Assembly: GCA_945883565.1 (NCBI GenBank)
Contig: CAMCXO010000001.1
Location: forward strand, 124,001 to 188,000
DNA length: 64,000 nucleotides
DNA from: Chryseobacterium gleum
GTDB taxonomy: Bacteria; Bacteroidota; Bacteroidia; Flavobacteriales; Schleiferiaceae
Direction: 5' to 3'
The notes under the pieces were generated by a model, which saw only the letters and a program-made list of their open reading frames with translations, made no database searches and was not told where the DNA came from. Made by a program: the position numbers and the translations under genes. This document shows, in pieces, positions 1-64,000 of the stretch. Each line of letters opens with the position of its first letter. Position 1 is the stretch's first letter.

Positions 1-935
1 TGCGGAATAAACTCATAAAAAATACCATAATCAAGCATTAACAACATATCATCAGCATATTTCGAATCTTGGATTCCAAAAAAACCTTCGCTGGCATTGT
101 ACGTTTGAAAAAAATAGAAATTGTCTTGAGGAATCATTTCTTCAAATTGCTTTCGATAAGGCTCGAAAGAGACCCCTCCATGCAGGTATAATTCAAGATT
201 TGGCCAAACTTCTTTTAGGTGGTTAGCTCCCGTTATTTCTAATATTCGCTTGGTTAGTACTAACATCCAGCTTGGGACGCCTGCTAAGCTGGTTACATCT
301 TCTTGAATGGTGCTTCTGGCAATTGCTTCTATTTTACTTTCCCATTCATCCATTAAACTTATTTTATTGCTAGGGGTACTTATCATAGTTACCCAAAATG
401 GTAAATTTTCAATTATTATAGCTGATAAATCGCCATAAAACGAATCGTTATTGAGGTTATTGATGCTTGTGCTTCCTCCCAATCGCAACCCCTTTCCTGT
501 AAATATTCTGGTTTCAGGATTGGACATGCAGTATAAAGACAGAAGGTCTTTGCCACCCTTAAAATGGCACTCTTCTAAACTTTCGCGGCTTACCGGTATA
601 AACTTACTTTTGGTAGATGTAGTGCCCGACGATTTTGCAAACCACTTAATTTCGGAAGGCCATAGTAAATTTTGCTGACCTTGACGCATGCGTTCTACAT
701 AGGGTAATAAGTCTTCATAATCTTGAGTTGGCACTCTCGATTTGAACTCATTATAACTGTTAATTGAACCAAAATCGAAATGTCTGCCGTATTCGGTTTG
801 AGCAGCTGTACTTAATAGTTTAGATAGCCACTCATTTTGAACCTCATCGGGGTATTTGATAAACAGTTCTATTTGGTGGAATCGTTTTTTCATCCGCCAT
901 GCAATGAAACTATTTAGCAAATCGAAGTTTAACAT
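1..935 (-). CDS. GH3 auxin-responsive promoter family protein, 3' truncated by the window
   Basis: The reading frame stays open from an ATG at 935 to the window edge, giving about 311 residues of a family that usually has about 500, so the C-terminus lies outside. The translation begins MLNFDLLNSFIAWRMKKRF and carries an adenylate-forming signature (WFAKSSGTTSTKSKFIP, about residues 110-126), then GVPSWML and the FFQTYNASEGFFG segment typical of GH3 proteins. Plant GH3 enzymes join amino acids to acyl acids through an acyl-adenylate. The bacterial substrate is unknown. The start lies only about 5 bp past the stop of the S9 peptidase, so the two may be co-transcribed. Family assignment is firm and the substrate is not. 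Confidence 0.85.
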   Translation of the reverse strand, partial: MLNFDLLNSFIAWRMKKRFHQIELFIKYPDEVQNEWLSKLLSTAAQTEYGRHFDFGSINSYNEFKSRVPTQDYEDLLPYVERMRQGQQNLLWPSEIKWFAKSSGTTSTKSKFIPVSRESLEECHFKGGKDLLSLYCMSNPETRIFTGKGLRLGGSTSINNLNNDSFYGDLSAIIIENLPFWVTMISTPSNKISLMDEWESKIEAIARSTIQEDVTSLAGVPSWMLVLTKRILEITGANHLKEVWPNLELYLHGGVSFEPYRKQFEEMIPQDNFYFFQTYNASEGFFGIQDSKYADDMLLMLDYGIFYEFIP

Positions 936-939
936 GGGT

Positions 940-2979
940 CTAATTTAACCATTTATCTAGCCAATTAAAGAATTCAGAATGCCAAACTAGACCATTCTGA
1001 GGTTGAAGTACCCAATGTCCTTCTTCAGGAAAGTATAGAAATTTTGACGGTATGCCCTGTAATTGAGCTGCTTGAAACGCTTCCATCCCTTGATTTTCAG
1101 GTACTCTAAAATCTTTTCCTCCATGGATTACCAAAATAGGCGTATTCCAATTTTTGACATAATTTTTTGGGTTAAATCTATTGTACGACTCTTGAAAACG
1201 TGAATCCCAATAAGGCCCTCCAATGTCCCAATTTGCAAAGAAGAGTTCCTCTGTACTACCGTACCAGCTTTCCAAGTTAAATAATCCACAATGTGAAATA
1301 AAGCATTTAAAGCGGTTTTTGTGAATTCCGGCCAACATATAAACACTGTACCCTCCATAGCTGGCTCCTACAGCGCCAATTTTTTCAGAATCAACAAAGG
1401 GCTCATTTCGAATATTGTCTATGGCTGAGAGGTAATCTTCCATGGCTTGACCTCCCCAATCGCCTGATATTTTCTCATTCCAATCAATTCCAAAACCGGG
1501 TAAACCACGGCGATTTGGTGCCACAACGATATAACCTTTCGCTGCCATTAACTGGAAGTTCCAACGGAAACTATAAAATTGTGACACTTGGCTTTGAGGT
1601 CCGCCTTGGCAATATAAAAGAGCAGGATATTTTTTATTAGGATCAAAATTTGGAGGGTAAGCCACCCAAACCAACATTTGTTTACCATCGGTGGTAGTTA
1701 CATAACGTTTTTCAATCTTACCGGTATCTAAATCGTTGTATATAAATTGGTTAACATTGGTGATTTGTACTATTTTTCCTTTGTTGTCAATTGAGAACAG
1801 TTCAGTTGCCCGGTTCATATTTTGACGTTCTACGACCAGAATGCCATTCGCGAATGCCATATGGCCATAGTTGTTTCTGTCGTTTCGTACAATGCCGTTA
1901 GATTTTCGATTAAAAACACCCTTTTTTCTGCTGAATTCAGCTTCATGAATTTGTTCTACACCATCTTTTGGTAAACAGTATTTAATTTGGTTATTTGAGG
2001 TCCAAATAAAGCTGCTTACATATTGGCCTTCAACTAATTTGAACCGATCGCCCGTTGACATTTCATGAACATATATTTCGTTCACATCGCTTTCGTAGCC
2101 ATCGCGTGGCATTGAAGTCCAAGCTAAAAACTTCCCATCGGGCGACCACGAGGGATTTTTGTCGTAACCCAAAAGCCCTTCGGTAAAATTGATGGTTTTT
2201 TTGGTCGCCAAATCGTACAAATACAAATCGGTATTGGTGCTTTTGGCATAAGCTTTACCGTTTAATTTTTTGCACACATACACAATAGTTTTACCATTTG
2301 GACTTAATTCAAAATCCTCACTGCCTCCAAATGGCATGGTAGGGCTATCGTAGTTTTCGCCTTGCATTATATCTGTGTAATCGCTAACCAATTGTTTCGA
2401 TGGCTGATAACTTAGCCATGTATAACATACATGATTGCAGTATTCATCAGAATACTGATTCCAATGCCTATACATTAAATCATCGAAAACCATGGCTTTA
2501 GCATAGGGCAGGCTGGGGTAGAGGTCGCCGAGATGTTTCATGGTTTTCACTTCTTTTGAAAATAGCAGCAATATTTTACCGTTAATCTCATAAGCCTTTG
2601 GGTTTGAAAGCCCATCGATATTAGTTAACTGGCGAATATCGGTTCCGTCGGCATTCATAACATGGTATTGTCCTTGAAAAAAGAAGCCAATAAGCTGACC
2701 TTTATTTAAATATTGGGAACCATATACTTTTTGGCCAAACTGGGTAAGAGCTTTGTTTTGTTGATTTTCGATGTTCACTTCAAACAATTCTCGGCTTGAT
2801 GCATTTTTTTCAACGATGTAAGAAGTAAGGCCGTAAATGGCTTTTTTACCATCGGGCGAAACGTCTTCTAAAGTAACACGACCAATTTGCCATAACATTT
2901 CGGGGCTCATGGTTTTTTGACCGTAAATGTTTGTTAAACTGAATATTAGCAGTAAATAGGCGGTTGATAATTTAGTCAT
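940..2979 (-). CDS. S9 family (prolyl oligopeptidase/DPP-like) serine peptidase, exported
   Basis: 679 residues. The N-terminal signal peptide ends near LTNIYGQ (about residue 21), so the protein is periplasmic or surface-located. The middle has WD40-like propeller blades (SPDGK around residue 42, LSPNGKTIVYV, PSWSPDGKFLAWTS). The C-terminal alpha/beta hydrolase has Ser540 in GASYGGY, Asp623 in GGKDFRVP and His655 in EEGHW, a complete catalytic triad. The family cleaves short peptides near the N-terminus (dipeptidyl or acylaminoacyl peptidase), and I cannot tell which from sequence. The start overlaps the end of the DUF4286 gene by 4 bp, which suggests translational coupling. Confidence 0.93.
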   Translation of the reverse strand: MTKLSTAYLLLIFSLTNIYGQKTMSPEMLWQIGRVTLEDVSPDGKKAIYGLTSYIVEKNASSRELFEVNIENQQNKALTQFGQKVYGSQYLNKGQLIGFFFQGQYHVMNADGTDIRQLTNIDGLSNPKAYEINGKILLLFSKEVKTMKHLGDLYPSLPYAKAMVFDDLMYRHWNQYSDEYCNHVCYTWLSYQPSKQLVSDYTDIMQGENYDSPTMPFGGSEDFELSPNGKTIVYVCKKLNGKAYAKSTNTDLYLYDLATKKTINFTEGLLGYDKNPSWSPDGKFLAWTSMPRDGYESDVNEIYVHEMSTGDRFKLVEGQYVSSFIWTSNNQIKYCLPKDGVEQIHEAEFSRKKGVFNRKSNGIVRNDRNNYGHMAFANGILVVERQNMNRATELFSIDNKGKIVQITNVNQFIYNDLDTGKIEKRYVTTTDGKQMLVWVAYPPNFDPNKKYPALLYCQGGPQSQVSQFYSFRWNFQLMAAKGYIVVAPNRRGLPGFGIDWNEKISGDWGGQAMEDYLSAIDNIRNEPFVDSEKIGAVGASYGGYSVYMLAGIHKNRFKCFISHCGLFNLESWYGSTEELFFANWDIGGPYWDSRFQESYNRFNPKNYVKNWNTPILVIHGGKDFRVPENQGMEAFQAAQLQGIPSKFLYFPEEGHWVLQPQNGLVWHSEFFNWLDKWLN

Positions 2980-3293
2980 ACCTTGCTTTTTTGAGAAATG
3001 AGTTCGAGCAATGTTCTGAAAGCCACTATTTTGTTTCCAAATTTGCTTTGAGTTTCGGCCCTCAATTTAGGGGCATATAATTCTTCATACAAACGAAATG
3101 ATTCCAAGTCGTTTAGCTCATATTGCGTAGCGTAGGTGGTTCCAGATTCTTCTTCCACAAGCACCTTGGTAAATCTAAAGTCTACAAAAAGACCAGTTTC
3201 TAAAATATCAGGAATATGGATATTAAGCATCCATTTAACCCATTCTTCCCTTATTTCGTCGTCAACATTTACGGTTACATTGTAAATAATCAT
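2976..3293 (-). CDS. DUF4286 family protein
   Basis: 105 residues with no signal peptide or membrane segment. The start MIIYNVTVNVDDEI followed by WMLNIHIPDILETG is typical of DUF4286, a small ferredoxin-like-fold family common in Bacteroidota. Its molecular function is unknown. It ends inside the first codons of the S9 peptidase (4-bp overlap), so the two are probably made from one mRNA. The ATG start is the only sensible one. Confidence 0.85.
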   Translation of the reverse strand: MIIYNVTVNVDDEIREEWVKWMLNIHIPDILETGLFVDFRFTKVLVEEESGTTYATQYELNDLESFRLYEELYAPKLRAETQSKFGNKIVAFRTLLELISQKSKV

Positions 3294-3331
3294 CTTTTTA
3301 GTTTAAGATTAAAAGGGGGGCCATATTACAA

Positions 3332-3856
3332 TTAAAAGCGGTAAATACGAACTTCTGTTGCCCCTTTACCAAATTTAGACAATTCGGCATCGAAATACTC
3401 AATTCCCGGAACCGAATTTAGCCATTCTTCAATGTGTTTTCTAAGTACGCCCTGACCTACACCATGAATGAGAACCAATTTAGAAATGCGTTGTTTTTTT
3501 GCTCGTTCGAGTGACTCTTTAGCTTCATTTAGTTGGTAAAGAACGATTTGATGAATGCTAAGCCCCTTTGTTTGGCTAAGAATGGCATGCGCATGTAAAT
3601 CCACCACCATTTCGTTTGTTTTTTGGCTTTTTTTAGAAGGGTAGAGGCGGCTTATTTCTGAAACATCTTTAACCACAATAGGTCCTAGTAGATCTGTATG
3701 GAGATCGTTATTTTGAATTACTTCATCAAAATTAGCAATATGTTCAAAACCATCGCTGTCTCGAAATACCACATTTTGACTGTTTATTTCGATGACAATC
3801 CCACACAATTCTGAATCGACACTATAAATTAAATCGCCAATTTTAAAAGGTTTCAA
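3332..3856 (-). CDS. Smr-domain protein (MutS2 C-terminal-like), short form
   Basis: 174 residues. The C-terminal half is an Smr domain: VDLHAH at about residues 85-90, the LVLIHGVGQGVLRKHI core, and the closing FGKGATEVRIYRF. Smr domains are nucleases acting on branched DNA or on RNA. The N-terminal half (KPFKIGDLIYSVDSELCGIV) is a short SH3-like barrel of the kind found in Bacteroidota DUF2027/Smr proteins, which I recall as roughly twice as long. There is no MutS ATPase. It lies between aroK and DUF4286 on the same strand. The exact role is unknown. Confidence 0.8.
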   Translation of the reverse strand: MKPFKIGDLIYSVDSELCGIVIEINSQNVVFRDSDGFEHIANFDEVIQNNDLHTDLLGPIVVKDVSEISRLYPSKKSQKTNEMVVDLHAHAILSQTKGLSIHQIVLYQLNEAKESLERAKKQRISKLVLIHGVGQGVLRKHIEEWLNSVPGIEYFDAELSKFGKGATEVRIYRF

Positions 3857-3901
3857 GGTTTGCTTTTTAATAGATGTTATACGTTCGAAAGGTCAAAATG
3901 C

Positions 3902-4456
3902 TTAGACATTTTTAGTTTGAAGCCAATTTTCGAAAGCCGGCATAAAAGTCTTTTGCCAGTTTATAGGTTGTTCGAATGCCTTTAAGTGAAGCTGAGCTTG
4001 ATCGTAAAAAGATTGCCGTTCGAACAAATGTTTTGCTATAAACTCAAGCAATTCGTTTTCTTGAAGGTGAGCAATTAAGGGTCTTTGGCTTTTATGGTCT
4101 TTTAATGAATAAAAGAGCTCTTTTGGGGAGGCTTTTAAGTAAACACAGAAACCTATTTCAGTAAGCCATTGAGCGTGATTATAGTAACATGGAGTGCCTC
4201 CACCCAAAGCCATCACTCCTTTAAATGTTTTTAGGGAGTTAATTAGTGCTTGATGCTCGATTTTGCGGAATGCCAACTCACCTTTTTCTGTTACAAATTG
4301 TGGAATGGATATGCCTGCTTGTTGCTCAATATATTTGTCGAGGTCGCAATAAGGCCAGTCCAACCATCGAGCCAACTGCTTGGCTCTGCTTGATTTACCG
4401 CATCCCATGTATCCCAAAAAGAATACATTTGGAATGTTTTGAAGTGACGTATTCAT
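3902..4456 (-). CDS. aroK: Shikimate kinase
   Basis: 184 residues, the normal length for AroK. It phosphorylates shikimate at the 3-hydroxyl with ATP in the chorismate pathway. Visible features are the Walker A loop GYMGCGKSS (residues 15-23), the magnesium/shikimate-binding DLD at 38-40, FRKIEHQAL with the shikimate-binding Arg, GGGTPC near residue 85, and the lid region with QRPLI. It is cytoplasmic. The gene diverges from the tRNA-Lys promoter just upstream, with only 14 bp between the start codon and the likely -33 box on the other strand. Confidence 0.95.
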   Translation of the reverse strand: MNTSLQNIPNVFFLGYMGCGKSSRAKQLARWLDWPYCDLDKYIEQQAGISIPQFVTEKGELAFRKIEHQALINSLKTFKGVMALGGGTPCYYNHAQWLTEIGFCVYLKASPKELFYSLKDHKSQRPLIAHLQENELLEFIAKHLFERQSFYDQAQLHLKAFEQPINWQKTFMPAFENWLQTKNV

Positions 4457-4470
4457 GCTTTCGAAAATAC

Positions 4471-4500
4471 TTTGAAATAGTTGAAAAGGCTGTATATTTG
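4471..4500 (+). promoter_or_regulatory. Bacteroidota-type promoter for tRNA-Lys/tRNA-Leu
   Basis: TTTG at 4471-4474, an 18-base spacer, then TATATTTG at 4493-4500. This matches the Bacteroidota consensus TTTG-N18/19-TAnnTTTG. The tRNA 5' end follows at 4515, which leaves room for a short leader. The tRNA-Phe promoter in this window has the same two boxes and the same spacing. Confidence 0.65.
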
Positions 4501-4514
4501 CACCCTCAAATTTT

Positions 4515-4587
4515 GATCTCGTAGCTCAGTTGGTAGAGCACGACACTTTTAATGTTGGGGTCCTGGGTTCGAGTCCCAGCGGGATCA
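4515..4587 (+). tRNA. tRNA-Lys (anticodon TTT)
   Basis: A full cloverleaf can be drawn. The 7-bp acceptor stem pairs 4515-4521 with 4580-4586 (one G-T pair). The D stem is GCTC/GAGC. The anticodon stem is CGACA/TGTTG around loop CTTTTAA, with anticodon TTT at 4548-4550. The T stem is CTGGG/CCCAG with loop TTCGAGT. The discriminator A is at 4587. CCA is not encoded. Confidence 0.97.
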
Positions 4588-4611
4588 CGAAATGTTGAAA
4601 AATATAAAAAA

Positions 4612-4640
4612 AGCCGGTTGAGCACAATCGGCTTTTTTTT
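4612..4640 (+). terminator. Hairpin with T-run after tRNA-Lys
   Basis: The arms AGCCGGTTG (4612-4620) and CAATCGGCT (4625-4633) form a 9-bp stem with one G-T pair and an AGCA loop, followed by eight Ts. This is an intrinsic terminator shape. tRNA-Leu begins 30 bp further on and I see no clear promoter between them, so read-through or a processing role is possible. Confidence 0.65.
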
Positions 4641-4669
4641 AGCTTTATATAGCTTAAAGCATTTCTTTA

Positions 4670-4753
4670 GCCCAGGTGGTGAAATTGGTAGACACGCCAC
4701 TTTGAGGGGGTGGTGACCGTTAGGTTGTGCAGGTTCAAGTCCTGTTCTGGGCA
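4670..4753 (+). tRNA. tRNA-Leu (anticodon GAG)
   Basis: An 84-nt class II tRNA with a long variable arm. The acceptor stem pairs GCCCAGG (4670-4676) with TCTGGGC (4746-4752). The D arm contains TTGGTA. The anticodon stem is CCACT/GGTGG around loop TTGAGGG, with GAG at 4704-4706. The T arm is GCAGG/CCTGT with TTCAAGT. The discriminator A is at 4753. Confidence 0.96.
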
Positions 4754-4760
4754 CATATTT

Positions 4761-4800
4761 AACCGTTTAATCTTGCGAAAGGTTGAACGGTTTTTCTTTT
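4761..4800 (+). terminator. Intrinsic terminator after tRNA-Leu
   Basis: AACCGTT (4761-4767) pairs with AACGGTT (4786-4792), with further partial pairing inside (CTT with AAG). The right arm runs into a T-rich stretch to 4800. It lies 8 bp past the tRNA end. Confidence 0.65.
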
Positions 4801-4814
4801 TAAAGCTCTGTGCA

Positions 4815-4930
4815 CAAGGGATTGCAGCGGAAAGCCCACAGCCGCAATAACAGGATATAGAAGTGCAACCTTGGTTGATGCGGCGAGGACTTGTAGCGTA
4901 AAGCCCAGCCCTAAGCTTGCTTAGTGGGCG
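4815..4930. repeat. Degenerate intergenic element with two related 19-bp motifs and a small palindrome
   Basis: Non-coding. The two motifs GGATTGCAGCGGAAAGCCC (4819-4837) and GACTTGTAGCGTAAAGCCC (4888-4906) match at 15 of 19 bases. A 6-bp perfect hairpin, CTAAGC-TT-GCTTAG, follows at 4911-4924. The AGCGGAAAGCCC type of sequence reminds me of degenerate intergenic elements scattered in Bacteroidota genomes, a comparison I cannot test here. It sits between the tRNA-Leu terminator and the PKD protein gene. Confidence 0.4.
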
Positions 4931-5036
4931 CCCATATTGAAATTTCTATTAATTTCGATTTCTATAAAACTTTAAATGTTGAGTAAAACTAATTTGCTAA
5001 TTTTATGGTTTTAAAGCTAAAAGAGTAAATTTCAGC

Positions 5037-7199
5037 ATGTTTAAATGGCTTTTAGCAATAAGTTTTGGCATGTTGATGCAGCTTAACGCCTCGCATTTAA
5101 TAGGTGGGGCTATGTGGTACGATTGTGTATCGCCCGGAGTATATAGGGTGAGTTTGCGTATGTATCGCGATTGCAACAGTTTAGGAGCGCCTTTTGATCA
5201 AGTTGTTACGATAACTGCTTTTAATAAACCTGTTGCAGGTGCCCCTTGGAGTGTGCATAGTACCGCAGACTTTTTTTTGGGTAATTCGGTACAGTTGGCC
5301 TCTCAAATTAATACCACTTGTTTTTTATCTACTTTAAATGTTTGCACCGAGTATACAGATTATGTTGGTTTTATGAATTTACCACCTTCAGCCAGCGGTT
5401 ATTTATTATCACACCAACGTTGTTGTCGAAATAATACCATATCGAATATACCAAATCCGGATACTTGGGGGAGCACTTTCTTTGTGGAAATACCAGGTGG
5501 TAGCAATGCATGTAACAATAGCCCAAGGTTTGTAGCCAATCCACCTGTAGTTATATGTGCCGGCGAGGCATTTACATTTAACAGTTCTGCCATCGAACCT
5601 GATGGTGACAGTTTGTATTATCGACTTTGTGATGTTTATAATGGAGGCAGTCAGGCAGATCCCGCACCGGCAATAAGCAGTACCCCACCTTTTTCGGCCA
5701 TACCATATTTACCTTCGTTTTCAGTTTTAAATCCAATTACGGCGAATCCGCCTATGGTTTTAGACCCAAATTCTGGTTTACTAAGTGCTACACCTAGCAA
5801 TTTTGGCCAGTTTGTTTTTGCGGTTTGTGTTGAGGAGTACCGAAATGGGCAACTTTTAAGTACTTTAAGGCGTGATTTTCAATTAAATGTGAGTAACTGC
5901 CAGAGATTGGTGAGCAGTCGAATAGTTTCTCAGTTTCTGCTTGATACTACATTTTGTAATGGTACTTTGGTACAATTTAGTCAAACCAGCATTGGAACAA
6001 ATAGTTTTTTGTGGTTGTTTAACGACCCTGGAAATATAGGAGCAAGCAGTACGCAGCCCTTTCCGTTATATAATTTTAGCGATACGGGTACTTTTGACGT
6101 AATGCTAATTGCAAATCCCGGCTCGATATGTGCCGATACAAGCTCTGCTCGATTTAAATTAAACTATCCAGTTGAACCAAATATTGGTTTAAGTGGCGAT
6201 TTTTGTTTTGATAGTCAAACTATTGCAGCGGATGCTTTAGGTAGATTTGGGCAAAATGCGCAATTTAATTGGCTCGTTGATGGCATGCCGTTTTCAGGGT
6301 CAACCTTAAACTTACAGCCATTTGCGCAGGTTGGAAAATATCCGGTATTTTTAGAAGTTACAGATTTTGGCTGTTCGGGTTCGGTTTGGGACACCGTACG
6401 AATTGTTGAACGCCCGAGTGTGCCAAGCCGGCCATTGAGTTTTTCAAGTGGTTGTGCGCCATTTAGGGTTGAGTTTGATGATGGAAGTTTAGATGCCCCC
6501 GGCTTCAGCCATCTTTGGGATTTTGGCGATGGGAGTCAATCTACCAATCCGCAGCCTTTACATATTTATTCGAATCCGGGAATTTATTCAGTCGTTCATA
6601 AAATTTGGTCCGGCGGTTTGTGTGTGGATACAGTTATTTCAGAATATGAGGATATTATAGAAGTTTTACCGAGTCCGGAAGCGAATTTGGAAGTAGACAG
6701 CACATATAAAAGCGTACTAAATGCTGTTTTTTCTTTTGTAAGCAATCGGGCAAATGGGAACGTTTCTACGGTAAGTATGGGAGATGGGAATTCATATTCT
6801 AACCCTAACATTTGGCAACACACTTATTCGGATACAGGGAAATACTCTGTTATTTTGGTGGAAGAAAATGCGTTTGGCTGCACCGATACTGCAAAGCTTT
6901 GGATTTACGTTTTGCCTGCCCTGAGGCTTTATATACCATCGGCCTTTAGCCCAAATGGTGATGGAGTTAATGATGTTTACAGGATTTTGGCAACAGGCTG
7001 GAATGAATTTGAATGCACCATCTACAATAGATGGGGTGAAATGGTTTATTATAATGAAGGCGAAAATGTATTTTGGAATGGACGAAAACGCCAATATGGA
7101 CAAGATTGCCCTGATGGGGTATATTTTTACAGGCTTTGGGCCAGAACTAAAGAAGGTAAAATGGAAACCCGAACCGGGGAAATACTTCTTATAAGGTAA
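5037..7199 (+). CDS. PKD-domain surface protein with gliding-motility (type IX secretion) C-terminal domain
   Basis: 720 residues. A signal peptide (residues 1 to about 18) precedes SHLIGGAMWYDCVSPG, a motif that begins many secreted Bacteroidota proteins of this class. PKD-like segments occur near residues 300-380 and 480-545 (HLWDFGDGSQSTNPQPLHIY). The last about 95 residues are the CHU_C/type B sorting domain: IPSAFSPNGDGVNDVYRI, the IYNRWGEMVY strand, and a closing YFYRLWARTKEG. Such proteins cross the outer membrane through the type IX system and stay on the surface or are released. It may act in adhesion, and its ligand is unknown. It converges on the LytTR regulator 11 bp downstream. 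Confidence 0.92.
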   Translation: MFKWLLAISFGMLMQLNASHLIGGAMWYDCVSPGVYRVSLRMYRDCNSLGAPFDQVVTITAFNKPVAGAPWSVHSTADFFLGNSVQLASQINTTCFLSTLNVCTEYTDYVGFMNLPPSASGYLLSHQRCCRNNTISNIPNPDTWGSTFFVEIPGGSNACNNSPRFVANPPVVICAGEAFTFNSSAIEPDGDSLYYRLCDVYNGGSQADPAPAISSTPPFSAIPYLPSFSVLNPITANPPMVLDPNSGLLSATPSNFGQFVFAVCVEEYRNGQLLSTLRRDFQLNVSNCQRLVSSRIVSQFLLDTTFCNGTLVQFSQTSIGTNSFLWLFNDPGNIGASSTQPFPLYNFSDTGTFDVMLIANPGSICADTSSARFKLNYPVEPNIGLSGDFCFDSQTIAADALGRFGQNAQFNWLVDGMPFSGSTLNLQPFAQVGKYPVFLEVTDFGCSGSVWDTVRIVERPSVPSRPLSFSSGCAPFRVEFDDGSLDAPGFSHLWDFGDGSQSTNPQPLHIYSNPGIYSVVHKIWSGGLCVDTVISEYEDIIEVLPSPEANLEVDSTYKSVLNAVFSFVSNRANGNVSTVSMGDGNSYSNPNIWQHTYSDTGKYSVILVEENAFGCTDTAKLWIYVLPALRLYIPSAFSPNGDGVNDVYRILATGWNEFECTIYNRWGEMVYYNEGENVFWNGRKRQYGQDCPDGVYFYRLWARTKEGKMETRTGEILLIR

Positions 7200-7210
7200 A
7201 TTAAATATTA

Positions 7211-7936
7211 TTAGAGTCCCATTAATTCTTTGAATCTGAAGCTTTGGCGAATGCTAAGCTCAATCGATTTTCCATCTCGAATTTTAACCAAAAGGGTGTT
7301 ATTAAACCATGGTTCTATTTGAATGATTTCATCGGTGTTAAGAATTTCTTTCCTATTGGCCCTAAAGAATAGCGGTTCGGGAAGTTTATCCACCCATTGG
7401 TTAAGGCTTGAACGCACCTGAATGCGCTCTTTTTCGAAGGTTACCCAAGAATAATTGCCTTCGCTTTCAATGTGGCGAATTTGAAAAAGATGAACGAAAA
7501 AGCATCTATCACCTGATCGAAGAAACAGGCGTCTTTCAGGGTTTAATTTATGAAACTTTGGAGATGTTTCGGTCGTAGCAAGGAATTCTGCTTTGATCTT
7601 ATCGATAGTATACTTAAGTCGTTGAGGGTGAATGGGTTTTAGTAAGTAATCTAGAGCATTTATTTCAAAGGCTTTCACAGCATACTGATCATAGGCCGTA
7701 ACGAAAACCACTTTTGGCACGTCTTGTAAGCTTTCAAGTAAATCGAAGCCATTTAGTCCGGGCATTTGGATGTCTAAAAAGAGCAGGTCAACTTTAATTT
7801 TTTGAATTTGGTTGATTGCTTCATTGGGGCTAGTGGCTGTACCAATAATGTCTAACTCTGGGAATTCCTTCAATAAGTACTTTAATTCACTTATTGCAAG
7901 GTGTTCATCATCAACTAAAAAAACATTAACTTTCAT
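7211..7936 (-). CDS. LytTR-family response regulator
   Basis: 241 residues. The N-terminal receiver domain has the acidic pair at residues 9-10 (VDDE), phospho-acceptor Asp55 in FLDIQMPG, the conserved Thr in FVTAYD and Lys in LLKPI. The C-terminal LytTR DNA-binding domain (about 135-240) contains FVHLFQIRHIESEGNYSW and RANRKEILN. The start overlaps the end of the sensor kinase gene by 11 bp, so the two form a LytS/LytR-like pair. Targets are unknown. Confidence 0.94.
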   Translation of the reverse strand: MKVNVFLVDDEHLAISELKYLLKEFPELDIIGTATSPNEAINQIQKIKVDLLFLDIQMPGLNGFDLLESLQDVPKVVFVTAYDQYAVKAFEINALDYLLKPIHPQRLKYTIDKIKAEFLATTETSPKFHKLNPERRLFLRSGDRCFFVHLFQIRHIESEGNYSWVTFEKERIQVRSSLNQWVDKLPEPLFFRANRKEILNTDEIIQIEPWFNNTLLVKIRDGKSIELSIRQSFRFKELMGL

Positions 7937-8963
7937 AGGGAAGAGTTAATTCTGCAATAATATTTTGATTTAAATTTTGCAAAGCAAATTGCGCATTAGT
8001 TCCGTATATTGCAAATAGTCGTTTTTGAATAAAAGTAATTCCAATACCCTCTTTTTGAATGTTAAAGTGGTTAGAGATAGAGCCATTATTGTGAACTTCG
8101 AGCTTTAAAAACCCGTTATTACTAGATGCTTTTAAGCGAACATAACCAGGCCCCTCTTCTTTTGTAATGCCGTGCTTAACAGCGTTTTCGACCAAAGTAA
8201 TTAGCAAAATAGGAGGTAATTTATGGTTAGATAGATCTGTTTCCACATAAGTTAATATATTCAATCTGTCTCCAAATCTAATTTTTTCGATTTGCAGATA
8301 ACGCAAACACATTTCCCATTCAGTTTTTAAACTAACCCATTGACTACGTTCGTAATTGAGGGTATAACGAAGAAGTTCACTTAATTCGAGCATTGCCTCC
8401 TGAGCTTGATCGGGATTAATTCGAATTAGTGATTTAATACTGTTGAGAGCATTAAACAAGAAGTGCGGGTTTATTTTACTTTTAAGCAGTTCTAACTCGA
8501 GAAAATTGTAACGTTCTTGGGTTTCTAGCTTTTGTTGGTTCAGTAAATTTTGAAACTGCAGGATTTGAAACATGAAATAAATGATGGTCCAAACAATAGT
8601 GTATCGAAACCAATTCATCCAATAAGAGAAAATATTAATGGCACTTGGATAATCGCCTTCATTTAGCCAAAATCCAGGAATAAAAACCAGTACTGTAATT
8701 TGTAGCGCTGTTAAAGCCGCATACAAAATCCCTAGGCCCCATATTTTACTTTGGCTTTTCTGAAAAACATCAGATTTTTTAACCCAGAAACGGTTAAAGT
8801 GGGTAACCAAAAAGCCTAAAATGGCATAAAAAATAAATGTAAAGAAGTAGTTCCAGTCAAAACGTTTGTTAATGTGAAAAGTATAATTAATGGTTTCTAT
8901 AATTATCTGACCAGACCATCCTAAGGCTTGCAGAGACCAATAAAGGTTGTTTTTGTTTTTGAT
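7926..8963 (-). CDS. LytS/YehU-family sensor histidine kinase, with a probable ATC start
   Basis: The His_kinase domain has SKINPHFLFNALNS, with the phosphorylated His at about residue 167 of the long form, and an HATPase segment ending near KEEGPG and GIGITFIQKRL. The first common start codon in frame is a TTG at 8810, giving 294 residues. The frame is open and clearly coding for 51 codons further up: it reads YWSLQALGWSGQIIIETINY and then a membrane helix (YFFTFIFYAILGF), the usual N-terminus of this family. The stop is at 8970-8972 and no ATG, GTG or TTG lies between it and the coding match. ATC at 8963 would give MKNKNNLYWSLQ. The N-terminal membrane helices imply an inner-membrane protein. 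The long start is my inference. Confidence 0.85.
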   Translation of the reverse strand: MKNKNNLYWSLQALGWSGQIIIETINYTFHINKRFDWNYFFTFIFYAILGFLVTHFNRFWVKKSDVFQKSQSKIWGLGILYAALTALQITVLVFIPGFWLNEGDYPSAINIFSYWMNWFRYTIVWTIIYFMFQILQFQNLLNQQKLETQERYNFLELELLKSKINPHFLFNALNSIKSLIRINPDQAQEAMLELSELLRYTLNYERSQWVSLKTEWEMCLRYLQIEKIRFGDRLNILTYVETDLSNHKLPPILLITLVENAVKHGITKEEGPGYVRLKASSNNGFLKLEVHNNGSISNHFNIQKEGIGITFIQKRLFAIYGTNAQFALQNLNQNIIAELTLPYES

Positions 8964-9109
8964 AGCACTTTAATTATTTCCGATGGCTAAATTATCATGT
9001 AGATGATTATAATCGAAGTGCATTGGGATGAGCGCTAAACAAGCGGGTTGAATGTGGAAAAGAACATCTTTTTAAATGTCTATTTTCGCAGTTCAAAATA
9101 TTAGCCTCA

Positions 9110-9823
9110 TTGACACTTTCTATAGTAATTCCTGCCTTTAACGAGGGAAAAACAATACATCTTATTTTGGATAAGATAAAAATGGCCAAGCTTCCAGCAG
9201 GCTTAAAAAAAGAAATTATAGTGGTAAACGACTGTTCTACAGATGAAACGGAAGATGCCTTATTGAATTACATGAAGTCTAATCCGGATTTGCGATTAAT
9301 CTATATAAAACATACAGTAAATCAAGGCAAAGGAGCTGCACTTCACACAGGAATAGGTCAAGCCAAAGGAGACTTTATAGTGATTCAGGATGCGGATTTA
9401 GAGTATGACCCCAACGAATATGAGCTTTTGCTAAAACCTATGTTAGATGGTCATGCAGATGTGGTTTATGGATCGCGGTTTATGGGAGGAAACGCGCATA
9501 GAATTTTATTTTTTTGGCATTCGATTGGGAACAAGTTTTTAACCTTTCTTAGCAATGCCCTCACCAATTTGAATTTAACTGATATGGAAACCTGTTATAA
9601 ATTGTTTAGGAGGGGCATTTTGCAGAGCATCGATTTACACGAAAAGCGTTTTGGATTTGAACCTGAAGTTACAGCTAAAGTTGCGCGCATCCCCGGGATT
9701 AGAATTTATGAGGTAGGTATATCATACTATGGAAGAACTTTTGAAGAAGGAAAGAAAATAGGATGGCGCGATGGATTTCGCGCCATTTATTGCATTCTGA
9801 AATATAATTTACTTGTTAGGTGA
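9110..9823 (+). CDS. Family 2 glycosyltransferase (dolichyl-phosphate mannose synthase-like)
   Basis: 237 residues. The GT-A fold start is [14 protein letters not shown], followed by [10 protein letters not shown], the nucleotide-sugar/metal motif QDADLEYDP (about residue 94) and VYGSRFMGG. There are no strong membrane segments. The family moves a sugar from a nucleotide donor to a polyprenyl phosphate or similar lipid. The start is TTG at 9110; the ATG at 9076 is out of frame. A TATTTTCG box lies at 9081-9088. It converges on fabH with a 7-bp gap. Confidence 0.88.
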
Positions 9824-9830
9824 AATATGT

Positions 9831-10835
9831 TTACCAGCGCAAAAGCGCCGATGCCCAAGTAAAACCACTGCCAAATGCCGCCAAACAAACCAAGTTGCCT
9901 TTTTCTATTCTGCCTTCTTCCCAAGCTTCACTTAAAGCAATTGGAATTGAAGCCGCGGTAGTATTACCGTAACGCATTATATTATTATAAATTTGTTTAT
10001 CTGAAAGTTGCATTTTTTGCTGTATGTATTGACTGATTCTTAAATTTGCTTGGTGTGGAATCAATAAATCTATATCGGTAGTTTCTAGGCCATTGTACGT
10101 CAATGCTTCATTAATCACCTCTTGAAAGCGTGTTACTGCGTGTTTAAAAACAAAATTGCCATTCATATAAGGATAATAGGGTGGATTTTCAGGAGTTTGT
10201 TCGTTGACTATTTGGTGTACCCAATGTGAAGTATTTGGTTCCAAAAGAGCCAATTCTTTTGCGTGCTTACCTTCAGAATGCAAATGAGTGCTTAAAATTC
10301 CTTCTTCACCATGCTCACATCTTTGCACAACAACAGCTCCTGCACCATCACCAAATATTACGGAAACACCCCGTCCTCTTGTAGTAAAGTCAAGTCCACC
10401 ACTATGTAGCTCAGAGCCAATTACCAGAATGGTTTTATACATGCCAGTTTTAATAAACTGATCGGCAACAGAAAGGGCATATACAAATCCCGAGCACTGA
10501 TTCCTTACATCTAATGCACCAATTTCTTCAAGTTCTAATTGCTCCTGAACCAAAACCCCTGGGCCGGGGAAGTAATAATCAGGACTTAAGGTAGCAAATA
10601 TTATAAAGTCTATGGCGGATTTATCAATTCCAGCGCGTTCAATGGCCTTCCTTGCAGCGTTCGTGCCCATAGTTGAAGTGGTGTCTTTGCCGATTTCAGC
10701 AAATCGTCGGGTGTTTATTCCGGTTCGTTCGACAATCCAATCGTTGTTAGTGTCCATTAATTCAGAAAGATCTTGGTTACTTACAACCCGTTCGGGCACA
10801 TAATGCCCTATGCCTATAATCTTTGATTTGTACAT
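9831..10835 (-). CDS. fabH: 3-oxoacyl-[acyl-carrier-protein] synthase III
   Basis: 334 residues, a normal FabH length. It condenses an acyl-CoA primer with malonyl-ACP to start fatty-acid synthesis. The triad is complete: Cys114 (VRNQCSGFVYA), His261 (LLIPHQANLRI) and Asn291 (YGNTTAASIPIAL). The GDGAGAVVVQ segment is also typical. It stands alone rather than in the common plsX-fabH cluster, so it may be a paralogue with a different primer preference (branched or specialised). Its start diverges from ftsX. Confidence 0.93.
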   Translation of the reverse strand: MYKSKIIGIGHYVPERVVSNQDLSELMDTNNDWIVERTGINTRRFAEIGKDTTSTMGTNAARKAIERAGIDKSAIDFIIFATLSPDYYFPGPGVLVQEQLELEEIGALDVRNQCSGFVYALSVADQFIKTGMYKTILVIGSELHSGGLDFTTRGRGVSVIFGDGAGAVVVQRCEHGEEGILSTHLHSEGKHAKELALLEPNTSHWVHQIVNEQTPENPPYYPYMNGNFVFKHAVTRFQEVINEALTYNGLETTDIDLLIPHQANLRISQYIQQKMQLSDKQIYNNIMRYGNTTAASIPIALSEAWEEGRIEKGNLVCLAAFGSGFTWASALLRW

Positions 10836-10919
10836 TTAAAACATGAGGTTTATGATTGGGCAATTTACGTTTTGCAATTAATGGTACTGCATCATATTGA
10901 TGACTTACTTTTGCAACAC

Positions 10920-11798
10920 ATGAATCTAAAAACAGAAAGTTTTACCAGACGCCAAGTTCGATCGAGCTATGCATCGGTGATTATTAGTATTTCATTGGTT
11001 TTGCTTTTGTTAGGAATATTGGGTTTGTTGCTCTTGAATGCGGGTGAAGTAGCTAAAAAAGTTCGGGAAAGTTTTGCCGTTCAAATCATACTTGATGAAG
11101 ATACCCCTGAAAGTGAGCGTATAACAATGCAGAAAGAATTGGCCTTGGCGCCATTTGCAAAAGAGGTTGACTTTGTTTCAAAAGATGATGCAGCAAAAAC
11201 GCTAATTGCCGAATTAGACGAAAATTTTATTGAATTCTTGGGATATAACCCTTTGCAAGATGCTTTTGATTTAAGACTAAAAGCTGAATTTGTGAAACCC
11301 AGTCAATTACTTTTAATAAGCAGAGATTTGTCCGCACTTCAATATGTGGATCAAGTATTATATGATGAAAATTTGTTAGAAAGGATGAATGAAAATATTA
11401 AGAGAATTGGTATTTTTTTGCTTTTAGGGAGTTTTTTACTCTTATTAATTTCTATTGCATTAATTAATAGCTCTATAAGGCTTTCAATATACAGTAAACG
11501 CTTCATAATTAAAACCATGCAATTGGTAGGAGCTACCAGTAGTTTTATTAGAAAGCCATTCATGATGCGTAGCATATGGCACGGCATATTGGGCGCAATT
11601 TTGGCTTCAAGCTTGCTTTTTGGTTTGTTGTATTTCATTTTGGAGCGCTTTCCCGATTTAAAAGAGTTAATGAATCCATTGCACTTAGCCATCACATTTA
11701 TATTTATTCTGCTAACTGGCACGTTCATTTCGTGGATTTGTACTTTCTTTGCTGTTCGTCGTTATTTGAGTTTAAAAACCGCCCAATTATATTACTAG
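10920..11798 (+). CDS. ftsX: Cell-division permease-like protein FtsX
   Basis: 292 residues from the ATG at 10920 (MNLKTESFTRRQVRSSYASV). An in-frame upstream TTG at 10872 would add 16 unlikely residues. There is one N-terminal membrane helix (residues about 20-45), a periplasmic domain with QIILDEDTPESE, and three C-terminal helices, the FtsX topology. FtsX works with the ATPase FtsE to control septal peptidoglycan hydrolases; ftsE is not in this window. It is followed 4 bp later by DUF3098 and then uppP and truB, an arrangement I recall as common in Bacteroidota. Confidence 0.92.
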   Translation: MNLKTESFTRRQVRSSYASVIISISLVLLLLGILGLLLLNAGEVAKKVRESFAVQIILDEDTPESERITMQKELALAPFAKEVDFVSKDDAAKTLIAELDENFIEFLGYNPLQDAFDLRLKAEFVKPSQLLLISRDLSALQYVDQVLYDENLLERMNENIKRIGIFLLLGSFLLLLISIALINSSIRLSIYSKRFIIKTMQLVGATSSFIRKPFMMRSIWHGILGAILASSLLFGLLYFILERFPDLKELMNPLHLAITFIFILLTGTFISWICTFFAVRRYLSLKTAQLYY

Positions 11799-11802
11799 CT
11801 AA

Positions 11803-12024
11803 ATGAAACAAAATTTCACTTTCAACAGGAAGAACTATATCATTATGGGCATTGGTCTTCTACTTATTGTGTTTGGCTATGTTCTCATGTCTGGTGGTGG
11901 AAGTCCCGACCCAAATAAGTTTAACCCAGAGATTTTTAGTTCTCGAAGACTTGTTTGGGCTCCTATTTTGGTTCTTGCCGGTTTGTCTATTGAAGTTTAT
12001 GCTATCTTATACAAAGGAAAATGA
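11803..12024 (+). CDS. DUF3098 small membrane protein
   Basis: 73 residues with two predicted membrane helices (about 13-30 and 51-68) joined by a [20 protein letters not shown] loop. The last 4 bp overlap the uppP start. Small proteins of this type sit between ftsX and uppP in many Bacteroidota, which suggests a link to division or to lipid-carrier recycling. No biochemical role is known to me. Confidence 0.85.
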
Positions 12025-12803
12025 ACATTTGGGAGGTTGTGATTCTGGCAATAATTGAAGGGCTAACAGAGTTTTTACCTGTTTCCTCCACTGGCCACAT
12101 GATTCTGGCTTCCAGTTTTATGGGCATTGCAGATGATGATTTTGTTAAAATGTTTACAGTGGCCATTCAATTTGGAGCCATACTTTCGGTTATTATCCTC
12201 TACTACAAAAAATTCATTCAATCCCTTGAATTTTATTTCAAGCTCTTTGTTGCTTTTATACCAGCTGCAATTTTGGGCTTCTTGCTAAATGATTATATCG
12301 ATGCTATGTTGGAAAGTGCTGCAACAGTGGCAATAAGCTTACTAGTTGGAGGAGTCTTCCTTTTGTTTATTGATAAAATGTTTAAAAGAAATAATGAAGA
12401 CCAACCCACCTATAAAAGCGCTTTTATAATTGGTTGCTTTCAGGTTCTTGCAATGATTCCGGGAGTTTCTAGGAGTGCTGCCACTATAATTGGGGGCATG
12501 CAACAAGGCTTTAGCCGTAAAGTCGCTGCTGAGTTTTCATTTTTCTTAGCCGTTCCAACAATGTTTGCTGCAACACTTTATAAGATTTATAAATTTCACA
12601 GTTCGGTTGGTTTTGAAGAAGCGCACATATTACCTATGCTATTAGGAAATGTTGTGGCATTTATTGTAGCCATGTTAGCCATCAAGGGGTTTATTAGCTA
12701 TCTAACTAAATATGGGTTTAAAGTTTTTGGGTATTATAGAATCATTTTAGGCGCGGTTATTTTAATTCTGCTTTTAACAGGGCAAGAATTGAATGTAATG
12801 TAA
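12021..12803 (+). CDS. uppP: Undecaprenyl-diphosphatase
   Basis: 260 residues, an integral membrane protein with about seven or eight helices. It removes a phosphate from undecaprenyl diphosphate, recycling the lipid carrier for peptidoglycan and O-antigen. Both family motifs are present: [17 protein letters not shown] (about residues 14-30) and [13 protein letters not shown] (about residues 147-159). It overlaps the DUF3098 stop by 4 bp and is followed 13 bp later by truB. Confidence 0.96.
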
Positions 12804-12816
12804 GTTTATTCATTCT

Positions 12817-13524
12817 ATGCAGCAAAATTTGCTTGCTTTTTCACCTGATGAGTACTTGAATGGCAAACTATTGCTTATTGACAAACCCATAGGATGGACA
12901 AGTTTTCAGGTAGTTGGCCATATTCGAAATCAACTTAGCAGATATATTGGTATTAAAAAAATAAAAGTTGGTCATTCTGGAACATTAGACCCTTTAGCTA
13001 CAGGTTTGCTGCTTATTTGCACTGGAAAACTAACTCGTGATATTGAAGATTTCATAGGTTTAAACAAATGTTATTCGGGGCTAATTAAACTTGGGTTTAC
13101 TACACTTAGTTATGACGCGGAAACGCCTGAAATAAAAGGGGGCAGCTATGAAGGATTAACTTTTAGTGAAATCACGAATAAGTCAAGGGAGTTTAATGGA
13201 GACATATTACAAATTCCTCCGAATTATTCGGCTGTTAAACAAGCCGGAAAGCGTTTATATGAATTAGCCAGAAATGGTCAGGAAAACGACATCCAAAAAG
13301 TACCACGAAGAGTAAGAATTGATAGCTTTATAATAAAAGACTATATTAATGGACAGGCGAGTTTTTCTGTTTGTTGTTCAAAAGGCACTTACATTCGTTC
13401 ATTAGCTCATGATTTTGGTCAAGCACTAACCTGTGGTGGGTATCTAACTGCCTTAAGAAGAGAAAGTATTGGTGGGTATTGTGTTCGTGACGCTATTACT
13501 CCAAAAGATTGGAGCCAATCATGA
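12817..13524 (+). CDS. truB: tRNA pseudouridine-55 synthase
   Basis: 235 residues. It makes pseudouridine 55 in the T loop of tRNAs. Catalytic Asp58 lies in GHSGTLDPLATG, and LLIDKPIGWTSFQVV and CSKGTYIRSLAHD are family motifs. There is no long C-terminal PUA domain, so it is a short form. It is the last gene of the ftsX-DUF3098-uppP-truB run and is followed by a hairpin at 13535-13629. Confidence 0.95.
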   Translation: MQQNLLAFSPDEYLNGKLLLIDKPIGWTSFQVVGHIRNQLSRYIGIKKIKVGHSGTLDPLATGLLLICTGKLTRDIEDFIGLNKCYSGLIKLGFTTLSYDAETPEIKGGSYEGLTFSEITNKSREFNGDILQIPPNYSAVKQAGKRLYELARNGQENDIQKVPRRVRIDSFIIKDYINGQASFSVCCSKGTYIRSLAHDFGQALTCGGYLTALRRESIGGYCVRDAITPKDWSQS

Positions 13525-13534
13525 TTTTAATAAA

Positions 13535-13629
13535 GGTTAACGAGGCAGGCGCAGATTTTTGTGGGTGGGAAGGGAACTAATAGAGGGTTCTATAAAAAAA
13601 CCCCATCTAACGCCTGCTCACCGCTAACC
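13535..13629. repeat. Long imperfect inverted repeat between truB and a sigma-factor gene
   Basis: The left arm is GGTTAACGAGGCAGGCG (13535-13551) and the right arm is CGCCTGCTCACCGCTAACC (13611-13629). The arms pair over most of their length with a few mismatches and a bulge. The 59-base interior holds AGAT..GTGGG and CCCCATCT, which can also pair. It could be a terminator for truB or a small non-coding element. There is no T-run directly after the right arm (CTATTTTTAAAT follows). Confidence 0.45.
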
Positions 13630-13664
13630 TATTTTTAAATACTGATTTCTTATTTTCTAGTCAA

Positions 13665-13775
13665 ATGAAATCAATAATTTTGTTTTTTATATCCTTAGTT
13701 TTATGTATACTTGTATACATCGCATTAAACCCTGTTCTGAATTTGCTGCCTACGATTGCGTATGCTTTTATTTAA
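13665..13775 (+). CDS. Possible small membrane protein (36 residues)
   Basis: An ATG-to-TAA frame encodes MKSIILFFISLVLCILVYIA followed by LNPVLNLLPTIAYAFI. This is one hydrophobic helix with a Lys at the N-terminus. It is too short for routine gene calling, no homologue is known to me and no ribosome-binding site is visible. It lies between the truB hairpin and the 3' end of the ECF sigma gene (which runs the other way, ending at 13789). It may be a real small membrane protein or chance in AT-rich DNA. Confidence 0.3.
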   Translation: MKSIILFFISLVLCILVYIALNPVLNLLPTIAYAFI

Positions 13776-13788
13776 AAAAAGTGGCGAC

Positions 13789-14361
13789 TTATTCAGTTAG
13801 TACCATATTATTCTTAGCAATTATTTTTCTTAGATTAATTAATGCATATCGCATTCTGCCTAATGCCGTATTAATGCTTACTCCCGTACGCTCTGCAATT
13901 TCTTTAAAACCTAAATCCTCTTCTATTCTAAGCAACATAACTTCTTTCTGTTCTTCCGGTAAATAGTTGAGGAGTTTTCTGGCATCTTGTTCGATTTGCG
14001 CTTTGATACTTAATTGTTCAATTGTCACCTCTGTACCTCCAACCCAATCAAAAATATCATAATCCTCATTTGACCTGAGCATTGGAAATCTTTTATCTCT
14101 TCGAAAATGATCTATAACCAAGTTGTGGGCTATGCGCATTGCCCATTGAATAAATTTCCCTTCTTCGTTATAACCTCCACTTTTAATAGTGTTAATAATT
14201 TTAACGAAAACATCTTGAAAGATATCGTTTGCCAAATCTTCATCTTTCACTTTATTTAAGATAAAAGTGAATACTTTGACTTGGTGTCGCTTTATAAGCT
14301 CATCTAGTGCTTTTTCGTTACCACCGATATAAAGACCAATAAGTTCATGGTCTTTAGACAT
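13789..14361 (-). CDS. RNA polymerase sigma factor, ECF type (sigma-70 family)
   Basis: 190 residues from MSKDHELIGLYIGGNE; an ATG at 14379 would add six residues. Region 2 is visible (DLANDIFQDVFVKI, then EGKFIQWAMRIAHNLVIDHFRRDKR), as is region 4 (LPEEQKEVMLLRIEEDLGFKEIAERTG), the pattern of ECF sigma factors. No anti-sigma gene is adjacent. Single ECF sigma genes of this type are frequent in Bacteroidota, and the regulon is unknown. It diverges from uvrA. Confidence 0.9.
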   Translation of the reverse strand: MSKDHELIGLYIGGNEKALDELIKRHQVKVFTFILNKVKDEDLANDIFQDVFVKIINTIKSGGYNEEGKFIQWAMRIAHNLVIDHFRRDKRFPMLRSNEDYDIFDWVGGTEVTIEQLSIKAQIEQDARKLLNYLPEEQKEVMLLRIEEDLGFKEIAERTGVSINTALGRMRYALINLRKIIAKNNMVLTE

Positions 14362-14492
14362 AATCCACTCCTTAACCATATGAGTCGGGTTTTAAAATTG
14401 GAGTAGATGTTTATTCGATAGCCTTTGTTTTTTGAATTATATATTCGCAAATATATCTAAATGCTTTATTTCTGCAAGCCTCGTATTCTAAA

Positions 14493-14500
14493 TAGCTTTG
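14493..14500 (+). promoter_or_regulatory. -7 box of a likely uvrA promoter
   Basis: TAGCTTTG fits TAnnTTTG and lies 18 bp before the uvrA start codon. Only a weak TCTG is found at the expected -33 distance. No SOS-like palindrome is obvious. Confidence 0.4.
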
Positions 14501-14518
14501 CAGACTTAACTCAGCCAT

Positions 14519-17344
14519 ATGGAACTTTCATCTGAATTGCCCAACACGAGAGACAATATTCAAATATTAGGAGCAAGAGTTCATAATTTGAAGAATATAA
14601 ATGTTAACATTCCAAAAAATAAACTGGTGGTTATTACTGGATTGAGTGGATCGGGCAAGTCTAGTTTGGCGTTTGACACTTTATATGCCGAAGGACAACG
14701 ACGTTATGTAGAAAGCTTATCGGCTTACGCTAGGCAGTTTTTAGGCAGATTGAATAAGCCCGATTGCGATGCCATAATTGGACTAACACCAGCCATCGCG
14801 ATTGAACAAAAGGTAACCAGCAAAAATCCTCGTTCAACAGTAGGCACAGCTACTGAAGTTTATGATTTTTTAAAATTATTATATGCTCGTTTAGGGAAAA
14901 CCATATCTCCAATAAGCGGAGATGAAGTTAAAAAACATAGCGTCACCGATGTTTTAAATTTTATATCTTCTTTAAATAAAGGTGAAAGGATTATGATTCT
15001 TGCACCACTCCAAAAAGACACAAGTTGGAAGAGTAAATTTGATCTACTTCTGAGCCAAGGCTTTGCTCGTATTCTGCATAAGAATGAAGTAAAAAGCTTG
15101 GGTGAAATGGTTTCAAATGAAGATAATCAACAATTAGATGTTGTTGACTTAGTTGTTGATCGAGCCATTGCAGATTTGAATGATGAAGAAAATAAAAACC
15201 GATTAGCCGATTCTATACAAACTGCTTTTTTTGAAGGTCATGGAATTTGCGAGGTTTTACAAGTTGATTCTAAGAAGAGACAAATTTTTAGCGATAAGTT
15301 CGAAGCAGATGGCATTCGGTTTGAAGTACCAAGTACCCATTTATTTAGTTTCAATACTCCATTGGGGGCATGTAAAAAGTGTGAAGGATTTGGAAGTATT
15401 ATCGGTATCGATGAGACGTTGGTAATTCCTGATGGTAGCAAATCCGTCTTTCAAGATTGCGTGGTAGCTTGGAAAGGTGACAAAATGCAAGAATGGAAAG
15501 ATGACTTTATTATTAAAGCCGCAGCTTATAACTTCCCAATTCATAGAGCATATAATGAGTTAAATGATGAGCAAAGAAAGTTATTATGGAAAGGTAAAGG
15601 AAACCTTAAAGGTATTGATGCGTTTTTTGAATTTGTAGAGCAAAATAGTTACAAGATTCAATATAGGGTAATGTTAGCCAGATATAGAGGCAAAACAAAC
15701 TGCAATGTTTGCGAAGGCAGCCGTTTATCGAAGTCGGCTTCTCATGTGTTTGTCTCAGGTAAAAGCATTGCTGAATTAGTCAATACTCCTCTTAATCAGC
15801 TTCTTGAGTTTTTCATAAGACTAAAATTTGAATCATACGAGGAGGCAATTGCCAAAAGAATTTTAGAGGAAATTCGTATTCGTTTAAGCTACTTATGCGA
15901 TGTTGGACTTGGTTATTTAACATTAAATAGAAATACATCCACACTCTCAGGTGGTGAATCACAGCGCATTCATTTGGCTACATCACTAGGGAGTAGCCTA
16001 GTAGGAAGTACATATATTTTAGATGAACCAAGCATCGGTTTGCATCCGAGAGACACTGAAAAACTAATTGGAGTTCTAAAGAAGCTAAGAGATTTAGGAA
16101 ACACTGTTGTAGTGGTTGAGCATGATGAAGAGATCATGCATGCAGCGGATTTGATTATTGACATAGGGCCAGAATCTGGATATAATGGCGGTGAGTTAGT
16201 TTTTCAAGGGGCATTTAATGATTTGAAATATGCCCAAAACAGCTACACAGCAGATTATCTTCTAGGTAAGCTGAAGCCTTATATTCCAAAAACCCCATTA
16301 AAACCATTTGGATTTTTAGAATTAAATGGCGCCCGCGAAAATAATTTAAAAGGTATAAATGTTAAATTTCCTTTAGGGGTTTTATGTGCAGTAACAGGCG
16401 TTAGCGGATCTGGAAAAAGCACTTTAGTTAAACAAGTTTTTTACCCGGCATTAGTGCGTAAACTGGGAGGTCAATCCGAAAGGCCAGGACGTTTTCAATC
16501 ATTGGAAGGAAACTTAAGTTTAATCCAATCGGTTGAAATGGTTGATCAGAACCCAATTGGTCGATCTTCTCGCAGCAATCCTGTTACCTATATAAAAGCT
16601 TTTGATGACATTCGAATGTTATTTGCTAGCCAAACCTTAGCAAAACAAAGAGGTTATCAAGCACGACATTTTTCATTTAATGTGTCGGGGGGAAGGTGTG
16701 AAGCATGTGAAGGTGAAGGGCAAGTTACCATTGAAATGCAATTTATGGCCGATGTTCATGTGGAGTGTGAAGTATGTAAAGGGAAAAAGTTTAAAGATGA
16801 AATACTGGAAATCAGAGTTTTTGAAAAGAATATTTTCGATATTTTAAATTTCACTGTTGTTGAAGCCATCAGTTTTTTTACTGAAGCTAATCAGTTGAAA
16901 ATATCCGAACATTTGAGCACTTTAAATGAAGTTGGCTTGGGCTATGTAAAACTAGGTCAGTCATCAAGTACGCTTTCTGGTGGTGAAGCACAGCGTATAA
17001 AGCTAGCAAGCTTTTTATTGAAAGGAAAGGATGCGGGTAACACATTATTCATTTTTGATGAACCCACAACCGGATTGCACTTCCATGACGTCGAAAAACT
17101 GCTTAAAAGCTTTAGAGCATTGCTCAAAAAGGGCCATAGCATCGTAGTAATCGAACACCACTCACAAGTAATTAAAGCTGCCGATTGGGTAATAGAATTG
17201 GGTCCTGACGGAGGGGATCTTGGTGGAAATCTAATTTTTGCTGGAGACAGAGAAACATTTAAAAGCGCTCATGACCAAACTTTAACTGCTCAATGGATTT
17301 TTAACAGCAACTCAAATGGCAAATCGCTAAAAAATCATATATGA
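14519..17344 (+). CDS. uvrA: Excinuclease ABC subunit A
   Basis: 941 residues, a standard UvrA length. It is the damage-sensing ATPase of nucleotide excision repair and loads UvrB. There are two ABC modules: Walker A GLSGSGKSS (41-49) and GVSGSGKST (about 627-635), with signatures STLSGGESQRI (about 474) and STLSGGEAQRI (about 817). Zinc-binding cysteine pairs are CKKC (about 284) with CNVC (about 394), and CEAC (about 727) with CEVC (about 750). The 3' end overlaps the convergent DUF6089 gene by 18 bp. Confidence 0.97.
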   Translation: MELSSELPNTRDNIQILGARVHNLKNINVNIPKNKLVVITGLSGSGKSSLAFDTLYAEGQRRYVESLSAYARQFLGRLNKPDCDAIIGLTPAIAIEQKVTSKNPRSTVGTATEVYDFLKLLYARLGKTISPISGDEVKKHSVTDVLNFISSLNKGERIMILAPLQKDTSWKSKFDLLLSQGFARILHKNEVKSLGEMVSNEDNQQLDVVDLVVDRAIADLNDEENKNRLADSIQTAFFEGHGICEVLQVDSKKRQIFSDKFEADGIRFEVPSTHLFSFNTPLGACKKCEGFGSIIGIDETLVIPDGSKSVFQDCVVAWKGDKMQEWKDDFIIKAAAYNFPIHRAYNELNDEQRKLLWKGKGNLKGIDAFFEFVEQNSYKIQYRVMLARYRGKTNCNVCEGSRLSKSASHVFVSGKSIAELVNTPLNQLLEFFIRLKFESYEEAIAKRILEEIRIRLSYLCDVGLGYLTLNRNTSTLSGGESQRIHLATSLGSSLVGSTYILDEPSIGLHPRDTEKLIGVLKKLRDLGNTVVVVEHDEEIMHAADLIIDIGPESGYNGGELVFQGAFNDLKYAQNSYTADYLLGKLKPYIPKTPLKPFGFLELNGARENNLKGINVKFPLGVLCAVTGVSGSGKSTLVKQVFYPALVRKLGGQSERPGRFQSLEGNLSLIQSVEMVDQNPIGRSSRSNPVTYIKAFDDIRMLFASQTLAKQRGYQARHFSFNVSGGRCEACEGEGQVTIEMQFMADVHVECEVCKGKKFKDEILEIRVFEKNIFDILNFTVVEAISFFTEANQLKISEHLSTLNEVGLGYVKLGQSSSTLSGGEAQRIKLASFLLKGKDAGNTLFIFDEPTTGLHFHDVEKLLKSFRALLKKGHSIVVIEHHSQVIKAADWVIELGPDGGDLGGNLIFAGDRETFKSAHDQTLTAQWIFNSNSNGKSLKNHI

Positions 17345-17995
17345 TATTCCTATGCGACCACCTCCGATTACGTCGTTATTGGTTCTGTTAGGGGAGTATT
17401 GCCAACCTTCTATATCATCTACTCCCAAAAAACTAATTGTCGCTTCGAGGCTTATATAAGTTCGGTAGCTCGTTCTGATTTTAAATCCACCTCCGCTGAA
17501 AAAGTGGGTGGTCCAATAGGCATTTGGTCGAAGTTCAATCTCTTTTGGGTAAATTTGATTTTCAGCTAGATTGGGATTGTAAAATAAGGCCCCATATCCT
17601 AGTTTTATGTAAGGAGTCCACGACTTTTCTCTTAAATTCTTCCCGAATTTGATCAAATTCATCTCTATAAATGCATTAACCTGTAATGTATGGGTATTCA
17701 CAATGTAACCCCTTCTAGGATTGGTATGATTTTCGTCTTTAGAACTTAAAAATCCATATGTAAGTTCTGAACCTAAAACAAACCATGAACCATACGTGCG
17801 CTTTAGATGGGTTGAAAACTGTGGTCTAACATCTGCTAAATACCCTGAAATTTCGCCCGTGGAAACTTCGCCATTGTGTAAAATTATCCCCGCAGAGGCA
17901 CCAAAATCGGTATATCGCATATGGCGTTGACCAAAAGCGGAAATTGAAGCCACTAAAAGCAACAATAGGCATGATTTAATTTTCAATTGAGCCAT
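17327..17995 (-). CDS. DUF6089-type outer-membrane beta-barrel protein
   Basis: 222 residues. A signal peptide ends near SAFGQ (about residue 22). The rest alternates aromatic and polar residues in beta-strands (YTDFGASAGIILHNGE, PYIKLGYGALFYNP) and ends in an aromatic residue (YMIF), as small outer-membrane barrels do. Bacteroidota carry several DUF6089 proteins of unknown role. The 3' end overlaps uvrA and the 5' end overlaps yaaA by 20 bp, so it is tightly packed downstream of yaaA. Confidence 0.85.
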   Translation of the reverse strand: MAQLKIKSCLLLLLVASISAFGQRHMRYTDFGASAGIILHNGEVSTGEISGYLADVRPQFSTHLKRTYGSWFVLGSELTYGFLSSKDENHTNPRRGYIVNTHTLQVNAFIEMNLIKFGKNLREKSWTPYIKLGYGALFYNPNLAENQIYPKEIELRPNAYWTTHFFSGGGFKIRTSYRTYISLEATISFLGVDDIEGWQYSPNRTNNDVIGGGRIGISYMIF

Positions 17996-18773
17996 TTATT
18001 GGGTGATTTCTTAAAAAAACCGATTTATGAGAATTGGATAATTCTCGAGCGTAAAAATAGCCACTTGATTGAAAACTTAAAGTATCTTTTAAAAATTCTA
18101 TTTTATTTTCTAAAACATAACGTGCAAATTGACCCCGTGCTTGCTTTAGATAAACCTGAATTTTTTTTGGCTTCTTCCCAGGGAAAACTTCAAAAAAATC
18201 AACTTCATGAACATGATCAAAAAGGTCTTTTGGAATTGCTTCACCATATTCTTTTGAAGCCAAATTGATCAGCAAACCATCTGAATTGTTAAATGTTGCA
18301 AAAAAACGCTTCGCATCTTCTTGCCAAAAATCTTTTAAATTTTTTATTTTCAAAGAGTTCTTAATTTCATCAGGTAATTTTGTGGACATTTCCAGCCTAT
18401 AGGGCCAAATAGCATCCATTGGTTTTAAAAACCCATATAAGCCAGATAAGATAACCAAGTGACTCTGGGCATACTCAAATGTGTCAGCACTCCATGAAGT
18501 TGAAGCCAAACCCCTGTACACTTCACCATCAAAACATAGAATTGCTGCATATTTAGCATAATTAGAACTACCCCAATTCAAATTTCTTTTATTGTTTTCA
18601 TAAGCTAAAACCTCATTAATACCGTGTAGGGCTTGTAGCATTATTGCATCCAATTGGCGTATGTGCTGGTTCAAAATTTGGGCTTTTTCTATGAAAAACG
18701 GCTCTGAAAGCTGTAATTCTCCATTATATTCCCTTAAATTTAAACGTTTTGCAGGAGAAATTGTGAGTAACAT
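17976..18773 (-). CDS. yaaA: Peroxide stress protein YaaA (DUF328/UPF0246)
   Basis: 265 residues from MLLTISPAKRLN, the usual first residues of the family. A longer frame to 18908 would add 45 unrelated residues and run into the divergent lipoprotein gene. YaaA lowers free iron during peroxide stress in E. coli and binds DNA. Family motifs seen are ILCFDGEVYRGL, ILSGLYGFLKPMDAIWPYRLEM and NLASKEYGEAI. It is cytoplasmic. It diverges from the CsgG-like lipoprotein gene with a 95-bp shared upstream region. Confidence 0.93.
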   Translation of the reverse strand: MLLTISPAKRLNLREYNGELQLSEPFFIEKAQILNQHIRQLDAIMLQALHGINEVLAYENNKRNLNWGSSNYAKYAAILCFDGEVYRGLASTSWSADTFEYAQSHLVILSGLYGFLKPMDAIWPYRLEMSTKLPDEIKNSLKIKNLKDFWQEDAKRFFATFNNSDGLLINLASKEYGEAIPKDLFDHVHEVDFFEVFPGKKPKKIQVYLKQARGQFARYVLENKIEFLKDTLSFQSSGYFYARELSNSHKSVFLRNHPINGSIEN

Positions 18774-18838
18774 ACATATTCTTAATACACTGCATAAAAG
18801 TAAACTTAATTGGCACCTTTTTTGGGAATCAAGCCTAG

Positions 18839-18846
18839 TATATTTG
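18839..18846 (+). promoter_or_regulatory. -7 box of a likely promoter for the CsgG/LPP20 lipoprotein operon
   Basis: TATATTTG is a perfect TAnnTTTG and lies 22 bp before the start codon at 18869. A TTTG at 18821 is present, but at only 14-bp spacing. It faces away from yaaA. Confidence 0.45.
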
Positions 18847-18868
18847 TTCAAAACCCTCAAATTTCGAA

Positions 18869-20251
18869 ATGAAGTTGAAAAAAATATTTTTTCATGTAAG
18901 CCTAACAATTGTATTAGCAGCTTGCAGTGGGACGAATGGCCTGTATAAGAAGGGGCTCAAGCTAGAAAATGCTGGCTTACAGCAAGAAGCCATTGAATAT
19001 TACATCTCAGCACTAAGCAGAAAACCCACTAACGTTGAGGCCAAAATCAAGCTTAAACAAACTGGGCAAAAAGCACTCGACAATATTTTGAGCGACTTTT
19101 ATCAGGGCCATTCGGTTGATGACGACAAGCGCGCGGTAGAAGCCTTCCAAAATGCAGAACAATTTCATAAACGCGTACAACTGGCTGGAGTAGAATTAGA
19201 AATCCCTGAATTGTATTTTGAGATGTTCGAAGAGTCAAAAAGTCGCTTATTAGGCCAACTTTATCAAGAAGCTCAATTGAGTTTAAATCAACGGAATTAT
19301 AGCGAAGCCCATAAGAAGTTATCTGACATTAAAAAGCTTAATCCATCTTATAAAGACGCCACTGAATTGTATTCTATAGCAGAAAAAGAACCTTTATATC
19401 AAAATGCTTTAGCGTCTTATGATTTAGGAGAATATAGAAAGGCTTATAAGATTTTTACTGAAATTAATGCCACCGGGTATTATAAAGAAAGTAAAGATTT
19501 AGCTTCAATTTGCCTGGAAAACGGAAAATATACCGTTGCATTAATGCCTATTGAAGGTCAAGGAAAAGAAAGAGATGCGGCAGAGGCCATTACGGCTGCT
19601 ATAGTTAAATCAGTTCTAAATGGAAACAATCCCTTTATTAGACTTCTCGATCGCTCACAAACAGAGGCAATAATAAAGGAGCAATTTCTGAATATGTCTA
19701 CTGAAATTGACGGAAACGATATCAGTAAAACCGGTCAAATACTTGGTGCAGACGTACTTTTAATAGGTAGAATTGTGAGTGTTAATATACAGGAAGGAGT
19801 TCCATTAAGAAATACATACAATGGTTTCATTGCAAGACCAATCAAAAAAGTTGATCCTAAGACCGGTGTTGAGGCTACAGCCTATTCATACGGCCGGGTT
19901 CAGTATAGAACAGTAAATCAATCAAATTATGCTAATTGCACTTTCCAATATCGATTGGTTTCGGCTAAAACAGGTGAAGTTTTGGCTGCCGACCTTATAA
20001 CGCTAGATAAAAAAGACGAAGTCGAGTACTTAGAATACAATGGAGATATTAGGCAGCTCTATCCAGGCACTTGGGGCAAAACACCTATGCAAGATAGGGT
20101 GGACAATAACTTCAGAAGTAGACAAAACATTAACCGGCTTTTTCAGGCTCGGAGAGACCTAAGCTCTAGTACTTCTATGGCTAGCTTTATCTTTTCAGAA
20201 ATTGGTCAAAAAGTTGCGAATAGTGTTCAAAATAAATTAGATGAAGAATGA
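18869..20251 (+). CDS. CsgG/HfaB-family lipoprotein with N-terminal TPR-like region
   Basis: 460 residues. The lipobox LAAC puts the acylated Cys at residue 19, so this is a lipoprotein. Residues about 25-200 look like TPR helices (AIEYYISALSRKP, YSEAHKKLSDIKKLNP). The second half has CsgG-family motifs: KYTVALMPIEG, FIRLLDRSQTEAIIKEQF and TGQILGADVLLIGRI. CsgG forms the curli secretion pore and HfaB anchors a holdfast. This longer TPR version may instead be an anchor or assembly factor. The stop overlaps the next gene by 4 bp. Confidence 0.82.
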   Translation: MKLKKIFFHVSLTIVLAACSGTNGLYKKGLKLENAGLQQEAIEYYISALSRKPTNVEAKIKLKQTGQKALDNILSDFYQGHSVDDDKRAVEAFQNAEQFHKRVQLAGVELEIPELYFEMFEESKSRLLGQLYQEAQLSLNQRNYSEAHKKLSDIKKLNPSYKDATELYSIAEKEPLYQNALASYDLGEYRKAYKIFTEINATGYYKESKDLASICLENGKYTVALMPIEGQGKERDAAEAITAAIVKSVLNGNNPFIRLLDRSQTEAIIKEQFLNMSTEIDGNDISKTGQILGADVLLIGRIVSVNIQEGVPLRNTYNGFIARPIKKVDPKTGVEATAYSYGRVQYRTVNQSNYANCTFQYRLVSAKTGEVLAADLITLDKKDEVEYLEYNGDIRQLYPGTWGKTPMQDRVDNNFRSRQNINRLFQARRDLSSSTSMASFIFSEIGQKVANSVQNKLDEE

Positions 20252-21639
20252 AATGGATTCATGTATTTATATTGGCAGGATTTCTATTTGGAATTTTGGG
20301 TTGTAAAAGTAAAATAGAAACTGTCGAACAAGCGGCTATTGATTTAAGACCTTCTTGGGTCAAAAGCAGACCTATAGTCAGTGGTTCCTATGTAGGAATA
20401 GCTTCTGCTCGAAAGGTCACGGGTTCTACTGATCATATCACTATTGCTCGAAATCAAGCTTTAAGTGCTTTGGCAGGTGAAATATCTTTACAAGTCAGTG
20501 GCTCTTCATTGCTAAATCAAATGGAGAACAGTTCACAATATAGCGAACGATTTCAGTCTAATATTAGAACTAAAACAGCTAAGTTCCTTGAGGGCTATGA
20601 ACTTCAAGATGTATATGAAACCGAATTTGAATATTGGGTTTATTATACTCTCGATAGGAACCTCTATCAGAAACTCCAGAACCAAAAAAGAGAACAGGCA
20701 ATCTCTTTAAGCGTTGAGTTATTTAAAGAAGCTGAATCATATTATAACAATGGGAATGATATTTTGGCAATAGAACAATATTTGAAAGCATTAGAATCAA
20801 TTGGTGACTTTTGGAATGAACCATTACAAACAGAAATAGATGGGAAAAATGTTTTTCTGGGCAATTTAATCTTTACAAACCTTTCAAAAACCATAAGAGG
20901 ATTAGACATAAAACCCATAAAAAATGAAGTGGAATGGATACGAGGTTCGGATTTACCAAGTGATCTATTAACTTTTGAAGTGCGCTCACATACTGGTATT
21001 TTGCTTTCAGATGTGCCTATTTTTATGAGTTTAGAAGGAATTCGACTAATGCAGCAAGAGTTTTTTACTAAGCGAAATGGCCAAGTTAGTTTAAACCAAT
21101 TCATTGATGACACTGAAAGAAAAACATCAAGATTAAGTGCTACGTTGAACATGGTTTCAGTAATTAATAGAAGTACAAGAGATCCTTTAATTGGTATTAT
21201 GGCCAATGCCGTGCGCCCTCCTGAAGAAAGCTTAGAGCTAATTTTCATAATGCCTACTGTTTACTTGTCAGGTTCTGAATTATATATGGGACAAGCTAGA
21301 CCAAATATGTTGGTAAGAGAAGCTTTTGAAAGTGCTTTGTTCAAAGATAATTTTTCAATAAGCACGAATTCTAATGCAGATTTTTACATTGAAATTTCTT
21401 TGACTGCCCAGAATGGAGGAAGTGTTGACCGATTTGTTTCAGTATTCTTAAATGGACGTATTCGCGTTACTAACAAACAAGGACGACTTGTTCATGAGAT
21501 TAAAATCGACAACGTAAAAGGTGTTCAGGTGAATTATGAAAGGGCTGTGAATGATGCATTCGATAAAGTTAGTAGAGAGGTTGAAAGAAGATACTTTAGA
21601 GATATCAAACGCGCCATGTTAAGCCCCCAAAATCCCTAA
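20248..21639 (+). CDS. LPP20-family lipoprotein
   Basis: 463 residues. The lipobox GILGC places the acylated Cys at residue 19. The N-terminal part matches the LPP20 fold (PSWVKSRPIVSGSYVGIASAR, RNQALSALAGEISLQVSGSS). The C-terminal two thirds are not familiar to me and hold predicted beta-rich segments (VYLSGSELYMGQARP). The start overlaps the CsgG-like gene by 4 bp, so the pair is coupled. CsgG plus LPP20 pairs occur elsewhere in bacteria with flagellar or surface-assembly links. The role here is unknown. Confidence 0.78.
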   Translation: MKWIHVFILAGFLFGILGCKSKIETVEQAAIDLRPSWVKSRPIVSGSYVGIASARKVTGSTDHITIARNQALSALAGEISLQVSGSSLLNQMENSSQYSERFQSNIRTKTAKFLEGYELQDVYETEFEYWVYYTLDRNLYQKLQNQKREQAISLSVELFKEAESYYNNGNDILAIEQYLKALESIGDFWNEPLQTEIDGKNVFLGNLIFTNLSKTIRGLDIKPIKNEVEWIRGSDLPSDLLTFEVRSHTGILLSDVPIFMSLEGIRLMQQEFFTKRNGQVSLNQFIDDTERKTSRLSATLNMVSVINRSTRDPLIGIMANAVRPPEESLELIFIMPTVYLSGSELYMGQARPNMLVREAFESALFKDNFSISTNSNADFYIEISLTAQNGGSVDRFVSVFLNGRIRVTNKQGRLVHEIKIDNVKGVQVNYERAVNDAFDKVSREVERRYFRDIKRAMLSPQNP

Positions 21640-22335
21640 TTGAATACACAATTGAAAGCAGCAATTTTACTTCATGGTTCAGGTGTTTATGACGGAACCG
21701 AAATTCAGGAAGCCGTTCTTTGCATGTTGGCTTTAAATGAATACAATATTGATTACGAATGTTTTGCTCCTAATATTCCACAGTTCCATGTAATCAACCA
21801 CTTGAACGGTGAAGTAAGTCAAGAAATTCGAAATGTTTTGACAGAATCTGCACGGATTGCACGAGGACACGTATTTGATGTTAATGAGATGAATGTTAAA
21901 AATTTTGATTGTTTAATTATGCCCGGTGGATTCGGAACTGCAAAGAACCTAACTACTTGGGCTATTAATGGTTCAAATACTAGACTTGAAGAAAGTGTAC
22001 TTCAATTTATTGTTTCATTTATTAATGAAAAAAAACCAATTGGAGCTTTGTGTATGAGCCCCACTACTTTGGCTATTGCACTTAGAAGTCTATCAAAAGA
22101 AGCCATTTTAACAGTTGGTTCGAATATCGAGGCATCACATTACGACATTGCTTCTATTTCTATTGAAATGGAATCTATTGGAATGAAGCCTGTTATGAAA
22201 ACAATTAAAGAAATTTCTATTGATAAAGTGCACAAAATTGTCTGTGCTCCTTGTTATATGATGGACGGCTCTATTCTTGACGTTTATTTAAATATTAAGA
22301 ATATGGTTTCTGAAATCAATCAACTTATTCAATAA
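21640..22335 (+). CDS. elbB: Isoprenoid biosynthesis glyoxalase ElbB (DJ-1/PfpI superfamily)
   Basis: 231 residues. It opens with AAILLHGSGVYDGTEIQEAV and has the nucleophile-elbow motif KKPIGALCMSPTTLA, with Cys as the likely reactive residue, and IMPGGFGTAKNL. ElbB has weak glyoxalase activity in E. coli, and its natural substrate is uncertain. The start is a TTG directly after the stop of the LPP20 gene (0-bp gap), which makes it the third gene of that run. No better start is in frame. Confidence 0.88.
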   Translation: MNTQLKAAILLHGSGVYDGTEIQEAVLCMLALNEYNIDYECFAPNIPQFHVINHLNGEVSQEIRNVLTESARIARGHVFDVNEMNVKNFDCLIMPGGFGTAKNLTTWAINGSNTRLEESVLQFIVSFINEKKPIGALCMSPTTLAIALRSLSKEAILTVGSNIEASHYDIASISIEMESIGMKPVMKTIKEISIDKVHKIVCAPCYMMDGSILDVYLNIKNMVSEINQLIQ

Positions 22336-22347
22336 TCTTTCTATAAA

Positions 22348-22365
22348 TATGTTATAAATGACATA
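22348..22365. promoter_or_regulatory. Small inverted repeat upstream of hmgA
   Basis: TATGT (22348-22352) and ACATA (22361-22365) are perfect inverted arms with an 8-bp spacer, about 30 bp upstream of the hmgA -7 box. It could be an operator for tyrosine-catabolism control. In AT-rich DNA the match could be chance. Confidence 0.18.
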
Positions 22366-22392
22366 AATCATATCTTCAAATAAATGAGCTTT

Positions 22393-22400
22393 TAATTTTG
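22393..22400 (+). promoter_or_regulatory. -7 box of a likely hmgA promoter
   Basis: TAATTTTG fits TAnnTTTG exactly and is 28 bp before the hmgA ATG. No convincing -33 box is present at 18-19 bp, which may indicate dependence on an activator. Confidence 0.4.
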
Positions 22401-22428
22401 CTAGCTGTGAATTAAAGAAACAGAGGAT

Positions 22429-23586
22429 ATGCCAATTTATCATCAGCTTGGATTAGTACCACATAAAAGACACACTGTATTTGAAAAGCCAAATGGCGGC
22501 ATGTATTATGAACAGCTTTTTGGAACTGAGGGGTTTAGTGGGATGGCTTCATTACTTTATCATCATCATAGGCCGACTATGGTTAAAAATATTTCTGAAG
22601 CTATCGACCTCAGTCCTAAAGTAGCTGTTGAATATAATTTGAATTCACGAATGCTTAAGGGTTGGAATATAGTTCCCAACAAGGATTTTTTAAATTCTAG
22701 AGAAACATTATTGTTTAACAATGATTTGAATATAACACTTGCAGCGCCTTCTGATTCACTAAAATCATATTTCTATAAAAATGCAGACGCTGACGAATTA
22801 CTTTTTATTCATGAAGGTGAAGGTACATTAAGAACTATGCTGGGGAATATCCCCTTTTCTTATGGGGATTATTTAGTTATTCCGCGGGGTATTATTTATC
22901 AAATAGACTTTAATGGACCAAATAACAGAATTTTTATTATTGAATCTTTTAGTCCAATTTATACGCCAAAACGGTATCGAAATCAATTTGGACAGTTACT
23001 CGAACATTCACCGTTTTGTGAAAGAGATATTAGAAAGCCTCAAGATTTGGAAACCCATGACGAAATAGGTGACTTTATAATAAAAATAAAAAAGCAAAAC
23101 CAACTACATGAGGCCATTTATGCCTCACATCCGTTTGACGTAATAGGCTGGGACGGATATAATTATCCATATGCTTTTAGTTCCCACGATTTCGAACCTA
23201 TAACCGGTAGGGTACATCAACCTCCACCTGTTCATCAAACTTTTGAGGCCCATAATTTTGTCGTCTGTACTTTTGCACCTCGTCTATATGATTATCATCC
23301 TAAAGCCATTCCTGCTCCTTACAATCACAGCAATATAGATTCAGATGAGGTCCTTTATTATGTTGATGGCGATTTTATGAGCCGAAATCATGTAGAAAAG
23401 GGCTACATCAGTCTTCATCCAGCAGGAATTCCACACGGACCACATCCTGGGGCATATGAACGCAGCATAGGACAAAAGGAAACCAAAGAACTTGCGGTTA
23501 TGGTTGATACTTTTAAGCCACTAAAACTTACACAACGAGCACTTGATATTCAGGACCCTGAGTATTGGAAAAGCTGGCTCGAATAA
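22429..23586 (+). CDS. hmgA: Homogentisate 1,2-dioxygenase
   Basis: 385 residues, the short bacterial form. It opens the homogentisate ring with O2 and Fe(II) to give maleylacetoacetate in tyrosine breakdown. The start MPIYHQLGLVPHKRH is typical. Likely iron ligands are His and Glu in YNHSNIDSDEVLYY and His in HPAGIPHGPHPGAYE. It is cytoplasmic. The HPPD gene follows 26 bp downstream, so both steps from 4-hydroxyphenylpyruvate are together. Confidence 0.95.
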   Translation: MPIYHQLGLVPHKRHTVFEKPNGGMYYEQLFGTEGFSGMASLLYHHHRPTMVKNISEAIDLSPKVAVEYNLNSRMLKGWNIVPNKDFLNSRETLLFNNDLNITLAAPSDSLKSYFYKNADADELLFIHEGEGTLRTMLGNIPFSYGDYLVIPRGIIYQIDFNGPNNRIFIIESFSPIYTPKRYRNQFGQLLEHSPFCERDIRKPQDLETHDEIGDFIIKIKKQNQLHEAIYASHPFDVIGWDGYNYPYAFSSHDFEPITGRVHQPPPVHQTFEAHNFVVCTFAPRLYDYHPKAIPAPYNHSNIDSDEVLYYVDGDFMSRNHVEKGYISLHPAGIPHGPHPGAYERSIGQKETKELAVMVDTFKPLKLTQRALDIQDPEYWKSWLE

Positions 23587-23612
23587 GCCATCAAAACTGT
23601 AAAATCCGAATT

Positions 23613-24749
23613 ATGAAAACCAGCCCATTAGAAACCTTGCCGAAACTATTTGAAGATGCAGAAGACTTCTTGCCCCTCAATGGAACGGATTATGTGGAAT
23701 TATATGTTGGAAATGCTAAGCAAAGCGCACACTATTACCAAACCGCCTGGGGGTTTCAACCACTTGCATATAGTGGATTAGAAACAGGTTCCAAAGACCG
23801 TGTTTCATATGTACTTCGACAAGATAAAATTACCCTAGTCTTAACTACTCCTTTAAAACCCAACGGATCCATTAACAACCATATAAATACACATGGCGAT
23901 GGAGTTAAAGTTGTAGCGCTTTGGGTAGATGATGCGGCAAAGTCGTGGCTAGAAACGACAAAAAGAGGGGCTAAATCATATTTTGAACCTGAAATAAAAG
24001 AAGATTCTAATGGCCATGTCGTGCTTTCTGGAATTCACACATATGGAGATACAGTTCACATTTTTGTTGAACGCAGCCAATATACCGGTGTCTTTTTGCC
24101 GGGATTCAAGGCTTGGAATCCAGAATATCGTCCGGCTGAGGTGGGCTTAAGATATGTCGACCACATGGTTGGAAATGTTGGGTGGAATGAAATGAACACT
24201 TGGGTTAATTTTTACCGAAATGTGATGGGATTTGCCCAATTGGTTTCTTTTGACGACAAAGACATTTCGACTGAGTTCACAGCTTTAATGTCTAAAGTAA
24301 TGACCAATGGAAATGGGCGAATTAAATTCCCTATTAACGAACCAGCCATAGGCCGTAAAAAAAGCCAAATAGAAGAATACATTGATTTCTACGAGGGTGC
24401 CGGTGTTCAGCATATTGCTGTCGCAACAGAAAATATTATTGAAACTGTAATACAATTAAAATCTAGAGGGGTTGAGTTTTTAAAAGTTCCAGAAACATAC
24501 TACGATACTGTGTTGGATAGAGTAGGGGATATCGATGAAGATTTAGCTCCATTAAAAGCCTTAGGCATTTTAATAGACCGTGATGATGAAGGTTATTTGC
24601 TTCAACTCTTTACTAAACCTGTTGTAGATCGCCCAACAATGTTTTTCGAAGTTATACAAAGAAAAGGTGCAAAGTCTTTTGGGAAAGGTAACTTCAAAGC
24701 ACTTTTTGAGGCTATTGAACGCGAACAAGAATTGAGAGGAACACTATAA
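23613..24749 (+). CDS. hppD: 4-hydroxyphenylpyruvate dioxygenase
   Basis: 378 residues from the ATG at 23613; an in-frame TTG at 23565 would overlap hmgA and add 16 unlikely residues. It converts 4-hydroxyphenylpyruvate to homogentisate. The Fe(II) triad is complete: His184 (YVDHMVGNV), His267 (GVQHIAVAT) and Glu346 (FFEVIQR). It sits directly after hmgA. No fumarylacetoacetate hydrolase gene is in this window. Confidence 0.95.
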   Translation: MKTSPLETLPKLFEDAEDFLPLNGTDYVELYVGNAKQSAHYYQTAWGFQPLAYSGLETGSKDRVSYVLRQDKITLVLTTPLKPNGSINNHINTHGDGVKVVALWVDDAAKSWLETTKRGAKSYFEPEIKEDSNGHVVLSGIHTYGDTVHIFVERSQYTGVFLPGFKAWNPEYRPAEVGLRYVDHMVGNVGWNEMNTWVNFYRNVMGFAQLVSFDDKDISTEFTALMSKVMTNGNGRIKFPINEPAIGRKKSQIEEYIDFYEGAGVQHIAVATENIIETVIQLKSRGVEFLKVPETYYDTVLDRVGDIDEDLAPLKALGILIDRDDEGYLLQLFTKPVVDRPTMFFEVIQRKGAKSFGKGNFKALFEAIEREQELRGTL

Positions 24750-24776
24750 TCGCAGATTTTAAGCCGAAAGAGACCT

Positions 24777-24784
24777 TATATTTG
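24777..24784 (+). promoter_or_regulatory. -7-like box immediately before the HU/SPOR gene
   Basis: TATATTTG is a perfect TAnnTTTG but ends only 4 bp before the ATG at 24789. If used, transcription would begin at or just inside the start codon, giving a leaderless mRNA. It may also be a chance match. Confidence 0.3.
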
Positions 24785-24788
24785 TTAC

Positions 24789-25895
24789 ATGCGTTTGGAA
24801 TTGTACATAGCCGACTTATTAGAACGTCATTCATGTGTAATGGTTCCTGGATTTGGTGGTTTTGTTTCTCAATATGATGAGGCGATTGTTCAAGCCTACA
24901 TTGGAATGTTTAGACCACCACGAAAAAAGTTGGCTTTTAACATCCATCTAAACTCAAATGATGGACTTTTACAAACCTATATCGCTAAAGTTAATAATTG
25001 TAGTTACGAACAAGCATTACATTGGCTTCAACAAACGGTAAAACAGTGGCTTAATAAGCTTAATCAGGACGGTCAATTAGATATTTCACCAATTGGAGCA
25101 CTATATTCTAATGATAACGGTTTAATTCATTTTATTCCGGAGAATAAATTAGATTTCATTTGTGAGACATTTGCTATGAGCTCTTTTCACTTACAGCCCT
25201 TAATTAACGCCATAAATTTACCGAATAATTTAAATGACTCGCAAAGTGCCCAAAAACAGATTATTCCAATGGGCCAACGAGCTAAATTGTTAAGTCGACT
25301 ACAGTTAAAATGGGCGTCATTATTATTTCCATTTATTTTTATCAGCCTTTTTTGGGCTTTAGATTACAATCAATCAGTCGCCTCAAAATGGGATGTATTT
25401 AATTACTTTGGACCAGTTGTTTTTGGATTGTCTCAAAGTTCTTTGGCTTCGGATAAAACCGAAGTTTACGCTGGATGGAATCCAAATACTGATTTATGGA
25501 AACAAAAAACTATTATGCCTTTTGTAGGAAAAGGCATTGAATTTAAGTCTGAAAGCGTTATACCCAAGAAAGATTCGATTAATAATATTGATAAAAACCA
25601 TTCAGAATTTTATGAATCTTTAAAGATAAATAACAAATTGACTGTTACAAAAGAAACTACTGATAGCATTGCTCATTTACAGTTCTATGTTGTGATTGGT
25701 TCATTTCAAGATATTAAGAATGCGGAAAAGTTGAAATCAACTTTAACTGTTAATGGTTACAAAATTGAAGTAATGAAAAAAGGCAGTATGTTTCGAGTAG
25801 GAGTTTTAGGATATAGAACACGACTTGAAGCTCAAAAAGAGCTAATTAACCTGCAGGAAAATATTAGTCCTGATGCATGGATAGCTGTAATGTAA
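24789..25895 (+). CDS. HU-like (CCDC81-type) and SPOR domain membrane protein
   Basis: 368 residues. The N-terminal region RLELYIADLLERHSCVMVPG plus GFGGFVSQYD is the prokaryotic CCDC81/HU-type domain (residues 1 to about 60), with a second HU-like part to about 130. One membrane helix follows at about 178-193 (WASLLFPFIFISLFWAL). The last about 75 residues are a SPOR domain (FYVVIGSFQDIKNAEKL), which binds glycan strands stripped of side chains at division sites. The order suggests a protein linking a cytoplasmic HU-like domain to septal peptidoglycan. Partners are unknown. Confidence 0.85.
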   Translation: MRLELYIADLLERHSCVMVPGFGGFVSQYDEAIVQAYIGMFRPPRKKLAFNIHLNSNDGLLQTYIAKVNNCSYEQALHWLQQTVKQWLNKLNQDGQLDISPIGALYSNDNGLIHFIPENKLDFICETFAMSSFHLQPLINAINLPNNLNDSQSAQKQIIPMGQRAKLLSRLQLKWASLLFPFIFISLFWALDYNQSVASKWDVFNYFGPVVFGLSQSSLASDKTEVYAGWNPNTDLWKQKTIMPFVGKGIEFKSESVIPKKDSINNIDKNHSEFYESLKINNKLTVTKETTDSIAHLQFYVVIGSFQDIKNAEKLKSTLTVNGYKIEVMKKGSMFRVGVLGYRTRLEAQKELINLQENISPDAWIAVM

Positions 25896-25937
25896 CCATT
25901 AATTAAAGGTTTTGTTACATACTTGTGTCATTTATGT

Positions 25938-25967
25938 AAAAAAGCCACCTAAACAGTGGCTTTTTTT
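25938..25967. terminator. Bidirectional terminator between the HU/SPOR gene and tRNA-Pro
   Basis: AAAGCCAC and GTGGCTTT form a stem with a CTAAACA loop, flanked by an A-run on the left and a T-run on the right. It can end transcription from the plus-strand gene (stop at 25895) and from tRNA-Pro on the minus strand. Confidence 0.75.
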
Positions 25968-25969
25968 AG

Positions 25970-26043
25970 TCGGGGTGGCAGGATTCGAACCTACGACCTC
26001 CTGCTCCCAAAGCAGGCGCGATACCGGGCTACGCTACACCCCG
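25970..26043 (-). tRNA. tRNA-Pro (anticodon TGG)
   Basis: 74 nt on the minus strand. The acceptor stem pairs CGGGGTG with CACCCCG, and the discriminator A is at 25970. The anticodon stem is CCTGC/GCAGG around loop TTTGGGA, with anticodon TGG. The T loop reads TTCGAAT. The first base is C, as is usual for tRNA-Pro. CCA is not encoded. Confidence 0.96.
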
Positions 26044-26054
26044 AAGACGGGCGG

Positions 26055-26062
26055 CAAATGTA
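26055..26062 (-). promoter_or_regulatory. -7 box of the tRNA-Pro promoter
   Basis: On the minus strand this reads TACATTTG, a perfect TAnnTTTG, ending 11 bp before the tRNA 5' end. The expected -33 region is T-rich (CTTTAT) without a clear TTTG. Confidence 0.45.
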
Positions 26063-26173
26063 ACGCAATTATTAATTTATAAAGTATGTTTGATTTATTT
26101 TTTTTAAAAAACGTTAGTTAGAATTTTAAACAGTTGAATGACAGCGTAATACCTAAATGTTTAACGGCAAATT

Positions 26174-27127
26174 TTATTCTTCAAACACGCCCATTTTAGA
26201 GAATTTTTTAATTCTTGCTTCTACCAGCTTATCGCTATCAATTAATTCTAATTTTTCAATGGTTTTAAGCAAATAAAACTTCACTGCTTCAAAAATCTCA
26301 CCTGGATTAATATGTGCGCCTCCTAATGGTTCCTTAATTACACCGTCTACCAACTTATTCTCTAGCATATTCTCAGCAGTTAGTTTTAGGGCTTCAGCAG
26401 CTTTTTCTTTATGATCCCAACTTCGCCACAAAATTGAAGAACAACTTTCTGGTGAGATAACAGAATACCATGTGTTTTCTAACATAACTACTTTATCTCC
26501 AACGCCAATACCCAAGGCACCCCCAGAAGCACCCTCACCAATAATTATACAAATTATAGGCACTTTCAAGATGCACATCTCGTAAATGTTACGAGCAATT
26601 GCCTCACCTTGTCCGCGCTCTTCTGCTTCAAGACCCGGAAATGCCCCTGGGGTGTCAATAAAAGTAACCACTGGACAATTAAATTTCTCAGCCATTTTCA
26701 TGAGCCGCAAAGCTTTCCTATACCCCTCTGGATTAGCCATTCCGAAATTTCTGAATTGGCGCATCTTAGTATTAATACCTTTTTGCTGGCCAATCATCAT
26801 AAAAGGCTTCCCATCTACTAATCCAAATCCTCCTACCATGGCCTTATCATCTCGCACGCCTCTGTCGCCATGTAATTCCAAGAAATTACCACCAGTCAGC
26901 GCATTTATGTATGCGATAGTATATGGCCTTGACGGGTGTCTTGAGAGTTGAACTCTTTGCCAAGGCGTCAAGTTCTTTTGGATTTCTTTTCTTGTTTTTA
27001 TAATTGTTTTTTCAATTTCTTTAAGCGTCTTGCTCATGTCGACACCTGTTTCTTTTTGAAGGGCTATTGTCTTATCTCGTTGCTCAATCAACTCTTTAAT
27101 AGGCAGTTCGAAATCTAGATATTCCAT
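26174..27127 (-). CDS. accA: Acetyl-CoA carboxylase carboxyltransferase subunit alpha
   Basis: 317 residues, a normal AccA length. With AccD it moves the carboxyl group from biotin to acetyl-CoA to form malonyl-CoA. Typical segments are the start [51 protein letters not shown] (CoA-site glycines) and [15 protein letters not shown]. It is cytoplasmic. accD lies about 13 kb away. accA is the last gene of the tgt, permease, EamA, accA row. Confidence 0.97.
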
Positions 27128-27158
27128 GGTTTGAGATTGATTTTAGTGCGTGAAAATA

Positions 27159-28049
27159 CTAAACAGCACGTTTAAAATTTCGTTTTCGAACATTTAGGTA
27201 GGCATTAATGCCTACCGAAGCCAAAATAAGCAGAGCGCCTATATAGAATGCCTCACTCATTTTTTCCACGTCTCCCAGTACTAACCAAGCTAATAATATG
27301 CCGTAAATAGGTTCTAAATTTATGGTTAAAACAACAGTAAAAGGACTTAACTCTTTCATGACATCTACAGAAACAATAAAAGCGTATGCTGTACAAAAAG
27401 TCGATAGAGCCAGCATCAATACCCAATCTTTGAAGTTTAAATGTGGCAGCCCTAATTCAAATTTACCTATAACAACCAAAAATAGACTTAATACTAGCCA
27501 TCCCCCAGTAAGTTCATAAAAAGTAATGGTTTTAGGTTCATAATTTTTAACCATTATTCCATTAATGACAGAAAAAAGGGCTGAAAGAAAAGCTGAGAAC
27601 AAAGCTGTTAGAATCCCAAGTGAGTAAGTGCGTTCAAATTTAAATATTAAACTAATTCCAATCATTGCCATTCCACCCAAGATCACTTCGTTAATTTTAA
27701 TTTTTCTTTTGTATGCAATAGGCTCTAATAAGGCCGTAAAGAAGGCCCCTGTACTTAAACATGCAAGAGTCACACTTACATTTGAAATTTTTATGGCATG
27801 AAAAAAAGTTATCCAATGCAAAGCAATTATAAGGCCTGCTAAAATAAAAAATCCTAATGCCTTAAAGGGAATTCTTAACGGTGTTTTAAAAAAACCAAAA
27901 ACCACAGCCAAAACCAAAACAGCTATACCCATTCGGTACCAGACTAAATCCAGTGCATCCAAACTAATAAGAGCCCCTAAAACACCTGTAAAGCCCCACA
28001 AAAAAACGATAAAATGCAAACGACCTTGATTACTTAGGCGCAATTGCAT
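27159..28049 (-). CDS. EamA/DMT-family membrane transporter
   Basis: 296 residues with ten hydrophobic helices in two five-helix EamA repeats (the first from about residue 10, the second from about 150). Landmarks are LYFILxxF-like GFTGVLGALISL, the NLEPIYGILLAWLVLGD motif near the C-terminus, and an Arg/Lys-rich end. These proteins export small metabolites, and the substrate cannot be predicted. The start overlaps the LptF/G-type permease gene by 20 bp. Confidence 0.88.
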   Translation of the reverse strand: MQLRLSNQGRLHFIVFLWGFTGVLGALISLDALDLVWYRMGIAVLVLAVVFGFFKTPLRIPFKALGFFILAGLIIALHWITFFHAIKISNVSVTLACLSTGAFFTALLEPIAYKRKIKINEVILGGMAMIGISLIFKFERTYSLGILTALFSAFLSALFSVINGIMVKNYEPKTITFYELTGGWLVLSLFLVVIGKFELGLPHLNFKDWVLMLALSTFCTAYAFIVSVDVMKELSPFTVVLTINLEPIYGILLAWLVLGDVEKMSEAFYIGALLILASVGINAYLNVRKRNFKRAV

Positions 28050-29109
28050 ACAAGTACGCCGCTAAACCGGCGAAAATTAAATTCGGTAACCATACAGCTA
28101 ATAAAGGTGGAAAATTACCCAAAGTAGCAAACGTTGTACTTATTTGCATAAAAAAAATATAAGCCACGCAGAAGGTTAAGCCTAAGGCTATATTTAAACC
28201 TAATCCTCCACGAGTTTTTTTCGACGACAGGGCTAAGGCAATCAATACCAAAATGTATGTGCTAGCTGGCCAACTTGTTCTTTTGTATTTTTCAATGAGA
28301 AAAAAATTCACAGTTTCCGAACCTCTTGCTTTTTCTGCCGAAATAAATAAATCCAATTCTGGTGTGGTCATCATTTCGGAATTGTAAACAATCGTCGATA
28401 TATCACTGGGCTTCATTAATAAATTAGTATCTAATTTCCTTTCAGTTTGCAATTGTTCACTTCCATCTGCATTTAAATGCCTAATAACTACATTGTCCAA
28501 TCGCCAAATTTGTTTAATAGTATCAAATCTTATAAAATCACTTTTCAACTTGCTTACTAGCTTTTGTCCCTCATAATGCTCGTAATGAAATTGATAGCCG
28601 CTAAATCTTTCTGCATTATAATTTGACATAAAAATGACATGTCCAGGTTGAATTTGTTTGTGGATATTTTGAAATCTATCCTGCTTCTTATTTAAAATGT
28701 ATCGCCATTCAAAGGCCAATCGTATTTGATTAGTATGAGGAATAACGTAATGGCTCAAAAAAAATGAAAAGCTTGCTACAATACTTGCCGAAATAAAATA
28801 AGGCCATAAAAGTCGATTAAATGAGACACCTCCTGTAAGAATTGCCACGATTTCAGTTCTTGCTGTTAATCTAGATGTGAAAAATATGGTGGCAATAAAT
28901 ACAATCATGCTGGAGAAGAGATTGCCATAAAAGACCAAAAAATTGAGGTAGTGATCAAAAAGTATTTCTCTAATACTGGCTCCTTTGCTAACAAAGTCTT
29001 CAATTTTTTCCGAGACATCAAAAACCACAGCAATTGTTAAAATAAGCCCCATGGAGACAATAAATGTTGATAAAAAATTTCGGATAATATATCGATCGAG
29101 AATTTTCAT
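28030..29109 (-). CDS. LptF/LptG-family (YjgP/YjgQ) lipopolysaccharide export permease
   Basis: 359 residues. It starts MKILDRYIIRNFLSTFIVSM, typical of the family. Three helices lie in the first about 120 residues and three in the last about 80, around a periplasmic beta-jellyroll domain (about 130-260). These subunits form the LptB2FG transporter that pulls lipopolysaccharide out of the inner membrane. I cannot separate LptF from LptG. Its ATG shares one base with the tgt stop (TAATG). lptC is present at 48.9 kb. Confidence 0.9.
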   Translation of the reverse strand: MKILDRYIIRNFLSTFIVSMGLILTIAVVFDVSEKIEDFVSKGASIREILFDHYLNFLVFYGNLFSSMIVFIATIFFTSRLTARTEIVAILTGGVSFNRLLWPYFISASIVASFSFFLSHYVIPHTNQIRLAFEWRYILNKKQDRFQNIHKQIQPGHVIFMSNYNAERFSGYQFHYEHYEGQKLVSKLKSDFIRFDTIKQIWRLDNVVIRHLNADGSEQLQTERKLDTNLLMKPSDISTIVYNSEMMTTPELDLFISAEKARGSETVNFFLIEKYKRTSWPASTYILVLIALALSSKKTRGGLGLNIALGLTFCVAYIFFMQISTTFATLGNFPPLLAVWLPNLIFAGLAAYLYAIAPK

Positions 29110-30239
29110 TACAATCTGCGGCTTACTTTATCAATCATTATTGTTTTCCAACGTTTAAAATTTCCACTTAGAATTTGGTTTCTTGATTCTTTAACCAGCC
29201 ATAAATAAAACCCTAAATTATGAACGCTAGCTATTTGTTTGGCTAAGTACTCATCAGCCATAAACAAATGCCTTAAATAGGCTTTGCTATAATCTTTATC
29301 AACAAAAGAATGCCCTTCTAAATCCAACGCCCCAAAATCATCTTCCCACTTTTTATTTTTTATATTAATAATTCCTTCCGAAGTAAACAACATTCCATTT
29401 CTTCCATTTCTAGTTGGCATTACACAGTCAAACATATCTACCCCCAATGCAATACTTTCTAAAAGATTAGCAGGTGTTCCAACTCCCATTAAATAGCGGG
29501 GTTTATCAAAAGGTAAGATTCCACAAACCAATTCAGTCATTTTATACATATCCTCAGTTGGTTCTCCGACGCTTAGCCCTCCAATAGCGTAACCATGACA
29601 ATTGTTTTCAGCAACAAATTCAGCAGATTGAAGTCTTAGATCTGCGTATACGCTTCCTTGCACAATTGGAAATAAGGCCTGTTGATACCCATACTTTGGT
29701 TCTGTTTTTTCAAAATGTTGAATACAGCGTTTTAACCACCTATGCGTTAAATTCATACTGCTTTTAGCATATTCGAAATCGCATGGGTAGGGAGGGCATT
29801 CGTCAAATGCCATAACGATATCGGCGCCAATTGACCTTTGAATTTCAATAACGCTTTCTGGCGAAAACAGATGAGAACTTCCATCAATATGAGATCGAAA
29901 ATGAGCGCCTAGTTCATCTAGTTTACGCTGATTGGCCAATGAAAATACTTGATAGCCTCCGCTATCTGTTAAAATCGGGCCTTGCCAACCCATAAATCTA
30001 TGTAATCCTTCTGCCTTCTCTATTATTTCGGTACCAGGACGCAAATACAAGTGATAAGTATTGCCTAAAATAATTTCAGCCCCAATATCAACACTTAGTT
30101 CTCGTTGATGAACAGTTTTAACACTAGCTACAGTTCCAACAGGCATAAAAATCGGGGTGGCAATTTCGCCATGGTCAGTAATAATTCTGCCTGCTCGAGC
30201 TTTACTTCCCAAATCTGTACCTTCTAAACAGAATTTCAT
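29109..30239 (-). CDS. tgt: tRNA-guanine transglycosylase
   Basis: 376 residues from the ATG at 30239; a TTG two codons earlier is also possible. It swaps guanine 34 for the preQ1 base in GUN-anticodon tRNAs. Conserved active-site parts are TPIFMPVGT, LTDSGGYQVFSL and MFDCVMPTRNGRNG. Where bacterial enzymes usually carry the zinc ligands CxCxxC, this one reads LDLEGHSFVDKDYSKAYL with no cysteine; the later His in VHNL remains. A TATCTTCG box lies at 30254-30261. It probably heads the operon with the LptF/G permease, EamA transporter and accA. Confidence 0.93.
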   Translation of the reverse strand: MKFCLEGTDLGSKARAGRIITDHGEIATPIFMPVGTVASVKTVHQRELSVDIGAEIILGNTYHLYLRPGTEIIEKAEGLHRFMGWQGPILTDSGGYQVFSLANQRKLDELGAHFRSHIDGSSHLFSPESVIEIQRSIGADIVMAFDECPPYPCDFEYAKSSMNLTHRWLKRCIQHFEKTEPKYGYQQALFPIVQGSVYADLRLQSAEFVAENNCHGYAIGGLSVGEPTEDMYKMTELVCGILPFDKPRYLMGVGTPANLLESIALGVDMFDCVMPTRNGRNGMLFTSEGIINIKNKKWEDDFGALDLEGHSFVDKDYSKAYLRHLFMADEYLAKQIASVHNLGFYLWLVKESRNQILSGNFKRWKTIMIDKVSRRL

Positions 30240-30297
30240 TTTCAAAATTTGTGCGAAGATAGGGCCTCATCCTTTTGGCTATTTTCGCGTTACAAAT

Positions 30298-31404
30298 ATG
30301 AATACAGTACTTCTTGCTGCCAGTTTCTTATTAGCAACGGCTTTAATTGCACAATATGTTTATATGCTGTTCTTTTTCACCGCATTTCCGCGGAATAAAG
30401 ATTGTAAACCAGTTTCCGAACTAGCTAATATTAGCATAGTGGTTTGTGCGCGCAATGAACTGGTTAACCTCAAAGAAAACTTAACCACTTTGCTCAATCA
30501 AAAATATACTAAATTCGAAATTGTCGTAGTAAACGACCGTTCGTGGGATGAAAGTGAAAGTTTTTTGGAAAGTCTCGCAAAAGAGTTTAATAATTTAAGG
30601 GTCGTAAACTTGAGAGATGCCGACAGCTTTTGGATAGGTAAAAAGTTTGCATTAACCATTGGCATCAAAGCAGCAAAATTCCCGTATGTCTTGTTAACCG
30701 ATGCTGATTGTTATCCTCAATCACCTTTTTGGTGTCAAATTATGGCTGAAGGCCTGGAAACGAACAAATTGGTTCTTGGCTATGGCGGCATCTTGAATAT
30801 TGGTAAAATAGGATTTCTTTCTGTTTTCGAAACAGTTTATTCTGCTCTAAATTGGATGTCGTGGGCCAACCGTGGAATACCTTATATGGGTGTGGGACGA
30901 AACTTGGCTTACGATCGCAATTTGTTTTTACAACACAAAGGTTTTAGCCGCCATATGCATATTCCTTCTGGTGATGATGATTTATTTGTTTCAGATGTGG
31001 CCAATTCGAAAAATGTTACATTATGTTTAGATAAAAGGGCATTTACTTGGTCGAAACCCCCACAAAGTTTTAGGGCATGGTGGAAACAAAAACAAAGGCA
31101 TTTAAGCACATCAACCCTTTACGCATATCCAATTAAATTCGGACTATTTGTTTGGCATTTTTCAAGCGTTTTCCTCTATTTAGGATTGCCATTTTCTGTT
31201 TTAATTTGGGAAAATAATCAATTATTAGCTATACTATTGTGGTCGCGATGGTTACTTTTAGGAGTCTTTCTAATGGTGGCTGGTATTAGATTGAGCCAAT
31301 GGAAACCTCTAATTTTATTTCCAATTTTGGAGCCTTTTTTAATTGTAGTTCAAGCCATCCTACACATCAAAAATTTAAGCCACAAATCATATGACAAATG
31401 GTAA
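30298..31404 (+). CDS. Membrane-associated family 2 glycosyltransferase
   Basis: 368 residues from the ATG at 30298. A longer frame to 30157 overlaps tgt and is unlikely. One N-terminal helix (MNTVLLAASFLLATALIA) precedes a GT-A domain: NISIVVCARNE, VVVNDRSWDES, LLTDADCYP (metal-binding DxD-like) and the GDDDLFV plus QKQRHLSTS acceptor region. Two or three C-terminal helices end it. It resembles ceramide glucosyltransferase-like and CrtQ-like enzymes; acceptor and sugar are unknown. It overlaps rsmG by 14 bp. Confidence 0.87.
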   Translation: MNTVLLAASFLLATALIAQYVYMLFFFTAFPRNKDCKPVSELANISIVVCARNELVNLKENLTTLLNQKYTKFEIVVVNDRSWDESESFLESLAKEFNNLRVVNLRDADSFWIGKKFALTIGIKAAKFPYVLLTDADCYPQSPFWCQIMAEGLETNKLVLGYGGILNIGKIGFLSVFETVYSALNWMSWANRGIPYMGVGRNLAYDRNLFLQHKGFSRHMHIPSGDDDLFVSDVANSKNVTLCLDKRAFTWSKPPQSFRAWWKQKQRHLSTSTLYAYPIKFGLFVWHFSSVFLYLGLPFSVLIWENNQLLAILLWSRWLLLGVFLMVAGIRLSQWKPLILFPILEPFLIVVQAILHIKNLSHKSYDKW

Positions 31405-32032
31405 TCATTTAGAATTAGTAAGAAAGTACTTTCATTATTCTGGAAACAAATATATCGAAAAGCTTGAGCAATTTTCGGAAATCCTAACTATAACAAATGA
31501 ATCAATAAATTTAATTTCCAGAAAAGACATAGTCAATTTGGAAGTTAATCATATTCTCCACAGTTTGGCTATATTAAAATTAGTGACCTTTAAAAAGAAT
31601 GCCAAAGTGCTTGATGTAGGTACTGGTGGCGGACTTCCGGGATTACCACTGGCAATAATGAATCCAAACACAGAATTCATGCTTATTGATAGAATTGGAA
31701 AGAAAATAAAAGCTGTTGAAAATATTGTTAAGCAATTAGAGCTGAAAAATGTAGAATGTGCCCAAATTCAAGCGATTGAAGTTAAAGGAAAGTTTGATTT
31801 TATAGTTAGTAGGGCGGTTACACGCTTGCCTGAATTTGTTTCTTGGATTGAAAATAAAATTGAAAAGAGATCAAATCATAGTCTCCAGAATGGAGTTTTA
31901 TATTTAAAGGGAGGTGAATTGAGTGAAGAGTTGTTTGAAATTAAATGGGATCACAGAGTTTTTGGTATAAATCAGTTTTTCGAAGAATCTTATTTCGAAA
32001 CTAAGAATATTGTTCACCTATTTAAACAATAA
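31391..32032 (+). CDS. rsmG: 16S rRNA (guanine-527 N7) methyltransferase
   Basis: 213 residues, a usual RsmG length. It methylates G527 of 16S rRNA with S-adenosylmethionine. Visible motifs are INLISRKDI, HILHSLAIL, the SAM-binding VLDVGTGGGLPGLPLAI, and FDFIVSRAVTRLPEFV. The start lies inside the end of the upstream glycosyltransferase gene (14-bp overlap). Confidence 0.95.
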   Translation: MTNGNHLELVRKYFHYSGNKYIEKLEQFSEILTITNESINLISRKDIVNLEVNHILHSLAILKLVTFKKNAKVLDVGTGGGLPGLPLAIMNPNTEFMLIDRIGKKIKAVENIVKQLELKNVECAQIQAIEVKGKFDFIVSRAVTRLPEFVSWIENKIEKRSNHSLQNGVLYLKGGELSEELFEIKWDHRVFGINQFFEESYFETKNIVHLFKQ

Positions 32033-32170
32033 TGACAGACTTTTAGGGTGGAGATTTTTATGGTTAACATAATATAAATTATCAGAAAAAATTAACGTTG
32101 ATTTAACCTAATGAAAATCATAAATATTATCCCTTGGCTCTTAATTTCACTTTGTTAAAAACAAATTACT

Positions 32171-35033
<2,863 letters not shown>

Positions 35034-35054
35034 AAAACACAATGTCGCTTGCCC

Positions 35055-35116
35055 TTTGAAGACACCTAGCCCTATGCTCCTGAAGTGGTTAGAGGCACTT
35101 GTAGCATTAAAAGGGG
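35055..35116. repeat. Possible relative of the 4.8-4.9 kb intergenic element
   Basis: Non-coding stretch just after ligA. It shares the motifs TAGCCCTA and ACTTGTAGC with the element at 4815-4930 (AGCCCTAAGC, ACTTGTAGC), in a different order. The shared words are short, so this is a weak link. Confidence 0.2.
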
Positions 35117-35120
35117 TTCA

Positions 35121-35222
35121 CATTGCAATTGCTTTCAAAGGCTTGTAATATCTATGAACTCGTTTGTTGCTTTCACATCACGCCCCCATTGCAATTGCTT
35201 TCAAAGGCTGGTAATATCTATG
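35121..35222. repeat. Two 36-bp direct repeats separated by 30 bp (CRISPR-like spacing)
   Basis: Copy 1 is 35121-35156 and copy 2 is 35187-35222; they differ at one base (T at 35144 in copy 1, G at 35210 in copy 2). Both begin CATTGCAATTGCTTTCAAAG and end TAATATCTATG. The 30-base gap gives a 66-bp period, the dimensions of a type II-C CRISPR unit. The core TTGCTTTCAAAG and the TATCTATGAAC end of copy 1 resemble Bacteroidota type II-C repeats as I remember them. No cas gene lies in the window and no third copy is visible. Copy 2 ends directly at the rpe stop codon. It may be a relic array or an unrelated intergenic repeat. Confidence 0.6.
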
Positions 35223-35873
35223 TCACTTCAATAATTTTAATGCAGAAATCATTTCTATTGGACTTTCAGAGCCAAAAACAGTATTTCCCGCAACTAAAAT
35301 ATCAGCACCGACATTAATTAATTTTCCTGCATTGCTAAGAGAAACTCCACCATCAATTTCTATAAGGGCAGAGCTATTGTTTTTAATAATTAGTTCTTTC
35401 AAGCGGTCTACTCTTTTGTATGTTCTTTCTATAAACTTTTGACCACCAAAACCTGGATTAACCGACATCAAGCAAACAACGTCACAAATTTCCAAAACAT
35501 CTTCAAGTAAATCTACCGAAGTATGCGGATTAATAGCCACACCAGCCTTCATTTCCGATTTTTTTATGGCTTCAACGGTTCTATGTAAATGCGTCGAGGC
35601 CTCATAGTGAACGCTCAAAACATTGGCTCCCACGCTTTTAAAAGCGTCTATATAACGCTCAGGCTGAACAATCATTAAATGAACATCAAACACCTTTTGA
35701 GTTAACGGTCTCAATGCCTGAATTATAGGTAACCCAAAACTAATATTTGGAACAAAAACCCCGTCCATAATATCTAAATGAAACCAATCAGCCTCACTTT
35801 TATTCAATAACTCAGCAACCTCATGCAGTCGTGCAAAGTCAGCTGATAACAGAGAAGGTGCAATTATGGCCAT
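35223..35873 (-). CDS. rpe: Ribulose-phosphate 3-epimerase
   Basis: 216 residues. It interconverts ribulose-5-phosphate and xylulose-5-phosphate in the pentose phosphate pathway. The TIM-barrel landmarks are all present: APSLLSADFARL, the metal-binding WFHLDIMDGVFVPNISFG, DVHLMIVQPERYI, VCLMSVNPGFGGQKF and EIDGGVS. It is cytoplasmic. The stop codon abuts the second copy of the 36-bp repeat. Confidence 0.96.
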   Translation of the reverse strand: MAIIAPSLLSADFARLHEVAELLNKSEADWFHLDIMDGVFVPNISFGLPIIQALRPLTQKVFDVHLMIVQPERYIDAFKSVGANVLSVHYEASTHLHRTVEAIKKSEMKAGVAINPHTSVDLLEDVLEICDVVCLMSVNPGFGGQKFIERTYKRVDRLKELIIKNNSSALIEIDGGVSLSNAGKLINVGADILVAGNTVFGSESPIEMISALKLLK

Positions 35874-35906
35874 ATAGATTTAAAATGAGCCAAAGCTCCA
35901 GAATGA

Positions 35907-36770
35907 TTAACCTAAATACGATTTTAATATTTTGCTTCGAGAAGTATGCTTCAATCTGCGAATGGCCTTTTCTTTAATTTGTCGAACCCTCTCGCGAGTT
36001 AAGTCAAACTTTTCCCCTATTTCTTCCAATGTCATGGGATGCTGTCCATTTAAACCAAAATACAGTCGAATTACATCTCCTTCTCGAGGAGTTAATGTAG
36101 CTAAGGACCTTTCAATTTCAGTACGAAGTGAATCGTGCATTAAGGTCTCGTCCGGGTTTGGGCTATCTCCCAAATTTAAAACATCGTAGAGATTTGAATC
36201 TTCCCCTTCTACCAGTGGAGCATCCATAGATACATGACGCCCCGAATTTCGCATGCTTTCTTTAACATCATTTTCCCCCATCTCCAACACAGTGGCTATT
36301 TCTTCAGCTGAAGGCGCCCGCTCATGTTCTTGTTCAAGGGCAGCGTAAGCTTTATTAATTTTATTAATAGAGCCGATTTTGTTTAAAGGAAGACGCACAA
36401 TTCGTGACTGTTCAGCCAAGGCTTGAAGTATGCTTTGGCGAATCCACCAGACAGCATAAGATATAAATTTAAAGCCGCGTGTTTCGTCGAAACGCTGTGC
36501 TGCCTTTATCAATCCCAAGTTGCCCTCATTTATCAAATCCGGCAATGTAAGACCTTGGTTTTGATATTGTTTTGCTACCGACACAACAAATCGCAGATTG
36601 GCCTTGGTCAGCTTTTCAAGAGCTCTTTGATCACCAGCTTTTATGCGTTGAGCCAATTCAACTTCTTCTTCGGCTGTAATAAGTTCTACTTTGCCAATCT
36701 CCTGCAGGTATTTATCCAACGAAGCAGTTTCACGATTGGTAACCTGTTTGGTGATTTTTAACTGTCTCAT
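35907..36770 (-). CDS. rpoD: Primary RNA polymerase sigma factor, short Bacteroidota form
   Basis: 287 residues, with regions 1.2 ([20 protein letters not shown]), 2 ([20 protein letters not shown], then [19 protein letters not shown]), 3 and 4 ([15 protein letters not shown], then [20 protein letters not shown]). Region 1.1 and the non-conserved insert of E. coli RpoD are missing, as is normal for Bacteroidota primary sigma factors, which read TTTG/TAnnTTTG promoters. The gene is upstream of rpe on the same strand, 33 bp apart. Confidence 0.94.
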
Positions 36771-36827
36771 GTATTTGTAACGAATGTCGGTTTAAAAAGT
36801 GCGAAAAACAAGATTAGCCAAATTAAC

Positions 36828-38948
36828 CTAAGGTTTTGGCAAAAGGGCTTTTCTAGAGAGTTTTAACTTCCCTCTGTCGTCTTTACCAATTAGTTTCACT
36901 TCAATTACATCACCTTCTTTGAGAACTTCTTCCACGTTATCCAATCTTCTCCATTCTATCTCACTTATGTGAAGAAGCCCGTCTGTTCCCTTAGCAATTT
37001 CTACAAATGCTCCATAAGGCTGAATACTCCTAACTTTACCTTGATATGTAGCACCAACTTCGGGTACGAATACAATGGCTTTTATTGCAGCTTCTGCCTT
37101 TTCCATTGATTCTCCGTTATTTGTCATGATTTCTACTATTCCCTCATCTCCTACTTCTTCGATCGTTATAGTAGCACCTGTTTCTGCTTGAATGCCTTGA
37201 ATTATTTTACCTCCAGGCCCAATTATGGCACCAATAAATTCTTTTGGAACCCTCATTACTACCATTCTAGGTGCATGGGGTTTCAATTCAGCTCTCGGCT
37301 CAGAGATGGTTTCGAGCATTTTATCTAAAATATGAAGACGACCGGCTTTAGCCTGCATTAAGGCTTTCTCCAAGATTTCAAAACTCAATCCACCTATTTT
37401 AATATCCATTTGACAAGCTGTGATACCGTCGCGTGTACCACATACCTTGAAATCCATATCTCCCAAGTGGTCTTCATCTCCCAAAATGTCGCTCAGAATG
37501 GCAAATTTACCCGAACTGGAATCGGTAATTAAGCCCATTGCAATTCCTGATACCGGCTTAAGTATTTGAACGCCTGCATCCATCAAAGCCAAAGTTCCAG
37601 CGCATACAGTAGCCATGGAAGATGACCCGTTCGATTCCAGAATGTCTGAAACTATTCTAATAACATAAGGATTATCTTTTGGAATAACGGATTCTAGCGC
37701 CCTTTGAGCCAAATTGCCGTGTCCAATTTCTCGGCGGCTAGTACCTCTAATCGGTTTCGCTTCACCTGTGCTAAACGGCGGGAAATTATAATGTAGATAA
37801 AAACGTTCAGCTCCTTGGAAAGTAGCCATATCAATTCTATTTTCATCCAATTTCGATCCCAAGGTTACAGTAGTAAGCGACTGGGTTTCTCCTCTGGTAA
37901 ATACCGCAGAGCCATGAGCACCTGGCAAATAGTCTACTTCTGACCAAATTGACCTTATATCAGTCGTGGTGCGCCCATCTAGTCGAACCCCTTCATTGAG
38001 TATCATATTGCGCATAGCATTGTACTCAACCTCACTAAAATAAGCACTAAAAAAAAGACTGTTTCCAGCTAAAACTTCATCTGGCAAAGAAGCTGCAAAT
38101 AACTCTCTTACTGCTTTAAATGCCTCTGATCTTTGTCTTTTTGGCAAACCACTTTTGGCAATCTCATAGATTTTCTCATAAGCAAATTCACTAATGGCAT
38201 TTCGCAACTCTTCGTTGTGGGTTTCGTGACTATAAGTACGTTTTGAACTTGTTTTTTCAATTTTTGATGCAAGCTCCAATTGTGATGAAACCATTAATTT
38301 TATGGCCTCATGCCCTACCTTTATCGCAAGCAACATATCTTGCTCTGAAACCTCTTTCATTTCTCCCTCAACCATCACAATACTATCGGCAGTTCCGCCA
38401 ACCATAATGTCAAGATCGGCTTTTTCCAAGTCTTGAATGCTTGGTTGAACCAAATACTCACCGTTAACACGTGCTACCCTAACTTCACCCATTGGTCCAT
38501 TAAATGGGATATCCGAGACCGCTATAGCTGCAGAAGCTGCCAAACCCGCCAAAGAGTCTGCGTCATTTTGATGGTCATATGAAATTAAGTTAATAATAAC
38601 TTGAGTCTCTGCATGATAGTCTTCAGGGAAAAGTGGCCTCAAGACACGGTCAACCAAGCGCATTACCAAAATCTCTTCATCATACGGCCTTCCCTCCCTT
38701 TTCAAAAAACCTCCCGGAAAACGACCTGTAGCTGCAAATTTCTCGCGATATTCAACTGTCAGAGGTAAGAAGTCTATGCCCTCTTTTGCTTCATAATTTG
38801 ATACAACGGTAGCCAAAAGCATGGTTCCGCCCATTCTTACAACAACTGAACCTTGCGCTTGTCGGGCAAGTTTTCCTGTTTCAATGGTGATAATTCGCCC
38901 ATCATTCAATTTTATTTCTTGAGAAATGGGAGTTGGAATGTTTTGCAA
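36828..38948 (-). CDS. pnp: Polyribonucleotide nucleotidyltransferase (PNPase)
   Basis: 706 residues. A 3'-5' phosphorolytic exoribonuclease. It has two RNase PH-like cores (first with [20 protein letters not shown], second with [17 protein letters not shown] and the catalytic [17 protein letters not shown]), then a KH domain (about 555-615, VIGPGGKxI-like [12 protein letters not shown]) and an S1 domain (about 620-690, [16 protein letters not shown]). It follows rpsO with an intrinsic terminator in between, and a TATAGTTG box at 38970-38977 could give it a separate promoter. Confidence 0.97.
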
Positions 38949-38982
38949 GGAAGATTTTTTTTACAAGTTCAACTATAACGCG

Positions 38983-39013
38983 AAAAAAGGCAATGTTTAA
39001 CATTGCCTTTTTT
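38983..39013 (-). terminator. Intrinsic terminator/attenuator between rpsO and pnp
   Basis: A perfect 13-bp inverted repeat (AAAAAAGGCAATG and CATTGCCTTTTTT) with a 5-base TTTAA loop. On the minus strand the stem ends in a T-run. It lies 19 bp past the rpsO stop and 35 bp before the pnp start, so it should reduce read-through into pnp. Confidence 0.8.
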
Positions 39014-39031
39014 CATTTTAATAACGACTAA

Positions 39032-39301
39032 TTACTTTCTCAAGTTTAGTTTCTCAAGAATAGCGCGATATCTTTCAATATCATTCTCTTTCAGATAGGC
39101 TAAAAGCTTTTTACGCTTTCCAACTAAGTTAACCAATGCCTTTTCTGTTCCAAAGTCTTTGCGATTGCGCTGCAAATGCTCGGTTAAATGGTTGATGCGA
39201 TAAGTAAACAAGGCAATTTGTCCTTCTGGCGAGCCCGTGTCTACATCTGACTTTCCGTAAGTCGCGAAGATTTCTTTCTTCTTTTCGGTGTTTAGATACA
39301 T
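39032..39301 (-). CDS. rpsO: 30S ribosomal protein S15
   Basis: 89 residues, exactly the usual S15 length. It binds the central domain of 16S rRNA. The segments MYLNTEKKKEIFATYG, DTGSPEGQIALFTYRINHLT and LVGKRKKLLAYLKENDIERY are typical. It precedes pnp, an arrangement shared with E. coli, where both genes are controlled after transcription. No E. coli-like S15 pseudoknot target can be judged by eye. Confidence 0.98.
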   Translation of the reverse strand: MYLNTEKKKEIFATYGKSDVDTGSPEGQIALFTYRINHLTEHLQRNRKDFGTEKALVNLVGKRKKLLAYLKENDIERYRAILEKLNLRK

Positions 39302-39347
39302 TCCAAAATCTGTTTAGATCGTTGTTATGTTGAAAAATTTCAAGCCG

Positions 39348-39355
39348 CAAAGATA
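39348..39355 (-). promoter_or_regulatory. -7 box of a likely rpsO promoter
   Basis: Reads TATCTTTG on the minus strand, a perfect TAnnTTTG, 46 bp before the rpsO start codon. It lies between accD (stop at 39362) and rpsO. No clear -33 TTTG is visible. Confidence 0.45.
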
Positions 39356-39361
39356 ACTTTT

Positions 39362-40234
39362 TTATTGACTTTTTTGCTTGTTTTTATTTTGATCATATGT
39401 GCATTTTAGAAAAAAATCTATTTTATCTTTTAATTCTTTTCGTTCCGATATTAAATCTAAAAACCCATGTTCCAATACAAATTCTGAAGTTTGAAAACCT
39501 TCAGGCAAATCTTTCCCAATGGTTTCTTTAACTACCCTTGGCCCAGCAAAGCCAATCAAAGCACCAGGTTCGGCTATATTGATATCTCCTAACATGGCAT
39601 AGCTGGCTGTAACACCGCCAGTGGTTGGATCTGTCAATATTGAAATATATGGCAAGCCTGCTTTCGAAAGTAGTGCCAATTGGGAGGATGTTTTTGCCAA
39701 TTGCATTAGTGAAAAGGCTGCTTCTTGCATTCTGGCACCTCCCGACTTTGAAATCATAATGAAGGGTGTGTAATGTTTTATGGCATTTTGTATGGCTCGA
39801 CTGATTTTCTCACCTACTACCGAGCCCATTGAACCACCAATGAAATTAAAGTTCATTGCCGCAATAGTTACAAGCTTTCCATTTAAATGACCAAAACCAC
39901 TGCTTACCGCGTCATTAATTCCTGTTTTCTTAACCGTTTGCTCGTATCTTTCCTTATATTTCTTAGTATCTTCAAAATTCAATGGATCTTTCGACCGCAT
40001 TTTTGAATCCAGCTCTTCATATTGTCCTCCATCAAACAAAAAACTGAAATATTCCGAAGCATTTATTCTATCATGGTAACCACATGTATTGCACACCCAT
40101 AAATTGTGCATATGGTCTTCTTCACTAATAATAACCTTACATTTAGGACATTTATGCCAAAGGCCTTCCGGGGTTTCTTTTTTATCCTTAGTATCGGTTG
40201 TTATTCCTTCTTTATTCCGTTTGAACCATCCCAT
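39362..40234 (-). CDS. accD: Acetyl-CoA carboxylase carboxyltransferase subunit beta
   Basis: 290 residues. It partners AccA in making malonyl-CoA. The N-terminal zinc ribbon is intact (CPKC at about 29-32 and CNTC at about 48-51). Later segments are [49 protein letters not shown] and [12 protein letters not shown]. The end is Lys-rich ([10 protein letters not shown]). accA is at 26-27 kb. It is preceded on the same strand by the aldolase gene and its terminator-like hairpin. Confidence 0.97.
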
Positions 40235-40256
40235 GTCTTAGGTATTTAGTGTACAA

Positions 40257-40284
40257 AGGGGTGGGTTTCTTGAAACCCACCCCT
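40257..40284 (-). terminator. Strong hairpin after the aldolase gene
   Basis: A perfect 13-bp palindromic stem (AGGGGTGGGTTTC and GAAACCCACCCCT) with only two bases (TT) between the arms. It lies 26 bp past the aldolase stop and 22 bp before the accD start. On the minus strand only a short TTTG follows, so it could be a terminator or a 3'-end stabiliser. Confidence 0.6.
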
Positions 40285-40310
40285 CAATTCAAAAGTATGT
40301 CAATAAATCT

Positions 40311-41384
40311 TTATGCTATGGTTACACTTGCATCGAGATAGACGTTCTGAATAGCATTTAACAATTCAACGCCATCTTTCATTGACTTTTGGAATGCTTT
40401 TCTTCCGGAAATCAAGCCTTGACCTCCAGCTCTTTTGTTGATAACAGCCGTACGCACTGCGTCAGCCAAATCAGAATCACCTTTTGATTCACCTCCTGAA
40501 TTAATAAGTCCGGCTCGGCCCATGTAGTTATTCGCAATTTGATAACGCGTTAAGTCTATTGGATGATCGGAACTTAACTGCGTGTACATTTCCTCGCGAA
40601 GCTTTCCATAACTGCTGTTACCGCTGTTCAAAGCTTTGTACCCCCCATTATTTGTTGGAAGTTTTTGCTTAATTATGTCAGCTTGAATGGTAACACCTAA
40701 ATGGTTTGCTTGGCCGGTTAAATCAGCAGAAGTGTGATAGTCTTTTCCGTTAATCTTAAATTGATTGTTCCGTATATAACACCATAAAATGGTTGCCATA
40801 CCTAACTCATGGGCATATTCGAAGGCTTCTGCCACTTCTATAATTTGACGACTAGATTCGTCAGATCCAAAATAAATGGTTGCTCCAATGGCCTTAGCTC
40901 CCATATTCCATGCTGCCTCAACACTACCAAACATAATTTGATCGAACTTATTAGGATATGTTAAAAGTTCATTATGATTTATTTTGACCACAAAAGGAAT
41001 TTTATGGGCAAATTTTCTTGAAACGCTTGCCAAAACACCAAAAGTGCTCGCCACAGCATTACATCCACCTTCAATTGCCAATTCAACTATTCTCTCAGGG
41101 TCGAAATAAATTGGATTTGGAGCGAAGGATGCACCCGCACTATGTTCAATTCCCTGATCTACAGGTAAAATTGAAAGGTATCCGGTTCCACCTAAGCGAC
41201 CAGTATTATACAAGTCGTGTAAGCTGTTTAGAACTGGATTGGAACGATTACTTTGTAAAAAAATACGATCAACAAAATCCGGACCCGGCAAATGCAACAT
41301 ACTTCTGTCTATGGTTTTACATTGGTGATTTAGCAACAATTCGGCTTCTTCACCCAACATGGCCGCAATATTGTTATGGCTCAT
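40311..41384 (-). CDS. fbaB: Class I fructose-bisphosphate aldolase (DhnA/FbaB type)
   Basis: 357 residues. It cleaves fructose-1,6-bisphosphate through a Schiff base and needs no metal. The archaeal-type class I motifs are seen: [28 protein letters not shown], and [10 protein letters not shown] with the likely Schiff-base Lys, then the phosphate-binding [13 protein letters not shown]. It is cytoplasmic. It may serve glycolysis or gluconeogenesis. A TATATTCG box at 41413-41420 is a possible promoter. Confidence 0.92.
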
Positions 41385-41729
41385 TTTTCTGATTTTTTTA
41401 TGGTTTAATGGGCGAATATAATGCTTAGCACATTACTTGTTTAACTAATTGGTGTCTTTTTATCAAATATCTGTCTAATTTTAATTAGCATATAATGACA
41501 TATTTAGCAATTGAACTAATCAAGCCCACAACAATTTCTCTGAAAAGAAGATTTTGCGCGATACAAATTCAAAATGACTAACTTAACTTTTGAACCACCT
41601 CATTAATAAAGGCTTTTTATCTTTTTTCAGGTAAAATCAGTTAAAACAGCCATAATTTGGCATTCAAAATTCATATTAAAAAAACTCAGAACAATTTTGC
41701 ATTCTTTGTGTCTTCTTAAAAAAAACAGC
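41385..41729. other. 345-bp divergent intergenic region, AT-rich
   Basis: Lies between the aldolase gene (minus) and the TonB-dependent receptor (plus). It contains a TATATTCG box for the minus strand at 41413-41420 and a weak CAATTTTG near 41690 for the plus strand. I see no gene, no long repeat, no RNA gene and no recognisable riboswitch. Confidence 0.5.
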
Positions 41730-44117
41730 ATGTCCCCCCTACCCTTACTTAAAAAATTGGTTCTATTAGTCTTTTTCTTTAATGGTTTTCAGGCTGTTAG
41801 TCAAAATGGTCGAATTGAAGGTAGGATTACTGACGAGGTTACGAATGAAGGCTTAGCTCTTGCTTTAGTAAAGCTTCAAGGATTGGAAAGAACAGCGGTT
41901 GCAGATCTAGATGGCTTTTATTTTTTAGAGAACTTAAAACCAGGGCTATATAATATTGAAATTACCTTATTGGGTTATGAGCCTCGAACATTTTTCGAAA
42001 TTCAAGTTAGCCAGAATAAGCCTGCTAAAGTGGATGTTAAATTGAACGCCTCTAATTTTAAACTTAACGAAGTGGTAGTGAGTGCTCAACAGCGCTTTGA
42101 CAGAAACCCAGAGAGCCCTGTTTCGCTGCAAAATATCGGAATTAATGAGATACAGCGTAATCCTGGAGGAAATCAAGATATTTCAAGAGTTATTCAAAGC
42201 CTGCCAGGGGTAGCCTCAACTGCCAGTTTCAGAAACGATTTAATAATTAGAGGTGGTGCTCCGAACGAAAACCGATTTTATTTGGATGGCATTGAAATTC
42301 CGGCCATAAATCACTTTGCCACTCAGGGTTCGAGTGGTGGACCCGTAGGAATGATTAATGTGAATTTTATCAGAGAAGTGGATTTATATACGGGTGCATT
42401 TCCTGTAGAACGCGGAAATACCTTGAGTTCGGTAATGGAAATTAAACTTCGGGATGGTCGCACCGATAGAATTGGTTTTTTAGGACAGGTTGGAGCCAGT
42501 GATATCGGCATTACCCTCGATGGCCCGTTAAGTAAAAAAACCACTTTTATAGCCTCAGCAAGACGTTCGTACTTGCAGTTCTTGTTTAGTGCCTTAGGCC
42601 TTCCTTTTTTGCCCACTTACAACGATTTTCAATTTAAGATAAAGTACAATATGGCTCCTAAACATCAAATAACATTGATAGGCCTAGGTGCGATAGATAA
42701 TTTTGCATTGAATCTTGAAGCGAACGAGACCGAAGAACAACGCTACTTGCTTAATTTTCTAGATGTAAATGAGCAATGGAACTATTCGGTAGGTGCCAAA
42801 TACACATACTTTGGAAAAAAAAGCTTCACAAATGTTGTTTTAAGTAGATTTATGTTGAACAATTCAGCTTATAAATTTGAGGACAATGACCCTTCTAAAA
42901 CCCAATTACTCGATTATGACTCACGTGAAATAGAAAATAAGGTGAGAGTTGAAAATTTTTATCGAAACAATGGGTGGCGTTTAACCAATGGGCTTGGCTT
43001 TGAAGAAATAAAGTACCAAACCGATGAAACTGATTTAAGAGTACCGGTTGGTAGTCCTTCTCGAGAATACTACACTTTTCTTAATCTTTACCGATATAGC
43101 TTATTTAGTCAAGCAACCAAGAGCTTGTTAAATTCTAGACTTAATTTATCTGCCGGTTTTAGAATGGATGGTTTGAACTTCAATTCGAACACTTCGAATA
43201 TTTTAAATCAATTTTCGCCCAGAATTTCAGCAAATTATAACATCAACGAAATATGGAGTTTAAATGCAAACTGGGGAGTTTATTATCAACTCCCCCCTTA
43301 CACTCTTCTAGGTTTTCGCGATTTGAATAACCAACTAGTAAATCAAAACACAACTTATATCCAATCAATACATTATGTTTTAGGTAGTAGTATTTTTTTC
43401 CCTTTCAACGCCAAGCTGAGTATTGAAGGTTTTTACAAGGATTATAATAACTATCCTTTTTTACTCAATGACAGTATAAGTTTAGCCAATTTAGGCGGAG
43501 ATTTCGGGGTAATTGGAAATGCACCGAGCAGCTCTGTAAGTAATGGAAGAGCTTATGGTATGGAAGTAACGTATCAGCAAAAGCTTTTTAAAGGCTATTT
43601 TGGAATTCTAGCAATAACTTTAGTTAGAAGTGAATTTGAAGATAAAAATGGGCAACTCGTACCTACTTCTTGGGATAACGGCCTCATTGTAACAGCAACA
43701 GCAGGAAAAAAATTTGGGAAGAATTGGGAATTTGGATTCCAATATCAGTTTTTGGGTGGAGCACCATTTACTCCTTTTGATATTCAGGCCAGTGCATTAA
43801 GAAGTAATTGGGACAGACGTGGATTTGGAGTGGTGGATTTTAATCGTTTAAACACAGAGCGATTTGGTTCATTTAATCGATTAAATATGCGCATAGACAA
43901 AAAATGGTATTTTACAAATTGGAGTTTAAACATGTATTTCGATATTCAAAATGCCTTAGCCCAACAAGTTGCAGGCGCCCCTTTTGTTGATGTGCAAAGA
44001 GATGATATAGGTAATCCTATTGTAGATCCCAATGATAATTCACGATATCTAACGCGAACACTTGAAAATTTAACCGGAACAGCTATTCCTTCAATTGGCT
44101 TGATTCTAGAGATTTGA
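41730..44117 (+). CDS. TonB-dependent receptor with carboxypeptidase-like N-terminal domain
   Basis: 795 residues from the ATG at 41730. A TTG at 41697 would add 11 poorly fitting residues before the signal peptide. The signal peptide ends near FQAVSQ. A CarboxypepD_reg-like domain follows (RIEGRITDEVTNEGLALALV, about 25-105), then a plug (ISRVIQSLPGVAS, LIIRGGAPNENRFYLDGIEI) and a 22-strand barrel. It imports a ligand through the outer membrane using TonB. No partner lipoprotein (SusD) is adjacent, so the ligand may be a siderophore, vitamin or peptide rather than a glycan. Confidence 0.9.
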   Translation: MSPLPLLKKLVLLVFFFNGFQAVSQNGRIEGRITDEVTNEGLALALVKLQGLERTAVADLDGFYFLENLKPGLYNIEITLLGYEPRTFFEIQVSQNKPAKVDVKLNASNFKLNEVVVSAQQRFDRNPESPVSLQNIGINEIQRNPGGNQDISRVIQSLPGVASTASFRNDLIIRGGAPNENRFYLDGIEIPAINHFATQGSSGGPVGMINVNFIREVDLYTGAFPVERGNTLSSVMEIKLRDGRTDRIGFLGQVGASDIGITLDGPLSKKTTFIASARRSYLQFLFSALGLPFLPTYNDFQFKIKYNMAPKHQITLIGLGAIDNFALNLEANETEEQRYLLNFLDVNEQWNYSVGAKYTYFGKKSFTNVVLSRFMLNNSAYKFEDNDPSKTQLLDYDSREIENKVRVENFYRNNGWRLTNGLGFEEIKYQTDETDLRVPVGSPSREYYTFLNLYRYSLFSQATKSLLNSRLNLSAGFRMDGLNFNSNTSNILNQFSPRISANYNINEIWSLNANWGVYYQLPPYTLLGFRDLNNQLVNQNTTYIQSIHYVLGSSIFFPFNAKLSIEGFYKDYNNYPFLLNDSISLANLGGDFGVIGNAPSSSVSNGRAYGMEVTYQQKLFKGYFGILAITLVRSEFEDKNGQLVPTSWDNGLIVTATAGKKFGKNWEFGFQYQFLGGAPFTPFDIQASALRSNWDRRGFGVVDFNRLNTERFGSFNRLNMRIDKKWYFTNWSLNMYFDIQNALAQQVAGAPFVDVQRDDIGNPIVDPNDNSRYLTRTLENLTGTAIPSIGLILEI

Positions 44118-44176
44118 ATCAATAAAAGCTTAAAATTTTCAGTTCTCCCTAATGCTTAACCATTCCTTATTTTCAT

Positions 44177-45157
44177 TTAAAGCCTGTACAAAACAGACTT
44201 AATGGCATCGTACACTTTTTTTGAATTCGGCAAATAAGATTCCACTAAGGTTGGAGAATACGCCATTGGAGTATCTGCCGATGTTACCCTTAATATCGGT
44301 GCATCAAGGAAATCAAAAGCCCTTTTTTGAACCATATACGTAATTTCAGTAGCAATACTTCCCAACGGCCAAGCCTCCTCAACAACAACCAGACGGTTGG
44401 TTTTTTTAACAGATTCAATCACTGTATCGTAATCAATTGGACGAACACTTCTTAAATCAATAACTTCCACAGAAATATTTTCTTTTAGGAGTTCATCAGC
44501 CGCTTCGTAAACCGTCTTGATTATTTTGCCAAAAGAAACCAATGTAACATCTGTTCCATCTCTTTTTACTTCTGCTTTTCCAATGGGTAACAAATATTCT
44601 GTTTCCGGAACTTCCATTTTATCGCCATACATCTGCTCACTTTCCATGAAGATAACAGGGTCGTTGTCGCGTATAGCCGTCTTCAAAAGACCTTTTGCAT
44701 CATAAGGGTTAGAAGGCACTAACACTTTTAATCCAGGGCAGTTGGCATACCAGCTTTCAAAAGCTTGACTATGGGTGGCAGCTAATTGACCTGCTGAAGC
44801 TGTTGGGCCTCTAAAAACAATTGGAATATTAAATTGGCCACCACTCATTTGATACATTTTGGCAGCATTATTTATTATTTGATCAATGGCGACCATGCTA
44901 AAGTTAAAGGTCATAAATTCAATGATTGGCCTCAATCCATTCATAGCGGATCCAACTCCTATACCGGCAAAGCCCAACTCAGAAATAGGAGTATCTAAAA
45001 CACGTTTGGGTCCAAATTCATCTAGCATACCTTTAGACGCCTTATAGGCCCCATTATATTCTGCCACTTCCTCTCCCATTAGATACACATTAGGGTCTCG
45101 GCGCATTTCCTCACTCATGGCTTCAGCTATGGCTTCTCTGAATTGTATAGTTCGCAT
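44177..45157 (-). CDS. pdhB: Pyruvate dehydrogenase E1 component subunit beta
   Basis: 326 residues, typical of the beta chain of alpha2beta2 E1. With the alpha chain it decarboxylates pyruvate using thiamine diphosphate. Visible parts are TIQFREAIAEAMSEEMRRD, YLMGEEVAEYNGAYKASKG, LDTPISELGFAGIGVGSA, TASAGQLAATHSQAFESW and VVEEAWPLGSIATEI. The E1 alpha, E2 and E3 genes are not nearby. A 2-oxoacid dehydrogenase of branched-chain type is less likely but not excluded. Confidence 0.9.
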   Translation of the reverse strand: MRTIQFREAIAEAMSEEMRRDPNVYLMGEEVAEYNGAYKASKGMLDEFGPKRVLDTPISELGFAGIGVGSAMNGLRPIIEFMTFNFSMVAIDQIINNAAKMYQMSGGQFNIPIVFRGPTASAGQLAATHSQAFESWYANCPGLKVLVPSNPYDAKGLLKTAIRDNDPVIFMESEQMYGDKMEVPETEYLLPIGKAEVKRDGTDVTLVSFGKIIKTVYEAADELLKENISVEVIDLRSVRPIDYDTVIESVKKTNRLVVVEEAWPLGSIATEITYMVQKRAFDFLDAPILRVTSADTPMAYSPTLVESYLPNSKKVYDAIKSVLYRL

Positions 45158-45251
45158 TATTATTTTGGGTTTGAGTAGAGCGGCTGCTAAATTACAGCAA
45201 AGACTTGTACAATGACTTTGTGTTCGAAATACACTTATTCAAAATATTGCA

Positions 45252-45276
45252 CAAAAAAAACCCGCTAAAAGCGGAT
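45252..45276 (-). terminator. Terminator after tRNA-Phe
   Basis: On the minus strand ATCCGCT and AGCGGGT form a stem with a TTT loop, followed by a run of eight Ts. It begins about 15 bp past the tRNA 3' end. Confidence 0.7.
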
Positions 45277-45290
45277 TATTTTTGCGGTGG

Positions 45291-45363
45291 TGGTGCCAGC
45301 TGGAATCGAACCAGCGACACAAGGATTTTCAGTCCTTTGCTCTACCAACTGAGCTATGGCACC
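45291..45363 (-). tRNA. tRNA-Phe (anticodon GAA)
   Basis: 73 nt. The acceptor stem pairs GGTGCCA with TGGCACC, the D arm has AGCTCAGTTGGTAGAGC, the anticodon stem is AGGAC/ATCCT-like around loop TGAAAA with GAA, and the T loop is TTCGATT. The discriminator A at 45291 is followed by CCA in the genome (45290-45288), so the 3' CCA appears to be encoded here, unlike the other three tRNAs. Confidence 0.96.
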
Positions 45364-45375
45364 TTTTGAGGGCCG

Positions 45376-45405
45376 CAAATATAGGAATGCGTTGAATTAG
45401 TCAAA
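45376..45405 (-). promoter_or_regulatory. Bacteroidota-type promoter for tRNA-Phe
   Basis: On the minus strand: TTTG at 45405-45402, an 18-base spacer, then TATATTTG at 45383-45376. This matches the consensus and the tRNA-Lys promoter at 4471-4500 in both boxes and spacing. The tRNA begins 12 bp further on. Confidence 0.65.
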
Positions 45406-45414
45406 AACTTTTTT

Positions 45415-46143
45415 ATGGTATTAGTGGCAGATGTTGGAAATACATGCATAAAACTAGGTGTATTTGAGGGTGATCAACTGATTAACAATTTCTTATGGGA
45501 TGATAAAAATCGTGTTAGAAATAAGAAAATGCTTGAAAAATTCCAATTAAAATACATCGTTCTGGGTAAAAGCGGGGTAATTCGACCAGAATTTCAAGAC
45601 TTTTTGCAAAATCAGGCACTTTCAATTTGGCAAGCCCATCAGCTAATGACTTTGCCTTTCGAAAACCATTATAGTACTCCGCAAACATTAGGAATTGATA
45701 GACTGGCAAATGTAGCAGCCTCACAAAGCTTGTTTAGAAACTTAACTACATTAACAATTGATTGTGGAACATGCATAACTTACGACTTGCTTGAGAATGG
45801 TGAGAAATATTTAGGGGGTATAATTAGTCCGGGCTGGGAAATGCGCTTAAAAGCCATGCAGGCATTCACTGCTAAACTCCCTCTTGCTGAAAACAAAAAA
45901 ACGAGCTTAATAGGAAATGATACGATTACTTGTTTACAATCTGGAGCTTATAATGGCTTAATAAAGGAAATTGAAGGTTTAATTGACGCTTTTTCAATGC
46001 AATACTCAAATTTAACCACAATACTTACTGGAGGCGATGCGTTGACTTTGCAAGACAGCATCAAAAAACCCATCTTTGCGCGCCCCAATTTGCAGTTGGA
46101 GGGATTGTACAGGCTGTTCAAGTTCAATATAAACAATTTTTGA
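45415..46143 (+). CDS. coaX: Type III pantothenate kinase
   Basis: 242 residues. It phosphorylates pantothenate, the first step to coenzyme A, and needs a monovalent cation. Motifs are VADVGNTCIKLGVFE (phosphate 1), TLGIDRLANVAAS, TIDCGTCITYDL (phosphate 2) and LGGIISPGWEMRLKAM. The ATG directly follows the tRNA-Phe promoter region. The stop overlaps the next gene's TTG start (4-bp overlap). It is the first gene of a run ending with the CorC/HlyC-type protein. Confidence 0.95.
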   Translation: MVLVADVGNTCIKLGVFEGDQLINNFLWDDKNRVRNKKMLEKFQLKYIVLGKSGVIRPEFQDFLQNQALSIWQAHQLMTLPFENHYSTPQTLGIDRLANVAASQSLFRNLTTLTIDCGTCITYDLLENGEKYLGGIISPGWEMRLKAMQAFTAKLPLAENKKTSLIGNDTITCLQSGAYNGLIKEIEGLIDAFSMQYSNLTTILTGGDALTLQDSIKKPIFARPNLQLEGLYRLFKFNINNF

Positions 46144-47447
46144 AAAAGCTCATTTTCTTAACTTATTTTTTGCCAGCCTTACTTTCGGCACAAATCGGCA
46201 CGGTTTCCCCATACTCGCGTTTTGGATTGGGTGAGTTTTTGACACCAAATTTTTTGCAAGGGTTCTTAATGGGCAATCAATCGGCTGCTTTACGAGATCC
46301 TTTAAGTCTAAATTTAAACAATCCGGCAGCCTCATCAGCATTAAAACTAACCACTTTAGAAATGATGGGGCGTGGTGGTTGGGTTAATCAACAAAACAAC
46401 ACACAAGGAATTAGTCAAGGTACTGCCCTTTTCAATTACTTCGCTATGGGCATACCTATTAGGGATGGCCTAGGTATGGCTTTCGGGTTTTTACCTTATT
46501 CCTCAATCGGATACCGAAATTCCGAATCTATTGAATACCCAAATATTGGCCGAGCAACGCATGAATATTCCGGTAATGGAGGAATAAACAAAGGATTTTT
46601 AAATTTTGGCTATACTCCGATCAAAAACTTACATTTAGGAGCACAATTGGGATATTTATTTGGTTCTTTCAATTTTAATCAAGATGTTAGATTTAATACG
46701 GCGGGCTATCTCAATTCGCGCTTTAAACGTAATTTTCTGTTAAGCGATGTAAACTTCAACTTCGGTGTTCAATACACCCAAGCAATTCAAGAAAATTTAG
46801 ATTTGGGTTTAGGGGCCAACTATTCATTGGAGAATGGTTTAGCTACAAAATTCGATGAAACGTATTATACTTTTACGCCGAGTTTTGGAAACGAACTAGC
46901 ACGCGACACAGCCATTGTTAGAAGTCTGAATGGGGAGTTGCTTCTACCCATGCAAACTGCATTTGGTATGATGTTAGGTAGGAAAGCGAGAGATTTATAT
47001 CAGTATTCCTGGCAAATATCTATCGAATATAGAAATTCGAGATGGTCTGACTTTACAGACATAGATGGGAACAATCAAGGTTTACGGAACACCAATGGAT
47101 TTTCTTTAGGGGGAGAGATCCAACCTAGATATGCATTTAATAAGTTGAATAGGAGTAGAAACTATTTGGATAAGTTGCGATATAAAGTTGGATTTTATTA
47201 TGATGAATTGTCGCCTACAATAAATTCTGAACCTTTAAATATGTTTGGCACAACCTTTGGTTTAGGTTTGCCGTTAAGAATTAAAGGACTTGCTCCTGGC
47301 GAAGAAAAATACAATACGGTTCACCTTGGTTTGCATTATGCACAGCGAGGAACTACGAATAATGGATTAATTCGCGAGGAAATAGTTCAAATAATTTTCG
47401 GTGTAACTCTTAACGACCGTTGGTTTACTAAATATAAATACAGATGA
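46140..47447 (+). CDS. Outer-membrane beta-barrel protein, unknown function
   Basis: 435 residues from a TTG overlapping the coaX stop. A signal peptide ends near LLSAQ, then TVSPYSRFGLGEFLTPNF. The sequence is rich in aromatic-alternating strands (LFNYFAMGIPIRDGLGMAFGF, LGYLFGSFNFNQDV) and ends WFTKYKYR. The opening and the LNLNNPAASSAL part resemble FadL-like or PorV-like outer-membrane proteins of Bacteroidota. I cannot assign a substrate. It overlaps the TPR gene by 4 bp. Confidence 0.8.
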   Translation: MKKLIFLTYFLPALLSAQIGTVSPYSRFGLGEFLTPNFLQGFLMGNQSAALRDPLSLNLNNPAASSALKLTTLEMMGRGGWVNQQNNTQGISQGTALFNYFAMGIPIRDGLGMAFGFLPYSSIGYRNSESIEYPNIGRATHEYSGNGGINKGFLNFGYTPIKNLHLGAQLGYLFGSFNFNQDVRFNTAGYLNSRFKRNFLLSDVNFNFGVQYTQAIQENLDLGLGANYSLENGLATKFDETYYTFTPSFGNELARDTAIVRSLNGELLLPMQTAFGMMLGRKARDLYQYSWQISIEYRNSRWSDFTDIDGNNQGLRNTNGFSLGGEIQPRYAFNKLNRSRNYLDKLRYKVGFYYDELSPTINSEPLNMFGTTFGLGLPLRIKGLAPGEEKYNTVHLGLHYAQRGTTNNGLIREEIVQIIFGVTLNDRWFTKYKYR

Positions 47448-48868
47448 GAGCAACAACTAAGCTGGTTTTTGGAGTGATTTCACTCGCCTTATTGGTTTGT
47501 CAAAAACCCCTTCTAGCCCAAAGCAAATTTGGAACAGACAGTGTAGCATGCTGGGAAAATACACAGGTGTATTATCAACTTTATAAATCTAAGCAATATG
47601 CTTCAGCTTTTGAAAGCTGGAAGTATGTTTATGATAACTGTCCAGCAGCTTATAAAAACACTTTCATATTTGCTCCTGCCATTATCGAAGCCAAAATCGA
47701 GCAATCTAAAGATGAAAGTGAAAAGCAGAAACTTGTTTCACTTTTATTAGAAAGTTATGACAAACGCATTCAACTATTTCCTGAGAAAATAGGATTTGTA
47801 TACGGCCAAAAAGGTGTGTCGTTGATGAAATATGACAAAACAAACTATAAAGGAGCCTATGAAACCTTCATGAGTGCCTACAATGCAGATGGCTACGATT
47901 TACCGGCAGCTATTTTTAATGGCCTGTTCATTTCAGCCGCTCAACTGTTTAATACCAAAGTCTTTTCGATAAATGATGTATTTGATACTTACAATTTAGT
48001 ATCAGAGGCAATTGAAAAGAACAACAATAATTTAAACCGAGAATTACAAGCTTTGGTTCAAAAGGCAGAGAATGGTGAAACCCTTTCTGAAAAAGAACAA
48101 AAAGATACCGCAAAATTGAGCCGTGAATTGAGTCGATATGATGTAGTTGATGCTAACGTTGAAAAAACTTTAGTTCCTATCGCAACGTGTGAAAAATTAC
48201 AAAACATTTATAATGAAGAGAGCTTCGAGAAGAATAGAACAAGTCCTGATTGGTTGCGTAGAGCTTCAAAAATGCTTCAAAAAGAAAGAGCAAATGAAGA
48301 TGGTGAATTAACAGATTGCACAGATCTTCCAATTTTTTTTAAAGTAGCAGAGGCAAACTATCAACTTGAACCAAGCCCTACATCGGCCCGAGCAGTAGGA
48401 AAATTAGCATGGGGACGAAAAGATTATTCAAAAGCTGTAGATTACTTTAATCAGGCGGCCAGCATGGAAATTGACCCTAAAAAGAAAGCAGATGATTTTT
48501 TAAAAGTCGCAATAAGCTATCAAAGACTGGGTAATTTTTCTAGCGCAAAAAACAGTTTGATGAAAGCCAGTAATTTAAAGAAAAATTGGGGCGAGCCATA
48601 CTTACTTTTAGCCTCAATGTATGGATCCTCAGAAGGCATATGGGGCAATAATGTTGTAGAAAAGAAAGCTGTTTATTGGGCTGCAATTGATAAATTGAAC
48701 TACGCCAAAAGCATTGATCCCGAAGTTGCTAACCGTGCAAATAGGCTTATAGCTTCTTACCAGAAACAGCTTCCTGGCAAGGATGTGGCCTTTCAACTTA
48801 ATGTTCGTGAAGGCGAGCGAATCAATATTGGCAGTTGGATAAACGAATCGGTAGTTGCAAAGTTCTAA
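47444..48868 (+). CDS. Exported TPR-repeat protein
   Basis: 474 residues. A signal peptide ends near KPLLAQ (about residue 26). Helical TPR-like units are visible, with YYQLYKSKQYASAFESW near the start and ARAVGKLAWGRKDYSKAVDYFNQAA plus KVAISYQRLGNFSSAKNSL near residues 320-385. It is likely periplasmic or outer-membrane-associated. The gene overlaps both neighbours (4 bp upstream, 14 bp downstream), and its place before lptC suggests an envelope role. No specific function is known to me. Confidence 0.8.
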   Translation: MRATTKLVFGVISLALLVCQKPLLAQSKFGTDSVACWENTQVYYQLYKSKQYASAFESWKYVYDNCPAAYKNTFIFAPAIIEAKIEQSKDESEKQKLVSLLLESYDKRIQLFPEKIGFVYGQKGVSLMKYDKTNYKGAYETFMSAYNADGYDLPAAIFNGLFISAAQLFNTKVFSINDVFDTYNLVSEAIEKNNNNLNRELQALVQKAENGETLSEKEQKDTAKLSRELSRYDVVDANVEKTLVPIATCEKLQNIYNEESFEKNRTSPDWLRRASKMLQKERANEDGELTDCTDLPIFFKVAEANYQLEPSPTSARAVGKLAWGRKDYSKAVDYFNQAASMEIDPKKKADDFLKVAISYQRLGNFSSAKNSLMKASNLKKNWGEPYLLLASMYGSSEGIWGNNVVEKKAVYWAAIDKLNYAKSIDPEVANRANRLIASYQKQLPGKDVAFQLNVREGERINIGSWINESVVAKF

Positions 48869-49421
48869 TTTCATAATTAAACTGTTGATTAAGGGAATCG
48901 TTTTAACAGCGATTCCCTTCTTTTTTGCGTGTAGCAATAAAAGGAGCGATGTAACTGCTTTTGATCCCGAAATAGAGAGCTATTTAGAACGTCAAACGAA
49001 TTTATATCTTATTTTTACAGACTCTGCTGTTAAAAAAATAGATTTAAAGGCTAAAGAAGCCTTGAATTATCCTCAATTGGAAGAAGCTAAAATGGAATTT
49101 CCAAAAGGCATTGAAGTGAATTTCTTTTCAAACACAGGTAAAACAGAGTCGCATTTAAGGGCAAATCAAGCTATTAGATATACGAATTCAGCACTGTGGA
49201 AAGCCAAAGGGCGCGTTATAGTAGTAAATAGTAAAGGTGAAAAGCTAGAAACCGAGTCTTTAAATTGGGATGAAAACAAAGAATTAATTTTTTCCGATGA
49301 ATTCGTTAAATTAAGCACTGGTAAGCAAATAATAACAGGAATCGGATTTAAAGCAAACCAGAATTTTGACAGCTACGAAATAGAAAAAGTAACAGGTGAA
49401 ATATATGTCGACGACAACTAA
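48855..49421 (+). CDS. lptC: LptC-family lipopolysaccharide export protein
   Basis: 188 residues. Bacteroidota LptC is a lipoprotein, and here FFFAC gives a likely acylated Cys26. The rest is an OstA/LptC-like beta-jellyroll: AKEALNYPQLEEAKMEFPKG, GKTESHLRANQAIRYTNSAL, KGRVIVVNSKGEKLETESLNW, then LSTGKQIITGIGFKANQNF. It passes lipopolysaccharide from LptFG to LptA. The start is TTG at 48855 inside the TPR gene, and no ATG is available. Confidence 0.88.
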   Translation: MQSSNFIIKLLIKGIVLTAIPFFFACSNKRSDVTAFDPEIESYLERQTNLYLIFTDSAVKKIDLKAKEALNYPQLEEAKMEFPKGIEVNFFSNTGKTESHLRANQAIRYTNSALWKAKGRVIVVNSKGEKLETESLNWDENKELIFSDEFVKLSTGKQIITGIGFKANQNFDSYEIEKVTGEIYVDDN

Positions 49422-49620
49422 ATTTTTAAGAATCAGTGAAATTATATGGATTGTAATCGCTTCGATTGCATTGGCAGAAAGCGTCATACGTTGGCCCTCC
49501 AAAGATAATAAGTTATATATTTTTATTGGCTTTACTGTGTTTGGTATTTTGATGTTTTTTATTAGAAGAGGTCTACGGAAAAAATTAGAGAGGAATTCAC
49601 AACAGAACCCTAAGAATTAA
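49405..49620 (+). CDS. Small two-helix membrane protein, unknown function
   Basis: 71 residues from the ATG at 49405; a GTG at 49396 would add three. It has two membrane helices (about 12-28 and 40-55) and a strongly basic C-terminus (RRGLRKKLERNSQQNPKN). It overlaps lptC by 17 bp and is followed 3 bp later by the CorC/HlyC gene. I recall such a small gene in this spot in other Bacteroidota, but know no function. Confidence 0.7.
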   Translation: MSTTTKFLRISEIIWIVIASIALAESVIRWPSKDNKLYIFIGFTVFGILMFFIRRGLRKKLERNSQQNPKN

Positions 49621-49623
49621 AAT

Positions 49624-50886
49624 TTGGAAGCTATAGTAATAGTTGTTTTGACCATTTTGCTTTCGGCCTTCTTTTCAGGTGTTGAAATTGCTTTTCTATC
49701 AAGCAACAAATTTCATATTGAACTAGAGAACAAAAAAGGAAATTTCTCGTACAAATTGCTTAGTTTTCTTAGTAAACGTCCCTCCAGATTTATAGCCGCA
49801 TTGTTAATTGGCAATAATATAGCTCTGGTTGTATACGGATTGTATATGCCTCAAATTTTGGGGTCCATCACACATAGCATTCGACCAGAGTTCCTTTTAT
49901 TAATTAGCCAAACTTTGATCTCAACAATTTTCATATTATTTCTGGCTGAATTTTTCCCGAAAGTTTTTTTTAACTCAAATCCAGACCAACTTCTAAAAGT
50001 ATTTGCTTTTCCTGCTTATATTTTTTACTGGCTGTTCTACCCTGTGGTTTCTTTGGTCATGACAATCTCAAATGCAGCTATTCGTCTGCTCTTCAGAGGT
50101 GGGAATGAAGAAGTTGTTAAAGTGTTTGATAGAGTTGATTTAAATCACTATATTCGTGAAAGCACTGAAAAGCAAGATGTTGATAAGAAAGAAATAGACA
50201 CTGAAATTAGAATTTTCCAAAATGCCCTCGATTTCCGCAACCGCAAGGCCAGAGAGTTCATGGTACCACGAACTGAAATTGTCTCAATTGATGAGAATGC
50301 CAGTTTAAGTCAAATGCTAAATACATTTGTAGCTTCGGGTTTAAGCAAAATCCTTGTGCATCAGGATTCTGTAGACGAAATTTTGGGTTACGTGCACTCA
50401 TATGAAATCTTTAAATATCCCGAAAATTTAAAAAGTGTTATTCGGCCTATTAGTTTTATTCCAGAAAGTATGACGGCCAATGATATTTTAAAGTTGTTGT
50501 TAAAAGAGAAAAGAAGCATTGCGGTAGTTTTGGATGAATTTGGCGCCACTTCAGGATTGATCACTATAGAGGATGTTGTAGAAGAGCTTTTTGGCGAAAT
50601 TGATGATGAACATGACGTTGAAAAATTAACAGAACAGAAAATCTCAGATAATGAATATTTGTTTTCTGCCCGTTTAGAAATCAACTATTTGAATGAAGAA
50701 TATAGGTTGGACGTCCCCATGTCTGAAAACTATAATACTTTAGGGGGGTGGATAATGTATTCAATTGGCAGTATACCTGAAAAAGGTGAACGCTACGACC
50801 TTGGTAAACATGTTGTAATAATAACAAAAGCCGAACCCACCAGAGTTGATGAAGTTCGGCTTCGGATTCAAGAAGACGAAAGCTAG
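49624..50886 (+). CDS. CNNM/CorC (hemolysin family) membrane protein with CBS domains
   Basis: 420 residues from a TTG start. Three or four helices form the DUF21 part (LSAFFSGVEIAFLSSNKFHIE, then RFIAALLIGNNIALVVYG). Two CBS domains follow (MVPRTEIVSIDENASLSQML and a second at about 280-330 with SIAVVLDEFGATSGLITIED), then a CorC/HlyC C-terminal domain (NYNTLGGWIMYSIGSIPEKG). The family transports or senses Mg2+ and other cations; the hemolysin name is historical. GldE of gliding bacteria belongs here too. It is the last gene of the coaX run. Confidence 0.88.
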   Translation: MEAIVIVVLTILLSAFFSGVEIAFLSSNKFHIELENKKGNFSYKLLSFLSKRPSRFIAALLIGNNIALVVYGLYMPQILGSITHSIRPEFLLLISQTLISTIFILFLAEFFPKVFFNSNPDQLLKVFAFPAYIFYWLFYPVVSLVMTISNAAIRLLFRGGNEEVVKVFDRVDLNHYIRESTEKQDVDKKEIDTEIRIFQNALDFRNRKAREFMVPRTEIVSIDENASLSQMLNTFVASGLSKILVHQDSVDEILGYVHSYEIFKYPENLKSVIRPISFIPESMTANDILKLLLKEKRSIAVVLDEFGATSGLITIEDVVEELFGEIDDEHDVEKLTEQKISDNEYLFSARLEINYLNEEYRLDVPMSENYNTLGGWIMYSIGSIPEKGERYDLGKHVVIITKAEPTRVDEVRLRIQEDES

Positions 50887-50891
50887 TTTCT

Positions 50892-51947
50892 TTATCTGTT
50901 AGAGTACATTTGATTGTAGTAACTCTGATAAGAACCACTTGTTACAGATTTTAGCCATAATTCGTTTGACAGATACCAATTAATGGTTTCGTTTAAACCC
51001 TCTTCAAATGTTACCGAGGGCGACCAACCAAGCTCTTTATTTATTTTAGATGCATCAATTGCATAACGTCTATCGTGTCCAGGTCTATCTTTTACATAGG
51101 TAATAAGTTTTTCAGAACTACCCGTTTCACGGCCTAGTTTTTCATCCATCAATTTACATAGTAACTTAATTAAATCAATATTAGTCCATTCGTTAAAGCC
51201 ACCAATGTTGTAAGTTTCCTCGGTTACACCATTGTGATAAACCAAATCAATCGCATTCGCATGGTCTACAACATATAACCAATCTCTGGTGTACTGGCCA
51301 TCGCCATAAACAGGTAAAGATTTATTCTCTTTAATGTTATGTATAAATAACGGAATAAGTTTTTCTGGAAATTGATTAGGCCCATAGTTATTAGAACAAT
51401 TTGTTAAAACATATGGCAAACCATAGGTTTCGCCATAAGCTCTAACAAAATGATCGCTTGAGGCCTTCGATGCTGAATACGGACTGTTTGGATCATAAGG
51501 TGTTGTTTCTGTGAATAAGCCTTCTCTGCCTAAAGTACCATAAACTTCATCGGTTGAAATATGATAGAAACGTTTAGTATCCATTTTACCTTGCCACTGT
51601 TTTTTACATGCATTTAGCAAGTTTACCGTTCCAATAACATTGGTCCGAACAAATGCAAGAGGATCTGAAATTGATCTATCTACATGGCTTTCCGCAGCAA
51701 GATGAATTACACCATCGAAAATATTTTTGTCGAATAAGTCATCTACTGCATCTGCATCGCTAATATCAATACGAACGAACTTATAATTGGGAAAGTCTTG
51801 AATATCCTTTAAATTTTCCAAATTGCCCGCATAAGTAAGAGCATCTAAATTGACTATCTCATAATCAGGATATTTAACTACAAATAACCTAACCACATGT
51901 GAGCCAATAAATCCTGCTCCTCCGGTTATTAAAATTCTTCTCTTCAT
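50892..51947 (-). CDS. rfbB: dTDP-glucose 4,6-dehydratase
   Basis: 351 residues from [20 protein letters not shown] longer frame to 52022 adds 25 residues lying within galE and is unlikely. It makes dTDP-4-keto-6-deoxyglucose, the precursor of rhamnose and other deoxysugars. NAD site GGAGFIGS at 8-15, catalytic STDEVYG with the D-E pair, and YSASKASSDHFVRAY are all present. rfbA, rfbC and rfbD are not in the window. It is the last gene of the sugar-nucleotide operon and overlaps galE by 4 bp. Confidence 0.94.
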   Translation of the reverse strand: MKRRILITGGAGFIGSHVVRLFVVKYPDYEIVNLDALTYAGNLENLKDIQDFPNYKFVRIDISDADAVDDLFDKNIFDGVIHLAAESHVDRSISDPLAFVRTNVIGTVNLLNACKKQWQGKMDTKRFYHISTDEVYGTLGREGLFTETTPYDPNSPYSASKASSDHFVRAYGETYGLPYVLTNCSNNYGPNQFPEKLIPLFIHNIKENKSLPVYGDGQYTRDWLYVVDHANAIDLVYHNGVTEETYNIGGFNEWTNIDLIKLLCKLMDEKLGRETGSSEKLITYVKDRPGHDRRYAIDASKINKELGWSPSVTFEEGLNETINWYLSNELWLKSVTSGSYQSYYNQMYSNR

Positions 51948-52978
51948 AAGATGTTTCGTATTTTCTTCTCCCATCTCCATGCATCTCGCATAGCATCTTC
52001 CAAATTTAATTCGGATTTCCACCCTAAAACAGTATTAGCTTTAGATGTATCCGCATAAGCAGCCGTCACATCTCCCCTTCTTCTTTCAACAATTTTGTAA
52101 TTAAGCGGTCTGGCGCTTATTTTTTCAAAAGCCTTTATTACTTGCAAAACAGAGGAGCCCATTCCAGTGCCTAAGTTGAAAACTTCATAATTTGATTCAT
52201 TCTTGTTCTCCAATAATCGTGATAGGGCAATAACATGCGCTTTTGCCACATCCACAACATGAATGTAATCTCTGACGTTCGTTCCATCTGAAGTTTGGTA
52301 ATCATCACCAAAAACCTGGAGCTGCTCACGAATACCAGCACCAGTTTGGGTAACGTACGGGACTAAATTTAAAGGAGGACCAATTGGCAATTCTCCAATT
52401 TCAGCTGTAGGGTGTGCACCAATCGGATTAAAATATCGAAGTGAAATACAGCGGAGCCATTCGTTAACCCGAATGGTATCTTGAATAATTTCTTCACCGA
52501 TTTGCTTGGTATTTCCATAGGGCGAAAGTGCCGGCTGAATTGGACTATTTTCGTTTATGGGAAGTTGATCAGTTTCGCCATAAACAGTGCATGATGAGCT
52601 AAAAATTAGGTTTTTTATGTTCAACTGCAAACATTTTTCCAACAATAAGCTCAAAGATGTCAAATTGTTGGTATAATATTTTAAAGGCAGTTTATAACTT
52701 TCCCCAACAGCTTTAAACGCAGCAAAATGAATAATGCCTTCGAAGTGGTTGAATCGAGAAAAAAAATCAGCAACTTCGTCGTATTTGCTTAGGTCCACCT
52801 TTTCAAAAGTTGGGCAAATACCAGTAATTTTTTCGATTCCTAAAAGTGGGGCCTCTGTAGTATTGCTTAAATTGTCCACAATTACCACTTCAAAACCTTG
52901 ATTTATAAGCTCAACAGCAGTATGAGAACCAATAAAGCCCAATCCTCCTGTTAATAGTATTCGAGGCTTATCCATCAT
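51944..52978 (-). CDS. galE: UDP-glucose 4-epimerase
   Basis: 344 residues. It interconverts UDP-glucose and UDP-galactose. The Rossmann motif [15 protein letters not shown] is at residues 11-25, [15 protein letters not shown] carries the conserved Ser-containing loop, and the catalytic Tyr-Lys pair is in [13 protein letters not shown]. It starts MMDKP; either Met may be used. It overlaps both neighbours by 4 bp in a tight operon. Confidence 0.93.
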
Positions 52979-53973
52979 ACGTTTTTTCGTTTTCTAGAAT
53001 ATCCTTCAAAATCTTTGTGTTCAATTTGATAAAGCAAATCTTCCGGTAAGCTCTTGAAATAATCAAAAGTTATTTTCAGGCCATCTGCCCTATTCACTTT
53101 GGGTTGCCAACCTAGAATCTCCTTTGCCTTTGTAATATCAGGCTGTCTTTGAGTAGGGTCGTCTTTTGGAAGTGGCTTAAAAACAAGCTTTTGAGTTGTG
53201 CCAGTTAGCTTTATGATTTCTTCTCCAAACTCTAGTATACTAATTTCATCCGGATTGCCTATGTTCATAGGATAAGGATAGTCACTTAGAAGTAAACGGT
53301 AAATACCTTCAATTAGGTCATCAACGTAACAAAATGATCTAGTTTGGGAGCCATCTCCAAAAACTGTCAAGTCTTCTCCCCTTAAGGCCTGACCGATAAA
53401 TGCTGGTAACACACGTCCATCATTAAGCCGCATTCTAGGACCATAAGTATTAAATATTCGAACAATGCGGGTTTCTAAATTATGGTAAGTATGATAGGCC
53501 ATTGTTATGGCCTCTTGGTAACGCTTTGCCTCATCATATACACCACGAGGTCCTACTGGATTAACATTACCCCAATATTCTTCTGTTTGTGGATGGATAT
53601 GTGGGTCACCATAAATCTCTGAAGTACTGGCAACCAGAATTCGAGCATTTTTTGAAAGTGCTAGACCCAACAAGTTGTGCGTTCCCATCGCCCCTACTTT
53701 TAAGGTTTGAATAGGAATCTTTAGATAATCTATAGGACTTGCTGGCGAGGCAAAATGGAGGATATAATCCAATTCACCGGGAACATGAACAAACTTAGTT
53801 ACATCATGATGATAAAACTCGAATCGCTCTTCACCAAAAAGATGCTCGATATTTCTTAAGTCGCCTGTAATCAAATTGTCCATACCCATTACTTTGTATC
53901 CTTCTTTTAAGAATCGATCACAAAGATGTGAGCCTAGGAAACCAGCGGCACCGGTTATCAATACTTTTTTCAT
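52975..53973 (-). CDS. UDP-glucuronate decarboxylase (UDP-xylose synthase)
   Basis: 332 residues from the ATG at 53973; two earlier in-frame codons, TTG and GTG, also could start. It converts UDP-glucuronate to UDP-xylose through a 4-keto intermediate. Family features are [25 protein letters not shown], the [13 protein letters not shown] segment, the catalytic region [10 protein letters not shown] and [13 protein letters not shown], and [19 protein letters not shown]. The upstream gene makes its substrate, UDP-glucuronate. Confidence 0.93.
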
Positions 53974-53979
53974 CACCAA

Positions 53980-55296
53980 TTATTTGAGTCCAATACCATA
54001 ATATGCATATCCCATTTCCCTTAACTCATCGCGGTCGTAGATATTTCGACCATCGAAAACAACCTTTTCTTCCAATAGTTTTGCTACAACTTTCCAATTT
54101 GGCACTCTAAATTCAGGCCATTCGGTAACCAGCAGCAACCCATGGCTATCGACTAAGGTGTCATATTCATCGCTACAATAAGTTACCCTGTCTTCCAGCT
54201 GATGTTTTGCTTCATCCATTGCAACCGGATCATAAACCTTAACTGATGCCCCTTCTTTAAGTAATTCATTTATTATCACTACAGAAGGTGCCTCACGCAT
54301 GTCATCAGTTTTAGGCTTAAAAGAAAGTCCCCAAACAGAAAGGGTTTTTCCTTTAATGTCTCCCTTAAAATGTTCCTTTACCTTATTAAAGAGAACCATT
54401 TTTTGGTCGTCATTAACCCCTTCAACAGCCTCTAAAATTCTCATTCTGTATCCATTATCTGCAGCTGTTTTCACCAAAGCTTTAACATCTTTAGGAAAAC
54501 AAGAGCCTCCATACCCAATTCCCGGATAAATAAATTTGTTACCAATACGAGGATCAGATCCTATACCCTTTCTAACCATATTCACATCAGCCCCCATTAT
54601 TTCACACAAATTGGCCACATCATTCATGAAGCTAATTTTTGTAGCCAACATAGCGTTTGCTGCATATTTTGTCATTTCTGCTGATGGAATATCCATGAAA
54701 ATAACAGGATGGCCGTTTAAAGTGAACGGCTTATATAATCTGGCCATTATTTCACGAGCCCGTTCACTGTTTACCCCTACTACAATTCTATCAGGACGCA
54801 TAAAATCATCGATAGCCGCACCCTCTTTTAAAAATTCAGGGTTTGAAGCGACATCGAAATCTATTTTGACACCTCGTTTGACCAATGCTTCATCAACTGC
54901 TCCTTTAACTTTTTGCGCGGTTCCGACAGGCACTGTGCTTTTTGTAACAATAACACCATAATCGTTCATGTTTTCACCAATTTCTTTGGCAACAGCTAAA
55001 ACATATTTCAAGTCTGCCGAACCATCTTCACCGGGAGGAGTACCTACTGCAATAAATGCCACTTCAGCTCCTTTAATGGCAGTGGGTAAGTCGGTGGTGA
55101 ATACAAGTCGTTCTTTTCTAAAATTACGCTCTACTATATCTTCCAATCCCGGTTCATAAATAGGAAGAATCCCCTTTTTAAGATTCTCTATTTTTTTTAC
55201 ATCCACATCAACACAAACTACTTCGAGACCTACGTCTGATAAACAAGCTCCGGTAACAAGGCCCACATAGCCAGTTCCAACTACTACGATTTTCAT
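53980..55296 (-). CDS. ugd: UDP-glucose 6-dehydrogenase
   Basis: 438 residues. It oxidises UDP-glucose to UDP-glucuronate with two NAD. Visible are the NAD site GTGYVGLVTGACLSDVG (7-23), AVGTPPGEDGSADL, the STVPVGT segment, FLKEGAAIDDFMRPDRIVVG and the catalytic Cys near residue 263 in GIGYGGSCFPKDVKAL. It feeds the UDP-xylose synthase directly downstream (6-bp gap). It is 2 bp from the end of the aminotransferase gene. Confidence 0.96.
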   Translation of the reverse strand: MKIVVVGTGYVGLVTGACLSDVGLEVVCVDVDVKKIENLKKGILPIYEPGLEDIVERNFRKERLVFTTDLPTAIKGAEVAFIAVGTPPGEDGSADLKYVLAVAKEIGENMNDYGVIVTKSTVPVGTAQKVKGAVDEALVKRGVKIDFDVASNPEFLKEGAAIDDFMRPDRIVVGVNSERAREIMARLYKPFTLNGHPVIFMDIPSAEMTKYAANAMLATKISFMNDVANLCEIMGADVNMVRKGIGSDPRIGNKFIYPGIGYGGSCFPKDVKALVKTAADNGYRMRILEAVEGVNDDQKMVLFNKVKEHFKGDIKGKTLSVWGLSFKPKTDDMREAPSVVIINELLKEGASVKVYDPVAMDEAKHQLEDRVTYCSDEYDTLVDSHGLLLVTEWPEFRVPNWKVVAKLLEEKVVFDGRNIYDRDELREMGYAYYGIGLK

Positions 55297-55298
55297 TC

Positions 55299-56438
55299 TT
55301 ATTGGTTTTTAAGTTTGGAAAGTACAGAAAATACGCCATCTACAATAAATTGCAGTTGTTCTTTATCTAGCTCTGTATGCATTGGTAGCGAAAAAACTTG
55401 CTTACAAAGCATTTCAGTTATAGGGAATTTCCCGTCAGAATTGGGAACTAAATACGCTTTTTGCTGATGCAAAGGAACCGGATAATAGACCATTACCGGA
55501 ATACCCAATTCCTTTAAACCAGCTACCAATAAATCTCTCTCCAATCCAATGAGCCGAAGCGTGTATTGATGAAATACGTGGTCGGAATAGGAAGTTCGAG
55601 CAGGGGTTTGAATTTCATTAACATTGGCAAATGCCTGGTCGTAATATGCTGCAGCAGAATTTCTTGCGTTAGAATAAGCATCTAACCTTTTTAACTTAGG
55701 TCGTAAAATAGCGGCTTGAATGCTATCTAATCTACTGTTTACCCCAATTTCGTCATGATAGTATTGTTTACTTTGACCATGATTGGCCATCATCCGGAGT
55801 TTTACAGCCAATTCGGCATCTCTGGTAAAAATGGCGCCACCATCTCCAAAGCAGCCTAAATTTTTGGAGGGGAAAAATGAAGTCGCTCCTATATGGCCAA
55901 TGGTTCCAACTTTCATCGTTTTCCCATCAGGGAAGCTGTAGTTACAGCCAATGGCTTGAGCTGTATCTTCAATTACGAATAAGTTATTAACCCTAGCAAT
56001 TTCCATAATCTCAAACATTGGTGCAGCTTGACCAAATAAATGAACAGGAACAATTGCTTTGGTTTTGGGTGTTATAGCCTGTTTAATTTGCTCAACATCA
56101 ATCATGAAAGTATCCGGATTTACATCAACCAAAACCGGAGTTAATTTCAACAATGCGATTACTTCGGCTGTTGCAACATATGTAAAGCTTGCTGTAATAA
56201 CTTCATCACCTGGTTGCAAACCCAAAGCCATCATGGCTATCTGTAGTGCATCAGTACCATTTGCACATGGAATTACATGTTCTACATTTAGGTAGCCTTC
56301 CAATTCAGTCTGAAAAGCCTTTACCTGAGGACCATTGATAAAAGAAGCAGTGGTAATAACTTCTTGAATGCCGTCCTGAATTTCTTTTTCGATAGACTCA
56401 TATTGAGATATGAGATCTACCATCCGCAATTCGCGCAT
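55299..56438 (-). CDS. DegT/DnrJ/EryC1/StrS-family sugar aminotransferase
   Basis: 379 residues. A PLP enzyme that puts an amino group on a keto-sugar nucleotide. The fold is clear: ANGTDALQIAMMALGLQPGD, FTYVATAEVIALL, IEDTAQAIG, and the PLP Lys in ATSFFPSKNLGCFGDGGAI. The similarity is closest in feel to WbpE-like enzymes, but the exact keto-sugar cannot be told. It is the first gene of the sugar-nucleotide operon. A TATATTTG box lies at 56457-56464. Confidence 0.93.
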   Translation of the reverse strand: MRELRMVDLISQYESIEKEIQDGIQEVITTASFINGPQVKAFQTELEGYLNVEHVIPCANGTDALQIAMMALGLQPGDEVITASFTYVATAEVIALLKLTPVLVDVNPDTFMIDVEQIKQAITPKTKAIVPVHLFGQAAPMFEIMEIARVNNLFVIEDTAQAIGCNYSFPDGKTMKVGTIGHIGATSFFPSKNLGCFGDGGAIFTRDAELAVKLRMMANHGQSKQYYHDEIGVNSRLDSIQAAILRPKLKRLDAYSNARNSAAAYYDQAFANVNEIQTPARTSYSDHVFHQYTLRLIGLERDLLVAGLKELGIPVMVYYPVPLHQQKAYLVPNSDGKFPITEMLCKQVFSLPMHTELDKEQLQFIVDGVFSVLSKLKNQ

Positions 56439-56456
56439 AGCTTATTTTTACGGGGT

Positions 56457-56464
56457 CAAATATA
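56457..56464 (-). promoter_or_regulatory. -7 box of the sugar-nucleotide operon promoter
   Basis: Reads TATATTTG on the minus strand, a perfect TAnnTTTG, 18 bp before the degT-family start. The likely -33 box is not clear. Five genes in tight overlap follow. Confidence 0.45.
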
Positions 56465-56514
56465 GCCAAAGCCTATTGCCATATGCCATATTTGTGTTTC
56501 TAAAATCGAACAAA

Positions 56515-57276
56515 ATGCGAAATAAAGCGTACTTAACCATCGCCCTGCTTACAATGCTCCAGGCGAGCATTAAAGCCCAAGTCAATGTTCGAGATTCGGC
56601 CACTCAGGGAATGATTTTTGGCATAGGAGCAGGTTATTATGTTCCGGGAGGCCAAATGGCAGAAAAGTTTGGGAATAATGGCGATGTAAGCTTTGACGTA
56701 TGGTATAAAACCAAAAACAATTATCTTTTTGGTATTGGGGGAAGCTTCTTGTTTGGAAACGATGTTAAGGTAGAAAATTCTATGTTTCGTCCGTTAGAAG
56801 GTCAACGCGGCTTGATGTTCGACTTGAACGGCAACTTTGGAGAGTATAAAGTACTGCAAAGAGGATTTATTGCCACCGCTGGGGTAGGCAAGATTTTTAA
56901 CCAATTGGGTCATAACCGCAATTCAGGACTAGTACTTTTTCTAAATGGAGGTTATGTTCAACACCGAATACGAATTGAAAACAACGGCCAAAACATGCCA
57001 CAAATTAATGAACCCTATTATAAGGGCTATGATCAATTAAGTGGCGGGCTTGCATTAAGGCAATTTATTGGTTACCTACATTCAGGAAATCGAAGAACAA
57101 TAAATTTTTTAATCGGTTTCGATTTTCTTCAAGGCTTTACAGAAGACTTTAGAGGTTACAATTATGTTACGGGTTCATCACCATCCGATATTCAAAACGA
57201 TTTCATAAATGGAGTGAGATTTATTTGGTTTTTACCTGTATACGACAAAAACAATCAACAATACTATTACCGTTAA
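56515..57276 (+). CDS. Exported outer-membrane protein, unknown function
   Basis: 253 residues from MRNKAYLTIALLTMLQASI; a longer frame to 56410 overlaps the divergent gene and is unlikely. A signal peptide ends near IKAQ. The rest is beta-rich (GIGAGYYVPGGQMAEKFG, LFLNGGYVQHRIRIEN) with a RFIWFLPVYDKN end, as in small barrels. It overlaps the waaA start by one base (TAATG), so the two are probably co-transcribed. Linkage to Kdo transfer suggests an envelope role only. Confidence 0.78.
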   Translation: MRNKAYLTIALLTMLQASIKAQVNVRDSATQGMIFGIGAGYYVPGGQMAEKFGNNGDVSFDVWYKTKNNYLFGIGGSFLFGNDVKVENSMFRPLEGQRGLMFDLNGNFGEYKVLQRGFIATAGVGKIFNQLGHNRNSGLVLFLNGGYVQHRIRIENNGQNMPQINEPYYKGYDQLSGGLALRQFIGYLHSGNRRTINFLIGFDFLQGFTEDFRGYNYVTGSSPSDIQNDFINGVRFIWFLPVYDKNNQQYYYR

Positions 57277-58514
57277 TGCAAGTTATTTATTCCGCTATAA
57301 TTCAATTATATGGATTTATTATTTTCATTGTCTCCTCTTTCAATAAAAAAGCTCTTAAATGGATAGAAGGTAGAAAAAACTGGCCTTCTTTAATAATGAA
57401 ATGGCGATCCCTTAATCAGGGAAAACTACTGTGTATTCATGCAGCTTCTTTAGGCGAATATGAACAAGGCTGCTTATTCATTGAAATGTGGCGCAAACAA
57501 TTTCCTACATGGAAGATTCTTTTGACCTTTTACTCCCCTTCAGGATTTGATAAAGTGAAAGATGTGAACGTTGATGGCATTTTTTATTTACCTCTTGATT
57601 CCATTCATGAATCAAAGAAATGGATTGCATTAACAAAGCCTGATATTTACGTTTTCATAAGATACGAATTTTGGTTCAATCTGATAAATCAGTTATGTAT
57701 CGAAGGTGTACCCACTTTCTTTGTATCTGCACATTTTAGAAAAAACATGTGGATATTCAAAGACATCAGTAGGTTTGGGCTCAATCATTTATCTCGTGTG
57801 AGCAGTATATTTTGTCAAGATTCTGATAGCGTTCAAATATTACAAAAACATGGCCTTAAAAATGCTTATATTATGGGTGATGGTCGAATTGACAGAGTGG
57901 CTCAAATAGCGCATTCAAAAGAACCCATAAATTGGCTAGAAAAATTTAAAAGTAATCGCAAGCTTTTCATTGCTGGCTCTGTTTGGCCTTTGGATGAAGA
58001 TCGCATTTTACCTCTATTAGATGCATTTCCAGACATGGCCTATTTGATTGCACCCCACGATGTGAGCCCTTCAAATATTAATCGTTTGGTTTCCAAATTC
58101 AAAAACCATGGAACTTTGGCACTTTGGAGCGATTATAAACCCTCAATGCCCATTAAAATTTTAGTGCTTGATACTATTGGCTGGCTTTCCAGATCGTATG
58201 CTTATGCCGATTTAGCTTTTATTGGTGGTGGATATAAAGAAGGATTGCACTCAATTTTAGAGCCCGCTGCATTTGGTTGTCCTCTTTTTTTTGGCCCAAA
58301 ACACAAAGCATTTCCAGAAGCGCAAACGCTTATTGATCTTGGTGGCGCCATTGAAGTGTTTGATTCTTCCAAATTAATTATCGAAGTCAAAAATATAATG
58401 GTCAACACTTCATTATACAATTCCATGAAAACCATAAACCAAACATTTATTACATCCAATCAAGGTGCCTCTAAAAGAATGCTCGAAGCCATCGCTGCGT
58501 TTTTTAATTCTTAG
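57276..58514 (+). CDS. waaA: 3-deoxy-D-manno-octulosonic acid (Kdo) transferase
   Basis: 412 residues from the ATG at 57276; earlier in-frame codons belong to the upstream gene. GT30 enzyme that adds Kdo to lipid A precursor at the inner membrane. One N-terminal helix (QVIYSAIIQLYGFIIFIV) anchors it. Catalytic Glu at about residue 61 lies in HAASLGEYEQG. Other motifs are RYEFWFN, IAGSVWPLDED and the FIGGGYKEGLHSILEPAAFG nucleotide-sugar site. It converges on the DUF3050 gene with 4-bp overlap. Confidence 0.94.
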   Translation: MQVIYSAIIQLYGFIIFIVSSFNKKALKWIEGRKNWPSLIMKWRSLNQGKLLCIHAASLGEYEQGCLFIEMWRKQFPTWKILLTFYSPSGFDKVKDVNVDGIFYLPLDSIHESKKWIALTKPDIYVFIRYEFWFNLINQLCIEGVPTFFVSAHFRKNMWIFKDISRFGLNHLSRVSSIFCQDSDSVQILQKHGLKNAYIMGDGRIDRVAQIAHSKEPINWLEKFKSNRKLFIAGSVWPLDEDRILPLLDAFPDMAYLIAPHDVSPSNINRLVSKFKNHGTLALWSDYKPSMPIKILVLDTIGWLSRSYAYADLAFIGGGYKEGLHSILEPAAFGCPLFFGPKHKAFPEAQTLIDLGGAIEVFDSSKLIIEVKNIMVNTSLYNSMKTINQTFITSNQGASKRMLEAIAAFFNS

Positions 58515-59293
58515 TGCGATTTATTGCATTGAATATCATTTAAAATTTCATCCCAAAGCATTTTTCGTCTCTTGAGCGCTTCAATGCTGTAGAATATAGC
58601 TTCTTCCCAAAATGTCGCATTATCTCCACATAAATCGGATACCATTTTTAAGGCTAAATAGCTATGAAGTCCTCCATCAATTTCTATGTGACGTTCTAGA
58701 TAATATTTCAATTTTGATATTTTATCTCCATGAACAAGGCTTAAATCCTCTACCAGCTTTTGAAACATATCCGGTATTAAATCTTCGCGACCGAATGTAA
58801 AAACCGCAGCCAAAACATGCGGTTTTTGGGTTTCTATAATCTCAAAAGTGAATTTTAAAAAAGATTGAATGTTTAAAGGTAAATTAGAATTTGATATTGA
58901 ATCTTGAATAGATGATGTATTTTGAATTTCTGAAAAAAACACCAGAAACAAATAACCATTTGCTTCCAATTTTTTCATGGCTTCTAAATACATTTCGAAA
59001 TGACTTAGCCTTTCGCCATTCTCATCAATATCACACTCTTCACCTAAAACAATTTCATTAATTAAAAACCGGGTTTTAGGAGATCCAACTGGTTTCCATG
59101 GAATGGATGTACAAGTTAGTTGATTTTGTAATGCCTTTAATAAAGACATAAAGTCCCACACGGCAAAAATATGGTAGTTAGCAAAGCTGCGCAGTTCTTC
59201 AATACCTGTTATTGCTTGATACAATTCGTGATTTAAAATGGCTTGGCGATGTGGTTGAATTGCCTCTTGAAGGCTTTTAATTTCCGTTTCCAA
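58511..59293 (-). CDS. DUF3050 protein (heme-oxygenase-like fold)
   Basis: 260 residues, all-helical, with no signal peptide. Family features are ILNHELYQAITGIEELRSF, HIFAVWDFMSLLKALQ, FLINEIVLGEECDID and YYLERHIEIDGGLHSYLALK. His and Glu residues in NHEL, HIFAVWDFM, ExC and HIEIDGG could hold a di-metal centre like that of heme-oxygenase-like di-iron proteins, which is inference. Its reaction is unknown. It lies 35 bp after the RNase R gene on the same strand. Confidence 0.85.
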   Translation of the reverse strand: METEIKSLQEAIQPHRQAILNHELYQAITGIEELRSFANYHIFAVWDFMSLLKALQNQLTCTSIPWKPVGSPKTRFLINEIVLGEECDIDENGERLSHFEMYLEAMKKLEANGYLFLVFFSEIQNTSSIQDSISNSNLPLNIQSFLKFTFEIIETQKPHVLAAVFTFGREDLIPDMFQKLVEDLSLVHGDKISKLKYYLERHIEIDGGLHSYLALKMVSDLCGDNATFWEEAIFYSIEALKRRKMLWDEILNDIQCNKSH

Positions 59294-59328
59294 AAGTGTT
59301 AATGTTTGGATACAAAAATCTAACCCAA

Positions 59329-61473
59329 TCAGCTCAAAGCAAGTTCAAAATCCAACTGCTTTTTTTCAACATCTGCACGTTTTACTCTTATTTTTAAAGC
59401 ATCGCCTAAACGATACACCCTTCCTCTCGATTCACCTACAATACAGTAATTTTTTTCATCAAATACGTAATAGTCGTCTTTAAAGTCTCGAATTCTAACC
59501 ATGCCTTCGCATTTATTGGCGGTTAACTCTACATATACCCCCCAATCTGTTACACCTGAAATTATTCCATCAAATTCCTCACCTTGAAATTCTTGCATGT
59601 ACTTTACCTGCATGTACTTTATGCTGGCACGCTCAGCTTCTGCGGCCAAGCGCTCGCGCATACTGGAGTGTTTACATTTTTCTTCCCAAATAAGGGCGGA
59701 AGGCGAGTTACCTTTTTCTAAATAATGTTGCAGAAGACGATGTACCATCATGTCTGGGTAACGTCTTATTGGGGATGTAAAATGTGTATAGTAATCGAAT
59801 GCCAATCCGTAATGACCAATATTTTGTGTCGAATATTCGGCTTTTGCCATGGAACGAATGGCCAGTGTTTCAATCATATTCGCTTCGCCTTTCCCTTGAA
59901 CCTTCTGCAAAAGTTCATTCATACTTTGGGTTAAAGTTTTTCTGCTTTGTGTTTTTAAGCTATAACCAAAAGTTTTAATGAAATTGTTCAAATCCAGTAT
60001 CTTTTGATTGTCAGGTTCATCGTGAATACGATAAACGAAAGTTTTTATTTCTTTTTCTTTTGCCGTTTGCTTGCCAATAAAAGTGGCCACTTCCCTATTG
60101 GCCAATAGCATAAATTCTTCAATTAAATGGTTGGCTTCCTTACTGATTTTGAAGTAAATGCCACTTGGTTTACCCTCCTCAGTTAAAATAAACTTCACCT
60201 CTTCCCTATCAAAAAGCAGTGCCCCTTTTGAAGTTCGTTCTGCCCGAAGTAGAAGGGCAAGCCTGTGTAATGTTAAGATTTCTTCTTTTAGAGGCCCTTC
60301 GCCCCCTTCTATAATAGCCTGAGCATCTTCATATGCGAAACGCTGCTGGCTGTGAATCAACGTTCTTCCGAACCATCGTTTCTTAACTTGGGCATTTTCG
60401 TCTATCTCGAAAACCGCGGAAAAACAACATTTATCTTCGTGAGGACGCAATGAACAGAGGTTATTACTCAATACTTCGGGTAACATAGGCACTACCCTAT
60501 CAACCAAATACACTGAAGTAGCCCTTTGAAGCGCTTCTTTTTCTAGCAAACTATCTGGTTTAACGTAATGCGTTACGTCTGCAATATGAACTCCAACTTC
60601 CCAATTTCCGTTTGATAGTAATTCAATGCTAAGGGCATCATCAAAATCTTTTGCATCTTGTGGGTCAATAGTAAAAGTTGGTTTCCCTCTAAAATCTCTG
60701 CGTTTGGCGATTTCTGCATCACTAATTTCTTTTGGGATGGAATCAGCCTCTGCTTCTACCTCTTCCGGAAATTTATAAGGAAGTCCATAATCGGCTAAGA
60801 TGGCATGGATTTCAACCTGATGATCTCTCGGATCCCCCAAAACACGGGTTATTTCTCCAAAAGGTGAACTCGCGCGCTCTGGCCAATCCGTTATTTTGGC
60901 AACACATTTTTGACCATGGATGGCCCCATTAAAATGTTCTTCCGGGATATAAATATCAACCAGCATTTTTCTAGAATCCGGAACTAGAAATCCAAAATGA
61001 CCATTTACTTCGAATATGCCTACAAACTCCGTTCTTTTTCTTTCAATTATTTCAACAACTTCACCTTCCGGCTTTTGGTTTTTCCTTCTTGCATACAATC
61101 GAATTCGCACTGTATCCCCATCAAGTGCCCTTCTTAATCGCTTAGGTGGAATATAAACATCTTGCTCACTTTCGGCTGAAACTACATAAGCCGCACCTGT
61201 AGACGTCATATCAATCCTCCCAGTAAGCGTTTGGTCTGGCGTAATAAGTTCGTATTTGCCCGGACTCACAACTTTGACTACACCCTCAGCTGCCAATTGC
61301 TCAAGTGCCAGAAGCACTTTTTGCCTTGAATTTGAGTCTTCTAATCCGAGACGGGCCGAAATTTGCTTATAATTAAAAGCTTGATGACCGCTTTGGCCTA
61401 ATTCGGCCAACACATCTTTTTTGAGTGCAACCGGTACTTTGCTTTTAACCGGTTTAATTTTTTTCTTCGCCAT
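59329..61473 (-). CDS. rnr: Ribonuclease R
   Basis: 714 residues. A 3'-5' hydrolytic exoribonuclease that degrades structured RNA. In order: an N-terminal winged-helix-like part (ALKKDVLAELGQSG), two cold-shock domains (about 75-225), the RNB catalytic domain with TIDPQDAKDFDDALSI (about 268-283) and its clustered Asp residues, and a C-terminal S1 domain (about 630-712, FDGIISGVTDWGVYVEL). The Lys-rich start MAKKKIKPVKSK is typical. A TAACTTCG box at 61484-61491 may be its promoter. Confidence 0.96.
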   Translation of the reverse strand: MAKKKIKPVKSKVPVALKKDVLAELGQSGHQAFNYKQISARLGLEDSNSRQKVLLALEQLAAEGVVKVVSPGKYELITPDQTLTGRIDMTSTGAAYVVSAESEQDVYIPPKRLRRALDGDTVRIRLYARRKNQKPEGEVVEIIERKRTEFVGIFEVNGHFGFLVPDSRKMLVDIYIPEEHFNGAIHGQKCVAKITDWPERASSPFGEITRVLGDPRDHQVEIHAILADYGLPYKFPEEVEAEADSIPKEISDAEIAKRRDFRGKPTFTIDPQDAKDFDDALSIELLSNGNWEVGVHIADVTHYVKPDSLLEKEALQRATSVYLVDRVVPMLPEVLSNNLCSLRPHEDKCCFSAVFEIDENAQVKKRWFGRTLIHSQQRFAYEDAQAIIEGGEGPLKEEILTLHRLALLLRAERTSKGALLFDREEVKFILTEEGKPSGIYFKISKEANHLIEEFMLLANREVATFIGKQTAKEKEIKTFVYRIHDEPDNQKILDLNNFIKTFGYSLKTQSRKTLTQSMNELLQKVQGKGEANMIETLAIRSMAKAEYSTQNIGHYGLAFDYYTHFTSPIRRYPDMMVHRLLQHYLEKGNSPSALIWEEKCKHSSMRERLAAEAERASIKYMQVKYMQEFQGEEFDGIISGVTDWGVYVELTANKCEGMVRIRDFKDDYYVFDEKNYCIVGESRGRVYRLGDALKIRVKRADVEKKQLDFELALS

Positions 61474-61496
61474 AAAATGGCTCCGAAGTTAGGCAA

Positions 61497-62426
61497 TTAA
61501 TACATCTTTGTTCTTTTCTTGATAAATTCCAGTAGAACAGCCGAGACGCCTTTGGTAATATCGGCTGAAACCCATTCAATACCGGCAAGGCCGCAACGAA
61601 GCTTCATTTCTTCCACAAATTCGGCTATGGCTTTTGTGTAAAACTCTTTAATTTCATTCGGCTCAATATCCACCACTTCACCACTTTCGGCGTCGATAAA
61701 CCGAAGCGGTTGGTTTTCAAAATCAAAAAGTAATTCAGTTTGTGAATCTGTAACATGGAAAATTGATACTTCATGCTTTTTAAATCTGAGGTGTTGGAAT
61801 GCGGCATTTAAAGCGTCTTTACCCATTTCGGTTTCAAACAAATCTGTAAAAACCAGAACAAGACTTCTGTTTGGCAACTGATCGGCAAGTTGGTGTAGAG
61901 ATTTTGCCAGATTCGTTTCGCCTTTAACAGGCTCACTTTCTAGAAGTTGAGCCATCTTTTCGAATAATTGACGTTGATGAAGACTGTTTAATCGGGCATC
62001 TGATTTGTAGCTCAAATGGGAGGAAGAAAAAGCCAGCCCAAAAGCGTCTCGTTGGCTTTTTAAAAGGTGGATTATTGATGCAGTAGCGAGTAAGCTGAAA
62101 ACCAATTTATTGGGCTTGTTAATATCTATTTTCCTTTGCAAAGGATAAAACATAGATGCCGAAGTATCGATCACGCACCAACATCTTAAATTTGTTTCCG
62201 CCTCGAATCTTTTTACAAAATGCTTATCAGTGCGCGCCAACAATTTCCAGTCTAAATGCCGTGTCGATTCGCCAATTGTGTAGGCTCTATGCTCGGCAAA
62301 TTCAACAGAAAACCCTTGATATGGACTTTTATGAAGCCCACTAATAAAACCCTCTACAATATATTTCGCCATTAACTCGAGGCTTTGAGAAGCCCGCAGT
62401 TGTCCATCAAAAAAATTAATTTGCAT
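61497..62426 (-). CDS. DUF58 domain protein (vWA-like)
   Basis: 309 residues. The DUF58 core has GFSVEFAEHRAYTIGESTRHLDWKLLARTDK, then FEAETNLRCWCVIDTSASM with a MIDAS-like DTSAS motif, and SLVLVFTDLFETE. In many bacteria DUF58 proteins act next to MoxR ATPases in chaperone-like or surface-assembly roles; no MoxR gene is adjacent here. It lies between ppc and rnr on the same strand, 52 bp from ppc. Confidence 0.87.
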   Translation of the reverse strand: MQINFFDGQLRASQSLELMAKYIVEGFISGLHKSPYQGFSVEFAEHRAYTIGESTRHLDWKLLARTDKHFVKRFEAETNLRCWCVIDTSASMFYPLQRKIDINKPNKLVFSLLATASIIHLLKSQRDAFGLAFSSSHLSYKSDARLNSLHQRQLFEKMAQLLESEPVKGETNLAKSLHQLADQLPNRSLVLVFTDLFETEMGKDALNAAFQHLRFKKHEVSIFHVTDSQTELLFDFENQPLRFIDAESGEVVDIEPNEIKEFYTKAIAEFVEEMKLRCGLAGIEWVSADITKGVSAVLLEFIKKRTKMY

Positions 62427-62478
62427 ATGGCTAATTAAAGCAATGATGGTTTAAATAATTACCCATTGGAAAAAAATT

Positions 62479-64000
62479 CTATCCGGTATGTTTTAATCCA
62501 CTGCTAATGGCGTTGGTTAAATAAAGCAAATACAAAAGTTGTTCATCTGATTCAGAATGGTTTTTTGTTTGAGATTCTCTCCACATTCGTAGGTAGTTGC
62601 AATGTTCTTTGTGCAAATCAAGAAGGCCATCGTGACGATACTTTTTCATTTGCAATTGAACCTGTCTTCTTTTATCTACTTCACCCCCAAGAAATTCGTT
62701 TACCAAAGTCAAACTCAACCTATACTCGTTTTCAATATAAGTCATGAATTCAATTCCAATAATTTCATTCTCTACTAATTGGCTGTACATCTTCATTATT
62801 TCTAAATCGGCATGCAAAAGATTCGTTTCAATTTGAATAAGTGTATACCTCAAAAAAGGCCAATTTTCGATAGAAGCTTTTAAAATATTAAACTCTGATA
62901 TACTGTTAATTTTCAATTCACTTAGAGCTGTTCCAATTCCAAACCAACCACTTAAGTTAAATCGACTCTGGCTCCAGCTAAAAACCCAAGGAATAGCTCT
63001 TAAGTCCTCCAAAGTTCTTTGCCCTGTTCTTCTGGCAGGACGCGATCCAATTTTACTGTTTTCCAAAACATCAATGGGTGTTGCTTGACTGTAAAAAGTA
63101 ATGAACCCCTCCTTTTCTACCAAGTTACGGTATTTCTTAAATGATAAGCCTGCCAGTTTATCTACGATTATATCTAGAGCATTCGCATCGTGTGAAAGTT
63201 CTTTTCTTAACCATCTGTGTCGAAAAACACCCGCGGTAAGCATTTCTAAATTGTACGCTGCATTTTCAAAATTGCCAAATTGCTGGGCGATGGTTTCACC
63301 CTGCACAGTAAATTTGATATGACCACTAATACTGGAGGTGGGTTTACTGTCTATAAATCGGTGGTATTTACCCCCACCTCTACTTATGGTACCACCAATG
63401 CCATGAAAAAATTTAACGTTAACCCCATGTTTTCGAGCAATTTTGGTTAAACCGTCTTCGGCCTTATATATAGCCCATCTGCTTGCCAAAATACCTCCAT
63501 CTTTGTTGCTGTCGCTGTATCCTAGCATTATTTCTTGATACCCTAAATTGTGAATTCGCGCTTTAACCTCTTTCCTTTTAAAAAAGGCTTCTATAATTTG
63601 GGGTGCATGTTCAAGATCCTCTATGGTTTCGAATAAGGGTACAATTTGAATGTTTTCGCTCGATATACCTACCTCTCTTAAAAACAATTCAACTAAAATC
63701 AAATCGCTCAGATTTCGAGTCATGCTTACAATAAAACTGCCAACACCACTGTGGCCAAATTTTGATATATGTTCAGAAACAACTCGATAGCATTCAATAA
63801 GTTGCCCTGCTTCTTCTTGTATTTGGGTTTTAGATCCTAAAAAAGGACGTTTTAATAAAAGCTCTTGTTCCAGCCATCGAAGTTTATCTGCTTCGCTCAA
63901 TTGAAACCAATTGAATGATTCGTTTCCTGAAAGTCTCACCATTTGTTCTATGGCTTTTCCATGAAATGCACTATTCTGTCTAATATCTAGTTTGGCCAGA
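62479..64000 (-). CDS. ppc: Phosphoenolpyruvate carboxylase, 5' truncated by the window
   Basis: The frame is open from the stop at 62479 to the window end, about 507 residues, the C-terminal part of an enzyme of roughly 850-900. At the edge it reads LAKLDIRQNSAFHGKAIEQ, a PEPC signature, so the Met at 63942 is not the start. Other parts are GYSDSNKDGG (catalytic Lys), FHGIGGTISRGGGKYHRF, SKIGSRPARR and LRAIPWVFSWSQSRFNLSGW. It makes oxaloacetate from PEP and bicarbonate. In FHGRGG-type motifs the Arg is conserved; here it is Ile, while the second Arg (ISRGG) is kept. Confidence 0.95.
   Translation of the reverse strand, partial: LAKLDIRQNSAFHGKAIEQMVRLSGNESFNWFQLSEADKLRWLEQELLLKRPFLGSKTQIQEEAGQLIECYRVVSEHISKFGHSGVGSFIVSMTRNLSDLILVELFLREVGISSENIQIVPLFETIEDLEHAPQIIEAFFKRKEVKARIHNLGYQEIMLGYSDSNKDGGILASRWAIYKAEDGLTKIARKHGVNVKFFHGIGGTISRGGGKYHRFIDSKPTSSISGHIKFTVQGETIAQQFGNFENAAYNLEMLTAGVFRHRWLRKELSHDANALDIIVDKLAGLSFKKYRNLVEKEGFITFYSQATPIDVLENSKIGSRPARRTGQRTLEDLRAIPWVFSWSQSRFNLSGWFGIGTALSELKINSISEFNILKASIENWPFLRYTLIQIETNLLHADLEIMKMYSQLVENEIIGIEFMTYIENEYRLSLTLVNEFLGGEVDKRRQVQLQMKKYRHDGLLDLHKEHCNYLRMWRESQTKNHSESDEQLLYLLYLTNAISSGLKHTG

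Follow-up and report, generated by a model that had tools for sequence, protein, structure and literature searches.

A 36 bp repeat pair with a type II-C CRISPR-like core between ligA and rpe is probably a local duplication

The window analyzed here, a 64,000 nucleotide stretch of a 2.86 Mb draft genome (99.4% complete, 64 contigs), contains the convergent genes ligA and rpe (Table 1). The rpe side of the 189 bp gap between them is filled by two 36 bp direct repeats. An earlier note on this DNA had taken the pair for a solitary CRISPR-like array of type II-C. Its description of the site was accurate, including the coordinates, the 35/36 identity, the start-to-start distance of 66 bp with a 30 bp gap, the placement between ligA and rpe (both flanks are confirmed by Pfam) and the second copy touching the rpe stop codon. 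In the same-genus relatives examined, rpe and ligA have other neighbors, and the ligA-rpe junction is lacking. Thus, the junction, or the repeat site, is probably young. The window also encodes a 941 aa UvrA-type ABC protein (14519-17344, + strand) with UvrA interaction and DNA-binding domains. It matches the PADLOC model mad3 as well (E 1.3e-84), and is probably an ordinary UvrA.

Table 1. Features of the ligA-rpe region, in window positions.
Feature	Position	Strand	Remarks
ligA, NAD-dependent DNA ligase	33027..35033	+	Pfam; convergent neighbor
Rest of the intergenic region, ligA to copy 1	35034..35120		No further repeat, terminator-like hairpin or Rfam family
Repeat copy 1, CATTGCAATTGCTTTCAAAGGCTTGTAATATCTATG	35121..35156	+	36 bp
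Stretch between the copies, AACTCGTTTGTTGCTTTCACATCACGCCCC	35157..35186		30 bp
Repeat copy 2	35187..35222	+	One mismatch to copy 1 (35/36); next to the rpe stop codon
rpe, ribulose-phosphate 3-epimerase	35223..35873	-	Pfam; convergent neighbor

The two copies read CATTGCAATTGCTTTCAAAGGCT(T/G)GTAATATCTATG, with T/G as the sole mismatch, and the palindromes GCAATTGC and CTTTcAAAG lie within the repeat. The gap, as had been claimed, holds a 9-base piece of the repeat, TTGCTTTCA (35167-35175), which thereby occurs three times within 76 bp. An equally long run in common with the repeat was found in 0.24% of shuffled gaps and in 0.9% of genomic 30-mers. As a repeat, the pair is far above chance. A 28-mer core allowing up to three mismatches had no matches in 100 shuffles, and no other direct repeat of 22 bp or more within 300 bp is present anywhere in the window. 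There is no third copy, even a degenerate one, within 200 bp on either side, in agreement with the earlier note. On the minus strand, copy 1 would translate to NEFID, resembling the LigA C-terminus, with 14/16 bases paired. We rejected an inverted ligA fragment, since by a rough estimate for a 600 bp region this match is near chance.

The repeat is unique to this locus. The 28-mer core, again at up to three mismatches, occurs at two sites genome-wide, both of them in the pair, and a BLAST of 35110-35235 against the genome returned merely 14-19 base matches elsewhere. Scattered single copies across the genome, which had been named as an outcome that would speak against an array, were thus not found. 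A degenerate repeat pattern had no matches in the GTDB species genomes and IMG/VR (collections that possibly do not include the window's own genome), and 395 genomes of the class gave isolated matches at three mismatches alone, three of the five in ORFs and none paired. With no paired matches in any of these three sets, a wider repeat family was rejected. The repeat has no match in relatives (the order-level pattern is narrow and misses some II-C repeat types). Nothing resembling the repeat region was found in phage and plasmid collections, nor did IMG/VR contain an exact match to the 24 bases at the center of the gap. Most true CRISPR spacers are likewise without matches.

Other repeats were observed in passing. 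Close duplications also lie at contig ends of the window's own genome, G000 (L114:203, L120:19702 and L121:1-160), and one element, GGGCTTGTTCCTTTTGGCTTG and its complement, is present near both ends of its contig C1. A non-coding higher-order tandem repeat with units of about 63-64 bp, carrying GCATCCATGCCCATTTA and GCATCTATACCCATTTACAATGCGTACATGGCCAC, is found at L118:6165-6530 (G000:C1:86165-86530). A second tandem repeat (72 bp) follows at L118:6723-6900, both being within a 1.3 kb stretch without long ORFs.

The resemblance to type II-C repeats is partly real. The 36-mer contains a II-C-like core of 12-13 nt, AATTGCTTTCAAA, whose strand and register agree with those in II-C repeats, and the conserved II-C core TTGCTTTCAA is present at repeat offset 8. 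The core TTGCTTTCAAA exists in true arrays, and Bacteroidales arrays add TATCTTTGAAC behind it. The top alignment score, 26, was against the repeat of G709 (13 identical bases, AATTGCTTTCAAA), and the G006 repeat also scored 26. Random genomic 36-mers scored as well against 38 distinct repeats in 0.6% of cases (p ~0.006), and score plus exact register was equaled by 2/20,000 (about 1 in 10,000; p ~0.0001), values to be read in light of the site having been picked by a reader seeking CRISPR-like things. Gapped alignment to II-C repeats gave 25-27/36 identical bases. A profile of seven repeats run over 294 kb of the genome ranked the copies second and fourth, with E-values of 3.5 and 4.3. The II-C likeness of the 36-mer is therefore suggestive, but not decisive given how the site was selected. 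It is also partial: both copies begin with CATTGC, without GTTGTG and without the 3′ part of the long II-C repeat. In the G709 array (L154), several consecutive units repeat the spacer CAGGGTGGAGCGCATCAGGGATTGGCTCAA beside a variant starting with GTTGGG, i.e., units have been duplicated within that array.

True arrays differ from the pair in ways that are specific to this core. We searched 395 Bacteroidia-level genomes for TTGCTTTCAA cores in pairs, 58-84 bp apart. The 29 genomes that matched comprise 25 with true arrays and four with single pairs. In all 25 true-array genomes every core interval is 74-78 bp, and 416 of the 419 intervals in the survey fall in this range; the three outside it are that of the window, 66 bp, and those of two chance pairs (60 and 64 bp). 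True arrays carry GTTGTG before essentially every core, the exceptions being three GTTGGG in one array, one GATGTG and one isolated core. Of the four single pairs, one is that of the window, at 66 bp and with CATTGC, and the other three, at 60, 64 and 78 bp, are chance pairs; GTTGTG is missing from all. Unlike those chance pairs, the copies here match across 36 bp, and therefore represent a real duplication, though not one built as an array. In common with II-C arrays (GTTGTGATTTGCTTTCAAATTAGTATCTTTGAACCATTGRAAACARC, as in Bacteroidales, where several adjoin Cas9 ORFs, and relatives), the pair has the core TTGCTTTCAAA, with matching offset and strand, and a 30 bp gap. It differs from them in repeat length (36 versus 45-47 bp), period (66 versus 74-78 bp) and start (CATTGC versus GTTGTG), and in consisting of two copies only, without Cas9, Cas1 or a tracrRNA at the site.

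Within the family, arrays beside Cas9 have 45-47 bp repeats, a period of 75-77 bp and a TTGCTTTCAA-type core. G016 and G022 are the exception, with 36 bp repeats and a period of 66 bp like the pair. Their arrays are unlike it in having a different core (GATTGATTGA.. / TTTGATCAA..), a GTTGTG start, 11-23 copies and a position beside Cas9-like ORFs. Since family arrays fall into these two classes, the window combines the core of one class with the geometry of the other. The claim of II-C geometry fails for the core TTGCTTTCAAA, whose arrays have longer repeats and a wider period; arrays of 36 + 30 bp do exist within the family, with a different core. In G016, two adjacent type II-like arrays (L112:1955-4100) have 36 bp repeats that share the ends GTTGTGGATTGATTGA..ATGATCTTTGACACT and differ in their middles.

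The earlier note saw no Cas gene with the repeats. In the genome, Cas9 was detected neither by a family model nor with two real Cas9 proteins of type II-C as queries, and Cas1 was not detected by a family model that was positive in 9/14 control genomes. Searches with real type II-C Cas9 queries found no Cas9 in four same-genus genomes. The same kind of search was positive in 9/88 genomes of the family, all in other genera. Ten of the window's longest ORFs contained no Cas proteins or effectors. The copies have a slight anti-repeat look (ATTG.. for GTTG.., and TTTCACA upstream of copy 2). A tracrRNA model built from ten loci scored neither the site nor any part of the 294 kb genome sample, and we rejected a tracrRNA reading of the copies on that profile. 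The lack of cas9 and of a repeat match in relatives is what had been named in advance as counting against a CRISPR reading. That reading is supported only in part; the likeness of the core survives, while geometry, Cas9 and Cas1, and the relatives leave most of it unsupported.

We consider the pair to be probably a recent short local duplication of non-coding DNA with a II-C-like core that arose by chance. Replication slippage or template switching would be the most likely way in which a 36 bp stretch was duplicated at a distance of 66 bp, with a single base change since. Short repeats such as TTGCTTTCA would supply the microhomology, and a piece of the repeat inside the gap is natural for slippage, but odd for a spacer. 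The pair would have no guide-RNA function. There are only two adjacent copies, they are non-coding, and they are missing from relatives. In the 294 kb genome sample, 6 of 13 stretches carried one or more close duplications of 24 bp or longer, and such pairs are thus not uncommon in this genome. The pair resembles intergenic slippage duplications in having two near-identical non-coding copies tens of bases apart that are unique in the genome, but departs from the usual products in that its 36 bp length and 30 bp gap coincide with CRISPR geometry. That 36 + 30 is a canonical array geometry, found in the same family, argues against a duplication, as does a core that matches the strand and the exact register of II-C repeats, an agreement that so few random 36-mers equal. 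A slippage intermediate was also seen in no relative. Of the options that had been offered for the pair, a different intergenic repeat fits best, although a lone pair does not make a repeat family.

An unlikely alternative is that the pair is a relic of a II-C array, i.e., one spacer and two shortened repeats that became inert after the cas genes and the remainder were lost. The core at the II-C offset, the alignment scores and the gapped identity all speak for a relic, as do the II-C systems in other genera of the family. However, the GTTGTG end and the 3′ part are missing, the period is wrong for the core, cas9 and cas1 are lacking in the genome (and cas9 in same-genus genomes), and the tracrRNA model is silent at the site. 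A piece of the repeat recurs within the spacer, and CRISPRidentify counts spacer-repeat similarity of such kind among suspicious arrays (PMC7913763). All of the losses, moreover, are common to both copies. Repeats decaying independently would diverge more from each other than each from its ancestor. As the departures are common to copies that are 35/36 identical, independent decay of two repeats does not account for the pair. Because the copies are near-identical, a relic needs either a recently active unusual repeat type or the later duplication of one decayed repeat. For the former, searches for Cas9 and Cas1 show no cas gene left in the genome; the latter is local duplication again. It is very improbable that the pair is instead an orphan mini-array with one spacer and a shortened II-C repeat, whose transcript would guide a Cas protein in trans or serve as a regulatory small RNA. 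The lengths would fit a type VI-B (Cas13b) mini-array exactly, since repeats of VI-B systems measure 36 nt and their short crRNAs 66 nt (PMC8209922), but no effector was found in the ten ORFs scanned, and the pair is single genome-wide. Cas13b is said to recognize the structure of the repeat (PMC8209922), and single copies fold weakly. We regard this assignment as extremely unlikely.

It is also quite doubtful that the pair is a functional DNA or RNA element, e.g., a protein-binding site or an element for processing or termination of the rpe or ligA transcript. The near-identity of the copies, the palindromic parts and the location immediately after the rpe stop codon are consistent with such a role. 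Against it, the pair is conserved in neither genus, family, order nor class, no terminator-like site is present, and neither strand has a folding signal (a single copy reaches z -1.35 at best). The intergenic region gave no terminator or promoter match and nothing meaningful in Rfam, and the folding energy of both its strands is the same as that of shuffled sequence. An assembly artefact is barely credible. The assembly is a draft, but the pair would seem to be secure inside a 210 kb contig, with copies that differ at one base.

Were the pair a real array without cas genes, it would be an example of a guide retained without its effector. As a probable local duplication, it is a caution that even a two-copy repeat with perfect 36 + 30 geometry and a recognizable CRISPR core may not pass the tests for an array. 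The tests that separate arrays from look-alikes are the end motif, a period specific to the core, the cas genes, and departures that are common to both copies.
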